NCBI RefSeq assembly: GCF_002237555.1
Contig: NZ_CP022540.1
Location: 3,663,001-3,727,000, forward strand
Length of the DNA: 64,000 nucleotides
Reading direction: 5' to 3'
From: Antarctobacter heliothermus
GTDB taxonomy: Bacteria > Pseudomonadota > Alphaproteobacteria > Rhodobacterales > Rhodobacteraceae
How positions within the stretch are numbered: the stretch's first letter is position 1; every line of letters begins with the position of its first letter. The notes under the pieces are model-generated. The model saw nothing but the letters and a program-made list of their open reading frames with translations, was not told where the DNA came from and ran no database searches. Both the position numbers and the translations under genes were made by a program. This document shows positions 1 through 64,000 of this stretch, piece by piece.

Positions 1-399
1 GGCCACGGCGCGGGCAATCGGCCCCTCACCAAAGATGCAGATCACCGGCGGCAAGGCAAAAGGGTCGATCATCAATTCCACCGTCCCGCCCGAAGGGCAG
101 CCACTCTTGTAGACCTCAGCCCCATCCGCGTCGCGCAGCGCCACCACCGTCTCGGACGGCTTCACCCGGATCACCCGGGGCGCGCCGCTGTCCAGCGCCG
201 CCTGCCCGGCCTCGCGCACCGCCCGCGTCACACAGGCGCCACCCAGATGGCCGATGATCTCACCCGTTTCTGTCACCACCGCCTTGGCCCCCGGCCGGGC
301 CGAGGTTGCGGCCTCTGTCCGCACCACGGTCACGACGCAAAACGGCCGCCCCGCGGCGCGCAGGGCCGCCACCGTGTCGAAGATATCGAATGGGTCCAT
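1..399 (-). CDS. XdhC/CoxI-family protein, 5' part (gene runs off the left edge)
   Basis: The first 133 codons read MDPFDIFDTVAALRAAG and continue to the window edge, so the C-terminal part is missing. The N-terminal XdhC domain is recognisable from the Cys-rich SGCPSGG segment at about residues 99-105 followed by ELMIDP, and from the start of a nucleotide-binding segment (ICIFGEGPIARA) near residue 120. XdhC-family proteins help insert or sulfurate the molybdenum cofactor in hydroxylases of the xanthine dehydrogenase and CO dehydrogenase family. It starts 11 bp after the coxE stop on the same strand, as the last visible gene of the cox cluster. This position corresponds to coxF in the Oligotropha cox cluster, but CoxF and CoxI are both XdhC-like, so I leave the symbol blank. 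The ATG is preceded by GGAGGAC, a good ribosome binding site. Confidence 0.85.
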   Translation of the reverse strand, partial: MDPFDIFDTVAALRAAGRPFCVVTVVRTEAATSARPGAKAVVTETGEIIGHLGGACVTRAVREAGQAALDSGAPRVIRVKPSETVVALRDADGAEVYKSGCPSGGTVELMIDPFALPPVICIFGEGPIARAVA

Positions 400-410
400 G
401 TTGTCCTCCG

Positions 411-1589
411 TCAAAGCCGCGCAAATTCAGGTTCAAGCGCCGCCAGCGCCTCAATCGAGTTGGCAGGCAAAAGCGCATCCAGATGCGGCCGCGCGGCTGT
501 CATCGCCCGCGCCACGGGCGCGTGATCCTCCCAGCCATTCAACGGGTTCAGCCAGACCACCCGATGCGCCCGCCGTTGCAGGCGGCGCAGCCCCTCGGCC
601 ACCGCTTCCGGCGCGCCGGTGCAATAGCCATCGCTGAGGATGATCACCACCGTCCGGCCATTCACCGCCCGCCCGGCATGACCCGCGTTGAAGGTTCGCA
701 GCGCCCCGCCAATGTCGGTGCCGCCGCCAAACCCCTCGGCCATGAGGCTCAACCGTCCCGCCGCACGGAGGGTGTCGCGATCACGCAAAGCGTCGGTGAC
801 ACGCATCAGGCGGGTGTGAAACAGATAGGCATCCGCCCGCGTATCCACGCTGATCAGCCCCCTGAGGAACGCCAGGAACACCCGCGACACAGTGGTCATC
901 GACCCGCTGACATCACACAGCGCCACGATCCTGAGTGGCCGATCAGGCCGCTTGCGGCGCGGCAGGTCGAGTGGCTCGCCCCCGCGCGCAAGGCTGGCGC
1001 GCATCACCCGCCGTAGGTCCAGTTCCTGACCCCGCACCGCCTGCCTGCGCCGCCGTGATCGTCGGTCACGCAGCGCGCGACCCAAATCCTGCGCGGCCTT
1101 CTCAGCCGTCCGCAAGCTGTCCTCATCCATCAACTCCCGCAGGTCGCGCCGGCTGAGCGCCTCTGTCCGGGTGGCGATCAGACGACCATCAGTGCCCTCA
1201 GCCTCACCATCGCCCCCATCGAGCTGGCCTGCATCGCTTTCCTGCTCGGGTCCGTCCGCACCCAAATGCGACTGCCAAAGCGCAGGTTTCGCGCTTTGCA
1301 CCCTGACATTTACATTGGCCTCTCCCTGACGCTGCTTGCCCATATTGAACCAGTAGCTGTCATAGAGATCGTCAAATCGCCGCCACGCATCCGCATCCGG
1401 CACCAGCAGCGTCTTGAGCGCGCGCCGTGCCTGATCGGGGTCGGTCGCCTTGACCGCTGACAACGCCGCCAGCGCCGCCACCGTTTCCCCCGGCCCCAAA
1501 CGCAGCCCGTTCATCCGCAAATGCGCGATGAAACCGGCCATGCGATCCGCCAACCCCTCGGCGCGCAACGGAAAGCGGGTGACAGCCAT
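411..1589 (-). CDS. coxE: CoxE, von Willebrand factor A domain protein for CO dehydrogenase maturation
   Basis: The product is 392 residues with a C-terminal VWA domain. The MIDAS motif DVSGS is at about residues 226-230, and a later GGGTDIG and LSDG complete the metal-site pattern. The middle (residues 112-185) is acidic and then very Arg-rich, probably a flexible linker. In Oligotropha, CoxE works with the AAA+ protein CoxD in building the active site of CO dehydrogenase. That pairing of MoxR-type ATPase and VWA protein is a general chaperone arrangement. Here the ATG at 1589 overlaps the coxD stop by one base (TGATG), so translation is coupled. A GTG one codon upstream is also possible, but the TGATG junction favours the ATG. 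Confidence 0.92.
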   Translation of the reverse strand: MAVTRFPLRAEGLADRMAGFIAHLRMNGLRLGPGETVAALAALSAVKATDPDQARRALKTLLVPDADAWRRFDDLYDSYWFNMGKQRQGEANVNVRVQSAKPALWQSHLGADGPEQESDAGQLDGGDGEAEGTDGRLIATRTEALSRRDLRELMDEDSLRTAEKAAQDLGRALRDRRSRRRRQAVRGQELDLRRVMRASLARGGEPLDLPRRKRPDRPLRIVALCDVSGSMTTVSRVFLAFLRGLISVDTRADAYLFHTRLMRVTDALRDRDTLRAAGRLSLMAEGFGGGTDIGGALRTFNAGHAGRAVNGRTVVIILSDGYCTGAPEAVAEGLRRLQRRAHRVVWLNPLNGWEDHAPVARAMTAARPHLDALLPANSIEALAALEPEFARL

Positions 1590-2452
1590 CACGCCACCTT
1601 GCCCACGATGCGGGCCATGACCTCGGGCGGCAGGGCATCGCGGTCGGCGGCGGTCTTCAGCAGGCAGACAAGTGTGGCCTGCACCTGCGCCGGATTGGCG
1701 GACAGATCGTTGATCCCCAGCCCCGACAGCGCCCCCGCCCAGTCCAACATTTCGGCAATGCCGGGTGATTTCTCCAATTCCTCGCGGCGCAACGCCTGCA
1801 CCACGCCAATGATCTGCCGCGCCAATCGCGCCTCAACGTCCGGCGCGCGGCGGGAAAGGATCGCCAACTCAGTCTCCCGGTCGGGATAATCGACGTAGCT
1901 ATACAGACAGCGCCGCCGCAACGCATCCGACAGATCACGCGTGCCGTTCGCCGTTAGGACAACCACCGGGCGCGTCCGGGCGCGGATGGTACCCAGTTCC
2001 GGGATGGTGATCTGAAAATCCGACAGGATCTCTAACAGATAGGCCTCAAATTCCTCATCCGCGCGGTCGATCTCATCGATCAACAACACCGGCCGCACCT
2101 CTTGCGAAATCGCCTCCAGCAAGGGCCGTTTCAGCAGGTATGTCTCGGAAAACAGCGCCGCCTCATCCGCGCCATCGGCCCGGATCGCCAGCAACTGGCG
2201 CTGGTAGTTCCATTCATAGATCGCATGGCCCGCATCCAGCCCTTCGTAACACTGCAATCGGATCAACCGCGTTTCCAAAACCTCTGACAGCGCTTTGGCG
2301 ATCTCGGTCTTGCCGACACCGGCAGGCCCTTCCAGCAGCAGCGGACGGCCCAGCGTCAACGCCAGATGCAGCGCCATCGACAAGGTCTCGTCCGCCACAT
2401 AGCCGGTGGCGGCCAGACGCTCTCTCAGTTCCGCCTCACGCATCGCCCGCAT
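1589..2452 (-). CDS. coxD: CoxD, MoxR-type AAA+ ATPase for CO dehydrogenase maturation
   Basis: This 287-residue MoxR-family ATPase has Walker A GPAGVGKT at residues 42-49, Walker B LLIDEID, sensor 1 in VVVLTANGT and an arginine-rich DALRRRC segment. In Oligotropha, CoxD is a membrane-associated ATPase needed to assemble the [CuSMoO2] centre of CO dehydrogenase. It follows coxL after an 89-bp spacer that holds two strong hairpins, and it is translationally coupled to coxE. The ATG is preceded by AGAGAAGAAG. A second ATG three codons later (MREAEL) cannot be excluded as the start. Confidence 0.93.
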   Translation of the reverse strand: MRAMREAELRERLAATGYVADETLSMALHLALTLGRPLLLEGPAGVGKTEIAKALSEVLETRLIRLQCYEGLDAGHAIYEWNYQRQLLAIRADGADEAALFSETYLLKRPLLEAISQEVRPVLLIDEIDRADEEFEAYLLEILSDFQITIPELGTIRARTRPVVVLTANGTRDLSDALRRRCLYSYVDYPDRETELAILSRRAPDVEARLARQIIGVVQALRREELEKSPGIAEMLDWAGALSGLGINDLSANPAQVQATLVCLLKTAADRDALPPEVMARIVGKVA

Positions 2453-2484
2453 CTTCTTCTCTGGTGAAATACCTCGGAGGGGGT

Positions 2485-2533
2485 CCGGGGGAGGCAGCGC
2501 CTCCCCCGGTGGATCGCCGCGCCTTGCGCGGCG
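2485..2533. repeat. Double hairpin (REP-like) between coxL and coxD
   Basis: Two perfect inverted repeats stand side by side. The first has 11-bp arms (2485-2495 and 2499-2509) around a 3-nt loop. The second has 8-bp arms (2515-2522 and 2526-2533) around a 3-nt loop. Neither is followed by a T-run on either strand, so a classic terminator is unlikely. GC-rich paired hairpins like this resemble dispersed repetitive extragenic elements. In this position the element could stabilise the 3' end of coxMSL mRNA and lower expression of coxDE relative to the structural genes. That role is inference. Confidence 0.7.
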
Positions 2534-2541
2534 ACACCGCT

Positions 2542-4959
2542 TTACCCATGCAGCCCCAGATCACGCGCGATCCGCCACACCCGCCAATGGTCATGCGGCA
2601 TATGGCTTTGCGTCAGGCCAAAGGGTCGGAACGCATCGTGGACTGCGTTGGAGAACGCCGGAACCGAACCGACGTTGGGACTTTCGCCGACACCCTTGGC
2701 GCCAATCGGATGATGCGGTGACGGGGTGATGGTGAAATCCGTCTCATAGGTCGGCGTCTCCCACGACGTCGGCAGGAAGAAGTCCATCAAGGTCGCGGTC
2801 TTGTGATTGCCCATGTCGTCGTAAGCAATCTCTTGTCCCATGGCGATGGCATAGCCTTCGGTCGCGCCACCGTGAACCTGCCCTTCGATGATCATCGGGT
2901 TGATCCGGGTGCCACAATCGTCCAGCGCATAGAACTTGCGGATTTCATGTTCGCCGGTGTCCACGTCCAGATCCATCACGCAGATATAGGCGCCAAAGGG
3001 GTAGGTCATGTTAGGCGGATCGTAGTAGCTGACCGCCTCCAGCCCCGGCTCCAACCCCGGAATGGCTTGATTGTATGAGGCAAAGGCGATTTCTTTCATC
3101 GTCTTGAAACGGTCCGGCGCGCCTTTGACCACAAAACGGTCGACGTCGAATTCGACGTCGTCGTCATGCACCTCCAACAGATAGGCGGCAATCATCTGCG
3201 CCTTGGCACGGATCTTACGCCCCGCCATGGCCGTCGCGGCCCCGGCCACGGGCGTGGAGCGTGATCCATAGGTGCCCAGCCCATAAGGCGCGGTGTCGGT
3301 GTCGCCCTCCTCGATGGTGATATCATCCGCCGAGATGCCGATTTCCGAGGCAAGGATCTGTGCAAAAGTCGTGGCGTGCCCCTGCCCCTGACTTATGGTC
3401 CCTAGCCGTGCAATCGCCGATCCGGTTGGATGGATGCGGATTTCGCAACTGTCGAACATGCCAAGGCCAAGGATATCGCAGTTCTTGACCGGTCCCGCGC
3501 CGACAATCTCGGTGAAATGGGTCAGGCCGATCCCCATCAACTTGCGCGTCTTGCCGGCCTTGAAATCCTCCAGCCGTTGCGCTTGTTCCCTACGCAGATC
3601 GTCATAGCCAACCGCCGCCAGTGCCTTGTCCCACGCGGTGTGATAGTCGCCGCTGTCGTATTCCCACCCCAGCGCCGACTGATAGGGAAACTGATCTTTG
3701 CGGATAAAGTTGATCCGCCGCAGTTCGGCCGCGTCCATGTTCAGCTTGATCGCCAATACCTCGATCATGCGTTCGATGAAATAGGCGGCTTCTGTCACGC
3801 GGAAGGAACAGCGGTAGGCCACACCCCCCGGCGCCTTATTGGTATAGACCCCATCCACGGCCAGATAGGCAGTGGGGATGTCATACGACCCGGTGCAGAT
3901 GTTCATGAACCCCGCCGGGAATTTGGTCGGGTCGGCGCAGGCGTCAAAGCCACCGTGATCGGCAGTGGTATGACACCACAGCCCCGTGATCTTGCCCTCT
4001 TTGGTGGCGGCAATCTTGCCCTGCATCCAGTAGTCGCGGGCAAAGGCCGTGGACATCAGGTTGTCCATCCGGTTCTCGACCCATTTCACCGGTTTGCCGG
4101 TGACAATGGAGGCGACAACCGAACAGACATAGCCCGCATAGGCCCCGACCTTGTTGCCAAAACCGCCGCCAATATCCGGTGAGATCACGCGGATGTTGTG
4201 TTCGGCAATGCCAGAGATCAGGCTAACCACCGTGCGGATCGCGTGCGGTGCCTGAAAGGTGCCGTGCAGGGTCAGCTTACCCGTGACCTTGTCCATCGAC
4301 GCCACGCAGCCGCAGGTTTCCAGCGGACAGGGGTGCGTGCGGTGGTAATAGACCATCTCCTCGGCCACCACATCAGCCCCGGCCAAAACCGCCTCTGTGG
4401 CGTCCTTGTCGCCCTGTTCCCATGTAAAGATGTGGTTGTGATGTTTGCGCGGCCCATGCGCGCCCTCGGTCTGGCCCTCCAAATCCTCACGCAGGACGAC
4501 ATCCGATTTCAGCGCCTCAAATGGATCGGTCAGGACCGGCAGTTCATCGTATTCGACCTCGACCGCCTCAACGCCGTCAGCGGCGGCATAGCGGTCCTTG
4601 GCGATCACATAGGCCACCTCCTGACCCTGAAACAACACCTTGCCATCGGCCAGCACCATCTGCTTGTCGCCCGCCAGCGTCGGCATCCAATGCAGGCCCA
4701 GCGGCTCCAAATCGGCGGCTGTCAGGACGGCTATCACGCCGGGTACCTTCATCGCCTCTTCGGTGTTGATCGAGACGACGCGTGCATGGGCATAGGGCGA
4801 ACGGACAAAATCACCGAACAGCATCCCGTCCAGCTTGATATCGTCGACGTAGTTGCCGCGACCTTGGGTAAACCGGACATCCTCGACCCGCTTGCGCGAG
4901 CAGCCCATGCCCTTGAGGCCAGCGCTGCGTTCTTCGGGGGTTGCGACCTCGTCTTTCAT
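2542..4959 (-). CDS. coxL: Aerobic carbon monoxide dehydrogenase large subunit, form I
   Basis: This 805-residue molybdenum subunit of CO dehydrogenase oxidises CO with water to CO2, two protons and two electrons. The active-site loop AYRCSFR, with Cys at about residue 384, is the signature of form I (true) CoxL; form II proteins carry AYRGAGR. The C-terminal KGVGES segment holds the catalytic Glu of the family. Length matches the Oligotropha enzyme (about 809). An open frame extends further upstream to 5568, but that part overlaps coxS in another frame. The ATG at 4959 overlaps the coxS stop as ATGA and yields the expected N-terminus. It forms the (LMS)2 complex with CoxM and CoxS. Confidence 0.97.
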
Positions 4960-5450
4960 TCCGCAGCCTCCTTTTGCGCGTTGATGTTGTCGGCGGCCGC
5001 GAGGATCGCCTTGACGATATTCTGATAACCGGTGCAGCGGCACAGGTTGCCTGCCATGCCAAAGCGCACGTCGTCCTCTGTCGGCGTCGGATTTTCCTGC
5101 AACAGCCGGTGCGCACGGGTAATCATCCCCGGCGTGCAGAAACCGCATTGCAACCCGTGATGCTCTCGGAACATCTCCTGTAGCACCGACAGGGAGCCGT
5201 CGGGGTTCACCAACCCCTCGACCGTGGTCACATCCGCGCCCTGCGCCTGCGCCACAAAGACCGTGCAGGATTTGACCGACTTGCCGTCCATATCGACCGT
5301 GCAGGCCCCGCAATGCGAGGTTTCGCAGCCCACATGCGGCCCGGTCACCTTGAGGTTCTCGCGCAGGAAGTGGATCAACAGGGTGCGCGGCTCTGCAAGG
5401 CCTTCGACCTCTTCGCCGTTCACCTTCAGCTTTACATGCATCTTGCTCAT
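4956..5450 (-). CDS. coxS: Carbon monoxide dehydrogenase small (2Fe-2S) subunit
   Basis: This 164-residue iron-sulfur subunit passes electrons from the molybdenum site to FAD. The plant-type cluster ligands are Cys42, Cys47, Cys50 and Cys62, and the second cluster ligands are Cys102, Cys105, Cys137 and Cys139. This is the spacing known for CoxS. It lies between coxM (11-bp gap) and coxL (4-bp ATGA overlap), giving the transcriptional order M-S-L that is typical of form I clusters. The start has GGGGGA a few bases upstream. Confidence 0.97.
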
Positions 5451-5461
5451 ACCGTCCCCCC

Positions 5462-6298
5462 TCAGCCCGCGACGCGCGACAGCGCCCGGTCGATGGCGCG
5501 GCGCAACACGACGCCCGCCACATGTTTCTTGAACTCGATTGGTCCGCGCATGTCCTCCTGCGGATCAATGGCGGCGAGCGCGGCGCTGACGGCCCCCTCT
5601 TTGTCCCCAGAGGCCAAGGCCGCGCCCGCCTCTGCCGACCAGACCGGCGTATCCGCCAGATTGGTCATGGCAATCGAAGCGCCGCCGGGACCAACCAGAA
5701 CCGCCGCCGCTGCGGTGGCATAGTCGCCGATCTTGCGCTTTTGCTTTTCATAGGCAAATCCGGTGCCCGCCGCCGGGCGGGGGATGAAAATCCGCGTCAG
5801 GATCTCTTCGTCGCTGCGCGCGGTGAAATAGGCGGAGTCGTAAAAGTCCCGCGCCGCGATACGGCGTCCACCATCCGGCCCAACCACCTCATAGGACGCA
5901 TCAAGGCATTGCATCAGCCCTGGCATGTCATTGCCGGGATCACCATTGGCGACATTGCCGCCAATGGTGCCAACGTAACGCACCTGCGGGTCGGCAATCT
6001 GCAACGCCGCCTCACGCAGGATTGGTGCGGCCTGCGCCAGCCCCCTATGGGTGATCAACTCATTCTGTGTTGTCATCGCACCGATGGTGACGCTGTCAGC
6101 GCCGACCTCGATCCCCTTGAGTTCATCAATGTCTTGCAAGTCGACAAGATGGGACAAATGGGCCATGCGCAGCTTCATCATCGGGATCAGGCTGTGACCG
6201 CCCGCGACAACCCGTGCCTCATCGCCATGTGCCTGCAACAGACCGATAGCCGACGCCATATCTGTCGGCCGATGGTACTCAAACCCGGCTGGTATCAT
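5462..6298 (-). CDS. coxM: Carbon monoxide dehydrogenase medium (FAD) subunit
   Basis: This 278-residue flavoprotein subunit takes electrons from CoxS and hands them to the respiratory chain. The two FAD pyrophosphate-binding motifs are visible: AGGHS at residues 32-36 and TIGGN at 111-115, the positions known for this family. An upstream in-frame extension to 6481 is open but has no domain content. The ATG at 6298 is preceded by GGGAGGA with 6-7 nt spacing and gives the standard N-terminus [11 protein letters not shown]. It is the first structural gene. The phased repeats at 6377-6428 lie 79-130 bp upstream of the start. Confidence 0.96.
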
Positions 6299-6376
6299 TT
6301 TCGAATATCCTCCCTGCGGTCTCCCTCCGCATGAGGACAGACTTCCTCGAAGCAGGGCACGGACCAACGAAAGAGC

Positions 6377-6428
6377 CATGAAATGCAGGGTCCTGCGCAC
6401 GAAATGCGAAATACATGCACAAGATGCG
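6377..6428 (-). promoter_or_regulatory. Three phased direct repeats upstream of coxM, candidate CoxC (LytTR) site
   Basis: On the minus strand three 11-mers occur in the same orientation: CGCATCTTGTG (6428-6418), CGCATTTCGTG (6408-6398) and TGCATTTCATG (6387-6377). Their starts are 20 and 21 bp apart, close to two helical turns, so they face the same side of the DNA. LytTR-domain regulators bind direct repeats with about this period. The site lies between the gene for an MHYT-LytTR protein and its likely target operon. The repeats are read directly from the sequence; assignment to CoxC is inference. Confidence 0.6.
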
Positions 6429-6524
6429 ATACTCTCACCAACAACGGCTGGGGACGCTGAGTGGGGCAAGGTTCCGGCCAATGGCCGGATCGAGCGCGCC
6501 CCCGTCCCCTGTCCAGATTGTCGA

Positions 6525-7652
6525 CTAAACGCCCAGAACCTGCCGGACGTCCGAAAGACGTGACCGGCTCACCGGCACCTTGGGCAGCGACTCGACCGCC
6601 TCAAAGAAACACAGACCAGTGTCCTTGGTCCGTCGAAACTCTGTCACGAAGGCAGGATTAACCAGAAAGCTGCGATGGGTTCGGATCAGACCGGCAGGTT
6701 CAAGCCGTTTGGACGCCTCAGAGATCGACCAAGGGCAAAACAGCTTGTTCACACCGGCATAAATCACGGTGTAATGCCCCTCGGCCCGAACGGCGGCTAT
6801 CGCGGTCGCGTCCAGAAATTGGGTACGACCCTCTTTTTCGTACGGTACCGATACGCGTGTCCCCGACGGGCGAAGCAACTTGTCCGGGGTGGGAACCATG
6901 TCTTTGACGGCCTGTTGGCTTTCAACCGATGGCGGGGCCGCAACCTTGACCGGAAAGAAGGTGATGCCAGACAACAGAAAGGCACCGCAGATCGCGAAAG
7001 ACGACAGCGTCACCCCCATTGCCAGAACCTCATTCGACAGGATTGGCCCTGTCCCGCCTCCGCCGCCCAGCCCGACAAAACCGGTTCCGGCCATGGCGAT
7101 AAAATGCAGGGCAAAGACCGAGACGCCGAAAAACAAGGTGCCCAGCAGGATGTGACCCCGTGTCCGTTCACCGTAAGCGATCCAGATCGCCGCAATAGAC
7201 AATGCTAATGCGGCGACCAACGCCACCAACACACCACCCACACTATAGACTGGGCGGCACAGTTCCATCCCGCTCATCCCGACGTAGTGCATTGCGACGA
7301 TCCCCGCCCCGACAATCGCCCCCGCCATTGTCAGGCTGGCGGGCGTGCGGTCACGGAAATGCAGGATCAACAGCGCGAGTCCGACCATCAGGATCGCAAT
7401 CAGCGCCGAGATCAGCGTCACCAAGCCGTCGTAGTAGAACAAGATCGGCAGTTGCAGTCCCAGCATGGCGACAAAATGCATCGACCAGATGCCACCGCCC
7501 AAAGCGACGGCTGAAATGGCGACAACCGCCTTGCGCCGCGCCAACGGCAGCGCCGATGCGCCACGGGTGATCGCCAGACCGCTGAAACCGGCCATCAGCG
7601 CAACCGCAAGGGATGCCACCACAAGTGTGGGATGATGCGAGAACTCAAGCAC
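6525..7652 (-). CDS. coxC: CoxC-like MHYT-LytTR membrane regulator of CO oxidation
   Basis: The product is 375 residues. The N-terminal half is a multi-pass MHYT sensor domain with the repeated motif at residues 58-60 (MHF), 121-123 (MHY) and 182-184 (LHF). The C-terminal 110 residues form a LytTR DNA-binding domain containing LIRTHRSFLVNP. MHYT domains are thought to bind a metal, often proposed to be copper, and to sense O2, CO or NO. CoxC and CoxH of Oligotropha have this same MHYT-LytTR layout. The gene precedes coxM in the same orientation, 226 bp away. I chose the GTG at 7652 because GGAGGG lies 8 nt upstream. A TTG at 7676 would extend the frame but has no such site. Confidence 0.85.
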   Translation of the reverse strand: MLEFSHHPTLVVASLAVALMAGFSGLAITRGASALPLARRKAVVAISAVALGGGIWSMHFVAMLGLQLPILFYYDGLVTLISALIAILMVGLALLILHFRDRTPASLTMAGAIVGAGIVAMHYVGMSGMELCRPVYSVGGVLVALVAALALSIAAIWIAYGERTRGHILLGTLFFGVSVFALHFIAMAGTGFVGLGGGGGTGPILSNEVLAMGVTLSSFAICGAFLLSGITFFPVKVAAPPSVESQQAVKDMVPTPDKLLRPSGTRVSVPYEKEGRTQFLDATAIAAVRAEGHYTVIYAGVNKLFCPWSISEASKRLEPAGLIRTHRSFLVNPAFVTEFRRTKDTGLCFFEAVESLPKVPVSRSRLSDVRQVLGV

Positions 7653-8204
7653 GCCGCCGACCCTCCAGATGTGCAAAAATTAGTCAAGCCACCTTTGCGG
7701 CACAAGCGCCCCCATGCCCTTGCCTGCAGGGTTCAATACACTTCATGATAGAATAGACAAAAAACTTTTCAGGGGAACAGCGTGATATAGGAAACACTCC
7801 TGCGCCTTCCACGATTACGGTTTCTTAACCCTCACCAATGACGCGCTTTCAACAATATCCCGCCCAATCATTCCCGAAATCGCGTCCCTAAGTGGAATCT
7901 GGATCGGTTTTCCGGCCGGTCCCTTGCTCGCCACGCTGCTTCAGGACCTTTGAAATGACTTCTACGAACAGGCACACATTGGCCACCCAAGATGCCCCTC
8001 TGGCGTCTTGCTCGGCTATGTGCGCCGGGTCAGGTACCTTGCAGCGCACCACCCGGACACGACGTGTCGGATCTGCCCCCGACCGAAACCAACCGTCCAC
8101 AACGGACCCTCTGCCGGGTCTGTACAAGACGGGTTTGCCCCTGCGCGTCTCGCCGCTGCCCAACACCAGGCGAGGCGCGCACCTGAAGAACTGGACCCCG
8201 CCTC
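7653..8204. other. Divergent intergenic region between coxC and the M10 protease gene
   Basis: About 550 bp separate two divergently transcribed genes. Short open frames on both strands have no recognisable domain and lack good ribosome binding sites. The half nearest coxC (7680-7880) is noticeably richer in A and T than the surrounding DNA and contains a TAGAAT hexamer, so promoters for one or both genes probably lie there. I could not pair it with a convincing -35 element. Confidence 0.6.
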
Positions 8205-10370
8205 ATGTGCTTTCTCTGCCAGAGCCTGAATCCCAGGACCGATGACTATGAGTTCCATGGCCTGACCGGCCCGACCGCCGCCGCCACTGTCGGTGACAGA
8301 AGCAGCGCGCCCGCGTCGTCAAAACCGGTCTATTCGCTGGATCAGGTCGCCACCCAGCTGACCCATGGATACTGGCAGTCGGGTGGCGGGGACTGGCGCG
8401 CCTTTGACGTACAGGCGGGCGACACACTGACGGTCAATCTGGACGGGCTCGACCCTGTCGGACAGGCCGCCGCCGTGGCGGCGTTGGCGGCGTGGACGGC
8501 GGTTTCGGGTCTGCAGTTCATGACCACCTCGGGCGATGCCGACATCACCTTTCAGGACATCGACGGCGGTGCCTATTCCTATTCCGCTGTCTATACAGGC
8601 TGGAACGAAATTGCCTATTCCGTCGTCAACGTTCATGCCAGCTGGCAGGGCAACGCCGACTACTACTACCAGACCTTTATCCATGAGATCGGCCATGCGC
8701 TGGGTCTAGGACATGGCGGCAACTACAACGGCAGTGCCGATTTCGACAGTCAGGCACATTACGCCAACGACAGTTGGCAGATGTCGATCATGTCGTATTT
8801 TGCCCAGTGGGAGAACCCGAACGTCGATGCCTCGGGGATGTATCTCAATTCACCGCAAATGGCCGACATCCTTGCGATCCAGAACCTGTATGGCACACCC
8901 GACAACGTGCATGTCGGCAACAGCGTCTACGGCGACAACTCCAATCTGGACGCGACGGGCATGGATCTGGAACGAGGCCGCGCGGTCACGATTTTCGACA
9001 GTTCCGGAATCGACCTGATCGACCTTGGATCGCGGGCCTACAATCAATATCTCAGCCTGATCGACGCCACTTGGTCAAATCTGGACGGCTATGTGGGCAA
9101 CTTTGGCATCGCGCGCGGGGCGGTAATCGAGAACGCCATCACCGGTGCAGGCAACGACCACGTCACTGGCAACACCGCTGCCAATGATATCCAGACCGGC
9201 GATGGGGCCGATACAGTGCAGGCCGGGGCCGGCGACGATACAATCGACGGCGGTGCAGGCGAAGACACTGTCATCTTCACCGGCGCGTCAGAAGGCTATG
9301 ATCTGATCTGGGACGGCGCATTGCGGATCACCGACACCGATCTGACCGATGGCGACGACGGCACGGATGTGCTGACCGATGTCGAAACCCTGAGCTTTAC
9401 CGACGGGGCCTTTGGCACAATCCAAAGCGATGGCGCTATCACCAAGGTACGCCTGTACAAAACCGGTAGTAGCCTGACCGAAGAGACGCTGGAGGTGGAC
9501 GTGGCTAACAGTCACGACTGGCAGAGCATCGCACGCAGCTTTACCGACACAGGCCAGTGGGCAAGCCAGACCAACACCTATGACAATGGTCGGGTATTGC
9601 AAATCAGCTTTGCTGATGGCCTGCGCGCGCAGTCGACCATGACGGACACGGCGAACGTCTATTCCTGGGCCAGCTACACCGACATCTACGATGAAACCGG
9701 TGCGCGGATCATCAACAGCTATACCTGGGACAGCGGCAAGATGGTCGATGTCTACTACGACTCCGAAGGCGCGCGGATCGGGTCATTGGTGATCGACGGC
9801 GGCGACCAGTTCGTCTGGCATTCCATCGCCCGCAGCTATGACTCCACGGGCACATTGACCGAACAGAACAACCTCTTTGACGACGGCAGTGAACAGGTGA
9901 TCTCGTACACCGACGGCGTGCGCAGCGGCATTTCCATGACCGACGGAGCGGACAAGGCGATCTGGTCCAGCTACACGGACACCTATGATACCGCAACCGG
10001 GGCCAAGGTTTCACGGCTGATGATCTATGATGATGGCCGCGAGATCGAAACCGGCTACGACAATGGCCAGATGGTGTCGCAAACGATCACCGACGGCGCC
10101 GACGATTTCGTCTGGCATTCAACGACACGCAACTACGACTCCGAAGGTATGCTGGACAGCCAGGTTGACACCTATGACGACGGTCGCGTGATGGAAATCG
10201 AGTTTGAAAACGGGCTGCGCAGCAGTTCGATCCAGACAGATGTCGCTGACGCCTATGCCTGGGCCAGCGCGACTGAGACCTATGACGACAGCGGCACGCT
10301 GATCGAACGGGTCACCCATTGGGATGACGGCAGTGAAAGCGCGGTGACTTATGGCGACAGCATCGCCTGA
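8205..10370 (+). CDS. Serralysin-like M10 metalloprotease with RTX repeats and C-terminal alternating repeats
   Basis: The 721-residue protein opens with MCFLCQSLNP, a CxxC start that I recall from Rhodobacterales secreted M10 and RTX proteins, and it has no Sec signal peptide. A metzincin zinc site HEIGHALGLGH begins at about residue 160, and the Met-turn MSIMSYF lies near residue 195. An RTX-type calcium-binding segment with AGAGDDTIDGGAGEDTV is at about residues 315-365. Residues 429-721 consist of six 46-50-residue repeats of two alternating types, listed separately. Serralysins leave the cell through a type I secretion system, which is not encoded here. The ribosome binding site is weak. 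The protease call is firm; the function of the repeat region is unknown. Confidence 0.85.
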   Translation: MCFLCQSLNPRTDDYEFHGLTGPTAAATVGDRSSAPASSKPVYSLDQVATQLTHGYWQSGGGDWRAFDVQAGDTLTVNLDGLDPVGQAAAVAALAAWTAVSGLQFMTTSGDADITFQDIDGGAYSYSAVYTGWNEIAYSVVNVHASWQGNADYYYQTFIHEIGHALGLGHGGNYNGSADFDSQAHYANDSWQMSIMSYFAQWENPNVDASGMYLNSPQMADILAIQNLYGTPDNVHVGNSVYGDNSNLDATGMDLERGRAVTIFDSSGIDLIDLGSRAYNQYLSLIDATWSNLDGYVGNFGIARGAVIENAITGAGNDHVTGNTAANDIQTGDGADTVQAGAGDDTIDGGAGEDTVIFTGASEGYDLIWDGALRITDTDLTDGDDGTDVLTDVETLSFTDGAFGTIQSDGAITKVRLYKTGSSLTEETLEVDVANSHDWQSIARSFTDTGQWASQTNTYDNGRVLQISFADGLRAQSTMTDTANVYSWASYTDIYDETGARIINSYTWDSGKMVDVYYDSEGARIGSLVIDGGDQFVWHSIARSYDSTGTLTEQNNLFDDGSEQVISYTDGVRSGISMTDGADKAIWSSYTDTYDTATGAKVSRLMIYDDGREIETGYDNGQMVSQTITDGADDFVWHSTTRNYDSEGMLDSQVDTYDDGRVMEIEFENGLRSSSIQTDVADAYAWASATETYDDSGTLIERVTHWDDGSESAVTYGDSIA
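9489..10367 (+). repeat. Six in-frame tandem repeats of alternating type (A-B)x3 at the protease C-terminus
   Basis: Units start at 9489, 9636, 9786, 9933, 10083 and 10230, with lengths 147, 150, 147, 150, 147 and 138 bp. Units 1, 3 and 5 share a W-[QH]-S-x-x-R-[SN]-[FY] core (for example VWHSIARSYDSTG). Units 2, 4 and 6 share W-[AS]-S-[YA]-T-[DE]-x-Y-D (for example SWASYTDIYDETG). All carry a D-[DNS]-G near the middle or end, as in YDDGR. The repeat is therefore a 99-residue A-B pair present three times, not a simple 49-residue repeat. The units differ by many substitutions, so the array is old. Confidence 0.85.
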
Positions 10371-10376
10371 ATCGGT

Positions 10377-11294
10377 CTAGTCGGTTGTGCTGCGGCTGCG
10401 GTCCTCTGCCGGGCCCTTGTCCGGCACCGGGACCATATCGACGCTGTGTCGCGTGCTGTGCAGCCCCGAACTGCGCAACGATCCCTTGACTGGGGCCACG
10501 TCGGCATAGTCGCGGCCAACCGCCACGCTGATATGATCGGACCCGACCCGCATGTCATTGGTCGGGTCGATCTCGATCCAGCCCATTTCAGTACCGCACC
10601 AAGCCCGCACCCAGGCGTGCATCGCGTCCGCGCCCGCCAGACGTTCCTGCCCTTCTGGCGGTTCGGTCCTGAGAAAGCCAGAAACATAGCCCGCCGGGAT
10701 TCCGATCCCACGCAGCGCTGCTATCATGATGTGGCTGATGTCCTGACACACACCGCGCCGGTTGGCAAAAGCCTCTGCCGGATCGGTCGTCACATCCGTT
10801 GCAGTCGAATCAAAAGTGATTTCCTCATGTAGCGCATGGGCGATGGTCTCGACCACCTTCAACACAGGCTGGTCCAACCGCGTGAGATTGCGGGCAAAGG
10901 CGCTGATCTCAGGCACAGGCGCCACCCGGTCCGAAGACCCCATGAAATGGTGCGGCGATTCCGGCGCAAGTGACGGCACCTCTGACAGTTCGCGCGGCAT
11001 GTCCTGCAAGGCACAGGAGAGATCCAGTTCATTGGGCAGGTCCATGCGCTGTATGCGCCCGATGAACCGAAAATCCACAGCATCCAGCGGCGTGTCGTAG
11101 GTGATCTCTGTCAGCGCGTTGCCGAAAAAATCCACCCGATCGAGGCGATAGGCCGGTTGCGGGTCCGCCACCAAAAGGCCGGTCACCAACCGTTGGGCCG
11201 CCCCGCTGCCCGGCATCATGCGCAGGTGCATTCGTGCAGAGGCAGCAGGCAAATTGTAAGCATAGCGCACTTCGAGCGTTACGTCGTAGAGCAT
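10377..11294 (-). CDS. Transglutaminase-like cysteine peptidase family protein, last gene of a three-gene operon
   Basis: The product is 305 residues with an N-terminal bacterial transglutaminase-like beta domain and a catalytic transglutaminase-core domain. The triad is readable: Cys in RGVCQDISHIM, His in DAMHAWVRAW and Asp in IEIDPTND. Such proteins usually act as peptidases or amidases rather than cross-linkers. The C-terminal 40 residues are charged and look disordered. It starts 3 bp after the ATP-grasp/alpha-E gene and ends 6 bp from the convergent protease gene. The context implies a shared pathway with the two upstream genes. Confidence 0.88.
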   Translation of the reverse strand: MLYDVTLEVRYAYNLPAASARMHLRMMPGSGAAQRLVTGLLVADPQPAYRLDRVDFFGNALTEITYDTPLDAVDFRFIGRIQRMDLPNELDLSCALQDMPRELSEVPSLAPESPHHFMGSSDRVAPVPEISAFARNLTRLDQPVLKVVETIAHALHEEITFDSTATDVTTDPAEAFANRRGVCQDISHIMIAALRGIGIPAGYVSGFLRTEPPEGQERLAGADAMHAWVRAWCGTEMGWIEIDPTNDMRVGSDHISVAVGRDYADVAPVKGSLRSSGLHSTRHSVDMVPVPDKGPAEDRSRSTTD

Positions 11295-11297
11295 CGC

Positions 11298-13697
11298 CTA
11301 CCCCATGTACTCGTTGTGGATGGCATCCGACACGGCCTGCAAATCATCGGCCACCTTGGCCAGCGCCGCGCTGTCCAGATCCTCTGGCGAGGCAACGCTG
11401 AGGTCGGTGTGGAACCGCAAGATGCGGCGTCCTACCGTGCTGAGCTGGCTGGTTTTGTTGCGCCGGGGCAGTTTCGCCTGTTGATCTAGCAACACCCCGG
11501 CCTGATATATCACTGAGCGCGGGTTTTCCGGATCCAACGCCAACAGGTCGACCACCGTATTGCGGTTGGTTTCGACCGAATAGCGCCTGCGGTGGGTCAT
11601 CACGCTGTCACCGATTTCCAGCGCGGCATCAAGGCTGCCCTGCGGCGCGCCCTTGGCAGAGAACACCGCCAGCAGATCGGAAATCTGAACACCCCGTTCC
11701 AACGCGCGGCCCATTGACATGAACCGCCAGCCGGAAAACCGGAACATGTTGTCATTCACCAGACCGGCAAATCCCGCCAACTTGCGCAGCAACTGGCTGA
11801 GCGCGCGGCCGGTGGCATCGCCCGGCTCTACTGCCCCGGACAGCGCACGGGCGGCGGTCTCCAACTCATCCAGAGCGTACCAACCGTCATCCGAGAACCG
11901 ATCACGCACCTTGCTCGCACAGCCGCGGGCATTCTCCAGCAGGGTCAGGAACAGATCCGGCATGGGTTGCGACAGATACAACCCGCGCCCTTCCAGAAAG
12001 CGGCCCAACTGGTCGAACACGGGCATCGGCGTGCCGCCGTGATCCTCCAGCCGGAGGTGGTAGGCGCGCAGGGTCCGGGCGGTGAAATCCGCCCGTTCCA
12101 CATATCGGCCCAGCCAGAACAGGTTGTCTGCGGCCCGCGCGGGCAGACGTCCCGGCATCCGCCGCACAAAGGGCCCGGGCTGTTGACCCGACAGGGTGTC
12201 CGGCGCAACGGGACGGTCGCCCACGACCCAGACATCGGCCACCGACCCGCCGCTTTGCATGGCAAGCGCTGTGGGATCGCCGTTGCGTCCGATACGGGCA
12301 TAACCGCCCGGCATCACGGTCCAGCCATCGCGCGTGCGCGCCGCAAAGACCCGCACCAGCATGGGGCGTGGCACCAGCTTGCCGTCAATCATCGCCGGGG
12401 TCGTGGACAGCGTGACCGCCTCTTGCCCGACCAGATTGCCGCCGTTCTTTTCCAACCAATCCAGCACCGGACCGCGCGCATTGTCGCGAAACCGACCGCC
12501 AAGCGCCGTTGTGCTGTCGTAATCAAAGGGCAGATCGGTCGACAGCGCCGGCCCGATCATCATCCGTTCCAAATTGTCACGCACATAGGCGCGTTCCTTG
12601 GCCTGTCCGCACCACCAGGTGGCGATATTGGGCAGTTTCAGCCGCTCACCCAGCAGCGCCTCTGAAATGCGTGGCAGAAAGGCCATCAGCGCCCGCGCCT
12701 CCAGCACGCCGGAGCCTAGGCAATTCAACATAGTCACCGACCCAGATCGCAGGGCGCTGACCATCCCCGGCGTGCCCAACGCCGATGTCTCATCCAGTTC
12801 CAGCGGATCGGCAAAACGTGAATCAAGGCGACGCCACAGCACGCTGACCGGCTCCAGCCCGCTGATGGTGCGCACCATAAGGCGACCATCCACCGTCACC
12901 AGATCTTCAGACTCCAGCAAAAGGAACCCCAGATAGCGGGCGATATAGGCGTGTTCGAAATAGGTGTCAGTGTGCTGGCCGGGCGTCAGGATCGCCACCT
13001 GCCCCTGCTCGGTGCCGCGCAATTGGGTCAACCGGTCCCGGAAATTGCGAAAGAACCCGGCGAGGCGTTGCACATTCGCCTCCGGGTATAACTCATGAAA
13101 GACACGCAGGGTGGCCATGCGGTTTTCCAAAGCAAAGCCACTGCCCGACGGTGCCTGAGTCCGATCGCCAAGCACCAGCCAACTGCCGTCGGGCGAGCGC
13201 CCGATCTCAAAGGCCAGAAAATGCAGATAGTGTCCTGAGCGCGGCTTTACCCCAACCATCGGGTTCAGCCATTCTGGATTGCGCGCGATCAGCTGTGGCG
13301 GCAACAGCCCGCGTTTGACCAGATCGGCAGATCCATACAGGTCCGCCATGGTGCGTTCCAGTAGCTCGGCACGCTGTTCGATCCCGGCGGCAAGGTCGCG
13401 CCACTCTGTCTCTCCGATGATGACCGGAATGTGACTCAGCGGCCAATCCCGCAAGGCGGACTCGTCGCCCGTGTACTGGCGATAGTAGACACCCGCGTCC
13501 TGCAAATACAGTTCACCACGGGCAAAATCCTGTGCGACCTGGCCGGGATCGCGCCCCGCCAGATGATCAATCATCGGCTTCCACGCCGGACGCAGGGTAC
13601 CGTCACGCCGCAACAATTCATCAGCCACCCCTTTGGGTGGCTGATAATGTTCCAGCGGCGCCTTGCGCGCCGGTGCAGCGGCGCCGGGGTCGACCAT
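11298..13697 (-). CDS. Circularly permuted ATP-grasp and alpha-E domain fusion protein
   Basis: This 799-residue protein joins a circularly permuted ATP-grasp domain (about residues 60-480, with GLYGSADL-like, NPEW and LGDRTQAPSG segments) to a helical alpha-E domain (about 490-799, starting at RMPGRLPARAADNLFWLGRYVERAD). In many bacteria these are two adjacent genes; here they are one chain. Comparative genomics has proposed that such ATP-grasp proteins ligate amino acids or short peptides, and that the accompanying transglutaminase-fold proteins trim or transfer the product. The substrate is unknown. The gene lies 2 bp after the upstream gene and 3 bp before the next, so all three are surely cotranscribed. 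Confidence 0.88.
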   Translation of the reverse strand: MVDPGAAAPARKAPLEHYQPPKGVADELLRRDGTLRPAWKPMIDHLAGRDPGQVAQDFARGELYLQDAGVYYRQYTGDESALRDWPLSHIPVIIGETEWRDLAAGIEQRAELLERTMADLYGSADLVKRGLLPPQLIARNPEWLNPMVGVKPRSGHYLHFLAFEIGRSPDGSWLVLGDRTQAPSGSGFALENRMATLRVFHELYPEANVQRLAGFFRNFRDRLTQLRGTEQGQVAILTPGQHTDTYFEHAYIARYLGFLLLESEDLVTVDGRLMVRTISGLEPVSVLWRRLDSRFADPLELDETSALGTPGMVSALRSGSVTMLNCLGSGVLEARALMAFLPRISEALLGERLKLPNIATWWCGQAKERAYVRDNLERMMIGPALSTDLPFDYDSTTALGGRFRDNARGPVLDWLEKNGGNLVGQEAVTLSTTPAMIDGKLVPRPMLVRVFAARTRDGWTVMPGGYARIGRNGDPTALAMQSGGSVADVWVVGDRPVAPDTLSGQQPGPFVRRMPGRLPARAADNLFWLGRYVERADFTARTLRAYHLRLEDHGGTPMPVFDQLGRFLEGRGLYLSQPMPDLFLTLLENARGCASKVRDRFSDDGWYALDELETAARALSGAVEPGDATGRALSQLLRKLAGFAGLVNDNMFRFSGWRFMSMGRALERGVQISDLLAVFSAKGAPQGSLDAALEIGDSVMTHRRRYSVETNRNTVVDLLALDPENPRSVIYQAGVLLDQQAKLPRRNKTSQLSTVGRRILRFHTDLSVASPEDLDSAALAKVADDLQAVSDAIHNEYMG

Positions 13698-13699
13698 AG

Positions 13700-16600
13700 T
13701 CAGATCCAGGGGGCGCGGCGCAGATCAAGGGTCATTGGAAACTCCGGATGCGGGCTTTCGGTGGCAGGCTGATAAGTCCCCGGCGTATGCCCCTGTTTCT
13801 CGAACCGTGCAAGCCGACGGGCGTCTGCCTCATTGGTATTGACCGGGAACGTGTCGTAACTCCGCCCGCCCGGGTGTGCCACATGATAGGTACATCCGCC
13901 AATTGCCCGCCCCGACCACGTGTCGAAGATGTCAAAGATCAGCGGCGCATCCACCGGCAAAACCGGGTGCAATGCCTCTGCCGGTTGCCACGCCTTGAAC
14001 CGCACGCCGCCCACGCGACGCCCGTTTTCCCCCGTCTGAGTCATCGGCACCTTGCGCTGATTGCAGCAGACGACATAGCGATCCGGGTCAGAGGCGGTCA
14101 GTTGCACCTGCATTCGCTCAACCGAACTGTCGGTATAGCGCACCGTGCCACCGATTGCCCCGCGTTCGCCTAACACATGCCATGGCTCCAGCGCCTGACG
14201 GACCTCAAGGTGAACGCCATCAGCCTCTATCTCACCGGCAAAGGGGAAACGGAATTCGCGCTGTGCCTCGTACCATTCCGGCCGCAGGTCGAAACCATGC
14301 TCCTTGAGATCGCTAAGAACATCCATGAAATCCGCCCAGACAAACTCTGGCAACATGAACCGGTCGTGCAGCGTGGTGCCCCAGCGCACTGGCTTGCCCT
14401 TGATCGGCGATTTCCACAACCGCACCAATAGCGCACGGATCAGCACTTGTTGCGCAAGGCTCATGCGTGGATCGGGCGGCATCTCAAATCCGCGGAATTC
14501 CACCAGACCAAGACGCCCGGTCGGGCCGTCAGGGGAATACAGCTTGTCGATGCAGATCTCTGCCCGGTGGGTGTTGCCGGTCACGTCGATCAGGATGTTG
14601 CGCAGCAGGCGATCCACCAGCCATGGCGGCGGTGCACTCCCTTCATCCGGGTCGGGGATCTGCGACATGGCGATTTCAAGTTCATACAACGTGTCGTGCC
14701 GCGCCTCGTCGATCCGGGGGGCCTGACTAGTCGGTCCGATAAAGGTGCCCGAGAACAGATAGGACAACGAGGGGTGACGCTGCATGTACAGGATCAAGGA
14801 GCGCAGCAAATCCGGTCGTCGCAGGAAGGGCGAATCCATCGGGGTTGCGCCGCCCACGACAACGTGGTTGCCGCCGCCCGTGCCGGTGTGCTTGCCGTCG
14901 ATCATGAACTTGTCCGCACCCAAGCGACATTGACGAGCCTCGTCATAGACCGTGCTGGTGATGTCGACGCAGTCTTTCCAGCTGGACGCCGGATGTACGT
15001 TGACCTCGATCACGCCGGGGTCTGGCGCGACCTTGATGACGTTCAGACGAGAATCATGTGGTGGGGTATAGCCCTCGATGTGCAGCGGCAGACCCAGTGC
15101 ATCAGCCGTGGATTCCGCCGCTGCAATCAGTTCAAGATAGTCCTCCAGTTGTTCGACCGGCGGCATGAATAGGCACAGTTTTCCGTCGCGCGGTTCCACC
15201 GCAATGGCAGTCCGCACCGTGGCCCCGTCTGGCGTGACGGCCTGCTCGCGCAGCGCCTCTGACGGCTCATCGCCGCGCAGGGCCGACACCGGCTGCTCGC
15301 GGCCCGGTGTGGTTTCGGGCAGCGTGTCACGCTCTTCTTGGGCGATGCGGCGCAGTTCCTCGAACACGGCCTGCCGTTTGTCGTCCATTTCAAGGAAATC
15401 AGGTAAATCGTCGACCGGCACATTGGGATCCGCCGGGTAGACGTAAGGAAAATTGGACGGGCTGACATAGGGGAGCGTCCCCAAAGGCAGACGAAAGCCC
15501 ACCGGGCTGTCGCCGGGGATCAGGAACAGATGGCCGCGCCGCGCGCGCCAGCGTTCCGACCTCCAGCCGCGGCCAAAGGCACGCGATTGCCAGCGCTGGA
15601 TCGGCAAGACAAAACCGGCGGGCTTGTCCAGACCGCGCTCAAACACGCGCGCAATCCTTTGGCGTGCCTCGGGGTCCTTCAGGCGTGAATCTTCGGGTGT
15701 CACGTTTTCAGGCAGCTCTGCCTCTTTGAGTATCCAGACAGCGGGGTCCTCATAGGCCGGTTGGACATATTCCGTGCCAATCTCCAGCGATTTGGCAAAG
15801 CCTGTCATGAAGCGTTCGGCGTCAACCTCGGTCGCGGATTTGTCCGTTTCCCGGGCCACCAGATCCTTGTTGCGCCAGATTGGTTTGCCGTCATGCCGCC
15901 AGTATAGCGAAAACGTCCAGCGGGGCAGCGTTTCGCCCGGATACCACTTACCCTGCCCGTAATGCAGGAACCCCCCAGGCGCGAATTTGTCATGCAGGCG
16001 CCGGATCAGTTGATCGGCCAGCGCGCGCTTTTGCGGACCGACAGCATCGGTATTCCACTCGGGGCTTTCGAAATCATCGATCGACACAAAAGTTGGTTCA
16101 CCGCCCATGGTCAGGCGCATGTCGGCCGCTTCGATCTCCTCGTCGACCTTCTGGCCCAATGCATCCAGCGCTTCCCAGCTTTCTTCCGAAAACGGCTTGG
16201 TGATGCGCGGGTGTTCAGCAATGCGCGTCACCTCCATCGCAAAGTCGAAATCGGTTTTGGTGTCTTCATGCCCTTCAAAGCCGCCGACAATTGGCGCGGC
16301 ATTGCTGAAATGCGGGGTCGCGGCCAGTGGAATGTGGCTTTCGCCGGTCAGCAACCCGCTGGTCGGGTCCAGGCCGACCCAGCCTGCGCCCGGCAGATAA
16401 ACCTCACACCACGCATGCAGATCGGTAAAGTCATGATCGGTGCCCGACGGGCCATCAAGCGCTTCCAAATCCGGTTTCAACTGAATCAGATAGCCCGAGA
16501 CAAAGCGCGTGGCAAAGCCCAGATGGCGCAAGATGTTGATCAAAAGCCAGCTGGTGTCACGGCAAGAGCCAGATCCCTTGGTCAGCGTTTCTTCGGGTGT

Positions 16601-17101
16601 CTGTACGCCTGGCTCCATGCGGATCAGATAGTCGATCTGCTCCTCCAGCTGGCGGTTCAACTCAACCAGAAAGTCGATGGTGACCTGCTTCTTGCGCGGC
16701 ACCTTTTCCACCCAGGCCTTGACCTTGGGTGTGATCGGCACGGCCTTGCGATAGACCGCAAGGTCGGCGGAAATGTCCTCGGGGTAAGAAAAGGGCCATT
16801 CGCGCGCCACATCGTCCACGAAAAAATCGAACGGGTTGTAGACGGTCATGTCAGCAACCAGATCGACCTCGATCCGGAATTCCGTCACTGGCTCGGGAAA
16901 GACGAAACGGGCCAGCCAGTTGCCATAGATGTCCTGCTGGTGATTTACGAAATGGCCCTCTGGCGACACCTTGAGCGAATGGCTGATAACCCGTGTTCGG
17001 CTATGAGGTGCAGGACGAAGTCGGATGATCTGCGGAGACAGCGTGACCGGACGGTCATACTTGTAGTGCGTGAGGTGCCGAATGCTCGCCGTAATCGCCA
17101 T
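13700..17101 (-). CDS. Large transglutaminase-domain protein with DUF2126 C-terminal region
   Basis: The product is 1133 residues. An N-terminal transglutaminase unit has Cys in [12 protein letters not shown], His in [10 protein letters not shown] and Asp in GLDPTSG. The remaining 800 residues match the DUF2126 family. That region contains [15 protein letters not shown], a Gly-rich [12 protein letters not shown] segment and [20 protein letters not shown] (split here as [10 protein letters not shown] and [10 protein letters not shown]), which suggest a glutamine-synthetase or amidoligase-like fold. The ATG at 17101 ([16 protein letters not shown]) gives the usual family start; an open extension to 17275 has no family content. 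The ribosome binding site is a modest GGGAAA. It is the first gene of the three-gene operon. The biochemical role is not known. Confidence 0.88.
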
Positions 17102-17343
17102 TGTTTTCCCGTCTGTACCGAGTTGCGTTTTCCTACTTCCACAGAACCCTTCGCGGGCGTGGATGTAAACCCGTTGCCAAATTCGATGCGCATTCGGACG
17201 AGCAATGCCGCAACTCAGAGACATCTGACGAAAAATGCCCGCGATTTGTGCAGTCGAACGGAAATCGGGCTGCACCCGCCGGCTTTATGACCGCCACCGC
17301 AGGGTTGCGGCGGCATTTGATCACGGTCTTTCGGCGGGTACGT

Positions 17344-19098
17344 TCAGGCCGCTTGTTCCACTGCTCGGGCGGCAGGTGTTCTGGCGGACCGGTGTGAAGG
17401 GCCTTCGCCATGCGTGGTGAACCGGCCCACAGTTTCGCTCAGGGCGTTGGCATCCCCACGCATCATGTGCGCCGAAGCTGTGGCCTCTTCGACCATGGCG
17501 GCGTTTTGTTGCGTGACCCGGTCAAGGTTCGACACGCCGACATTGATTTCCTGCAAGCCCTGCGCCTGCTCACCCGCGCTGTTGGCAATTCCGCTGACCA
17601 TCTTTGAGACATCGGCAACGCGGGCCAGTACATCGTCCAATGCGCCGCCGGCCTCTTCGACCAACCTGACGCCACTGGTCACCTGCTCTCCGGCGCCGGC
17701 GATCAGGTCCTTGATCTGTTGGGCGGCCGCAGCACTGCGTTGCGCCAGGCCCCGCACCTCTGTGGCCACCACAGCGAACCCCTTGCCGGATTCCCCGGCC
17801 CGGGCCGCCTCAACCCCCGCATTGAGCGCCAGCAGATTGGTCTGAAATGCGATGTCGTCGATCACATTGGTAATTTCACTGATCTTGTCCGAGGATTTTT
17901 CGATCGCACCCATCGCCTCGATGGCGGATTTCATCACTTGCCCGTTGCGCTCGGCAATATCGCGGGTCTGGCGCACCTGTTCATCCGCGTTCTGCGCGTT
18001 TTCTGCTGCGGCGGTGACGCTGCTCAACAATTCTTCCAGCGCCGCGGCCGATTGCTCCAGCGTGGCGGCCTGAGTTTCCGTCCGTCGTGCCAGATCATCC
18101 GAAGCGGAGGAGATCTGATTGGCATTGTCCAGCAAACTGCCCGCACTGGCAGACACCTCGTCAATCACCTGCCGAATACTGGTGACCGCGCGATTGTAGT
18201 TGGTGCGAAGAGCTGCGTATTCTTCGGGGAATTCAGCCTGGATTTCACGGTTGAGCACGCCATCGGCCAGCATGTCCAGTGCTGCGCCCAGATGGTGAAC
18301 CATTTCGACCTGCCGTTCCATGTTCTCGGCGCGCGCCTCTTCCGCGGTACGCGCGTCACTCAGCGCTCCAATCAAAGAGCCCATATGCGTGACGATCTCT
18401 CCGAACTCATCCCGACGTCCGGCCATGCCGATTTCGGTCTCATAGTCACCGCGTGAAATCCGGTTGATGGCTTCGGTCACTTGTCGCAGAGGGCGTCCCA
18501 GACTGCGCTGCAACACAAGCAGCGTGCCCGCCATCAGCACGACAAAAACCGCCGCCGCCGTCAGCAGAATGCGCAATCTGTCGGCACCAACTGCCGCCAG
18601 CGCCGCATCGGCGTTCCAGGCCATGACAAGCGCACCAATGACTGGCCCTTCTGGCCCGGCCATTACTGGCTCCGCGACGATCAACCCCTGTTTCGACACC
18701 TGCCGCGTCCCATTAGCAAGTACGGTACGGGCCAGCGCGGCCACCTCATCCACAAGTGCCGGATCGTCGCCCGCAGTCGCCAGCAACGTGCCTTCTACAT
18801 CCAGAACCGCTATGGCGCTTCCATCCGCTCCGGCCGCAGTCAATGCGGCCGAAGTCATTTCCTCAATCTTGGGCATGACCTTGAACTTGATCGGCTTGGC
18901 CAGGGCCTCGGCGTTGCGCTCCACCGTCTTGGCCGCCATGTCTACGACGCCCTTGACTGCCAGCCCCTTGATCAGCGACGTCGCCTGAACCGAGATCACG
19001 CCCGCCACCACAATTGTGGTGATAGCCATGATCGCCGCACATCTGACGAATACCGAATGCAGCCCGGCCCCAAGCCGCGTCTTGCCGTCCTGTGTCAT
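17344..19098 (-). CDS. Methyl-accepting chemotaxis protein
   Basis: This 584-residue chemoreceptor has a transmembrane segment near residues 18-40, a periplasmic domain of about 130 residues, a second membrane segment around 178-197, a HAMP domain (RPLRQVTEAINRISRGDYE) and a cytoplasmic signalling domain. The signalling tip contains ITNVIDDIAFQTNLLALNAG, close to the conserved MCP hairpin. No C-terminal CheR/CheB pentapeptide is visible. It would report to CheW and CheA, which lie outside this window. The secreted protein at 19141-19710 ends 42 bp upstream on the same strand, suggesting a joint sensory unit. The start is preceded by AAGGAA. Confidence 0.93.
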   Translation of the reverse strand: MTQDGKTRLGAGLHSVFVRCAAIMAITTIVVAGVISVQATSLIKGLAVKGVVDMAAKTVERNAEALAKPIKFKVMPKIEEMTSAALTAAGADGSAIAVLDVEGTLLATAGDDPALVDEVAALARTVLANGTRQVSKQGLIVAEPVMAGPEGPVIGALVMAWNADAALAAVGADRLRILLTAAAVFVVLMAGTLLVLQRSLGRPLRQVTEAINRISRGDYETEIGMAGRRDEFGEIVTHMGSLIGALSDARTAEEARAENMERQVEMVHHLGAALDMLADGVLNREIQAEFPEEYAALRTNYNRAVTSIRQVIDEVSASAGSLLDNANQISSASDDLARRTETQAATLEQSAAALEELLSSVTAAAENAQNADEQVRQTRDIAERNGQVMKSAIEAMGAIEKSSDKISEITNVIDDIAFQTNLLALNAGVEAARAGESGKGFAVVATEVRGLAQRSAAAAQQIKDLIAGAGEQVTSGVRLVEEAGGALDDVLARVADVSKMVSGIANSAGEQAQGLQEINVGVSNLDRVTQQNAAMVEEATASAHMMRGDANALSETVGRFTTHGEGPSHRSARTPAARAVEQAA

Positions 19099-19140
19099 GC
19101 TCGCGTTCCTTGCCCATTGGTATTTTGTTGTTGTGAGGTG

Positions 19141-19710
19141 TTACATCAACGCTTCGGCATCGATTCCAATTGTCATCGCCCCGATCGGCGTGCCGCTTTC
19201 CGGATCCGTGATCGTGACGGAGATCTGGGCCTGATAAGTCTGGCTGGATTCGTCAAATTCGATCTCGCCGAAATGTACGGCACCAGCGCCTTTGGGATAG
19301 GTTTCCTGAAACTTGGCCTCATCCCCTTGCCAATAGTCAGAGGTGGCACCCGAGGACGCCACGTTCAGCCCCTGTGCGTCCATGACAAAGACCTCTGTGA
19401 TCATGCCGCCGCTGGCGGCAATCTGTGTGCGCAGGAAATCGGCTGCGGCGTTTGTCAGCACCCCATCCACCATGTCAGAGCCGGTGCCGACCTCGGCACG
19501 CCAAGTCTTGTCCAGTGCATCGATCCGGACGGCGTCGTAGCCCTCGGTCAGGGTGTTCTGGACCGCAATCGCGTCAATGATCGTATCATCATGCGCCCAG
19601 GTCAGGATTTGGGTATCCACATAGGCCTGCATCGCGACGTGCGGTTCAACCGCCATGGCCGCCGGAGCCGCCACAATCAATGCCGTCGAAAGAAGAAAAG
19701 CGCGAGTCAT
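19141..19710 (-). CDS. Secreted cache-like sensor-domain protein paired with the chemoreceptor
   Basis: The product is 189 residues with a Sec signal peptide (MTRAFLLSTALIVAAPAAMA) and a mature part of about 169 residues. The mature domain contains TEVFVMDAQGLNVASS, DYWQGDEAKFQETYP and a C-terminal TIGIDAEAL, a pattern like a single cache (PDC-type) ligand-binding domain. It has no membrane anchor or output domain of its own. It lies directly upstream of the MCP gene, so it may act as a free periplasmic binding partner of that receptor. GGAG lies 7 nt before the ATG; a TTG one codon earlier is less likely. The fold call rests on motif resemblance only. Confidence 0.75.
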   Translation of the reverse strand: MTRAFLLSTALIVAAPAAMAVEPHVAMQAYVDTQILTWAHDDTIIDAIAVQNTLTEGYDAVRIDALDKTWRAEVGTGSDMVDGVLTNAAADFLRTQIAASGGMITEVFVMDAQGLNVASSGATSDYWQGDEAKFQETYPKGAGAVHFGEIEFDESSQTYQAQISVTITDPESGTPIGAMTIGIDAEALM

Positions 19711-20015
19711 CAAACATCTCCGGTGTTGGATTCGGGTGCTCGCACATTAAGCACGGCGCATTTATGCGCCCTTAACCGTCTGTAAAATTGAATTCATTTT
19801 CGCCACCAGAGCGAAAGCGACATGGCGTCGTTTTCGGCACAGACAAGACCTGATCTGTCGGGAACGCTGGCCCTCATGTGCTGGGAAAATGCTACCATCT
19901 CTTTGATCTTGCGCCAGATCGGCGCCCGACGCGGACGTGCGGCGCGTGGTCGGCCGGACCACGTTCGCTGCCTCTGACCTGCCTTTAAGCGTTCCCCCAA
20001 AAATGGACTCCGATC
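19711..20015. other. Divergent intergenic region with a dyad at 19755-19770
   Basis: This region separates the minus-strand chemoreceptor pair from the plus-strand mttB-like gene. It holds a near-perfect inverted repeat (GGCGCA, TTTA, TGCGCC) at 19755-19770, itself flanked by TTAAG (19747-19751) and CTTAA (19771-19775). With no T-run beside it, an operator is more likely than a terminator. No credible gene is visible in the rest. Confidence 0.55.
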
Positions 20016-21554
20016 ATGACCGCACCCCTCTCCCGCCGTAGCGGTGGCCGCGCCGCCCGTGTCGCCTCTCGCGCAGCCGCCCTTTCCGATGACATTCGCC
20101 CCGTTCGCCCCGGCATGACCGGCGGAAAATTCCGGCCGCTGACCGACGCTCAGGTCGACCGGATACATGCTACCGCTCTGCTGGCGCTGGATGAGATCGG
20201 CCTTGCAGATGCGCCTACATCCGGAATCGAGATCATGACCGCTGCCGGTGCCCGGCTGGGGGATGACGGGCGGCTGCGGTTCTCACCCGCGCTTGTCGAG
20301 GATATGCTGGCCAAGGCGTGCCGCGATCTGACGCTGTGTGGCCGCGACCCGCGATTTGACATGGATCTGTCGGGCCAGCGCGTTCACTACGGCACTGCGG
20401 GTGCTGCTGTACACATGGTCGATGTTGCCGGGCGCGCCTACCGCGAAAGCACCGTGCAGGATCTGCACGACGCCGCGCGGATTGCACATGTGCTGGACAA
20501 TATCCATTTTCTGCAACGGCCTATGGTGGCCCGCGACATCACCGACAACCGTGAGATGGACCTGAACACCATCTACGCCTGCTGCGCCGGCACAACCAAA
20601 CATGTCGGCACCTCTTTTTCCGACCCCTCCCATGTGGCTGAGGGACTGGAACTGTTGCACCTGATCGCAGGTGGCGAGGACGCATGGCGCGCGCGACCGT
20701 TCGTGTCGAACTCCAACTGTTTTGTCGTGCCGCCGATGAAATTCGCCACCGAAAGCTGTGAGACTATGGAGTCGTGTATTCGCGGCGGCATGCCGGTGTT
20801 GTTGCTGAGCGCGGGCATGGCAGGCGCCACTGCGCCCTCTACCATCGCGGGGGCTATCGTGCAGGCGGTGGCCGAATGTCTGGCTGGCGTGGTCTATGTG
20901 AACGCAATGAAACCGGGCCATCCCGCAATTTTTGGCACCTGGCCTTTTGGCTTGGACCTGCGGTCCGGGGCCATGACCGTCGGATCGGGCGAACAGGCGC
21001 TGTTGTCCTCGGGCTGTGCTCAGATGCACGCCTTTTACGGTTTGCCCGGCGGCGCCACGGGCGGGGCATCGGATTCCAAACTGCCGGACATGCAGGCCGG
21101 GTGGGAGCAGATGTGCACAAACGTCATGGCCGGGCTGTCGGGCCTGAACATGGTCTACGAGGCGGCAGGGATGCATGCCTCACTGCTGGGGTTTTGCCAC
21201 GAAAGCCTGATCCTTGGCGACGACCTGATCGGTCAGGCGTTGCGCTGCGTGCGCGGGATTGAGGTCGACGACGAAACACTTGCACTGGAGCAAATGCGCG
21301 ATGTCTGCCTGAACGGACCGGGCCACTACCTTGGCACCGACGCGACGCTGGGCCGGATGCAGCGCGATCACGTCTATCCCAAACTGGGCAACCGCAGTTC
21401 CCCCAAGGAATGGGAGGAAAAGGAGAAACCCGATCTGCTGGTGAACGCAACAGCCCGCAAAGACGCGATCCTGAACAGCCGTAGCGCGGCACGGTTCGAT
21501 CCCGCAACTGACGCAGCGATCCGGGCCCGGTTCAACATCCACCTGCCCGCCTGA
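20016..21554 (+). CDS. MttB-family (trimethylamine methyltransferase-like) corrinoid methyltransferase, non-pyrrolysine type
   Basis: The 512-residue product belongs to the MttB superfamily (segments PGMTGGKFRPL, GTAGAAVHMVD, SNSNCFVVPPMK and YGLPGGATGGASDSKLPD). Archetypal MttB has an in-frame UAG decoded as pyrrolysine at the active site. Here the frame is continuous with no stop, so this is a non-Pyl member. Characterised non-Pyl relatives demethylate quaternary amines such as glycine betaine and pass the methyl group to a corrinoid protein. The true substrate cannot be read from the sequence. No corrinoid protein gene is adjacent, but a corrinoid-activator homologue lies at 43464-45503. 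The gene stands alone, 133 bp before an SMR gene. Confidence 0.88.
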   Translation: MTAPLSRRSGGRAARVASRAAALSDDIRPVRPGMTGGKFRPLTDAQVDRIHATALLALDEIGLADAPTSGIEIMTAAGARLGDDGRLRFSPALVEDMLAKACRDLTLCGRDPRFDMDLSGQRVHYGTAGAAVHMVDVAGRAYRESTVQDLHDAARIAHVLDNIHFLQRPMVARDITDNREMDLNTIYACCAGTTKHVGTSFSDPSHVAEGLELLHLIAGGEDAWRARPFVSNSNCFVVPPMKFATESCETMESCIRGGMPVLLLSAGMAGATAPSTIAGAIVQAVAECLAGVVYVNAMKPGHPAIFGTWPFGLDLRSGAMTVGSGEQALLSSGCAQMHAFYGLPGGATGGASDSKLPDMQAGWEQMCTNVMAGLSGLNMVYEAAGMHASLLGFCHESLILGDDLIGQALRCVRGIEVDDETLALEQMRDVCLNGPGHYLGTDATLGRMQRDHVYPKLGNRSSPKEWEEKEKPDLLVNATARKDAILNSRSAARFDPATDAAIRARFNIHLPA

Positions 21555-21687
21555 TACCGCGCCCCCGCACAGGGATGCAGAGCCCCTGTCCGCGCCGTGC
21601 CCCGGCCAGGCCTGTATCTTGCGACCGGGACCGGGCCGTGGCATCGGTGCAAACGCGCACCGTTTACCGAGTAGTCCGGAGAGTTAG

Positions 21688-22017
21688 ATGCCTTACTTGA
21701 TCCTTGCCTTTGCCGTGCTGGCCGAAACCATCGGCACCACCGCGTTGCAGGCCAGCCAACAGTTCACAAAGGTGGGGCCGACGATCATCGTGATCCTTGC
21801 TTATGGCGCGGCGTTCTACCTGTTGGGGATCGCGTTGAAGTATTTTCCCGTCGGCATTGCCTATGCCATCTGGTCGGGGCTTGGGATTGTCCTGATCGCG
21901 GCCATCGGTCTGGTGGTTTTCGGCCAAAAGCTGGATCTGGCCGCCGTCCTCGGGATGGGTCTCATTCTAACCGGAATTCTGGTCATCCACCTGTTTTCAG
22001 ATACGTCACCGCACTAA
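21688..22017 (+). CDS. Small multidrug resistance (SMR) family transporter
   Basis: The product is 109 residues with four predicted membrane helices. The essential membrane glutamate is Glu13 in VLAETIGTTAL, and the conserved YAIWSGLG segment follows in helix 3. This matches EmrE/QacE-type proton-coupled exporters of quaternary ammonium and other cationic compounds, which act as dimers in the inner membrane. The start is preceded by CCGGAGAGTTAG. It follows the MttB-like gene on the same strand, which could hint at quaternary amine handling, although the 133-bp gap leaves co-transcription open. Confidence 0.93.
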   Translation: MPYLILAFAVLAETIGTTALQASQQFTKVGPTIIVILAYGAAFYLLGIALKYFPVGIAYAIWSGLGIVLIAAIGLVVFGQKLDLAAVLGMGLILTGILVIHLFSDTSPH

Positions 22018-22031
22018 TCAGTGAGACCCAC

Positions 22032-22064
22032 AAAAAATCCCCCCGGAGCGCATGCTCCGGGGGG
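22032..22064 (-). terminator. Rho-independent terminator of the outer-membrane protein gene
   Basis: An 11-bp stem (22039-22049 with 22054-22064, CCCCCCGGAGC paired with GCTCCGGGGGG) and a GCAT tetraloop are followed on the minus strand by ATTTTTTG. It lies 30 bp beyond the stop of the minus-strand barrel gene and just after the SMR stop, where it may also slow opposing transcription. Confidence 0.88.
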
Positions 22065-22093
22065 ACGGTGCCCTTCCGCTAAATGGGGGGACA

Positions 22094-22678
22094 TCAGAAG
22101 CGGAAAGACGCCCGCAACGAGAAGGTCTGCGCGTCGACGTCAACGCCCGATCCACCAACATCGTCAAAGCTGTGTGCCAGCGCCTCACCACCGATCGAGA
22201 CACGGTCGTTCACACGGTACTCTAGACCAACGCCACCCACGGGGCCGGTTGCATCACCCAGTGCGGTGTCGATCCGCGCGACACCGGCCGTGCCGTACAG
22301 CAAAGATTGGCCCATTTCGTAGCCAACCCGACCCTTGAGTCGCATCACGTTGTCCACGTCCACGCCACCAAGATCATAGTCATCGCCGGCCTGATATTCG
22401 AACTCGCCACCCACGACGACCTTGCCAAAGTCATAATCATAGCCGGTATGCAGGCCAAAAATGGTGCCGTTGTTCGAGGTGCCGGCACCTTGGGCGTTCA
22501 TATTGCCCAGCGACAGACCGCCATAGAGGCCGGTCCAGTCGACACCGATCGGTGCAACTGGCACGATGGGGGCTGCGGGCACAACCTCGACCGGTGTGTC
22601 GTCCAGGCTGCCGGCAAGAACCGGGGCCGCTCCAAGGGTTGCCGTCGCTGCAACAAGGGCAAAAATGCTCGATTTCAT
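22094..22678 (-). CDS. Outer-membrane beta-barrel protein (Omp25/31-like small porin family)
   Basis: The product is 194 residues with a signal peptide (MKSSIFALVAATATLGAAPVLA), a proline-rich linker (VEVVPAAPIVPVAPIG) and a compact barrel of about 150 residues ending in ASFRF. The terminal Phe is the usual outer-membrane assembly signal. WTGLYGGLSLG at the barrel start is typical of alphaproteobacterial Omp25/Omp31-type proteins. The ATG at 22678 follows GAAGGAGA, so I chose it over the in-frame start at 22702. It is monocistronic with its own terminator. Between it and the divergent typA lie about 310 bp in which I see no gene. Confidence 0.88.
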   Translation of the reverse strand: MKSSIFALVAATATLGAAPVLAGSLDDTPVEVVPAAPIVPVAPIGVDWTGLYGGLSLGNMNAQGAGTSNNGTIFGLHTGYDYDFGKVVVGGEFEYQAGDDYDLGGVDVDNVMRLKGRVGYEMGQSLLYGTAGVARIDTALGDATGPVGGVGLEYRVNDRVSIGGEALAHSFDDVGGSGVDVDAQTFSLRASFRF

Positions 22679-22988
22679 GACTGTCTCCTTCTCTGGTTCC
22701 AAACGCCGCTCTTGAGGCAGCGCGTCATCGCAATCGGATGTATCCGTCCGTCATGCCCTTTCAACGGATGGGATCGCGACTTGTTCCGTTTGTCCTGCCA
22801 ATTAACGCTCGACCGGCCAAAGGCCGCTGAGGACAGCCAATCCTCCGGCAAAAGCCCGCCGGTTCCCTCCGAAGCTCTCGCAACCGTGACCTGTTCCACC
22901 CTTGCAACAGACTTGCGGCAAAACGGCTCTGGCCTTTTTGCCGCGTCCCGGCTACGCCCGCGCCAACTCCGGACAAAGGAAACGTCTA

Positions 22989-24806
22989 ATGGATTTGCGC
23001 AACGTCGCGATCATCGCCCACGTCGACCACGGCAAAACAACACTGGTCGACGAGCTGCTGAAACAATCCGGCGCCTTCCGCGCCAATCAGGCCGTGGCCG
23101 AACGAGCCATGGATTCCAACGACCTTGAACGCGAACGCGGGATCACCATCCTTGCCAAGGCGACGAGCGTCGAATGGAAAGGCAAACGCATCAACATCGT
23201 GGATACCCCCGGCCACGCCGATTTCGGCGCCGAGGTGGAACGCATCCTATCGATGGTGGATGGGGTTGTCCTTTTGGTCGATGCCGCCGAAGGCCCGATG
23301 CCGCAGACCAAGTTCGTCACCTCCAAGGCGCTGGCGCTGGGCCTGCGCCCGATCGTCGTGCTCAACAAGGTCGACAAGCCGGACGCGGAACCGGACCGCG
23401 CGCTGGATGAGGTGTTCGACCTTTTCTCGAACCTCGACGCGGATGAAGATCAGCTTGATTTCCCGCACCTATACGCCTCTGGCCGCTCTGGCTGGTGCGA
23501 TGCAGAACTGGACGGCCCCCGCAAGAACCTTGATGCGCTGTTCAACCTGATCGTGAACCACGTCCCTGCCCCCAAGCAGGTCAAACAGGTCGACGATGAT
23601 TTCCGGATGCTGGCCGTGACGCTGGGTGCCGATCCCTTTGTCGGTCGCCTGCTGACCGGGCGCATGGAATCCGGTCGCGTCAAGGTGGGCCAGACCGTGC
23701 AGGCCCTGTCGCGCATCGGTCAAAAGATCGAACAGTTCCGCGTCACCAAGATTCAGGCGTTCCGGGGCCTGAATCTGCAAGACATCGACGAGGCCGAAGC
23801 CGGCGATATTATCAGCCTCGCGGGCATGACCAAGGCAACAGTGGCCGACACGCTCTGCGCGCTGGCCGTCGATGAACCGCTGGAAGCGCAGCCCATCGAC
23901 CCGCCGACCATCACAGTCACCTTCGGCATCAACGACAGCCCGCTGGCTGGTCGTGACGGCAAAAAGGTCCAGTCCCGCGTGATCCGCGACCGACTGTACA
24001 AAGAAGCCGAAACAAACGTCGCCATCCGCATTAAGGACACTCCCGGCGGCGAGGCCTTTGAGGTCTCCGGTCGTGGCGAACTCCAAATGGGCGTGTTGAT
24101 CGAAAACATGCGCCGCGAAGGGTTTGAACTGTCGATCTCACGACCGCAGGTGATCCTGCGCGAAGAAGACGGCAAGACGCTGGAACCCGTCGAAGAGGCT
24201 ACAATCGACGTGGATGACGAATATTCTGGCGCAGTCATTGAAAAGCTGACCGGCACCCGCAAGGGTGAGTTGGTCGAGATGCGCCCCGCTGGCGCTGGCA
24301 AGACGCGCATCATTGCGCATGTGCCGTCACGCGGGCTGATCGGTTATCACGGCGAGTTCCTGACCGACACACGCGGCACAGGCGTTCTGAACCGCGTCTT
24401 TCACGGCTGGACCCCGCACAAGGGGCCGATTCCAGGCCGCCGCGCTGGCGTTCTAATCTCCATGGAATCTGGCGAAGCTGTCGCCTACGCGCTTTGGAAC
24501 CTCGAAGATCGCGGCAGAATGATGATCGGCGCGCAGACCCAGATCTATCAGGGCATGATCATCGGCGAACACAGCCGCGAGAACGATCTTGAGGTGAACC
24601 CGCTCAAGGGCAAGAAACTGACCAACGTGCGCGCCAGCGGCACCGATGAGGCAGTTCGACTGACTACGCCGATCACCCTCTCGCTAGAAGAGGCCATCGC
24701 CTATATCAACGACGATGAACTGGTAGAGGTCACGCCAAACGCGATCCGCCTGCGCAAACGCTATCTTGACCCGCATGAGCGCAAGCGTATGGCGCGGTCT
24801 ATCTAA
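22989..24806 (+). CDS. typA: Ribosome-associated GTPase TypA/BipA
   Basis: This 605-residue translational GTPase has G1 AHVDHGKTT (residues 10-18), a switch region ERERGITI, G3 DTPGHADFG and G4 NKVDKPDA. Domains II, III and V and the TypA C-terminal domain follow ([19 protein letters not shown]). BipA binds the 70S ribosome at a site like that of EF-G and aids 50S assembly and stress adaptation. The ATG at 22989 is preceded by AAAGGAAA and gives the family N-terminus [15 protein letters not shown]. The open frame upstream to 22902 has no family content. Confidence 0.97.
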
Positions 24807-25360
24807 GGGATTTTGGTCCGTAGGGCGCGTATTGCCGGATCCGCAATGGCAACATGTGTTGCAGTTGCGGCGTCCGCGCAGGTGCCCTGCGACAACGAAC
24901 TGAAGTCGGTGAGGACAGCGACGCAGCAGACCTTGTTCCACATGTCTGCTGCGTTTCGCACAGGGCCACCGCTGATACCCGCGATAAACACTTGCCTAGC
25001 CGCGTAAGCATTTGGAACTTTGCAAGAGATCCTCAGGGAGTACTTGGGTCTATTTCATTGCGCCTAGACAGGCATTGAGGCGTTGACCCCGATTATGTCT
25101 CTGCGGATCGAACCGGACTGACTGTAAGCCTGGCGTCCTCTCGGTGTTCTTTTCGAAAACTATGTCATCCCGAAAGGCTCATGCGCGTTATGTCGGAACG
25201 CCGTAACGGGAAAGGTTCGCGCTCAGCGCATGTGGGCATCCGAACCAGCGCTAAGATCGCTGCGTCTGAATCGATGGCATTCAAGACATCAACATTGTGT
25301 TTCGGAGAAAACGGTACCGACCAATTCGCCCCTTTTCGCCAAACCCATCCATCGGGTTGA
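24807..25360. other. Gene-poor region after typA
   Basis: I find no gene I can support in about 550 bp. Short frames exist, such as a 62-residue minus-strand frame at 24803-24991 ending [13 protein letters not shown] and a plus-strand frame over the same DNA. Neither matches a family I know or has a good ribosome binding site. A near-palindrome ATTGCCGGATCCGCAAT occurs at 24830-24846 without a T-run. The region could hold a small RNA or gene remnant. Confidence 0.5.
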
Positions 25361-25399
25361 AAAAGAAAAAAGGCGCGAAGTGGCAGACCCCGCGCCTTT
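25361..25399 (-). terminator. Rho-independent terminator of the small secreted protein gene
   Basis: The 9-bp arms AAAGGCGCG (25369-25377) and CGCGCCTTT (25391-25399) enclose a 13-nt loop. On the minus strand the stem is followed by TTTCTTTTTC. It starts 21 bp after the stop of the 88-residue secreted protein gene. Confidence 0.85.
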
Positions 25400-25419
25400 C
25401 TTATTTCGATGCGCGCAAA

Positions 25420-25686
25420 TTACTTGCAGGCCGCTTTCTTGGCTACATAGTAGCCTTCTTTGACCATGTGCTTCGACTCTTTGTAGACAGCCGGGTAATG
25501 GACCTTGATCATCTGGCCATTCTTGTATTCCCACTCGGTGTGGGACGCCATGATCAGGTGCTGTTTGTAGCCATACTTGGCTGGAACCCAGACTTTGTCG
25601 TAGCAGGCAACGACGTTGCCTTCCCACGCCATTGCGGGTGCAGCAAAGGACGCTGCCAGAAGTGCGCCGGCAAGAACTTTTTTCAT
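25420..25686 (-). CDS. Small secreted protein of unknown function
   Basis: The product is 88 residues with a clear signal peptide (MKKVLAGALLAASFAAPAMA). The mature 68 residues begin WEGNVVACYDKVWVPAKYG and are rich in Tyr, Trp and Lys, with two Cys (in VACYDK and at the second last residue) that could form a disulfide. I do not recognise the family. GGGAGAAAG lies just before the ATG at 25686, and a strong terminator follows the gene, so it is a real single-gene unit. An in-frame start at 25719 would hide the signal peptide behind 11 extra residues and is less likely. Confidence 0.82.
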   Translation of the reverse strand: MKKVLAGALLAASFAAPAMAWEGNVVACYDKVWVPAKYGYKQHLIMASHTEWEYKNGQMIKVHYPAVYKESKHMVKEGYYVAKKAACK

Positions 25687-26447
25687 TAACTTTCTCCCAA
25701 GAAAATTGAAGGTATCCAAACTCTAGCCAAGAAATTCGGGGAGGCGCGACAGGAATTCCTGACTTGGCAGAGCAAAATTCCACAAACCACCCATTTTCCA
25801 TTCGAAATCAGGGATTCTGTGGTGGAGGTGCCATAGTTTTGCAACGGTCCAGCCAGAACCGACGCGCGAGAATTTTTCTGTATCGGGAACAGTTCTCGGA
25901 ATCGAAAAATTTAACGGCTCAACCAAACACTTGGCCGCAATGTCGCACGAATCAGTTTTCTCCCAAAGCCCGCGAAAATACCGCGGCAGGAGACCGCTCA
26001 AATCGAATGAATCGCGGGCAAAAAGGTGCCGATGTCCTTTCCAAGGCCCGGCGCGATGGCATTGTCAGACGCGAAGCATCCAGCCCGTAAAGGCGATCAG
26101 CCTGAACAGTTGCGCCCACACACAACCTCAGAACCCGATGCCCTGTCCATCCGTGCACAAGGTGCGCACAGGGCAGAGATTAACTGCCAGAAAATTCGGT
26201 CCGCAGGCCAAATTCTCTACGCGCGGTCAAACTGATACTTGAAACATCTGATGTCGGCGAAGCACGTCCATCAAGGAGACCACAACGCCCGACAGCACCT
26301 TCGCAGTCGGCCTGTTGCTCTGGATCAGCAGACCTCTTGAATGCCAGAAAGTCCTTGGTCGCCGGTCAAGCCATCAAATGTGACCAAAGCATCTTTGACC
26401 GCAACCAACTGCGCTGTGCACGCGGGTCGCAGGCCGATCAGTCTACC
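25687..26447. other. Gene-poor, relatively AT-rich region
   Basis: About 760 bp lie between two minus-strand genes. The part from 25690 to 26000 is richer in A and T than neighbouring DNA and should contain the promoter of the small secreted protein gene. Frames of 60-108 codons overlap on both strands, but none has a recognisable domain or a convincing start. I cannot rule out gene remnants or a small RNA. Confidence 0.5.
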
Positions 26448-26475
26448 TGCGCCGATCCGGCAAAGGACCGGCGCA
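26448..26475 (-). terminator. Possible hairpin terminator of the alaS operon
   Basis: Arms TGCGCCG (26448-26454) and CGGCGCA (26469-26475) extend inward with one mismatch and three more pairs. The hairpin sits 15 bp beyond the stop of the DUF1330 gene. It lacks a T-run on the minus strand, so the terminator reading is weak. Confidence 0.35.
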
Positions 26476-26490
26476 AGTCGGCCAATGGCT

Positions 26491-26778
26491 TTACTCGGTG
26501 ATCTCGACCACCATCAGCTCACGTTCAGAGGCGCCACGCGCATGGCTCAGTGCCTCCTGATACGCATCGGACTGATAGCACTCCACAGCCGCCTCGACCG
26601 ACGGAAACTGGGCCACAACGTTGCGCGGGCGTTCCTTGCCCTCAAGTTGCACATACCGTCCGCCACGCGCGACAAAGACCCCGCCATGGTCGGCAATGGC
26701 CGGCCCCGCCAGTTCGGCGTATCTGCCGTAGGCCTCGGTGTCGGTTACAGTTACATGTGCTATCCAGAGTGCTGGCAT
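26491..26778 (-). CDS. DUF1330 family small protein
   Basis: This 95-residue ferredoxin-like-fold protein starts MPALWIAHVTVTD and contains YGRYAELAGPAIADHGGVF and a C-terminal ERELMVVEI, the usual DUF1330 pattern (dimeric alpha-beta barrel). The family has no established function. The ATG at 26778 lies one base after the alaS stop (TAAGATG), and AGGGA inside the alaS tail serves as its ribosome binding site. It is therefore translated from the alaS message. An earlier in-frame start at 26793 would sit inside alaS and seems less likely. Confidence 0.85.
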   Translation of the reverse strand: MPALWIAHVTVTDTEAYGRYAELAGPAIADHGGVFVARGGRYVQLEGKERPRNVVAQFPSVEAAVECYQSDAYQEALSHARGASERELMVVEITE

Positions 26779-26779
26779 C

Positions 26780-29458
26780 TTAAATTCCCTCAATCACGGC
26801 TTCGGCGGCCTTGATGGCGGCCTCTGCATTGTCGGCACTGGCACCACCGCCCTGCGCCATGTCCGGGCGACCACCGCCGCCCTTGCCACCCAGTTCGGCC
26901 ACCGCCGCCTTGACGATATCCACCGCCGACAGCGCGCCCTTCAGGTCATCGGTGACGCCCGCGGCCACGGCGGCCTTGCCGCCCGCATCCGCAATCAGCA
27001 GCACCACACCAGAGCCGATCCGCCCCTTGTGCTCATCAATCAGCGGCGGCAAATCCTTGCCCGTCACCCCAGTCAACACCTGAGCAACCAGCTTGATCCC
27101 GTTGATTTCACGCGATTCCGCGCCAGTACCCTGCCCCGCACCGCCCGCCATGGCGAGTTCGCGGCGCAATTGCGCCACTTCGCCTTCCAAGCGCTTGCGG
27201 TCGTCCAGCAGCGCCTTGACCCGCCCCGGCACATCGACGGCACTTGCCTTCAGTGCACCGGCCACTTCGGCCAGCCGGTGATCCTGCTGCGTCAGGTATT
27301 CAAAAGCCGCAGCGCCGGTCAGCGCCTCAATCCGGCGCACACCCGCGCTGGATGCGCTGTCACCCAATGTGACAAATAGGCCTATGTCGCCGGTCTGGCC
27401 GACATGAGTGCCACCGCACAGTTCGATCGAATAGGTTTGCCCTTCGGCACCTTTGCCAGAGCCGCTCTGGACCCCCATCGACACCACTCGGACCTCATCA
27501 CCGTACTTTTCACCAAAGAGCGCCTGCGCGCCAATTGCGCGCGCGTCGTCCGGCGTCATGATTCGCGTACTGACGGCTGCGTTCTGGCGGATAAATCCGT
27601 TCACGTCCCGTTCAACCGCGCGCAACTGCTCAGGGCTGAGCGCCTGCCCGTGGCTGAAATCAAACCGCAAACGATCCGGCGCGTTAAGAGAGCCGCGCTG
27701 TGCAACGTGATCGCCAAGCGCCTCGCGCAGCGCCTCGTGCAGCAGGTGCGTGGCCGAATGGTTGGCACGGATGGCGGACCGACGGGTGTGGTCCACCTCC
27801 AATTGCAGCGCGTCCCCTATGGACAGCGCACCACGATCGACCGTCACAAGATGGGCGAGAACCTTGCCACCGGCCATCTTTTGCGTGTCGGTGACTGTCG
27901 CACCTTCGTCTTCATTTTCCAGACGTCGTAGCCAGCCGGTGTCGCCCACCTGACCGCCAGACTCGCCATAAAAGGGCGTTTGGTTCAGCACGACCCAGCC
28001 GCTTTGGCCCTCTGCCAGCGTATCGACAGCATTGCCGTCCACCACCAGTGCCAGCACCTGACCCTCGGCCGTCTCCGTGTCGTAACCCAGAAAATCGGTG
28101 GCGCCGTGGCTGTCGGCAATATCGAACCAGACGGTCGCATCCGCCGCCTCGCCCGATCCGCTCCATGCAGCACGGGCTCGCGCCTTTTGTTCCTGCATCG
28201 CCGTGTCGAAGCCGTCGACATCGACCGTGCGGTTCTTTTCGCGCAACGCGTCCTGCGTCAGGTCCAGCGGAAAGCCAAAGGTGTCATATAACTTGAAGGC
28301 TGCCGCTCCGGGTAAGGGCGCATCGGCGTCCAGACCTGCAAGTTCGTCATCCAACAGCTTTAGACCGCGATCCAGCGTCGCCTTAAAACGGGTCTCCTCG
28401 GATCTCAGCGTTTCCTCGATCAGCGCCTGCGCGCGCCCCAGTTCCGGATAGGCCTGCCCCATCTGACGCACCAGCGCCGGAACAAGACGGTACATCATCG
28501 GATCCTGCGCGCCCAGCAGGTGCGCATGGCGCATGGCCCGGCGCATGATGCGGCGCAAAACATAGCCGCGCCCGTCGTTCGACGGCATGACCCCGTCGGC
28601 AATCAGGAACGAGGTCGACCGCAGGTGATCGGCAATGACGCGGTGGTGCATCTTGCCCGGCCCGTCGGGATCGACGCTGGCCGCGTCTGCGCTGGCCTCG
28701 ATCAGGCTGCGCATCAGGTCCGTGTCATAGTTGTCGTGTTTGCCTTGCAACAGGGCGCCGATCCGCTCCAGCCCCATGCCGGTGTCGATCGACTGCATGT
28801 CGAGCGCCTTCATCGAACCGTCTTCGAACTGCTCATTCTGCATGAAAACGACGTTCCAGATCTCGATAAAGCGGTCGCCATCCTCATCAGCGCTGCCCGG
28901 AGGGCCGCCCCAGATATGATCGCCGTGATCGTAGAAGATTTCCGTGCAAGGCCCGCAGGGGCCTGTCGGCCCCATTTGCCAGAAGTTGTCAGAGGTCGCG
29001 ATCCGAATGATCCGGTCCTCGGGCACACCGACCTTTTTCCAGATCTCGAACGCCTCGTCGTCGGTGTGATAGACCGTTGTCAGCAGGCGCTTGGGATCAA
29101 TGCCGAATTCCTTCGTGATCAATTCCCAGGCGAATGGAATGGCATCCGTCTTGAAATAGTCTCCGAAAGAGAAGTTCCCAAGCATCTCAAAGAAAGTGTG
29201 GTGGCGCGCGGTATAGCCCACGTTATCAAGATCGTTGTGCTTGCCACCAGCGCGTACGCATTTCTGCGAGGTCGTGGCGCGGTTGTAATCGCGCTTTTCA
29301 ACTCCCGTGAACAGGTTCTTGAACTGCACCATGCCCGAGTTGACAAACATCAGCGTCGGGTCGTTGCGCGGCACCAGTGGGCTGGAGGACACAACCTCGT
29401 GCCCCTGTTTCTCGAAATAGGTCAGAAAGGTAGAGCGGATGTCGTTCAGGCTTGCCAT
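26780..29458 (-). CDS. alaS: Alanyl-tRNA synthetase
   Basis: The 892-residue enzyme charges tRNA-Ala. The N-terminal catalytic core ([27 protein letters not shown] and [15 protein letters not shown]), the editing domain with [11 protein letters not shown] and the second zinc-like motif CGGTHV are all present. A C-terminal oligomerisation domain ends in a Gly-rich [16 protein letters not shown] segment typical of AlaRS. The ATG at 29458 gives [12 protein letters not shown], the expected start. The 21-codon open extension upstream to 29521 lacks family content. It shares a transcript with the DUF1330 gene. Confidence 0.98.
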
Positions 29459-29568
29459 GTCGGGCCTCTTCGCGGGCGAGTGATCGGCGCAGATGTATCC
29501 GCGCCGCCGGTCAGTGTCCACCGCCGCTTGATCCGGTCAGGATCGATGGGTTGCGCAGGCGCGGTAAA

Positions 29569-29597
29569 GGAAAAGGGCGCCCTGTACGGCGCCCTTT
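29569..29597 (-). terminator. Rho-independent terminator of recA
   Basis: The 10-bp arms AAAGGGCGCC (29572-29581) and GGCGCCCTTT (29588-29597) form a perfect stem with a 6-nt loop. On the minus strand the stem runs into TTTTCC. It begins 22 bp past the recA stop. Confidence 0.85.
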
Positions 29598-29618
29598 GAT
29601 CATCACTTAGCCCGCTGG

Positions 29619-30686
29619 TCAGTCTTCGGTCAGGTCTGGATCGTCTTCGGGCATGTCAAATTCCAGCCCGTGCGCCGCGCGGATCTTGTCCTCGATATCA
29701 TAGGCGACGCGCTTGTTTTCACGCAGGTAGGTCTTGACGTTTTCACGCCCCTGACCGATCCGCTCATCGCCGTAGCTGTACCAAGCCCCGGATTTCTCGA
29801 CGACACCTGCCTTGACCCCTAGATCAATCAACTCCCCCATCTTCGAGATACCTTCGCCATACATGATGTCGAATTCCACCTGTTTGAACGGCGGCGCCAC
29901 CTTGTTCTTGACCACCTTGACGCGAGTGGCGTTTCCGACAACCTCATCCCGGTCCTTGATCGCACCGATACGGCGGATGTCCAGACGCACAGAGGAATAG
30001 AATTTCAGCGCGTTGCCGCCGGTGGTCGTCTCGGGCGAGCCGAACATGACGCCGATTTTCATCCGGATCTGGTTGATGAAAATGACCATGCAGTTTGACC
30101 GGCTGATCGAACCTGTCAGCTTGCGCATGGCTTGGCTCATCAGGCGGGCATGCACGCCGACGCTGCTGTCGCCCATGTCGCCTTCAAGTTCTGATTTCGG
30201 GGTCAGCGCGGCGACGGAGTCGACAACCACAAGATTGACCGCACCGGAACGCACCAGCGTATCCACGATTTCAAGCGCCTGTTCGCCGGTGTCGGGCTGG
30301 GAAATCAACAGTTCGTCCAGATCGACGCCCAGCTTTTTCGCGTATTGCGGGTCCAGGGCATGCTCTGCATCGACAAAGGCACAAACACCGCCCTTTTTTT
30401 GCTCTTCGGCAACCACATGCAGCGTCAGCGTGGTCTTGCCAGAGCTTTCCGGACCATAAATTTCAATGATCCGCCCCTTGGGCAACCCGCCGATCCCCAA
30501 CGCGATGTCCAGACCAAGCGATCCGGTCGACGTCGATTCGATATCCCGGATCGCGTTTTCGCCGCCCAGCTTCATGATGGACCCCTTGCCGAACTGCCGT
30601 TCGATCTGGGCCAGCGCACTGTCCAGGGCCTTTTGCTTTTCAGCCTTTTTCTTATCGTCCATACTTAGAAGATCTGCCGTTGCCAT
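29619..30686 (-). CDS. recA: Recombinase RecA
   Basis: The 355-residue protein has Walker A GPESSGKT at residues 78-85, Walker [11 protein letters not shown] and loop L2 with [22 protein letters not shown] split over residues near 200-220. The acidic tail [12 protein letters not shown] is normal for RecA. It carries out strand exchange in homologous recombination and activates LexA self-cleavage. A strong terminator follows, and an SOS box lies 52 bp upstream of the start, so it is regulated by LexA as in other alphaproteobacteria. Confidence 0.99.
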
Positions 30687-30737
30687 GCGTTTCGATCCTT
30701 ATTCCATATGCCGAGGAGCGCGGCAATCGCTGCTTTC

Positions 30738-30752
30738 GTTCACCTCTTGTTC
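30738..30752 (-). promoter_or_regulatory. LexA-binding SOS box of recA
   Basis: The minus strand reads GAACAAGAGGTGAAC, a perfect match to the alphaproteobacterial SOS box GAAC-N7-GAAC. It lies 52-66 bp upstream of the recA ATG. The direct-repeat form distinguishes it from the palindromic box of Gammaproteobacteria. Confidence 0.9.
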
Positions 30753-30856
30753 CTATCGCTATGAGGTCAAAACGTGAACATTTCAAGTCATATCTTTCCC
30801 TTCCCACTCTGCTGCGCGAGGGTTAAGGCAAGGTTTACAAAACGGGAACAATTTGA

Positions 30857-31447
30857 ATGCTGGTGTTCTGGAAGGCTCGTTTGGTGATGTTGGCCGTGCC
30901 CAAGACGGGGACTTCGGCCTATGAACGCGCGCTTGGGCAAGTGGCTTCCATGGTCGTGTCCGACCCGCCCGAACTGAAACACGCGCCAATCTATCGCTAT
31001 AACCGGTTCTTCCGTCCGATGTTTGACAAGGTCGGCGGTGAGATGGAGTTGCTGGCCGTGATCCGCGAACCCGTCGACTGGCTGGGGTCATGGTATCGTT
31101 ACCGACAACGCGGCTTTCTGGAGGGCAAGCCAACCTCGACTCGCGGCATGAGCTTCGATGCGTTCTGCGATGCTTATGCCCAAGGGGATCGCCCGCCCTA
31201 CGCGAACGTCGGCGGTCAGGCAAAATTCGTCGAGCCCCGCCCCAATGGCGTGGCGGTGTCACACCTGTTCAAATACGAGAACCAGTCAGGTCTGATCGGT
31301 TTTCTCGAAGAGCGGTTGCAGACTACCATCGATCTCCCACGAGAGAATGTATCGCCCAGCCGTGACCTGACGTTGTCGCCGGGCACCGAAGCCAAGCTGC
31401 GACGGAAATGTGCGGCGGATTTCGAGGTATGGGACAGCGCGCTCTGA
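30857..31447 (+). CDS. Sulfotransferase-family-like protein
   Basis: The product is 196 residues. PKTGTSAYERAL near residues 15-26 resembles the 5'-phosphosulfate loop that binds PAPS, and VIREPVDWLGSWYRY near 69-83 resembles the 3'-phosphate motif (R-x-P-x-x-x-x-x-S) of sulfotransferases. The protein is shorter than most members (about 250-300), but both cofactor motifs are kept and the end is not obviously truncated. The acceptor substrate is unknown. It is divergent from recA and not obviously linked to its neighbours. The start lies shortly after CGGGAACAATTTGA, which gives only a weak ribosome binding site. Confidence 0.75.
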   Translation: MLVFWKARLVMLAVPKTGTSAYERALGQVASMVVSDPPELKHAPIYRYNRFFRPMFDKVGGEMELLAVIREPVDWLGSWYRYRQRGFLEGKPTSTRGMSFDAFCDAYAQGDRPPYANVGGQAKFVEPRPNGVAVSHLFKYENQSGLIGFLEERLQTTIDLPRENVSPSRDLTLSPGTEAKLRRKCAADFEVWDSAL

Positions 31448-31528
31448 CCTCGCGGTGTTGAAAGCCTAGCCCGGTCGGGAATGACGGTTGTTGACCGCGG
31501 GCCTCTTCAACTAGCCGTCAGTGCGGCC

Positions 31529-33841
31529 TCAATTCAATTGCCGGTGAACCGTTTCTGTCAGATCCGATAGCGAGAAAGGTTTCGGCAGGAAAACAGAATT
31601 CGGGATCTCCTCGCTGCCCTCGCCAAAGGCATCCTCGGCATAGCCCGAAACAAAGACCACAGATGTATCCGGGCGCCGTTCGCGTGCCTTGCGCACCCAT
31701 GTCGGCCCATCCATGCCCGGCATCACGACATCAGTGACAAAAATATCGACCGCAAGTTCATCATCGTCCAGCGTATTCAACGCGTCCTCAGCGGTTTCCG
31801 CCTCAATCACCGTGTAGCCGCGAAGGCGTAGAGCGCGGGCCGCAAAGGCGCGCACCGGGGCTTCATCCTCAACCAGAAGAACGACGCCGGTTCCCTGTTC
31901 GGGCAGCTTTCTTTCTTCTTTCTGAACCGCCACCGGGGCCTCTTGTCGCGGGGTTTCAAAAGCCGGGAACAGCAGGGTGAAACAGGTGCCCTGCCCCACT
32001 ACGCTGTCGACAAAGATGAAACCTCCGGTCTGCTTGACGATCCCGTAAACGGTCGACAACCCTAGCCCGGTGCCCTCTCCTGTGCGCTTGGTGGTAAAAA
32101 ACGGCTCGAACACTTTTTGCAGCTTGTCCTGCGGGATGCCGATACCCTCATCCGTCACCCGGACGGATACATAGATGCCCGGCGCCACAACGGCGCGGTC
32201 ACGGGTCATCGGCTCGTTCAGAGTTCGGGATTCGGTTTCCACGACGATTTCGCCGCCTTCGGGCATGGCATCGCGCGCGTTGACCACAAGGTTCATCATG
32301 ACCTGTTCCAACTGACGGCGATCGCCGCGTACCTGCGGCAGGATCGGATCATGTTTGAGCGTCAGGCGGACCTTTTCGCCGACAAGACGATTGAGCAAAT
32401 GAGCAAGGTCGGACAGCGTGTCACGCAGGTCCATGATCTCTGGTTGCATGGTCTGTTTGCGCGAAAACGCCAATAACTGTCCGACCAGCGCCGCCGCGCG
32501 ATTGGCGTTCTGGTTGATCTGCACGAGGTCGCCATAATCCGGGTCGCCCTGATCGTGGCGCAAGAGCAACAGATCGCAATGCCCTGAAATTGCGGTCAGC
32601 AGGTTGTTAAAGTCATGCGCAACGCCACCCGCAAGCTGTCCGATGGCTTGCATTTTCTGGCTTTGGACAAATTGCGCCTCCAGAGTTTTCAACTCTGTCG
32701 CGTCGTTCAACACGGCGATCAGCGCGGTTTCCCCCTCTTCGATCACGCGGTTGAGGGTGACCTGAACAAAAACCTCTCGGTCGGCGCGGGTCAGGCGCAG
32801 GAATTCGGACCGGTGCAGGCCACGGCCATCGGCGGCCTCTCGCAACCAGTCCTTGATGGCACGGCCCAAGCCCTCCATGTGTTCTGCCACATGCCCCGGC
32901 TCTCCTTGGCCAAGGTTCAACAGCCGCCGCGCCTCGGGGTTGGCGCGCATGACCGCGCCGTCCGGTGCCACCTTGAGCAAAGGCACTGGAAGCCCGTCGA
33001 AACTGCCCATAAGGTCCTGACGGCCCGCATCCTCGGCGATCGGCGACAGTACAAGCTCTTGTCGCCCGCCGCCGATATCCGCGCTGTGAACCAGCACACT
33101 TTGTCCTGCGTGGCTACCTTTGAGGCAATGGACACCGTCGGTGCGCAAAGGCAGATCGGCAAAGATGTCGTCCAGCCGCTTGACCCGCTGCCCCACCAGT
33201 TCACGCGCGACCGGGTTCATGTACAGAACCGCCCCATTGCGCCCCAGTGAAATCACCGCAAGATCGGCCCGCGTGCGTCCGCCCGCACGCTGAGACTCAT
33301 TCTCCAGCCGCCAGAGCATGACGTCGGCATGGAAGGCGCGCACATAAATGCGGTATCCTTCGGAGTGGCTGGTCACATCCTCGACCGCCGCGCCCTCACG
33401 CAGTGCTTTTTGCTGCATCCGGTAAACGATGCCTTCGGAACTGGCGAACACATCCCGTAACAACGCCGAAAGACGGTCTTCATCCTTGCAGGCGAACCGG
33501 TTCCGCGCGGCCTGATTGGCACGCAAAACAACCCCCTCAGCATCGGTGAGAAAGCAGAACGCAGGCTCCGTCTCGACAAAATCGGCCAATTGCGCCACGC
33601 GCCGTTGCATCCGCCCGCCCGTGATCCGATCGACCACCAGCCAGACCACGGCCAGACAGCCAAATGCCCCGGTTGCGGCCAATGCGACCACTTCGACCGT
33701 GCGGACCTCGGCGATTTGCGACACCATCAGCGATAAGGTGGCAAGCACCACCAAGGTCGCTGCGCCCAGCACAGGGGACAGTCCGCCCTGGCGCTTGCGC
33801 GCAATATCGATTGTCGCCTCCACGCCATCCCCCGAAATCAC
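31529..33841 (-). CDS. cckA: Hybrid sensor histidine kinase CckA
   Basis: The 770-residue protein has two N-terminal membrane segments (about 22-42 and 49-70), PAS-like domains, a HisKA domain with the phospho-acceptor in [17 protein letters not shown], a HATPase domain ([10 protein letters not shown] and GIGIPQ) and a receiver with Asp in [12 protein letters not shown]. This is the layout of CckA, which feeds phosphate through ChpT to CtrA. In Rhodobacterales that relay controls motility and gene transfer agent production rather than being essential for the cell cycle. The assignment to CckA rests on the domain order and the H-box sequence. The gene appears monocistronic. Confidence 0.9.
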
Positions 33842-33908
33842 GAATCATTGCCTACGAGTATGCCCATCAACTCCGTTAAGAGCACGTTAACCGTCCAGAG
33901 ATTTCGCG

Positions 33909-35084
33909 TCAAAGTTGTGGACTTGTGTCATCGCTCATTCGAAAAACGGCAACAAAAAATCCATCCCCCCCGTCCGACGGCAGGAATTGGCGCTGCATTT
34001 CGATCCGCCATCCTGGGGCACGCGCCAGAAAGGCGCGCACCTGCTCGGCATTTTCCTCTCCAAGGACGGAGCAGGTCGCATAGGCCAGGCATCCCCCCGG
34101 CGCGACAAGCCGCGCAGCTTGGTCGAGGATGCCTGCCTGAATCGCGCACAACTCTGACAGCCGCGCTTGAGTCAGTCGCCACTTGCCCTCGGGCGCGCGT
34201 CGCCATGCCCCGCTGCCGGAACAGGGCACATCACAGAACACAAGGTCGTAGGATCCACGCGGTTTTTGAACGATGCGAACATCCGCCCCAGCCCGGTCCG
34301 CGCGAGCGGGCAGATCGACCATCCGCTGCGGCGCGGCGTCATGGGCGTCGACTCTACCGCCCGCGAGGCGGGCCGCCATCGCTAACGCCTTGCCGCCCCC
34401 ACCCGCACAATAGTCCAGCACTGACAAACCGGGCCGCAGGGGCAGCGCGTCCACCACCGCTTGGCTAGCCGCGTCCTGCAATTCTACCGCACCCGAAAGA
34501 TAGGCGTCGCTGCGAGCAATTGCCCGCGCTCCTTCGGACACGCGCAGCGCCGTCGGTGACAGTGAATGCGGCGCGGCAATGATGCCATCTTGGGCCAACC
34601 GTGCCATTGCCTGACTGACCGTGCCCCAAAGTACATTGACCCGCAGAAATACATCCGCCCGAGACCGCAACGCCAACGCCGTCTCGTCGGCCGCCTCTCC
34701 CAAACTGTCGCGAAACCGCGTCGCCAGCCAGTCGGGCAAATCCAGCGCCTCGTTGCCCGTTGGAGCACGGCCAGCGCCACGTTCGGCATCGCTCAACTCT
34801 GCCGGAGCATGGCCCTGGCCGGTAAAGAGCGTCTCGGGATCGTCGCCGCGCAGGCGCAGCACCCCCAACATACGGGCCCGGCCACTCTCACCGCCGCCCT
34901 GCACCGCCGCCGACCGCCAGCACCGCAGCGCGTCAAACACTAGGTCGCGCACCGCCGCGCGATCCTTTGATCCGGCATAGCGCGACGTCCTGCCCCATGT
35001 CGTCAGCACCTGTTCGGCTGGGCGTCCCGAGGACATTTGATCGAGCAAATCAATAGCGGCCTGAACGCGGGCAGCAGGGGTCAT
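33909..35084 (-). CDS. rsmB: RsmB/NOP-family 16S rRNA (cytosine-C5) methyltransferase
   Basis: The product is 391 residues. An N-terminal NusB-like helical region precedes a Rossmann methyltransferase domain. The SAM site is LDYCAGGGGKA, and the catalytic cysteines lie in DVPCSGSGAWRR and YATCSV, the two-Cys arrangement of RNA m5C methyltransferases. E. coli RsmB modifies C967 of 16S rRNA. The ATG at 35084 follows CCGGAGACC. The open frame upstream to 35363 overlaps the divergent lactonase gene and carries no family content. The exact target base in this organism is inferred. Confidence 0.87.
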   Translation of the reverse strand: MTPAARVQAAIDLLDQMSSGRPAEQVLTTWGRTSRYAGSKDRAAVRDLVFDALRCWRSAAVQGGGESGRARMLGVLRLRGDDPETLFTGQGHAPAELSDAERGAGRAPTGNEALDLPDWLATRFRDSLGEAADETALALRSRADVFLRVNVLWGTVSQAMARLAQDGIIAAPHSLSPTALRVSEGARAIARSDAYLSGAVELQDAASQAVVDALPLRPGLSVLDYCAGGGGKALAMAARLAGGRVDAHDAAPQRMVDLPARADRAGADVRIVQKPRGSYDLVFCDVPCSGSGAWRRAPEGKWRLTQARLSELCAIQAGILDQAARLVAPGGCLAYATCSVLGEENAEQVRAFLARAPGWRIEMQRQFLPSDGGDGFFVAVFRMSDDTSPQL

Positions 35085-35221
35085 GGGCAGGTCTCCGGGG
35101 CGGCAAGATGCGGCCTGCCTAACGCAGTGTGCCCGATTTGACGAGACCTGACACCAGCCCCTTGGCGCTGGACACCAATTGCGGCTAGGGTCGCGCCGAA
35201 GCGATGAACCCGGAGGTTTCA

Positions 35222-36109
35222 GTGGGCATCTCGATCGACTGTCTGGTCGACAACCACAGCGCCATCGGCGAAGGAGCCGTCTGGGACGTGAACACGCAAC
35301 GGCTCTGGTGGGTCGATATTCCCGTCGGGCTGGTCCATTGTACCGACGTGACGTGCGGCACAACCGAAACCCGCACTGTCGGGGAACCCGTCGGCTGCCT
35401 TGCCCTGCGCGAACAGAGTGGTCTGGTCCTTGCCACCAGCAAAGGTTTCAAGGTGTTGGACTGGGACAGCGGCGCGCTATCCCCGATCGCCGACCCAGAG
35501 GCGCATCTGCCAGGCAACCGGTTCAACGACGGCCAGACTGACCCGGCAGGCCGGTTCTGGGCCGGCACCATGCACGATCCCATCGCACCCGAAGAACCGC
35601 CCTCCGGTACCTTTTACCGGCTGGATGCCGATCATTCGGTCACAGCCTGGCGCAGCGTGTTCTATACTTGCAACGGACTAGCCTTTTCACCTGATGGCAC
35701 GCGCATGTATTTTTCGGACAGCTTCCCGGCGGTCCGAAACATCTACGTCTGCGACTATGATCTGGACAGCGGAACACCCGGCCCGCCAGAGTTGTTCTTT
35801 GACACCCGTGACGTGGCCGGGAGGCCGGATGGCGGCACGGTGGACGCCGACGGCTGCTATTGGCAGGCGGGCGTTGGAGGATGGCAGCTATACCGGATCA
35901 CACCGGATGGGCGACTTGACCAAACCATTGACCTGCCAATTGAACGCCCCTCGCGTCCGATGTTCGGCGGTCCAAACCTGGACACTCTCTATTTGACCAC
36001 CCTCGGCGCGGGCGTTACCCCGGGCACCGAACAGCCGCAGGCCGGAGGGCTTTTTGCAATCACCGGGCTTGGCGTACAAGGCGTTCCCCAGACCCGTTTT
36101 CCCGGCTGA
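35222..36109 (+). CDS. SMP-30/gluconolactonase/LRE family lactonase
   Basis: The 295-residue six-bladed propeller protein has the family metal-binding segments: Glu in AIGEGAVWD, Asn in GNRFNDGQTDPAGRFWAGTM (split here as GNRFNDGQTD and PAGRFWAGTM), Asn in YTCNGLAFSPDGTRMYFSDS (likewise YTCNGLAF and SPDGTRMYFSDS) and a late Asp-Gly pair. Enzymes of this family hydrolyse sugar lactones. I chose the GTG at 35222 because CGGAGG lies 5 nt upstream; an ATG at 35204 gives six extra residues but would place that site inside the coding region. It sits 24 bp before the uronate dehydrogenase gene, so its likely substrate is an aldarolactone. Confidence 0.88.
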   Translation: MGISIDCLVDNHSAIGEGAVWDVNTQRLWWVDIPVGLVHCTDVTCGTTETRTVGEPVGCLALREQSGLVLATSKGFKVLDWDSGALSPIADPEAHLPGNRFNDGQTDPAGRFWAGTMHDPIAPEEPPSGTFYRLDADHSVTAWRSVFYTCNGLAFSPDGTRMYFSDSFPAVRNIYVCDYDLDSGTPGPPELFFDTRDVAGRPDGGTVDADGCYWQAGVGGWQLYRITPDGRLDQTIDLPIERPSRPMFGGPNLDTLYLTTLGAGVTPGTEQPQAGGLFAITGLGVQGVPQTRFPG

Positions 36110-36133
36110 CAGACCAGACACAAAGGATACTCC

Positions 36134-36946
36134 ATGCACCCGACCTCCAAGATGAACCGCCTTCTGATCACCGGTGCCGCCGGTGGGCTGGGCCATGCGC
36201 TACGCTCGCGGCTGTCGCATCTGGCCCACACGATCCGCCTGTCCGACGTTGCCGATCTGGGCGACGCCGCCCCGCATGAGGAGATCGTCCCCTGCGATCT
36301 GGCCGATAAGGCCGCCGTCGACGCGCTGGTCGAAGGCTGCGACGGCATCGTGCATTTCGGCGGAAAATCAATCGAAGGCACTTGGGAAGTGATCCGCGAC
36401 TCCAATATCGAAGGGGTCTACAACCTCTACGAGGCCGCCCGCAAACACGGCCACCCGCGCATCGTCTTTGCCTCATCGAACCACGCAGTCGGCTTTTACC
36501 GTCAGGATCAAGTCATCGACAACACGGTCTACCCGCAACCTGATGGGCTCTACGGTGTCTCAAAGGTCTTCGGAGAGATGATGGCATCCGCCTATTGGAA
36601 CAAGTTCGGACAGGAAACGGCCGTGGTGCGGATCGGGTCGTCCTTTGACGAACCGAAAACCCACCGAATGCTGTCCTCCTGGATGTCCTACGGCGATTTC
36701 GTCTCACTGATCGAACGGGTCTTTGACGTGCCGCGCTTGGGATGTCCGGTAATCTATGGCGTCTCGGACAACGATACCGTCTGGTGGGACAACACCAAGG
36801 TCGCGTGGTTGGGCTGGCGTCCGCAGGACAACTCGGAAACCTTCCGCGCCAAATTGGATGCCTCAGAGGCAAAATTCCCGGGCGACGCGCCCGACGTCGT
36901 CTATCAGGGCGGATCCTTTACCGCCGATGGCATCCACGAGAAATAG
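36134..36946 (+). CDS. udh: NAD-dependent uronate dehydrogenase
   Basis: This 270-residue short-chain (extended) dehydrogenase has the NAD motif ITGAAGGLG at residues 12-20 and a YGVSK catalytic motif near residues 136-140. The segments VHFGGKSIEGTWE, FASSNHAVGFY and WWDNTKVAWLGWRPQ match uronate dehydrogenases, which oxidise galacturonate or glucuronate to the 1,5- or 1,4-lactone of the aldaric acid. The adjacent lactonase would open that lactone. AAGGA precedes the ATG. A transporter and downstream aldarate enzymes are not in the window. Confidence 0.85.
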   Translation: MHPTSKMNRLLITGAAGGLGHALRSRLSHLAHTIRLSDVADLGDAAPHEEIVPCDLADKAAVDALVEGCDGIVHFGGKSIEGTWEVIRDSNIEGVYNLYEAARKHGHPRIVFASSNHAVGFYRQDQVIDNTVYPQPDGLYGVSKVFGEMMASAYWNKFGQETAVVRIGSSFDEPKTHRMLSSWMSYGDFVSLIERVFDVPRLGCPVIYGVSDNDTVWWDNTKVAWLGWRPQDNSETFRAKLDASEAKFPGDAPDVVYQGGSFTADGIHEK

Positions 36947-37115
36947 CACAGAAGGCCGCCGGAAACGCCCTGATTTCAGCATCTTGCGCGCGACCGTTGA
37001 GGTGATTCCGGCGCACCATTCTGTCATCGACCGCTCACCAAGGACCTGTTCTTAGGTGGGTCCGAAAGCAAAGAACACGCCGTGGGCGTCACCCAATGGT
37101 GAGAAACAGAATCAG

Positions 37116-37176
37116 AAAACGGGTTGGCGGGCGGGCGATGGGCCCCCAAAGGGGCCCGAGTCCCGTCCCCAACCCG
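37116..37176 (-). terminator. Extended hairpin terminator of guaB
   Basis: An outer stem pairs CGGGTTGG (37120-37127) with CCAACCCG (37169-37176), and an inner 7-bp stem pairs 37140-37146 with 37151-37157. On the minus strand the outer stem runs into TTTTCTG. It begins about 19 bp beyond the guaB stop. Confidence 0.75.
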
Positions 37177-37194
37177 CGCATCAGGAACGCATGA

Positions 37195-38679
<1,485 letters not shown>

Positions 38680-38726
38680 CTATCGCATGGGCGGCAGGGA
38701 AAGGAAAGCCCGCGCAGTGCCACGCC

Positions 38727-39633
<907 letters not shown>

Positions 39634-39688
39634 GGCGGCAGATTGCTGTGAAACGGCAAACGCGACAACCCGCGATCCGTCTTCATTG

Positions 39689-39720
39689 GCAAAAGCAGGC
39701 GCCCAATGTCGCGCCTGCTT
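39689..39720 (-). terminator. Rho-independent terminator of the haem protein gene
   Basis: Perfect 10-bp arms AAGCAGGCGC (39693-39702) and GCGCCTGCTT (39711-39720) enclose an 8-nt loop, with TTTT at the minus-strand 3' side. It lies 22 bp beyond the stop of the gene at 39743-41224 and separates it from the riboswitch. A/T tracts on both sides could make it work in both directions. Confidence 0.85.
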
Positions 39721-39742
39721 TTGTTCGGACAACTTAAGGTGC

Positions 39743-41224
39743 TCAGTCGTCTTTGGCCCCCATCGCCTTGATTGCATTTCCAATTGCCTCAACCGACCAC
39801 GCGAAATCCACATCCAGGGCCGTGTCAAAAACCCAGTAATCCCGGGGCACATAGAAATTGGCCGCATAGTTGGATCCGCGCCCGCCCCAGGCCGCAAGGC
39901 CATGACAGGTCATGCAGTTGGTCTGGATTCCCATGTCCGTGGTCGTGGTTGTCCACGCCCCCTTGCCATCCGGGGTCTGGACCGTTTCCATGATCGAAAT
40001 AATCGGCGTGCCAAAGCCCGCCTCAAGATAGGGGTTGAACGCTGTTACCAATTCTCCGACGTTCTTGCCGCCCACCAGCGGCTGTGCCGGAACCAGCATC
40101 GAATAGGCCGGGGCCATAGCGTAATGCGCAGCCTGCGACGTAAGGGGCGAAGGACGCGCCGCTGCAATCGCCGCGCTGGAGGGGGTATTGGGGTGCGCGG
40201 CATCCGCCTCCCACCAGAAAGTCTGCCATGTCCACTGTGTCGTCTCGCGTGAGGTGACATGCATCGCCACCAGCAACGCAATCGCCGGGCCATCGCCGCC
40301 GATTTCCTCGGTCTCGCCGGTGGTCTTGTTCACAAAGGCGGCATTCTGCGCCTTGAGATCCACGGCGATAAAATCGTCGATGGAATAGATGTTGCCGGCA
40401 CCGGGGCTTTTGCAATTCACATCCACGCCGGTTGAGGTGGTTGGCCCTTTCAGGTCCATGTCGACGTAGACGCATTGCTGCCACAGCGTTTCGGGATAGC
40501 CGCCCTCTTTCATGTCAGGCGTCCAGTTGGTCAAATCTGGAACACCGGGCCACGCGGTAAAGGCATAGAGCTTGCGCGTCCGTCCATCCGCATCGGTCCA
40601 ATCCGTCAGCCGCTCCTCGGTGATCAGCTTGTAGACCGGTTTGACGTTCACCGCATTGTCGGGGAACTGCACCTTGTCGCCATCGGCCAGCAACCTGTCC
40701 AGCACCTCGGGCTTGCCCGTCCCGGTTTCCAGCAAATAAGAGGCAGACGGTGGGCTGTAGGCCACGTTCTCCAGCACGTCAGCGTTTACGATGATCCCGG
40801 CAGCATTGGCCTTGGGCTCTGTTCCGTCCTTCTTTTCAGAGGCGGCATCGGCCAGAAACCCGTCCACCAGACCGTGCCGGAACATCTGCGAGGATTCGCC
40901 CAGCTGAAAATGGCTCTGTGGCTCTTTGCCGGTAAAGACCGCAATGACATTCGCCTTGGTCAGCCAGGTTTGATAGGTCACGCGGGCAAAAGCCCCCTCA
41001 CCGTCGACCGGATTGGTCAGGCCCGCCCATATGCCCCAGGCATGGCCGTGGATGGCCGCACTGTTCTGCGGCTGTGCATAGATCCAGGAATTGATCTCTT
41101 CCTCAGCGGTGGGAAAGACGATCCCGGGTGCCGGTTCTGCGGGCATGTCCACCCCGAAATCCTGCGCCCCTGCTGCCAGCGGCAAGAAAGCCAATAGCCC
41201 TGCCTTTACTCCAAAATAACGCAT
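39743..41224 (-). CDS. Periplasmic protein with one C-terminal c-type haem site, function unknown
   Basis: The product is 493 residues with a signal peptide (MRYFGVKAGLLAFLPLAAGA). A single haem-binding site CMTCH lies about 52 residues from the C-terminus. The remainder (for example IYAQPQNSAAIHGHAWGIWAGLT and TWQTFWWEADAAHPN, each part of a longer conserved-looking stretch) belongs to no family I can name. It is rich in Trp, which suggests a folded catalytic or binding domain. The ATG at 41224 follows AAGGAAAC; earlier in-frame starts would mask the signal peptide. It has its own terminator and a palindrome 43 bp upstream of the start. It may be a periplasmic oxidoreductase. Confidence 0.82.
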   Translation of the reverse strand: MRYFGVKAGLLAFLPLAAGAQDFGVDMPAEPAPGIVFPTAEEEINSWIYAQPQNSAAIHGHAWGIWAGLTNPVDGEGAFARVTYQTWLTKANVIAVFTGKEPQSHFQLGESSQMFRHGLVDGFLADAASEKKDGTEPKANAAGIIVNADVLENVAYSPPSASYLLETGTGKPEVLDRLLADGDKVQFPDNAVNVKPVYKLITEERLTDWTDADGRTRKLYAFTAWPGVPDLTNWTPDMKEGGYPETLWQQCVYVDMDLKGPTTSTGVDVNCKSPGAGNIYSIDDFIAVDLKAQNAAFVNKTTGETEEIGGDGPAIALLVAMHVTSRETTQWTWQTFWWEADAAHPNTPSSAAIAAARPSPLTSQAAHYAMAPAYSMLVPAQPLVGGKNVGELVTAFNPYLEAGFGTPIISIMETVQTPDGKGAWTTTTTDMGIQTNCMTCHGLAAWGGRGSNYAANFYVPRDYWVFDTALDVDFAWSVEAIGNAIKAMGAKDD

Positions 41225-41266
41225 CCCTGTTTCCTTTCCCAAACTCATCGCACGCTCCAAGTGACG

Positions 41267-41284
41267 TTACGTTACCCAACGTAA
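41267..41284. promoter_or_regulatory. Perfect palindrome upstream of the haem protein gene, candidate operator
   Basis: TTACGTT and AACGTAA form perfect 7-bp arms around ACCC. The site lies 43-60 bp upstream of the ATG at 41224, where a repressor or activator of the TetR or a similar dimeric family could act. No regulator gene is adjacent. An extra half copy ACGTTACG overlaps its left side. Confidence 0.55.
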
Positions 41285-41374
41285 GGAGGAAAACAAAGAT
41301 CATCATTCAACTTTTACGGTAAAAACGTGCTTGACATACCGCCCCTCTTGCCGCGCCTGGGGCACTCGGCAGGC

Positions 41375-42034
41375 TGTGCCCTACGATGAAGTGCGCACAT
41401 TGCCCCACGGATACGACAGCGGCCGCCTGAACCGGCCTGCTACCGGCATCTGCACTATTGCCGCGCGTCCTATCAGCCGAACTGAACCGCATTGGACGCC
41501 GATGCCGCCAATCTTGGCGCGCCATGCGATGCGGGCACACAGTGGCGTGCCGACGCGCGATTTGGCCCACGCGGTGTGTGTGAGGCGTCTACCCTGTTCA
41601 GTTTCGGCCACGCGGCGGCCTATGAGCATGAGAATGACGTCACCTACCTTAAGGGAGTGCGCGCTGCGGACATGGGCGATGCCAAAATTGTCCACACGGA
41701 CACACTGACCAGCCACGCCAATATCCGCCGGGGGATCGAGGCGGCACTGATTGCGGGCGCCCTACCCGTTACCACCCGCGGCGACCATTCCGATATTATT
41801 CCATGTTGTGAGGACTATGAGGGCCGCGCGCCGTTTCACATACTCCAGATCGACGCGCATCTGGATTTCGTCGACGAACGCCACGGCGTCACCCGCACGC
41901 TCCCGATTGTCGGGGTCGCCCTTGTCGAGGTGACACCCGACTATGATCCGACGGGCAGCACCGCGATCCTTGCGGCGCAACTGTTGATGAACCTGCTGGG
42001 GTTTGTCTTTCACGCCGGCTTGTCCCGCGCCTGA
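41375..42034 (+). pseudogene. Decayed agmatinase (ureohydrolase) gene
   Basis: Agmatinase sequence is recognisable but broken. The N-terminal segment (GRLNRPATGICTIAARPIS) is in one frame up to about 41488. The reading then shifts to another frame for DADAANLGAPCDAGTQWRA and onward, with a stop (TGA at 41483) just before in the second frame. The metal segments GDHS and DAHLDFVDERHGVTR survive. HGVTR then runs directly into the family C-terminus (LPIVGVALVEVTPDYDPTG), so roughly 100 residues carrying the second DxD metal motif are missing. With a frameshift plus an internal deletion, an active enzyme is not expected. The outer boundaries are approximate. Confidence 0.85.
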
Positions 42035-42203
42035 GACGATGCCAACGCCTGTGACACAGGGCTGAAAATGCGTCCCTAGCCCGGTTTCGGCCCAGCGTTG
42101 CCTTCGGCGGAGCGGCGCGCGTCTTCACGCTGCCCCTTGCCGTCACCGCCCTGTCACGCTTGTGTGGTCAGGAGCGTAACGCTACTCAGAACTGGACCCG
42201 CCC

Positions 42204-43352
42204 ATGACCGCCCCTCTCGCCGGATATGTCATTCTGGACCTGACGCATGTATTGGCAGGACCGTTCTGCACTATGTCCCTGTCGGACATGGGCGCGCAGA
42301 TCATAAAGGTCGAAGCGCCGGGAACCGGCGACGATACCCGTGCCTTCCCCCCCTTCAAGGATGGCAAATCCGCCTACTTCGCTGGTCTCAATCACGGCAA
42401 GAAAAGCATCGCTCTGAACCTCAAGGGAGATGAGGACAGGGCTATCTTTGAGCGTCTGTTGGGACGTGCCGATGTGATAGTCGAAAATTTTCGCCCCGGC
42501 GTGATGGAACGGCTGGGCTATGGCTGGGACGAATTGCACGCCGCATTTCCTCGACTGGTGTATGGCGCGGTGTCCGGGTTTGGCCACACCGGACCGGATT
42601 CGAAACGCCCCGCCTACGACATCGTGGTGCAGGCGCGCAGCGGCGTCATGTCGATCACCGGCGAGAAAAACCGAGAACCGGTGCGTGTCGGCGCGTCGAT
42701 CGGCGATATCGTGGCCGGCATGTTCCTGAGCCAAGGCATCCTGGCCGCATTGCTCGACCGAGACCGCAACGGTGTCGGACGCAAGATCGATGTGTCGATG
42801 TTGGACAGTCAGTTGGCAATCCTTGAACACGCGGTCGCGCTAACAACTGTCAACGGCAAGGCACCCGGGCCGTCCGGCGCGCGGCATCCGTCGATAAGCC
42901 CGTTCGAAACGTTCCATGCCAGCGACGGGCTGTTTGTGATCGCCGCAGGAAACGACAGGCTGTTCGAGAAACTGTGCATCGCACTGAACCTGCCCATTTC
43001 GGACGATCCGCGATTTGCCACCAACAACGCGCGCTGCAAACACACCCGGCTGCTGAAACGGCTGATTGAGGCTGTAACACTGGACAACACCCGCGCCTAC
43101 TGGATCTCGCGGCTGACCGCCGCAGGCATCCCGACCGGGCCGATTCAGGATGTGGCCCAGGTGTTGAAGGACCCTCAGATCATCGCACGCAACATGGTGG
43201 TGGACGTGTTGGACAAGAACGGTCGCCAAGCCTACAAATCCGCCGGAAATCCGATCAAGATGAGCGATGCGCCAGACCCGACAACGCGCGGCCCTGCCCC
43301 GGATCTGGATGGCAATCGCGGTGAAATTCTACGCTGGCTGGAGCAGGGTTAG
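42204..43352 (+). CDS. CaiB/BaiF family (class III) CoA-transferase
   Basis: The 382-residue product shows the family landmarks. The N-terminus VILDLTHVLAGPFCTMSLSD continues to GAQIIKVEAPGTGD, then NHGKKSIALNLK, ADVIVENFRPGVMERLG, and the catalytic Asp in RPAYDIVVQARSG. These enzymes move CoA between carboxylic acids through an aspartyl-CoA intermediate. Members act on formyl/oxalyl, carnitine, succinyl or alkyl-succinyl substrates, and I cannot tell which applies here. It is 111 bp upstream of the corrinoid-activator homologue on the same strand, which may be fortuitous. Confidence 0.93.
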   Translation: MTAPLAGYVILDLTHVLAGPFCTMSLSDMGAQIIKVEAPGTGDDTRAFPPFKDGKSAYFAGLNHGKKSIALNLKGDEDRAIFERLLGRADVIVENFRPGVMERLGYGWDELHAAFPRLVYGAVSGFGHTGPDSKRPAYDIVVQARSGVMSITGEKNREPVRVGASIGDIVAGMFLSQGILAALLDRDRNGVGRKIDVSMLDSQLAILEHAVALTTVNGKAPGPSGARHPSISPFETFHASDGLFVIAAGNDRLFEKLCIALNLPISDDPRFATNNARCKHTRLLKRLIEAVTLDNTRAYWISRLTAAGIPTGPIQDVAQVLKDPQIIARNMVVDVLDKNGRQAYKSAGNPIKMSDAPDPTTRGPAPDLDGNRGEILRWLEQG

Positions 43353-43463
43353 GCCCCGACCCGGCAACCATGCCGCTTTCCGGCGGAATCCTGACGCGGC
43401 ATCGCCTTTCCATCGGCGCGACAGACGCTATGGTCCGCGACAACACCCGACGGAGGCACAGAC

Positions 43464-45503
43464 ATGGCCCAAGACCCCCTTGTTATTTTCACGCCCTCAG
43501 GCAAACGCGGCCGATTTCCTGTCGGCACCCCCGTTCTGACCGCCGCACGCCAGCTGGGCGTTGATCTGGATTCGGTCTGCGGCGGCCGTGGCATCTGTTC
43601 GAAATGCCAGATCACCCCGTCTTATGGCGACTTTTCCAAACACGGCGTGCATGTGGCTCAGGACGCCCTGTCGGATTGGAACGCGGTCGAGGCACGTTAT
43701 GACGAGAAGCGCGGGCTGAAGTCAGGTCGTCGCCTTGGTTGTCAGGCCGCCGTTCAGGGCGACGTGGTGATCGACGTCCCTCCTGAAAGTCAGGTGCATC
43801 GTCAGGTCGTGCGTAAAGCGGCGACCGCCCGTGTGATCGAAATGGATCCGGCGACGCGGCTGTACTACGTCGAGGTGCAAGAGCCCGACATGCACGAGCC
43901 AACCGGCGATCTAGAGCGGGTGGCCCGCGCGCTGGAGGCACAATGGGATATCCCAGAGATATCCACAGAGTTTTCCACACTTTCGAAATTGCAGCCTGTC
44001 CTGCGCAAAGGTGGCTGGGAAATTACCGTCGCCTTACACAAAGACGATCACGATGCTGTTCCACGCCTTCTTGCAGCTTGGCCCGGACTGCATGAGGGTG
44101 GGATCTATGGTCTTGCCATCGACCTTGGATCGACCACCATCGCCGCGCATCTGACTGATCTGGACACCGGCGAGGTCAAGGCGTCCTCGGGCATCATGAA
44201 CCCGCAAATTCGATTTGGCGAAGACCTCATGAGCCGGGTATCATACGCCATGATGAACCCCGGCGGCGATGCCGAAATGACCCGCGCGGTGCGCGAGGCA
44301 TTGGACGCGTTGGTGCTTGAAATTGCGACCGAGGCCGGGATTGACCCCAGCCTGATCCTTGAGACGGTCTTTGTTTGTAACCCAGTGATGCACCACCTGC
44401 TGCTGGGCATCGACCCGGTGGAACTGGGCCAAGCGCCCTTTGCGCTGGCCACGTCCGATGCCATGACGCTGACAGCCCGCGACCTCGACCTGAAGGCGCT
44501 GCCGCCGTCGGCGCAAATCTACATTCTTCCGTGCATCGCAGGCCATGTGGGGGCCGACGCCGCCGCGGTGGCCCTGTCCGAAGAACCCGGAAAATCCAAT
44601 GACTTGGCGCTTATTGTTGATGTGGGCACCAATGCCGAGATCCTGTTGGGTGACAAAAGCCGCGTGCTGGCCTGTTCCTCTCCGACGGGCCCCGCCTTTG
44701 AGGGCGCACAGATCAGTTCCGGCCAACGCGCCGCGCCCGGCGCGATTGAGGCGATCCGCATTGATCCAGTGACCAAAGAGCCGCGTTTCCGCGTGATCGG
44801 CTGTGACAAGTGGTCGGACGAGGATGGCTTTGCCGAGGAAACCGCCGCGTCGGGTATCACCGGCATCTGCGGCTCGGGCATCATCGAGGCGGTGGCCGAA
44901 CTGCGCACTGCGGGCTTGATGGACCCCTCCGGCCTGATCGGTGGACCGGACAAGACCGGCACGGAACGCTGTATCCCAGAGGGGCGCACCTTTTCCTATC
45001 TGGTGCATGACGCCAGCGAAGACGGCGGCCCCCGGATCACCGTGACCCAGGGCGACATCCGCGCCATCCAACTAGCCAAATCCGCGCTCTACGCGGGCGC
45101 GCGCCTATTGATGGACACGCGCGGCGTAGACAAGGTGGACAGGGTTGTGCTGGCGGGTGCCTTTGGCGCTCATATCTCACCGCTGCACGCAATGGTGCTG
45201 GGCATGATCCCCGATGTGCCGCTGGACAAGGTCACAAGCGCGGGCAACGCCGCCGGCACCGGTGCACGCATCGCCCTGTGCAATCTTGCCGCGCGTCGCG
45301 AGATTGAGCGCGTGGTGCGTGAGATCACCAAGGTCGAAACCGCAATCGAGCCAAAGTTTCAGGAACACTTTGTCGCCGCCAACGCGATCCCGCACGCGAC
45401 GGACCCTTTCCCGGAACTGAAAAAGCTCGTCAACCTGCCCGACGTCAGCTTTAACTCTGGTGGCGACGACCGGGGCGGACGGCGGCGGCGCAAACGCGCC
45501 TGA
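43464..45503 (+). CDS. Corrinoid protein reductive activator-like protein (2Fe-2S ferredoxin plus ASKHA/DUF4445)
   Basis: The product is 679 residues. An N-terminal ferredoxin domain has cluster ligands in CGGRGICSKC with a fourth Cys in RLGCQAAV. The C-terminal ASKHA-type ATPase region starts with GLAIDLGSTTIAAHLTDLDTG (split GLAIDLGSTT and IAAHLTDLDTG) and includes VDVGTNAEILLG and GICGSGIIEA. This layout is that of RACo and RamA-like activators, which use ATP to reduce inactive Co(II) corrinoid proteins to Co(I). The C-terminal tail is highly basic (GGRRRRKRA). The partner could be the corrinoid system served by the MttB-like protein at 20016-21554. The start follows CGGAGGCACAGAC. Confidence 0.9.
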   Translation: MAQDPLVIFTPSGKRGRFPVGTPVLTAARQLGVDLDSVCGGRGICSKCQITPSYGDFSKHGVHVAQDALSDWNAVEARYDEKRGLKSGRRLGCQAAVQGDVVIDVPPESQVHRQVVRKAATARVIEMDPATRLYYVEVQEPDMHEPTGDLERVARALEAQWDIPEISTEFSTLSKLQPVLRKGGWEITVALHKDDHDAVPRLLAAWPGLHEGGIYGLAIDLGSTTIAAHLTDLDTGEVKASSGIMNPQIRFGEDLMSRVSYAMMNPGGDAEMTRAVREALDALVLEIATEAGIDPSLILETVFVCNPVMHHLLLGIDPVELGQAPFALATSDAMTLTARDLDLKALPPSAQIYILPCIAGHVGADAAAVALSEEPGKSNDLALIVDVGTNAEILLGDKSRVLACSSPTGPAFEGAQISSGQRAAPGAIEAIRIDPVTKEPRFRVIGCDKWSDEDGFAEETAASGITGICGSGIIEAVAELRTAGLMDPSGLIGGPDKTGTERCIPEGRTFSYLVHDASEDGGPRITVTQGDIRAIQLAKSALYAGARLLMDTRGVDKVDRVVLAGAFGAHISPLHAMVLGMIPDVPLDKVTSAGNAAGTGARIALCNLAARREIERVVREITKVETAIEPKFQEHFVAANAIPHATDPFPELKKLVNLPDVSFNSGGDDRGGRRRRKRA

Positions 45504-45524
45504 CCCGCCCGGCACGCGGGCTGC

Positions 45525-46667
45525 CTAAAGCAGCCCGCGCGACGCCAGATTGCGCATCAGCGCGCTGGTACCAAAACGCCACGGCGGGCATTCCGTCGAC
45601 AACCGCACGGTATTGGCCAACCTCCCCAGTGCCGGTTCCGAGATTTCGACCACGTCGCCCAGCTTATGGGTAAACCCCTCCCCCGGAACATCGCGGTCCT
45701 CGGTCGGGGCAAAAAGCGTGCCCAGCATCAGGAAAAACCCGTCGGGATATTGGTGATGCTCGCCGCACGTCTGCGCCACCAGATCCTCAGGGTCGCGACT
45801 GATCTGGGACATGCTGCTACGTCCATTTAGGACGTAGCCATCCGTGCCGGTCACCGTCAGCGTCAGTTCCGCGTTGCGCACATCGTCCAGCCCATAGCTG
45901 TCGTCGAACAACCGCAACATCGGCCCCACCGCACAAGAGGCATTGTTGTCCTTGGCCTTGCCCAGCAGTAGCGCGGACCGCCCTTCGACATCGCGCAAGT
46001 TCACGTCATTGCCTAGCGTCGCGCCCTTGATATGGCCCCGCCCGTCGCAAGCCAACACAACCTCCGGCTCCGGGTTGTTCCATGTGGAAATCGGGTGCAG
46101 CCCGACACTTGCCCCAAACCCCACAGACGCCATCGGTTGGGCTTTGGAAAACACCTCGGCGTAGGGACCGATGCCCACCTCAAGATACTGCGACCAGACG
46201 CCGTCGGCGATCAGTACCTCCTTGAGTTTCAATGCCTTGTCAGAACCCGGCTCCACCGCGCGCAGGCTGTCACCCAGAATGGCCGTACAGCGTTCGCGGA
46301 TCGCCAACGCGCGCGCCGGATCGCCCTTGGCCTGCTCCTCGATTACCCGCTCCAGCATGGAGGACACAAAGGTCACTCCGCAGGCCTTGACCGGCTGCAT
46401 GTCGCACGGGGCCAGCAGATGCGCTCCCTCGGGTGTTTCGATGGACGCCACGGCCAACGCCTCCAGCGATCCAAGGCTTTCACCCGGTGCCTGAGCGGCA
46501 AAGGCGGCGGAATCGTCGCGGTCCAGTAGCGCCTGCATGGTCGGCACATCGCGGCAGGTGATATCCACTGCCTCGGCGCCGCGCCGCGCGATCAGGGCCG
46601 GACCATCGCGATCAGGCCGCCAAACGCGGCCAACAAACGTCCCATTTGCAGGCAATCCAAGCGTCAT
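45525..46667 (-). CDS. Fumarylacetoacetate hydrolase (FAH) family protein
   Basis: The product is 380 residues with a C-terminal FAH-type domain. The metal-binding pattern is represented by the acidic residues in WNNPEPEVVL and in GNDVNLRDVEG. The longer N-terminal part and the segments KVLIADGVWSQYLEVGIG-like and KAQPMASVGFGASVGLHP recall sugar-acid dehydratases of this superfamily (2-keto-3-deoxy-arabonate type) more than fumarylacetoacetase itself. That refinement is tentative. It is convergent with the activator gene and 124 bp from tRNA-Gly. The ATG follows GAGGACCCACATC. Confidence 0.85.
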   Translation of the reverse strand: MTLGLPANGTFVGRVWRPDRDGPALIARRGAEAVDITCRDVPTMQALLDRDDSAAFAAQAPGESLGSLEALAVASIETPEGAHLLAPCDMQPVKACGVTFVSSMLERVIEEQAKGDPARALAIRERCTAILGDSLRAVEPGSDKALKLKEVLIADGVWSQYLEVGIGPYAEVFSKAQPMASVGFGASVGLHPISTWNNPEPEVVLACDGRGHIKGATLGNDVNLRDVEGRSALLLGKAKDNNASCAVGPMLRLFDDSYGLDDVRNAELTLTVTGTDGYVLNGRSSMSQISRDPEDLVAQTCGEHHQYPDGFFLMLGTLFAPTEDRDVPGEGFTHKLGDVVEISEPALGRLANTVRLSTECPPWRFGTSALMRNLASRGLL

Positions 46668-46791
46668 GATGTGGGTCCTCCGGTGATGTTTTCTGGTTTT
46701 TCCAAAGATCTAGAACAGTTTCCGCACCAGCGGAACAGGTACCGAGAGTTCTTGACGACACGCCGGGGCTAAGCTACCCATGCGCGTCGCG

Positions 46792-46865
46792 GCGGGTATG
46801 ATGTAATGGTAGCCTGTCAGCTTCCCAAGCTGAACGCGCGGGTTCGATTCCCGCTACCCGCTCCA
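46792..46865 (+). tRNA. tRNA-Gly (CCC)
   Basis: A full cloverleaf is readable. The acceptor stem pairs GCGGGTA with TACCCGC, and the anticodon arm TCAGC/GCTGA encloses the loop TTCCCAA with anticodon CCC. The T loop is GGTTCGATTCC, and the terminal CCA is encoded. Length is 74 nt with CCA. Confidence 0.96.
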
Positions 46866-46890
46866 ACTCTCCGACAGTAGTGTATCCACG

Positions 46891-48003
46891 TCAGGCAGCC
46901 GCCCGAAATCGGCTTGTCAGACGTGCAACATCTGCCCGCAGGTCCGTTGAAATCGCACCATCCCGAGCCTCGTCGCGCAAAGTTGTCCACATCCTAGGAT
47001 CAGGCGTCCCCTTGCGGTGCCAGACCTGATCGCGCAACACGGCCTCTGCCGCCTCGGGCAATCTGTTTGGCACCTCATAGCCAGCAATCTCTGCCCAGAC
47101 AGCAGTCCAGCAGCGTGCCACGCTCCACGGGTTGTATCCGCCGCCCCCCGACACGATTAGTCTGGGCGCAAGCAAGCGCAACGCCCGCACCGCCAGCACA
47201 TGACAGCGGTTTGACAGCGACAACCGCGCAAGAGGATCCTCGGCCAACGCATCCGCCCCGCATTGCAGATAGATGGCGTCAGGGCAAAATTCGGCCACGG
47301 CGGGCAGGATGACCTGATCCAGCACCAGAGAAAACTCAGTGTCGTTGAACCCGCGTGCCACGGGCAGATTAAAGGCAGACCCGCCCGCCGTATCGGCCAG
47401 CGCGCCTGTAAAAGGCCAGCGCCGCGCTTCATGAACAGAGATCATGCGCACGTCCTCACGACCCGCAAACCCCAACGCGACCCCATCGCAATGGTGTGCG
47501 TCGATGTCGACATAGGCCACACGCGACAGCCCCATCTCCAGCAGGCGTTCAATAGTCAGGACCGGCTCATTCAAATAGCAGAACCCGGCGGCCCGGTCCG
47601 GCAACCCGTGATGCTGACCGCCGCCGGGATTGTGAACCACACCACCCTCGGCGACCAGTTCGGCAGCCAGCAATCCGCCCCCCACCGCCGTGGCAGGACG
47701 GCGAAACATCTCGGCAAACACAGGATTGGACAGTGTGCCCAGCCCATGCCGCGCCCGCACCGCCTCATCGACCTCTTGCGCCGCCTCAGCCGCCTGCAAC
47801 GCCGCCACATAGTCGGGCGTGTGAAAGCGCGTCAAAGCAGCGGGTTTAGCTCGCGGAGAGGTTCGATAGCGCGCGGCCGGCAGCCAACCCAGTGTGCGGG
47901 CCAGATCAATCACTGCTGGCACCCGCTGAATGGAAAGTGGATGCCGCGCCCCGTAGACAGAGCCGCGATAGATAGAAGATCCGATAAAACACTGGCTGGG
48001 CAT
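46891..48003 (-). CDS. Histone deacetylase-family (AcuC/acetylpolyamine amidohydrolase-like) protein
   Basis: The 370-residue product has the zinc-hydrolase signature: the His pair in GGGQHHGLPD, the ligands DIDAHHCDG, the Asp in CGADALAEDPLARL and the transition-state loop GGGGYN. Bacterial members remove acetyl groups from polyamines or proteins such as acetyl-CoA synthetase (AcuC). I cannot choose between these from sequence alone. It is divergent from the AbrB-family gene with about 80 bp between them. Confidence 0.92.
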   Translation of the reverse strand: MPSQCFIGSSIYRGSVYGARHPLSIQRVPAVIDLARTLGWLPAARYRTSPRAKPAALTRFHTPDYVAALQAAEAAQEVDEAVRARHGLGTLSNPVFAEMFRRPATAVGGGLLAAELVAEGGVVHNPGGGQHHGLPDRAAGFCYLNEPVLTIERLLEMGLSRVAYVDIDAHHCDGVALGFAGREDVRMISVHEARRWPFTGALADTAGGSAFNLPVARGFNDTEFSLVLDQVILPAVAEFCPDAIYLQCGADALAEDPLARLSLSNRCHVLAVRALRLLAPRLIVSGGGGYNPWSVARCWTAVWAEIAGYEVPNRLPEAAEAVLRDQVWHRKGTPDPRMWTTLRDEARDGAISTDLRADVARLTSRFRAAA

Positions 48004-48084
48004 GACCGTCAGCTAGAGCCTTTGCGCCCCAAAGGAAATCCCCGGTGGATTGCACAGAGCAACAAGCGGGAATAACACTCTCGC

Positions 48085-49158
48085 ATGCATGTCTTTCCCT
48101 CCCTCCGCCTGATCTGGCAGACCGCCGCAATTCTTGCCTTGGGTGCACTTGGCGGATTTGCCGCCACTTGGGCGCATGTGCCGATGCCCTGGATGCTGGG
48201 CGGGCTGCTGTCCTCTGCTCTTGTGATCCTTGTCTGGGAACCGACATTTCTGGCCGACTACGCGTTTCCATTGCCGTTCAGGACTGCGTTTGTGGCGCTG
48301 ATCGGGGTAATGATCGGGACACAGGTCACGGCAGAACTGGTCTCGTTGGCCGGACAACTGCCGTGGACGATGGGCGGGCTGGTGGTCTTCGTGATCTTCG
48401 CACATCTTGGCAACACTCTGATCTTTCAGCGTTTGGGAGGCTATGACCGCGCCACCGCCTTTTATTCCGGGACACCCGGCGGTCTGATGGAAAGCATCGT
48501 GATGGGCGAAGGCGCGGGGGCCGACATCCGTATCCTGACTGCCCAGCAATTCTTGCGAATCATCGTCGTGATCACGCTGTTGCCGCTGGGCCTGTCGCTA
48601 TGGATGGGCGCGCCGGTGGGCAGCGCCGCAGGCCTGCGGGCTGCTTCGGGCCACACACCTGTGACCGCGCAAACGCTGCTGCTGATTTTCGTAGCGGCCG
48701 GCGCGGGGCTCGGGCTGGCGCGGTTAATCCGTCTTCCCGCCGCCCAACTCAGCGGGCCGATGATTCTTGCGGCGCTGGCAACCACAACCGGCGTGCTGGA
48801 TCTGCACCTTCCTGTCTGGCTGATCGCCGCTGCACAACTGGTGATCGGCGTCAGTTTGGGGATGCGTTTCAAGGGCACCAACCTCGCGCTATTACGTCGC
48901 TGCGCCTGGCTCGCGCTGGTGTCGGTGATCTACATGCTGATTCTGGGCGGCATCCTGTCGGTGATCCTCTGGCAAATCACCGGGATCGAATGGTTGCACC
49001 TTCTGATTAGTTTCTCACCCGGTGGCGTGGCCGAAATGTCCGTCGTGGCGCTGAGCCTTGCAGCCAATCCCGCACTTGTCAGCCTGCACCACGTCGCGCG
49101 TATTCTGATGACAGTGGTGGAGCTTAGCGTCATGGCGCGCCTACTGCGGCTGCGCTAA
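48085..49158 (+). CDS. AbrB-family integral membrane protein
   Basis: The 357-residue hydrophobic protein has about ten membrane segments and two similar halves, each with a PMPWMLGGLL-like or QLSGPMILAAL segment. The FSPGGVAEMSVVALSL motif is typical of the AbrB (DUF-type) family, often mislabelled as ammonia monooxygenase. E. coli AbrB has been linked to regulation of aidB, but no transport substrate is firmly known. Its stop lies 6 bp from the convergent ABC-F gene. Confidence 0.9.
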   Translation: MHVFPSLRLIWQTAAILALGALGGFAATWAHVPMPWMLGGLLSSALVILVWEPTFLADYAFPLPFRTAFVALIGVMIGTQVTAELVSLAGQLPWTMGGLVVFVIFAHLGNTLIFQRLGGYDRATAFYSGTPGGLMESIVMGEGAGADIRILTAQQFLRIIVVITLLPLGLSLWMGAPVGSAAGLRAASGHTPVTAQTLLLIFVAAGAGLGLARLIRLPAAQLSGPMILAALATTTGVLDLHLPVWLIAAAQLVIGVSLGMRFKGTNLALLRRCAWLALVSVIYMLILGGILSVILWQITGIEWLHLLISFSPGGVAEMSVVALSLAANPALVSLHHVARILMTVVELSVMARLLRLR

Positions 49159-49164
49159 GGACGC

Positions 49165-50982
49165 TCAGGCGTCTTCTGCCTTTTCCGCCAATTCCAGCCA
49201 CTCTTCCTCTGCCGCCGCCAGCGCAGTTTGCCGTTCAACCAGTGCCTCTGTTCCCTTCTTGAACTTCATCGGCTCCTTGGTGAACAGGTCGGGCTGAGCG
49301 AGAAATTCTTCCAACTTGGCGATTTCCGCTGTCAACCGGTCAATCACAGTGGGCAGTTCCTCAAGTCGGTGCTTTTCGGTGAAACTGAGGGACGATTGCG
49401 TGTCAGGCTTGGAGGTTGGAGCGGATTTCTCCGGTTTCGGCGCGGACTTTGCCTTTTTCTCTGGCGCCGCGTCGGCGCGTTTCTGCGCCTGATAGTCGGA
49501 CCAGCCCCCGGCATAAACTGTAGCTCGGCCTATGCCCTCCATCGCCACGGTGGTTGTGGCAACGCGATCCAGAAAATCGCGGTCGTGGCTGATGAACATG
49601 ACCGTGCCATCGTAATCGTCCAGCAGTTCCTGCAGCAGGTCCAGCGTTTCGACATCCAGATCGTTTGTCGGTTCGTCCAGCACCAACAGATTCGATTCCC
49701 GCGCCAACAATTTCGCCAGCAACAGCCGAGCCTTTTCGCCACCGGACAAGGACCGCACCGGCGCCCGCGCCTGCCGTTCGTCGAACAGAAAGTCCTTGAG
49801 GTAGCCCACCACATGACGCGGCGCGCCGCGCACCATGACCTGATCGGACGACCCGGACACCCGCATCCCACGATCCTGCGTCAGGCTATCCCAGAGCGAG
49901 GCATCAGGGTCCAGTTGCGCACGGCTCTGGTCAAAGACAGCAGGCACCAGATTCGTACCCAGTTTGACTGTGCCCTCGTCGGGGGTGATTTCCCCGGTCA
50001 GGATCTTGATCAAGGTGGTCTTGCCGACGCCGTTCGGACCAACAAAAGCTACGCGGTCACCGCGCTGGATCGTCATTTCAAAGGCGCGCACGATGGATTT
50101 GTCACCAAAGGCGTGGGTCACCCCCTTGGCCTCAATCACTTTCTTGCCGGACTTTGGCCCAGCGGTCAGTTCCAGCGCCGCAGAACCCTGTCTGCGGATC
50201 TGGCCGGACCGCTCTTTGCGCAAATCCTGCAAGGCACGCAGGCGGCCCTGGTTGCGGGTGCGGCGGGCGCTGATGCCCTCGACAGCCCAGCGTCCCTCTG
50301 ACTTGATTTTGCGATCAAGCTTGTGACGTTGTGTGTCTTCCTCATCCCAAGCCTTGTCGCGCCATGCCTCAAACGCAGAGAAACCCTGCTCCTGACGGCG
50401 CACCTCGCCCCGATCGATCCAGAGGGTGGCACGAGTCAACTCGCTCAGGAAACGCCGGTCGTGCGAGATCAGGACAAAGCCCTTTCGCGTGGACTTCAGC
50501 TCATCCTCCAGCCAGGAAATTGCTTCGATATCAAGGTGGTTGGTCGGCTCATCCAACAGCATAAGGTCGGGTGCCTCTGCCATCAGTTTGGCCAGAGCGG
50601 CGCGGCGCCGCTCGCCTCCTGATGCGGTGGAAACCGGGCGGTCGGGGTCAAATTTCAACCCTTCGGAGGCGCGCTCGACCCGGTACATTTCCGAGGCCGC
50701 AAGTTCCGAGGCGGCAAAGTCGCCCAGCGTCTCGAACCCCGACAGATCAGGCTCCTGTTCCATATATCCAACCGAAGAGCCGGTCGGCACGACGCGGGTA
50801 CCCCGGTCCGGTTCGACCAACCCGGCCATGACCTTCATCAAGGTGGATTTTCCGGACCCGTTGCGACCCACCAGCGCGACACGGTCGCCCTGATGGACGG
50901 TCAACGACAGGTTGTCGAACACAGGGTTTCCGCCAAAGGTGAGCGAGACATCGGTGAGCTGAAGGAGAGGAGGTGTTGCCAT
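49165..50982 (-). CDS. uup: ABC-F family ATPase, Uup type
   Basis: This 605-residue soluble protein carries two ABC ATPase domains without membrane segments. Walker A motifs are GRNGSGKST (about residue 39) and GPNGVGKTT (about 318), and each domain has an SGGE signature and an LLDEPTNHLD or VLDEPTNDLD Walker B. A Lys/Pro-rich linker leads to a C-terminal coiled coil, as in Uup. ABC-F proteins act on the ribosome, and Uup also affects transposon excision and ribosome assembly. The Uup choice over EttA rests on the C-terminal coiled coil. Confidence 0.9.
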   Translation of the reverse strand: MATPPLLQLTDVSLTFGGNPVFDNLSLTVHQGDRVALVGRNGSGKSTLMKVMAGLVEPDRGTRVVPTGSSVGYMEQEPDLSGFETLGDFAASELAASEMYRVERASEGLKFDPDRPVSTASGGERRRAALAKLMAEAPDLMLLDEPTNHLDIEAISWLEDELKSTRKGFVLISHDRRFLSELTRATLWIDRGEVRRQEQGFSAFEAWRDKAWDEEDTQRHKLDRKIKSEGRWAVEGISARRTRNQGRLRALQDLRKERSGQIRRQGSAALELTAGPKSGKKVIEAKGVTHAFGDKSIVRAFEMTIQRGDRVAFVGPNGVGKTTLIKILTGEITPDEGTVKLGTNLVPAVFDQSRAQLDPDASLWDSLTQDRGMRVSGSSDQVMVRGAPRHVVGYLKDFLFDERQARAPVRSLSGGEKARLLLAKLLARESNLLVLDEPTNDLDVETLDLLQELLDDYDGTVMFISHDRDFLDRVATTTVAMEGIGRATVYAGGWSDYQAQKRADAAPEKKAKSAPKPEKSAPTSKPDTQSSLSFTEKHRLEELPTVIDRLTAEIAKLEEFLAQPDLFTKEPMKFKKGTEALVERQTALAAAEEEWLELAEKAEDA

Positions 50983-51047
50983 GCAGGCCAGCTAGGCAAG
51001 CGCGGGCGCGGCGTCAAGCGGACAAGCGAAACCGCTGTGTAATAGGC

Positions 51048-51776
51048 TTAGCCCACTACCGCGCGCAGCAGCTTTTTGCGGGCCGGAGGAATGGCTGCAA
51101 TCTCGACCCCAGTAAACACATGCAGCGTGTTCATCTGCGCATCCACGACAGCGTGATCGCTAACCCATCCGCCCATCATCAGATATGTGCGCAACAGCGG
51201 CGGCATCCGCAGCATGGCCTGTTTTGCATCCGGTTTGAGCCGCAGACGTTGGGCAAAACGAAAGACATCTGGTGCCTTGACGCGAGGCAGCCATCGACGC
51301 GGCGCAAGATGACGCGCCTTGAGCATGGCAAACGCATCATCATAGGCGTGCGCGTCCGTGCCAGCGAAACTGGCACACCCGAACAATAGCTCAACGCCCT
51401 TGTCGTCGACATAGGCCGTCATTGCACCCCATGCCACGCGCAGGATGTCCGGGTCGCGCAAATCCGGATCGATACAAAAGCGCCCCATCTCCACCATCGG
51501 TCCCGAAAAGGATTCGAGCGCGGATAGCTCGTAATATTGCGCCGAATAGCTGCGCCCGATCTCGTCGCCGCTGGCCAGTGGCAAAAAACGAAAACAGCAA
51601 ACCAGAGAGCCGCTGCGGGTTTCTTCGATCAGGACATGGTCACAGATCGCATCAAACCGATCCTTGTCCACACCGCCCCCGTGAAAGGCACAGCCGCGCA
51701 GGCTCTGCGCCGCAAGGATATCCGCGTCTGTGTCAGCCATGCGTGCGCGATAGCGGCCGCGTGTCAACTGGATCAT
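51048..51776 (-). CDS. olsB: OlsB-like ornithine-lipid N-acyltransferase (GNAT fold)
   Basis: The 242-residue product belongs to the acyl-homoserine-lactone/OlsB branch of GNAT enzymes. The segments LAAQSLRGCAFHGG, ALESFSGPMVEMGRFCIDPDLRD (split ALESFSGPMVEMGR and FCIDPDLRD) and GCASFAGTDAHAYDDAF match OlsB, which adds a 3-hydroxy fatty acid to ornithine to make lyso-ornithine lipid. The ATG at 51776 follows AGGAG with 7-nt spacing. The extension upstream to 51863 has no family content. The partner OlsA is not adjacent. Confidence 0.85.
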   Translation of the reverse strand: MIQLTRGRYRARMADTDADILAAQSLRGCAFHGGGVDKDRFDAICDHVLIEETRSGSLVCCFRFLPLASGDEIGRSYSAQYYELSALESFSGPMVEMGRFCIDPDLRDPDILRVAWGAMTAYVDDKGVELLFGCASFAGTDAHAYDDAFAMLKARHLAPRRWLPRVKAPDVFRFAQRLRLKPDAKQAMLRMPPLLRTYLMMGGWVSDHAVVDAQMNTLHVFTGVEIAAIPPARKKLLRAVVG

Positions 51777-51884
51777 CCGCTCGCTCCTGCCCGGCGTGCG
51801 ACTCGCACGTCCGTGTCTGTGACGAGATGCCAAAACCGCGTGACAATCAAATGACGGTTGCAAAAAGCCGGAAAAAGGCCGCGA

Positions 51885-52343
51885 TCAGTCGCCGAAAAGA
51901 CCGGCCGCCGAGATGCCGCCCACGTTGCCGAACAATTTGCGGATAAAGCTGATGTCGCCGTCGGTTGTCTGGGTCACACGGCGGTTGATGGTCACGACGC
52001 GCCCATCCTCTAGCCCGTAGGTGGCTATATTCTGGACTACGTCGGTCTCATCAAAGGTGACGGCAACGATGGTCCGTTCGATCACTTTCGGCTTTTGATA
52101 GGCAAAGTGGCGCACTTCGGTCTCTATATAGTAGTACCCTGCCCCGTTCAGCACGCCGGCGGCGTTGGGAACACCGATCATATCCTCGACCGAGGCCCTG
52201 GTGTCGATGCCAGGCACGATCTGTTGCAGGTCTTCCTCCGAAGGGAGGTAACCATGCGTCCGGTACTGTGCAGCGCACGCCGAGAGCACCACCAGCCCCC
52301 CTAACGCAACGAGAACCTTCATCTTGCCTGCAAAACTGATCAT
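51885..52343 (-). CDS. bamE: Outer-membrane assembly lipoprotein BamE (SmpA/OmlA family)
   Basis: The 152-residue lipoprotein has a signal peptide ending in the lipobox LSAC, with Cys at about residue 23. The mature domain has GYLPSEEDLQQIVPGIDTR, VEDMIGVPNAAG and YYIETEV, the BamE pattern. BamE supports the BAM complex that inserts beta-barrel proteins. It is divergent from the yceD-rpmF operon, an arrangement common in alphaproteobacteria. The start has AGAGGGG upstream. Confidence 0.92.
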   Translation of the reverse strand: MISFAGKMKVLVALGGLVVLSACAAQYRTHGYLPSEEDLQQIVPGIDTRASVEDMIGVPNAAGVLNGAGYYYIETEVRHFAYQKPKVIERTIVAVTFDETDVVQNIATYGLEDGRVVTINRRVTQTTDGDISFIRKLFGNVGGISAAGLFGD

Positions 52344-52432
52344 GTCACGCCCCTCTTGTCACGGGCCCTTCTGCCACCTATCCCGCTTACATAAGGAATG
52401 CCCGCCATTCAAGCACAGGAAAAGCCGACGCA

Positions 52433-53011
52433 ATGACCACCGATCCCTCCGAAGGCCGTTTGACCGCCACGCGACTGCGCGTCGCCAGCCTCCGACATAC
52501 CGGATCGACGCCGGTGCGTTTGGAACCCGGCCCCAAGGATCGCGCGCGCTATGCCACCGAACTGGGGGCCGAGGCGCTACGCAAGTTGCGATTCGATGGA
52601 AAACTGTCGCCGATGGGCAAAACCGGCTGGCGGCTAGAGGCCAAACTGGGCGCCACGGCAGTGCAGGCCTGCATTGTAACGCTGGAACCGGTGACAACCC
52701 GGATCGACACGACGGTCGTGCGCGAGTTCTTGCCGCCCGAACGGCTGGACTCGCCCGAAGCCGGGTCAGAAACCGAAATGCCCGACGATGAAACTATAGA
52801 GGTGCTGGGCGACGAAATCGACGTCGAGGGCATCATGCTAGAGGCACTGTCCTTGGCGCTGCCCACATACCCGCGCAAGGCGGGCGTCGAAATGGGAGAG
52901 GCGCAGTTTGCCGCAGATGGCGTCGCCCCCATCACCGATGAAGAGACCAAGCCGTTTGCGGGGCTTGCGGCCCTGCGCGAAAAAATGCAAGACGACGGCA
53001 ATGAGGGCTGA
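52433..53011 (+). CDS. YceD/DUF177 family protein
   Basis: This 192-residue protein precedes rpmF, as DUF177 proteins do in most bacteria. The core includes TGWRLEAKLGATAVQACIVTLEPV and the late ALSLALPTYPRK, where the family has its conserved LxLPxxP segment. YceD homologues are linked to 23S rRNA accumulation. The acidic insert SEAGSETEMPDDET-like region near residue 105-120 is also usual. A 154-bp leader with a promoter candidate separates it from rpmF. Confidence 0.88.
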   Translation: MTTDPSEGRLTATRLRVASLRHTGSTPVRLEPGPKDRARYATELGAEALRKLRFDGKLSPMGKTGWRLEAKLGATAVQACIVTLEPVTTRIDTTVVREFLPPERLDSPEAGSETEMPDDETIEVLGDEIDVEGIMLEALSLALPTYPRKAGVEMGEAQFAADGVAPITDEETKPFAGLAALREKMQDDGNEG

Positions 53012-53019
53012 GAAATCGC

Positions 53020-53047
53020 TTGCCAATTCGGCGTTACCGCGTATTTT
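53020..53047 (+). promoter_or_regulatory. Candidate sigma-70 promoter for rpmF-plsX-fabH
   Basis: TTGCCA (53020-53025) and TATTTT (53042-53047) are 16 bp apart and lie about 120 bp before rpmF. The position between yceD and rpmF would allow the ribosomal-protein and lipid genes their own promoter. The match is by eye. Confidence 0.45.
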
Positions 53048-53071
53048 CGCGCGCTCAAGACTACGTCAGGC

Positions 53072-53109
53072 ACATGTCGATGCGAGCCTTTACAGGCTTC
53101 GCGACATGT
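53072..53109 (+). promoter_or_regulatory. Long hairpin in the rpmF 5' leader
   Basis: ACATGTCG (53072-53079) pairs perfectly with CGACATGT (53102-53109). Inside, GCC (53086-53088) pairs with GGC (53095-53097) and a few further pairs extend the inner helix around the loop TTTACA. No T-run follows, so a control or stability element is more likely than a terminator. It ends 56 bp before the rpmF start. Confidence 0.5.
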
Positions 53110-53165
53110 CCCCATCCGAAACACCACGGGCGGCCCCGCCCCCCGGCGACAAAAAAGGTTGAGAC

Positions 53166-53372
53166 ATGGCTGTCCAACAGAACAAAGTTTCCAAGTCGCG
53201 TCGCAACAACCGTCGCGCGCATGACGCCCTTTCCGGCGCCAACCCGAACGAATGCGACAACTGCGGCGAGCTGAAGCGCCCGCATCACGTCTGCCCGTCC
53301 TGCGGCCACTACGCTGAGCGCGAAGTTGTTGCGATGACTGACGACATCGAACTGGACGAAGACGCCGCCTAA
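53166..53372 (+). CDS. rpmF: 50S ribosomal protein L32
   Basis: The 68-residue protein has the zinc-ribbon ligands Cys30, Cys33, Cys43 and Cys46 ([18 protein letters not shown]) and the basic N-terminus [13 protein letters not shown]. It carries an acidic tail ([10 protein letters not shown]) usual in this group. It opens the rpmF-plsX-fabH cluster that joins ribosome and lipid synthesis. Confidence 0.98.
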
Positions 53373-53400
53373 GCGATCTTCCCGTCGGGACGCCTGTTGA

Positions 53401-54501
53401 ATGTCTTCTCCGAAGGACCACCGAGGCTCCGACTCGTCTCGCATCGTGATCTCGGTCGACGCCATGGGCGGAGACCGGGGACCGGCGGCTGTAGTCGCCG
53501 GTATTTACACGTCTGCCGGCATCAATCCCGAACTGGATTTCATCCTGCACGGTCCTGCGGATGAGCTTGAAAAGCTTGTCCAACGGCGGCGCGGGCTGAG
53601 CGAACGGTGCCAGATTCGCGACGCCCAGGGCGTCGTGAGCATGGAGGACAAGCCCAGTCAGGTCATGCGGCATGGCAAGGGCACCTCTATGTGGTCGGCG
53701 CTGGAATCGGTGCGCGCGGGTGAGGCCACCGTAGCCGTCAGCTGCGGCAATACCGGCGCGCTGATGGCGTTGTCGATGATCCGCCTGCGCAAATTGCCCG
53801 GCGTGAACCGCCCCGCCATTGCGATTCTCTGGCCCTCCCGCAACCCGCAGGGGTTCAACGTGATGCTTGACGTGGGTGCGGATATCCGCGCCGACGCCGA
53901 AGACCTTTTGCAATACGCGCTTATGGGCTCGGCCTATGCCCGCAACGGTCTGGCGCTGACCAAACCACGGGTTGGTCTGCTGAATGTCGGCACCGAAGAG
54001 CACAAAGGCCGCGCCGAACTGAAAGAGGCGCATGACCTGATTGCCGCCCGCGAGGATGCCGGAAACTACAAATTCGTTGGCTTTGTCGAAGGTGGCGACA
54101 TTCCCGGCAAACGCTGTGACGTCATCGTCACCGACGGCTTTACCGGCAATGTCGCGCTCAAGACCGGCGAAGGCACCGCATCGCTGATCGGCGACCTGCT
54201 GCGCGAAGCATTTGCCTATTCGCCGCTGTCGCGCATTGCCTCGGTGCTGGCGCTGACTTCGTTGCGCCGGCTGAAAAAGCGCATCGACCCGCGCCGGGTG
54301 AATGGCGGTATCTTTCTGGGCCTGAACGGAACGGTTGTGAAATCACACGGGTCGGCGGACGCCACCGGCATTTCCGCCGCTGTCAAGTTGGCGTATGAGC
54401 TAGCGCGTTCGGGTTTTGGCGACAGGCTGGCCGCACGGGTTGCCTCTGCCGCCGAGGCAGCGCAGGATGGCGACTCACAAAAGGACGTCAATAAATCATG
54501 A
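53401..54501 (+). CDS. plsX: Phosphate acyltransferase PlsX
   Basis: The 366-residue enzyme makes acyl-phosphate from acyl-ACP for membrane phospholipid synthesis. The N-terminal VSVDAMGGDRGP and the segments GNTGALMALSMIRLRKL, NVMLDVGAD and VTDGFTGNVALKTGEG are characteristic. It overlaps fabH by 4 bp (ATGA). The start has no strong ribosome binding site, so translation may depend on upstream rpmF. Confidence 0.97.
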   Translation: MSSPKDHRGSDSSRIVISVDAMGGDRGPAAVVAGIYTSAGINPELDFILHGPADELEKLVQRRRGLSERCQIRDAQGVVSMEDKPSQVMRHGKGTSMWSALESVRAGEATVAVSCGNTGALMALSMIRLRKLPGVNRPAIAILWPSRNPQGFNVMLDVGADIRADAEDLLQYALMGSAYARNGLALTKPRVGLLNVGTEEHKGRAELKEAHDLIAAREDAGNYKFVGFVEGGDIPGKRCDVIVTDGFTGNVALKTGEGTASLIGDLLREAFAYSPLSRIASVLALTSLRRLKKRIDPRRVNGGIFLGLNGTVVKSHGSADATGISAAVKLAYELARSGFGDRLAARVASAAEAAQDGDSQKDVNKS

Positions 54502-55469
54502 CCATACGCGCCGTCGTCACCGGAGTCGGGCACTACCTGCCCGACCGCGTTGTCGAAAACGCTGAATTTGAAAAGACGCTGGAGACCACTGACGACTGGA
54601 TCCGCAGCCGTTCCGGCATCGAACGGCGCCATTTCGCGGCCGAAGGCCAGACCACATCGGATCTTGCCACGCGCGCGGCGCGGGCCGCTCTGGCGGATGC
54701 CGGCATCTCTGCCGACTCGATCGATGCGCTAATCGTCGCCACATCGACTGCCGACCTGACCTTCCCTTCTGCTGCGACCATGGTGCAGGCCGAATTGGGC
54801 ATGACCAGCGGGTTTGCCTTTGACGTGCAGGCGGTCTGTGCCGGGTTCATTTATGCATTGGCCAATGCCAACGCGCTGATCGTATCCGGTCAGGCCAAGC
54901 GCATTCTGGTGATCGGCGCAGAGACGTTTTCGCGCATCATGGACTGGACGGACCGCGGCACCTGCGTCCTGTTTGGTGATGGCGCAGGTGCGCTGATACT
55001 AGAAGCCTCGGCAGGTGAAGGCACCAAGGCAGATCGTGGCATCCTGGCGACGGACCTGAACAGCGACGGCCGGTTCCGCGATATCCTGTATGTCGATGGC
55101 GGTGTGAGCAAACAGAACACTGGATTCCTTCGTATGCAGGGCAAGGAAGTCTTTCGCCACGCTGTTGAAAAACTTGCGTCCACGGCCATAACGGCCATGG
55201 AAAAGGCGGGCATCTCGTCGGATGAAGTTGACTGGGTCGTCCCACACCAGGCCAATATCCGCATCATCAATGGTACGGCCAAAAAGCTGGGCCTGCCGAT
55301 GGAGCGGGTTGTCGTGACCGTTCAGGACCACGGCAACACCTCTGCCGCCTCGATTCCGCTGGCCCTGTCGGTCGGAAAGGCGCGCGGCCAGATCAAGTCT
55401 GGGGACGTTGTGGTGACAGAGGCAATCGGCGGCGGACTGGCTTGGGGATCGGTTGTCCTGCGCTGGTAA
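54498..55469 (+). CDS. fabH: 3-oxoacyl-ACP synthase III (KAS III)
   Basis: The 323-residue condensing enzyme starts fatty acid synthesis from acetyl-CoA and malonyl-ACP. The catalytic triad is Cys114 in QAVCAGFIYA, His in VPHQANIRII and Asn in DHGNTSAASIPLAL. Length and motif order are standard. It is translationally coupled to plsX and followed by a 150-bp gap with a new promoter for ihfA. Confidence 0.98.
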   Translation: MTIRAVVTGVGHYLPDRVVENAEFEKTLETTDDWIRSRSGIERRHFAAEGQTTSDLATRAARAALADAGISADSIDALIVATSTADLTFPSAATMVQAELGMTSGFAFDVQAVCAGFIYALANANALIVSGQAKRILVIGAETFSRIMDWTDRGTCVLFGDGAGALILEASAGEGTKADRGILATDLNSDGRFRDILYVDGGVSKQNTGFLRMQGKEVFRHAVEKLASTAITAMEKAGISSDEVDWVVPHQANIRIINGTAKKLGLPMERVVVTVQDHGNTSAASIPLALSVGKARGQIKSGDVVVTEAIGGGLAWGSVVLRW

Positions 55470-55564
55470 ATGTTGAAAAACACTGCCAACACTCACAACT
55501 GACCCGGAATGTTGCAGTTAAGCGTTTAACGAGCGGATAAATTGCTTGCCGCAAGTCATTGATA

Positions 55565-55592
55565 TTGACTTGTGATTTTTCGTACCAATAAT
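55565..55592 (+). promoter_or_regulatory. Candidate promoter of ihfA
   Basis: TTGACT (55565-55570) and AATAAT (55587-55592) are separated by 16 bp, and the ihfA ATG follows 28 bp later. The surrounding stretch is AT-rich compared with the rest of the operon. Confidence 0.55.
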
Positions 55593-55619
55593 CCGAATGA
55601 CACACTGGGAGGGACGATC

Positions 55620-55922
55620 ATGGGTGAAAAGACGCTGACGCGCATGGACCTGAGCGAAGCAGTCTTCCGCGAGGTTGGTCTGTCGCGCAACGAAAGTGCC
55701 GAATTGGTCGAGGCGGTCCTGCAGCACATGTCGGATTCGCTGGTTGCCGGCGAACAGGTCAAGATCTCGTCATTCGGCACCTTTTCGGTCCGGGACAAGG
55801 CGGCGCGCGTGGGTCGCAACCCCAAGACCGGCCAAGAGGTTCCGATCCAACCACGACGCGTTCTGACGTTTCGCCCTTCGCACTTGATGAAAGACCGCGT
55901 GGCTGCGGGCAACAAGCGCTGA
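55620..55922 (+). CDS. ihfA: Integration host factor subunit alpha
   Basis: This 100-residue DNA-bending protein of the HU/IHF family pairs with IhfB. The beta-arm region [23 protein letters not shown] carries the Pro that intercalates into DNA; the flanking [15 protein letters not shown] is the family core. The ATG at 55620 follows GGGAGGGAC and gives [15 protein letters not shown], the usual start. An in-frame start at 55572 overlaps the promoter and is rejected. Confidence 0.97.
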
Positions 55923-55929
55923 GGCGCAG

Positions 55930-57114
55930 ATGATGCCCAAGTCCAGGGACGCATTTCGCACCATTTCAGAAGTGGCCGATTGGCTGGAAACGCCTGCACA
56001 TGTGCTGCGCTTTTGGGAAAGTAAATTCAGCCAGGTCAAACCGGTCAAGCGGGCTGGCGGTCGTCGGTACTATCGTCCAGCAGATATGGAATTGTTGGGT
56101 GGAATCAAGAAGTTGCTGCATGATGATGGCATGACCATCAAAGGCGTGCAGAAGGTCCTGCGCGAACAGGGCGTGCGCCATGTCTCGTCGCTTGCGGCGC
56201 AGTCAGCAGACGAGGACGGAACCGCTAACACCGACCTAATCGAGGACGCGCCCTACACCGAAGTGCCGTTAAACGATACCGAAGGCGAGGTTTTGACATT
56301 CCCGTTGGAAGCAGTTGGCCCACGGGCCGATGCCCCCTCTGTGCCCCAGTCAATTGCGCGGGAACCAGAGCCGGAAGAGCCAGAACCGGCGGAGCCTGTC
56401 GCCATGACCGAACCGCCCATTGAGACCGACCTACCGGACTCTGAACAGGACGTCGAACAGCCGGATATCGAATACGCAGATGACGTCGCGCCCGACAAGG
56501 TGGCGATGACCGCAGCACCGCGTGAACTTGAAACCTCTGAGGACGCCGATCCGTCAGTGGTCGACGACAGTGGCCCGATGAATCCGTCCCCGGACGACCC
56601 TGAATCGCCGGTGATCGCCGGACCTGAGTCGGCTCCTATGGATCCCATGCCAGAATCGCACGAAGAGAATGCGTCAGACGTAACGGACGGCAAAGAGGAT
56701 TCGGAAGCACAAGCCGCCAGTTCAGCAGCGTCTGCGATCGTCACCGACTCCGCTGAGACGGTCGCGCCAGAAACAGAACCAGAGTCAGAAACGGTCCTAC
56801 CGGACCTACCTGAAATGCCGTTCGACGAGACGCCGATTGCTGCAACGGTGGAGGATGCGTCCCCAGAACCTGTTGATGATCCTCAGATTGAACCCGTCAA
56901 GACAAGTGACCGGCGAATTCCGCTCGATCTGCCTGATTTCAGTGTGTCCGAAACCCCGCCACCCGCCGCCGCGCCAGTCGTCCGCTCCGGCATCGGCCCG
57001 CTTGGTCAAATCGCGCGAATCGCCACCCTGACAGCCGCGCAGAAAGCCGCGCTGAGCGCGCAACTTCCCGCACTCGAAGCGCTTAGGGATCGGCTGTCTT
57101 CACCGCTTTCCTGA
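55930..57114 (+). CDS. MerR-family regulator with long acidic tail
   Basis: Of the 394 residues, only the first 85 form a MerR-type winged helix ([19 protein letters not shown], then [17 protein letters not shown]). Residues 90-360 are low-complexity and rich in Glu, Asp, Pro and Ser, probably disordered. A short conserved-looking C-terminus ([18 protein letters not shown]) closes the protein. It follows ihfA by 7 bp, as in many alphaproteobacteria. No effector-binding domain is visible and its targets are unknown. Confidence 0.9.
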
Positions 57115-57179
57115 GCCTCTGATTTTTCGTTGTGAGGGGTTGCTCTTGACGAAAAAAAGCGTAAACCACCCCGACACGT

Positions 57180-57256
57180 CGGGCTATGGCGCAGTCTGGT
57201 AGCGCGTCCGTCTGGGGGACGGAAGGTCGCAGGTTCGAGTCCTGCTAGCCCGACCA
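57180..57256 (+). tRNA. tRNA-Pro (GGG)
   Basis: The acceptor stem pairs CGGGCTA with TAGCCCG. The anticodon arm TCCGT/ACGGA holds the loop CTGGGGG, with anticodon GGG. The T arm GCAGG-TTCGAGT-CCTGC is regular, and CCA is encoded. Length is 77 nt with CCA. Confidence 0.96.
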
Positions 57257-57438
57257 TTTTTCCAAAACACCCCAGTTCTATGACCACCCCCTTGGGTGCG
57301 CGCCCCGCGTGGGATCAGGTGAATGCATCCCTGTGAGTTGTTTTTCCCATCTCCCCGCGCGACCGCGCGCAACGCGGCGCTTTTACGCTCCAACTCTCTG
57401 CAACTCCTTGCTAAGACAGATGAAACGAGGGGACAGCG

Positions 57439-58518
57439 ATGACCGGGGTTCTACCCAGCCAAGAAATCGAAACGCTGATTGCGCAGGGCGCGATTGCCGC
57501 CGATGTGCCGTTTGTCGACGGACAAGTGCAACCGGCGAGCCTTGATCTGCGGCTGGGCCAGGTTGCCTACCGGGTGCGGGCGTCCTTTCTGGCCGGTCAG
57601 GGGCGCAGTGTTGCAGACCGCATTGACGAGTTCGAGATGCATAGGATCGAACTGGGGTCCGGCGCGGTGCTGGAAAAGGGCTGTGTTTATCTGGTGCCCC
57701 TGATGGAACAGGTGCGCCTACCCGCCGACGTGCAGGCCATCGCCAACGCCAAAAGCTCGACCGGGCGGCTGGATCTGCTGACGCGCGTGATCACCGACGG
57801 CGGAGTGGAATTTGACCGCATCGGAGCAGGTTATGACGGGCCGCTGTATGCAGAGATCTGCCCGCGCTCATTTTCTGTTCTGGTGCGTCCGGGCATGCGC
57901 CTAAACCAAATTCGGTTTCGACGCGGACGTTCCGTATTGACTGACGCAGAGCTACACATCCTACACGACGCCGAAACGCTGGTCGGCGGAGGCACGCCGG
58001 TGATCAGTGAGGGCTTGGGTTTTTCGGTGGACCTGCATCCCGGCGACGGCGGACTGGTCGGATACCGCGCCCGCCCGCATACCGGGGTGATCGATCTGGA
58101 TCGGATCGGGGCATATGATCCGCAGGACTACTGGGACGAATTACGATCAGACAGTCGGCAGCTGATTCTTGATCCGGGGGCTTTCTACATCCTTGTCAGC
58201 CGCGAGGCGGTGCATATTCCACCGGGCTATGCCGCTGAAATGGCCCCCTATCTGGCCATGGTTGGGGAGTTTCGGGTGCACTATGCCGGGTTCTTCGATC
58301 CCGGATTTGGCCACGCGGCCGCAGGTGGTGCGGGCGCGCGCGGTGTGCTGGAGGTGCGCTGCCACGAGGCGCCCTTTGTGCTGGAACACGGGCAGATCGT
58401 CGGTCGGCTGGTGTATGAGCGGATGTCGCAGGTGCCGACGCAGCTATACGGTGCCGGCATTGCGTCAAACTATCAGGGGCAGGGCCTAAAGCTGTCGAAA
58501 CATTTTCGCGACGGTTGA
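57439..58518 (+). CDS. dcd: Tandem-domain 2'-deoxycytidine 5'-triphosphate deaminase
   Basis: The 359-residue protein is about twice the length of E. coli Dcd (193). Two dUTPase-fold domains are visible. The first (about 1-180) has PASLDLRLG, NAKSSTGRLDLLTRV and RPGMRLNQIRF. The second (about 185-359) has a similar order ending in EAPFVLEHGQIVGRLVYERM. The segment order of the first domain matches the Dcd active site, which converts dCTP to dUTP. This double form occurs in alphaproteobacteria. The start follows GAGGGGACAGCG. Confidence 0.88.
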   Translation: MTGVLPSQEIETLIAQGAIAADVPFVDGQVQPASLDLRLGQVAYRVRASFLAGQGRSVADRIDEFEMHRIELGSGAVLEKGCVYLVPLMEQVRLPADVQAIANAKSSTGRLDLLTRVITDGGVEFDRIGAGYDGPLYAEICPRSFSVLVRPGMRLNQIRFRRGRSVLTDAELHILHDAETLVGGGTPVISEGLGFSVDLHPGDGGLVGYRARPHTGVIDLDRIGAYDPQDYWDELRSDSRQLILDPGAFYILVSREAVHIPPGYAAEMAPYLAMVGEFRVHYAGFFDPGFGHAAAGGAGARGVLEVRCHEAPFVLEHGQIVGRLVYERMSQVPTQLYGAGIASNYQGQGLKLSKHFRDG

Positions 58519-58526
58519 TCCGCCTG

Positions 58527-58700
58527 TTAAAGGCGGGTGCCCATCCGCGCCGCGCGGCGGGCCTGACGGACGGCGCGCTGCGCCTCACGGCCTTGTTGGC
58601 CGCCACCGCTGGCGCGCTGGATACCCGCATCAATGCCCTTGTTGACCAGTTTGCGCAGGACCATTCGCACAACCATATTAATGATCTGTTGAACGTTCAT
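58527..58700 (-). CDS. Small basic protein of unknown function
   Basis: The product is 57 residues: a hydrophobic N-terminal half MNVQQIINMVVRMVLRKLV, then a Gly/Gln- and Arg-rich half ending RRAARMGTRL. AGGAGAG lies just upstream of the ATG at 58700. The gene follows scpB on the same strand by 60 bp and ends 8 bp from the convergent dcd gene. I recall similar short proteins near scpB in related genomes but know no function. The amphipathic start could associate with the membrane. Confidence 0.75.
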   Translation of the reverse strand: MNVQQIINMVVRMVLRKLVNKGIDAGIQRASGGGQQGREAQRAVRQARRAARMGTRL

Positions 58701-58760
58701 ATTCGACTCTCCTGTTTTGACGCGCAGATTAGCCGCCAATTGCGCCCATTTTCGGGCGGT

Positions 58761-59435
58761 TCAGTCCTCGAACAGCTCGCTCTGGCCCTCTTCCGGACCC
58801 TCTTCGGCGTCTACGTCGCCTTCTCCCGCTTGGGGCACACCCAAGGGCGACGGACGGCTTTCCAGCAGACCGGCGGCACGCAGATCGGCCAACCCCGGCA
58901 GATCGCGGGCAGATTCCAACCCGAAATGGTCCAGAAAGCCCTGTGTCACCACAAATGTCACCGGCCGACCCGGAGTCATGCGGCGGCGGCCAAAGCGGAT
59001 CCACTCCATTTCCAGAAGTTGATCCACAGTGCCGCGCGACACAGACACGCCGCGGATCTCTTCGATCTCGGCCCGTGTGACTGGTTGGTGATAGGCAATG
59101 ATGGCCAAAGTCTCGACCGCGGCGCGCGACAGTTTCCGCGTCTCAACCGTTTCGCGCTGCATCAGAAAGCCAAGATCAGGCGCGGTGCGGATCGCCCACG
59201 CGTCCCCGACCCGGACCACATTCACGCCGCGCCCGTCATAGCGTTTGCGGAGATAGACCATCGCCTCTGCGGCGTCGCAGCCATGCGGCATCCGGTCGTT
59301 CAGTTCCTTAACGGTCACCGGCTCGGCGCTGGCAAACAGGATCGCCTCGACCATGCGTTCCTGCTCGGCGATGGGCGGTGCCTCAAACAGGCTTTCGCGA
59401 GGCGCGTGGCCCTCTTCGGGTGTGGCGTCAGTCAT
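58761..59435 (-). CDS. scpB: Segregation and condensation protein B
   Basis: This 224-residue winged-helix protein of the SMC-ScpAB condensin has EQERMVEAILFASAEPVTV at the start of the first domain and LAIIAYHQPVTRAEIEEIRG in the second. ScpB dimers bind ScpA. It overlaps scpA by 8 bp, and its C-terminus is acidic (EEGPEEGQSELFED). Confidence 0.96.
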   Translation of the reverse strand: MTDATPEEGHAPRESLFEAPPIAEQERMVEAILFASAEPVTVKELNDRMPHGCDAAEAMVYLRKRYDGRGVNVVRVGDAWAIRTAPDLGFLMQRETVETRKLSRAAVETLAIIAYHQPVTRAEIEEIRGVSVSRGTVDQLLEMEWIRFGRRRMTPGRPVTFVVTQGFLDHFGLESARDLPGLADLRAAGLLESRPSPLGVPQAGEGDVDAEEGPEEGQSELFED

Positions 59436-60219
59436 CCCGCCTCTCCTTGCGGCGCATCATGATCGGCTCAAACGTGCCGGACTGTTTCAACTCGGCCTTG
59501 CCTTCTTTGACCAGTTCCAGAGATGCGGCAAACGTCGCGGCGGTGGCGGACCGCCAGCGCACCGGATCCTCAAACCAACCATCGGGCAAATAGCTCTGGA
59601 TGTCGGTCCAGGCTCCGGCGAACCCGATCAGACCCCTGATCCGTTCCAAAGCCTGTTCCATGGTGAACACCCGGTCACGGTCCAATACAAAGGGGCGAAA
59701 TTCATCGCGGGTGCGGATGCGGGCATAGCCTTGCATCAGGTCCAGCAGGGTGGCGGTGTATTTCACCTGCCGCACCTGTTCGACTTGCTCCGGCAATCCG
59801 CGCGCAAAGAAGTCGCGCCCTAGCTGATCACGCCCCATCAGCCGCGCGGCGACATCGCGCATCGCCTGCAAACGCTCAAGCTGAAAGGCCAGATGCGCGG
59901 CGAGGTCTTCACCCGATGGCCCCTCTTCGCTGGGATCTGGCGGCAGCAGCAGGCGGGATTTCAAAAAAGCCAGCCAAGCCGCCATCACCAGATAGTCAGC
60001 CGCCAGTTCGATCCGCAGAGTCTTGGCCTTTTCGACAAAGCCAAGGTATTGCCGCGCAAGTTGCAGGATCGAAATCTTGCGCAGGTCCACCTTTTGCGTG
60101 CGCGCCATGTTCAGCAGCAGGTCCAGCGGCCCTTCAAAGCCGTCCACATCAACCACAAGCGCCTCTGCGGCGAGGCGCTCGGTGACCGAAAATTCGACAA
60201 GATCCGGGGTATCGCTCAT
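59428..60219 (-). CDS. scpA: Segregation and condensation protein A
   Basis: This 263-residue kleisin subunit has the N-terminal FEGPLDLLLNMARTQKVDL and ISILQLARQYLGFVEKAK segments that bind SMC and ScpB, plus the C-terminal winged helix. It overlaps nagZ by 4 bp (ATGA) and scpB by 8 bp, so the group is one operon. Confidence 0.96.
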   Translation of the reverse strand: MSDTPDLVEFSVTERLAAEALVVDVDGFEGPLDLLLNMARTQKVDLRKISILQLARQYLGFVEKAKTLRIELAADYLVMAAWLAFLKSRLLLPPDPSEEGPSGEDLAAHLAFQLERLQAMRDVAARLMGRDQLGRDFFARGLPEQVEQVRQVKYTATLLDLMQGYARIRTRDEFRPFVLDRDRVFTMEQALERIRGLIGFAGAWTDIQSYLPDGWFEDPVRWRSATAATFAASLELVKEGKAELKQSGTFEPIMMRRKERRDD

Positions 60220-61226
60220 GCGGGGTCGGTGTGCGGGTCCAAAGCCATGAAAGCGTCAGCCTCAGCGCGCAGCGCCGCGATGTCAACTGGCTTGGGCGCG
60301 GTGCGGGCCTGCAAGGCGCGCTCTGCGCGGGCCTGCGCCTGTGTATCCATCACGCCGACGGCGTCGCACAGCGCCTGCATCTCTGCCAGATCGCCATTGC
60401 AATGCAGGACCACGTCACAGCCCGCTTTGCGCGCGGCTGAGCCGCGTTCAGCAATTGTGCCGCTCAGTGCCTGCATCGAGATGTCATCGGTCATCAACAA
60501 ACCGTCAAAGCCGATCTGCTCGCGCAAAATGCAATTCATCACCGGCGACAGGGTTGCCGGACGGGGGTCGATGTCTTCGAACACCAGATGCGCGGTCATG
60601 CCCAGCGGCAGGTCGGCAAAGGCCTTGAACACGGCGAAATCCTGACGGTCCAGCGTGGCGCGGTCCGTCGCCACGCACGGCAGGTCCAGATGGCTGTCGA
60701 GCGTACCCAGCCCGTGACCAGGCATGTGTTTCATTACCGGCAGTACGCCGCCATCAAGACAGCCACGCACTACAGCGCGGCCATGTCGGATCACCGTTGC
60801 GCCGTCGGTGCCGTAACAGCGGTTGCGAAGAACCGCGTGGGTGTCGGTGCGGGCAATGTCCAGCGTCGGGATACAGTTGCCGTCAATTCCCAGCCCGCGC
60901 AGTTCTTCGGCGATCAGCCGCGCGCGCAGGTAAAAGCGGCGCTCGGCGTTCGGGGCTGCGGCATCGTCCAGCGGGGCAGGCCAATCGCGGGCCAGAGGCG
61001 GGCGCAGGCGCTGCACGCGGCCCCCCTCTTGGTCGATAAAGATCGGCGCGTTGTGACCGGCTGCCTCACGCAGCGCGTCACATAGCGCACCGATTTGATC
61101 GGCGTCCTGCAAATTGCGGTTGAAGAGGATAAAGCCAAACGGCCGCGTCCCGGAGAAGAGAGCTACTTCCGAATCCGAGAGGGTCGTGCCAGCACAGCCA
61201 AGGATGACCGCGCCAAAGGCGCTCAT
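60216..61226 (-). CDS. nagZ: Beta-N-acetylhexosaminidase NagZ
   Basis: This 336-residue family 3 glycoside hydrolase has the substrate-binding motif KHMPGHG and the nucleophile Asp in LLMTDDISM. The N-terminal LFNRNLQDADQI and IDQEGGRVQRL segments are typical. NagZ removes GlcNAc from recycled muropeptides in the cytoplasm. It overlaps the SPOR gene by 4 bp and scpA by 4 bp. Confidence 0.97.
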   Translation of the reverse strand: MSAFGAVILGCAGTTLSDSEVALFSGTRPFGFILFNRNLQDADQIGALCDALREAAGHNAPIFIDQEGGRVQRLRPPLARDWPAPLDDAAAPNAERRFYLRARLIAEELRGLGIDGNCIPTLDIARTDTHAVLRNRCYGTDGATVIRHGRAVVRGCLDGGVLPVMKHMPGHGLGTLDSHLDLPCVATDRATLDRQDFAVFKAFADLPLGMTAHLVFEDIDPRPATLSPVMNCILREQIGFDGLLMTDDISMQALSGTIAERGSAARKAGCDVVLHCNGDLAEMQALCDAVGVMDTQAQARAERALQARTAPKPVDIAALRAEADAFMALDPHTDPA

Positions 61227-62209
61227 CGTGTCACAACCGGAATGCAGTCGACTTTTTGCGCGACGAAGGCGGCGCAGAACCGGCGAGCATCAGAGAGATC
61301 TTCGAACCCATGCGCCCGCAGCCGGTAGAACGTACGACCGCCAGAGGAGGCCTTTTGGATTACCCTGTCCTTGCCATCGAGATAGTCGCCGAAGCGCCCA
61401 TCAAGACGCTGCCATTCGGTGCGCGCCGCCTCGGGACTGTCAAAGGCCCCGATTTGCACCAACCGGGTTCCAGCGGACAATGTGGCAGGGTCCACTTCCG
61501 TCACCGGAACAGAGGCGGCTGCCGCGACAACAGCGGCCTGCGTTGTACGCGGCGCGCTTGCCAAACCGGCAGGGCGCAGGCGGGGACGCAGTGACCGCGA
61601 CAGGCCGGGGCCGTCAAACAACACGCGATCCGTGTCAGGCAGCACAGAGGCCAACGCGGTCACAACCTCGGCGTCCGTCCCTTCGGGCAAGGCGCTGAGT
61701 GGCTTGGCGCGCGCGGCGATCTCATCAGCTAGGGCAGAGAGTGCGGAGTTCGGTTCGGGGCTTTCGGGGATCGGCGCGCCGGTGGGCGGGACCTCGACGA
61801 TCTCGGCATTGCGGGCCAGCGTGGGCTGCACATCGCGCGGCGTTTCGACCGGGGCCAAGGCCCCCAACGCCACATCATCAGCTTGAAGTCCTGCAGCGCT
61901 CGGTGCAAGGGTCAGTCGGTCGACCGGGTCCGCCGCGCCACCGAAACCGGCAACCGCGTTGACCGCAAGGCCTTGGTGATCGGCCAGTCTGCCGCCTGGA
62001 TCATCAGGGGCGACACGCATCGGGCCGGACAGGGCCTCTACGATGGGCACGCCACTGACGTCCCGTGCCACAACCCCGTAACCCCAAACCGCGATGCCCA
62101 CGACCAGTGCCAGAGACATTGCCGCCCCGGCCCAGTTCGCCATCGACGCCATGTTTCCAGAACCCGAATGCGGGGCCGAGTGGCCCCCTTCAAAGGTAAA
62201 ATCCGCCAT
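61223..62209 (-). CDS. SPOR-domain membrane protein
   Basis: The 328-residue protein has one membrane segment near residues 28-48, a long Pro/Ala-rich linker and a C-terminal SPOR domain (LVQIGAFDSPEAARTEWQRL and TFYRLRAHGFEDLSDARRFC). SPOR domains bind glycan strands lacking stem peptides at the division site. It lies between argS and nagZ in one operon. The specific role is unknown. Confidence 0.9.
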   Translation of the reverse strand: MADFTFEGGHSAPHSGSGNMASMANWAGAAMSLALVVGIAVWGYGVVARDVSGVPIVEALSGPMRVAPDDPGGRLADHQGLAVNAVAGFGGAADPVDRLTLAPSAAGLQADDVALGALAPVETPRDVQPTLARNAEIVEVPPTGAPIPESPEPNSALSALADEIAARAKPLSALPEGTDAEVVTALASVLPDTDRVLFDGPGLSRSLRPRLRPAGLASAPRTTQAAVVAAAASVPVTEVDPATLSAGTRLVQIGAFDSPEAARTEWQRLDGRFGDYLDGKDRVIQKASSGGRTFYRLRAHGFEDLSDARRFCAAFVAQKVDCIPVVTR

Positions 62210-62291
62210 TGCTGCCTCATGTCCCCCAGGCAGTGCTTTGCCACCCGGATGCGTTGCTGCTCAACTCAAATCCCGGCGGAGGCGGCTTTTG

Positions 62292-64000
62292 TCAGCGCAT
62301 TTCTTCCACCGGGGTCACGCCAAGGATACCAAGACCGGCGGAAATCACAACCGCCACGGACCGTGCCAGCGCAATTTTGGCCTGTGTTGCAGACGGATCA
62401 TCCTGCACAAAGCGCAATTCCGGGCTGTCGTTGCCCCGGTTCCACAACCCGTGTAGATCGGCGGCCAGTTCGCTGAGATAGGTGGCGATGCGATGCGGCT
62501 CCTGCGTGCGGGCGGCAATTTCCACCAGACGCGGCCATTCTGCCAGCTTGCCCGCCAGCGTGATTTCCGCCGGATGGGTCATGCCGGACAGGTCAGCAGC
62601 GGCCAATGCGGCGTCGCTGACATCCACCCCCGCCTCCGCCGCCTTGCGCAGCACCGAACAGATCCTCGCATGGGCGTATTGCACATAAAAGACCGGGTTT
62701 TCCTTGGACTGCTCAACAACCTTGTCGAGATCGAAATCCAGCGCCGCGTCGCTTTTGCGGGTCAGCATGTGAAAACGCGCCACGTCAGGCCCGACCAGAT
62801 CGACCAGATCGCGCAGAGTGACAAAAGTCCCTGCTCGCTTGGACATCTTGAACGGTTCGCCTTTCTGAAACAGCTTCACCAGCTGGATCAGCTTGATCTC
62901 CAGCGGCACGCGGCCATCGGACAAGGCGGAAACCGCCGCCTTCATCCGCTTGACATAGCCGCCGTGATCGGCACCAAAGATGTCGATGAGCAGATCAAAA
63001 CCGCGCTCCACCTTGTCATAGTGATAGGCAATGTCCGGCGCGAAATAGGTCCAGTTGCCATCCGATTTCATGATCGGGCGATCCACATCGTCGCCGTGTT
63101 CGGTGCTCTTGAACAGGGTCTGTTCGCGTGGTTCCCAATCCTCGGGCTTTTTGCCCTTGGGCGGTTCCAGCACGCCGCGATAGATCAGCCCCTTGGCCCG
63201 CAGGCTGTCGATGGCTGCCTCGATCTTGCCAGTACCATAGAGCGACTTTTCGCTAAAGAAGTGGTCCATATGCACGCCTAACGCCGCCAGATCGGCGCGG
63301 ATCAACTCCATCATCGCGTCGGTTGCGAATTCGCGCACTTCGGCCAGCCAGAATTGTTCTCCCTTGTCGACGTAGTTATCACCGACCTTGCCCTTGAGCG
63401 CCTCGCCGACTGCAACAAGGTAGTCCCCGGGGTAGGTTCCATCGGGAAATTCGACCTCTTGGCCATGAGCTTCGAGGTAACGCAAGTAGACCGACCGTGC
63501 CAACACGTCGACCTGACCGCCGCCGTCGTTGATGTAGTACTCACGCGTCACATCGTATCCGGCATAGGCCAGCAACGACGCCATTGCATCCCCAACGATA
63601 GCCCCCCGCGCGTGACCGACATGCATCGGGCCGGTCGGGTTGGCCGAGACATATTCGACGTTGACCTTTTTGCCCTGCCCCATGCTCGAACGACCATAGG
63701 CCGTGCCTTCGCGCAAGATCGCTGTCGGCAGGGCCTGCCAGACCGACGGTGCCAAGCGGAGGTTCAAAAAGCCGGGTCCAGCCACCTCGGCGCTTGCAAT
63801 GCGGGAATCCGCACGCAGCTTGGCGGCCAGCGCCTCGGCGATATCGCGTGGCTTGGCCTTGGCGGGCTTGGCCAGAACCATGGCGGCGTTCGTAGCCATG
63901 TCGCCATGCAGCGGATCGCGCGGCGGCTCGGTGGTGACCGGATCGGTATTCAGCCCCTCGGGCAGCGCGCCCTCGGATTGCAATGCGTCGATGCCCTCGA
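62292..64000 (-). CDS. argS: Arginyl-tRNA synthetase, N-terminus beyond the window
   Basis: At least 569 residues are present; only the first 15-20 are missing at the right edge. The class I motifs are [16 protein letters not shown] (HIGH) and [12 protein letters not shown] (KMSKS). The DALR-type anticodon-binding domain covers the C-terminus. The frame continues upstream of 63983 (a Leu codon, not a start) to the window end, so that position is not the gene start. It leads the run argS-SPOR-nagZ-scpA-scpB. Confidence 0.97.

Follow-up and report, generated by a model that had tools for sequence, protein, structure and literature searches.

Does the CoxC regulator of Antarctobacter heliothermus control the CO dehydrogenase genes that lie behind its own gene, and if so, through which DNA site? 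Its marine relatives are regarded as important CO consumers in the ocean. In the 64-kb stretch of DNA analysed here (the window), the first-pass annotation had pointed to three short direct repeats between coxC and coxM, and had taken them for the operator of a CO response. We compared this array with the corresponding regions of other genomes of the family and the class, and with the operators of CO regulators described in the literature.

The repeat array and its neighbouring regulator gene

The genes of the cluster follow one another on the minus strand in the order coxC, coxM, coxS, coxL, coxD and coxE (Table 1). The large subunit encoded by coxL carries AYRCSFR, which we take to be the form I motif. 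As annotated, the gene upstream of the array encodes a LytTR protein. MHYT and LytTR were the only Pfam domains detected in CoxC; a PAS domain, as would be found in an RcoM protein, gave no match. The motifs MHF, MHY and LHF are located at residues 66, 129 and 190 of CoxC, and a PDB search with its LytTR part returned four matches up to an E value of 1, the best being 3d6w (E 0.003). When the whole genome of the organism (5.33 Mb) was searched, one match to CoxC and one match to LytTR were found, CoxC being that LytTR gene. As the search showed no second LytTR gene in this genome, any LytTR operator present there is expected to be that of CoxC. Divergent from coxC, a long open reading frame on the plus strand (8205-10370) carries acidic repeats and the sequence HEIGHALGLGH, presumably a zinc-protease-like motif.

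Table 1. Features of the coxC-coxM region and the cox cluster, in coordinates of the window.
Feature	Position	Strand	Sequence	Evidence or remark
11-mers of the first-pass annotation	6428-6418; 6408-6398; 6387-6377	-	CGCATCTTGTG; CGCATTTCGTG; TGCATTTCATG	
Repeat unit 1	6416..6428	-	CGCATCTTGTGCA	farthest from coxM; 14.3 bits, unit-1 matrix
Repeat unit 2	6396..6408	-	CGCATTTCGTGCG	19.7 bits, unit-2 matrix
Repeat unit 3	6375..6387	-	TGCATTTCATGGC	degenerate copy; 13.5 bits, unit-3 matrix
Predicted -35	6362..6367	-	TTGGTC	weak consensus match; phase +15; same hexamer in L002, L003, L006
Predicted -10	6339..6344	-	AAGTCT	poor match; phase +38, spacer 17; start near 6332 would follow
coxC	6525..7676	-		MHYT sensor part and LytTR domain; Pfam MHYT 5.2e-30, LytTR 1.3e-13
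coxM	5462..6298	-		CO dehydrogenase FAD subunit; Pfam FAD_binding_5, CO_deh_flav_C
coxS	4956..5450	-		iron-sulfur subunit; Pfam Fer2_2, Fer2
coxL	2542..4959	-		large subunit, AYRCSFR; ORF translation, start set at ATG 4959
coxD	1589..2452	-		AAA ATPase; Pfam AAA_5
coxE	411..1592	-		VWA protein; Pfam VWA_CoxE 5e-58

The three 11-mers were located exactly as claimed, with start spacings of 20 and 21 bp and at 79-130 bp upstream of coxM (coxM ATG at 6298, coxC stop at 6525), and their pattern has no further match on either strand of the 64 kb. When the 226-bp gap was shuffled 5000 times (first-order), a triple with as many pairwise matches (25 of 33) at spacings of 19-22 bp was obtained 4 times. 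The repeats of the window by themselves are thus suggestive, but not decisive as to chance, and conservation must decide. In the relatives described below, the conserved unit extends to TCGTGCA, so that the 11-mers are one to two bases too short; the extended units are those given in Table 1. With matrices derived from 82 relatives, the window triple scored 47.5 bits, a value that was reached in none of 1000 shuffles (top shuffle 2.7), and the top array scores in the rest of the window were 0.5 bits on the minus strand and -2.0 bits on the plus strand. A site upstream of coxC that could serve autoregulation was rejected, the top scores between 7677 and 8300 being -23.8 (minus) and -21.7 bits (plus). 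The published unit TTNNNGCN is present as an exact match only in unit 2 (TTCGTGCG), while unit 1 (CTTGTGCA) and unit 3 (TTCATGGC) each miss it by one base. An exact TTCNNGCA, the unit bound by RcoM, was found in none of the three.

Conservation of the array in front of coxM

Searching 394 family genomes for CoxC, we found any match in 119, and all 96 with an E value of 2.5e-56 or better were read. coxM follows coxC within the stretch in 85 of the first 90 loci read. For the position matrices we used 82 of the 85 regions, excluding the window and its two nearest relatives. The comparison of coxC-coxM gaps that the annotation had suggested revealed the array in all 85 regions, with 0 of 500 shuffles as high in each case; these scores come from a five-fold cross-validation (minimum 29 bits), in which the training positions were taken from the full fit, a mild leak. 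In 11 further family genomes the array also beat the shuffles (0/300 each), so that all 96 family genomes that match CoxC in full and have coxM carry the array before coxM (85 + 11). In a 97th genome (G017), whose CoxC is divergent, the array is marginal (1/300 shuffles). One locus (L244, genome G344) retains the array while its coxC and coxM each match in two pieces, as with frameshifts or assembly errors.

The aligned regions define a sequence rule. Unit 2 is the strongest with 23.0 bits of information and the consensus CGCATTTCGTGCA, followed by unit 1 with 18.4 and unit 3 with 8.9 bits, and the unit recurs every 20/21 bp. The two spacings were 20/21 in 38 regions, 21/20 in 27, 21/21 in 15 and 20/20 in five, and the spacings 19 and 22, which were permitted at a penalty, were chosen in none of the 85. 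When the unit matrix was slid along the region, z exceeded 2.5 solely at the three phases, and no peak was seen in the relatives at -41 and +41, where a fourth unit was sought. Unit 3 resembles units 1 and 2 at +20 (z 5.3, correlation 0.64; runner-up 0.43). It is weak in most relatives, however, and because windows placed off the units were similarly informative after refitting (8.7 bits at -30 and 9.0 at +22, both overlapping real units), what speaks for unit 3 is its phase together with its resemblance to the other two units. The published unit TTNNNGCN is fitted by unit 1 in 51, unit 2 in 49 and unit 3 in one of the 85 relatives, and the exact TTCNNGCA occurs in 23, 46 and 0, respectively.

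In these 85 regions, the distance from the end of unit 2 to coxM has a median of 97 bp (quartiles 96-100, range 88-133), and that from unit 1 to the coxC stop runs from -18 to 232 bp, with the end of coxC overlapped in 22. In three genomes (G007, G279 and G328) coxC is found about 3.8, 30.5 and 14 kb away from coxM, and in all three the array stands before coxM; the strict two-unit pattern described below is absent from the stretches read around their coxC genes. Moreover, in two other loci coxC lies at a contig edge, and coxM and the array are found together on another contig.

coxM itself was detected at an E value of 1e-60 in 101 of the 394 family genomes, five of which have no CoxC match. 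Two of these five (G008 and G083) carry no array, and in another two (G102 and G354) the sequence ends too near coxM for the array to be scored. Contrary to a simple rule, the fifth (G109) has coxM with a weak array (22.1 bits, 0/300) yet no CoxC match. At this locus (L233) coxM is at 3486, the array precedes it by no more than about 150 bp, and the neighbours of coxM include no CoxC; CoxC might have been lost or might be absent only from the assembly, or the array might answer to a different LytTR protein.

In addition, the 394 genomes were scanned with a strict pattern of two GCANNTCGTG units with 10-11 bp between them, which the window misses by one base in unit 1. Of 61 matches, 56 are located before coxM: 50 in the 85 regions, five in L216-L218, L224 and L225, and one in G076. 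The matches in G388, G382, G332, G046 and G254 were rejected as chance, their stretches containing no coxC, M, S, D or E. A search for further targets in the organism's own genome, allowing up to two mismatches, gave 3 other places at a spacing of 20 bp and 10 at 21 bp, as against 3 and 31 in a reversed control, and further targets were rejected. The cox array alone appears in both spacing lists, but two other places also have one mismatch at 21 bp.

To cover the class, 385 genomes were searched; 74 match CoxC at an E value of 1e-20, many of them through the MHYT part alone. We read ten near full-length CoxC loci outside the family (L249-L258, nine families) together with L129, L148 and L184, which were taken from 80 named loci for their non-Rhodobacteraceae titles. 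coxM is present in 12 of these 13 loci and the array in all 12 (0/300 each), while the stretch without coxM (L255) has no array. Arrays between coxC and coxM were also found on plasmids of Afipia OM5, Bradyrhizobium SK17, Rhizobium SL42 and Shinella HZN7 (0/1000 each), the third unit scoring below zero in all four. For instance, the array on Afipia OM5 pHCG3 (L228, 15222-15278) consists of the strong unit GTATTTCGTGCA and two weak ones in front of coxM (0/1000 shuffles). With this distribution, the array is a well supported candidate for a general coxM site, linked to coxM across several alphaproteobacterial families, and a sequence rule for finding it is now available.

Relation to the operators of Afipia CoxC and RcoM

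The annotation had held the binding site of MHYT-type CoxC proteins to be undefined, a statement outdated by a site at Afipia carboxidovorans PcoxB published in 2024. As described by Durante-Rodriguez et al. 2024 (PMC11347149), CoxC of strain OM5 recognizes three direct repeats at PcoxB, as seen in EMSA and reporter assays, and its LytTR domain binds PcoxB with an apparent Kd of ~25 nM. In E. coli, PcoxB is repressed by CoxC, and CO relieves this repression via the MHYT part, for which copper is required (PMC11347149). The same paper gives the repeat intervals as 18-21 bp, which, judged by its primers, are the gaps between the motifs, and states that the array overlaps the predicted -35. In kind, a CO regulator with a LytTR operator of three repeats is already known from PMC11347149, and the Afipia example was the only MHYT-LytTR operator that we found in the literature.

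We applied our matrices, trained without any Afipia sequence, to the 626-bp PcoxB region. The top array was placed at 311, 332 and 352 (GCAGTTCATGCG, GCCGTTGGTGGA and GTCGTTTGGGCA; spacings 21 and 20), inside the probe used in PMC11347149. Its units score 12.4, 3.4 and -1.2, in total 14.6 bits, and none of 1000 shuffles came as high (best 3.4). The motifs substituted in the published primers start at 330, 359 and 385, and are thus 29 and 26 bp apart. Of the published changes, I hits the conserved G of unit 2 (332) and two bases outside, II replaces two T and one G at conserved places of unit 3 (352), and III falls outside the 311/332/352 array. Binding was very weak after I and after I+II, and none was seen after I+II+III (PMC11347149). 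The substitution results as published are compatible with both registers; the 21/20 register leaves the last step (I+II+III) unexplained.

As far as the Afipia operator is described there, it shares with the window a MHYT-LytTR regulator encoded in the cox cluster and three direct repeats about two turns apart next to a promoter. The Afipia site, however, stands before coxB and that of the window before coxM, and the published motif spacing is 29/26 bp compared to 20/21 bp in the window. Furthermore, the paper has the PcoxB array overlap the predicted -35, whereas in our reading it ends upstream of the -35.

A second CO regulator offers a further comparison. RcoM senses CO by a heme PAS domain, and RcoM1 of Paraburkholderia xenovorans LB400, which activates, uses three TTCNNGCA units separated by 12-13 bp (PMC11347149). 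This operator as reported has the same period of 20-21 bp, and unit 2 of the family array fits TTCNNGCA in 46 of 85 cases. The regulators differ: RcoM has an N-terminal heme PAS domain, the CoxC of the window an MHYT part. Canonical LytTR sites consist of two 9-bp direct repeats with a gap of 10-13 bp (PMC11347149); they have two units and the window array three, both being direct repeats two turns apart, and are likened here by spacing alone. The array of the window suggests that one type of LytTR operator may serve two unrelated CO sensors, the heme-based RcoM and the MHYT-based CoxC.

New in the present analysis are the unit CGCATTTCGTGCA every 20/21 bp, with a degenerate third copy and a -35-like box that follows the third TTC at 15 bp, and a different register for the PcoxB repeats. 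New as well is the Afipia coxM site; the main text of PMC11347149 does not name it, PcoxM being nowhere mentioned and coxM twice. A second CoxC site is thereby predicted in Afipia itself, before coxM. Our literature search returned no title on a coxM site; RcoM, the mapped cox starts of Oligotropha and cox expression in Ruegeria were outside its reach.

Promoter phase and the sign of regulation

To place the promoter, we counted positions from the third TTC, beginning at its first T. In the 85 relatives, a -35-like peak was found at +15 and a -10-like peak at +38, with a spacer of 17, and either peak as well as the pair exceeded all 200 shuffled sets. The boxes are judged poor because their mean log-odds scores are below zero. 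The -35 profile at +15 (-1.34) is equalled at +43 (-1.36), but a -10 peak at a suitable distance accompanies +15 alone. A plain consensus scan of the coxC-coxM gap for promoters and terminators found none. Seven of 17 loci that had not entered the training have their top -35 at +15, the other ten being scattered, and the mean profile peaks at +15; the binomial value for 7/17 is 1.6e-8 if the loci are independent, the coxM loci of Afipia and Bradyrhizobium being near kin. At Afipia PcoxB (TTGATG) and at Afipia and Bradyrhizobium coxM (both TTGAAT), the best -35 likewise lies at +15. For Rhizobium SL42, a -35 at +15 was seen in a hand-chosen register (third unit at +19); the automatic register gives +13, and this locus was counted as a miss. 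The phase of the promoter relative to the array is likely fixed, and the position of the array, which ends upstream of the predicted -35, is no less fitting for activation than for repression.

Judged by these sequence comparisons, the array is most likely a CoxC operator that serves the coxM promoter. The annotated CO-response operator is supported as a conserved, coxM-tied array of predicted CoxC type; the view that the binding site of such proteins is undefined is not, a site having been described in 2024. We predict with high confidence that CoxC binds the array. By analogy with Afipia, CO probably alters this binding, and for the net effect at coxM we lean slightly towards repression relieved by CO over activation. 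CoxC would be held in the membrane with its LytTR domains on the three repeats, two turns apart on one helix face. Sitting just upstream of a sigma-70-type -35, it would control coxM and the cox genes behind it. Following the Afipia model, CoxC would keep the promoter down when CO is absent and let go once CO acts at the copper of its MHYT part. The complete chain, sign included, is only narrowly favoured.

The strongest alternative keeps the operator and reverses the sign: CoxC could be an activator or a dual regulator at coxM that contacts RNA polymerase, with units centred near -48, -69 and -90, and the repression in E. coli would then stem from the foreign polymerase or from the greater strength of the promoter. 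Activation from upstream of the -35 is described for RcoM1 and for most LytTR regulators (PMC11347149), and the phase of -35 and -10 downstream of unit 3, seen in the 85 relatives and best at +15 in seven of the 17 untrained loci, would place CoxC likewise. Against it stands the CO-relieved repression of PcoxB by Afipia CoxC in E. coli (PMC11347149), though the geometry of PcoxB reads alike, and the predicted boxes stand in for mapped start sites. The boxes are poor on average, as they are in activator-dependent promoters. Alphaproteobacterial promoter boxes, however, are often poor. We regard activation as possible, but as the less probable sign. At a similarly tentative level, the coxM promoter rather than PcoxB may be the general, perhaps ancestral, target of CoxC, which would be bound there at an activator's position (-48, -69, -90). 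If this is true, CoxC would activate, or both activate and repress, in the hosts it comes from, and the repeats published for PcoxB would be off the true 21/20-bp register.

Returning to CoxC as the protein on the array, it is very unlikely that another regulator binds there and CoxC is merely a neighbour. The weak array of G109 without a CoxC match would fit such a regulator. However, the own genome has one LytTR gene, the array tracks CoxC-bearing genomes across the class, the family array includes TTCNNGCA, the unit of a LytTR regulator, and the matrices pick the CoxC-bound PcoxB fragment (0/1000). A chance likeness of three 11-mers, which the shuffles rarely produce for the array taken by itself, is refuted by conservation and spacing in family and class and can practically be dismissed.

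Two further sites of this type were observed next to MHYT-LytTR genes other than coxC. On plasmid pSINME01 of Sinorhizobium meliloti AK83 (L231), in a 9-kb stretch with no annotated cox gene, a clear array (5236-5293, 0/1000 shuffles) follows an orphan MHYT-LytTR gene, with an EAL protein annotated for the next gene. On Afipia OM5 pHCG3 (L228), the coxH-coxI gap, one of six Afipia gaps scored, contains two CoxC-like units 20 bp apart (24434-24491, 6/1000 shuffles), which are perhaps the target of CoxH, the second MHYT-LytTR protein.
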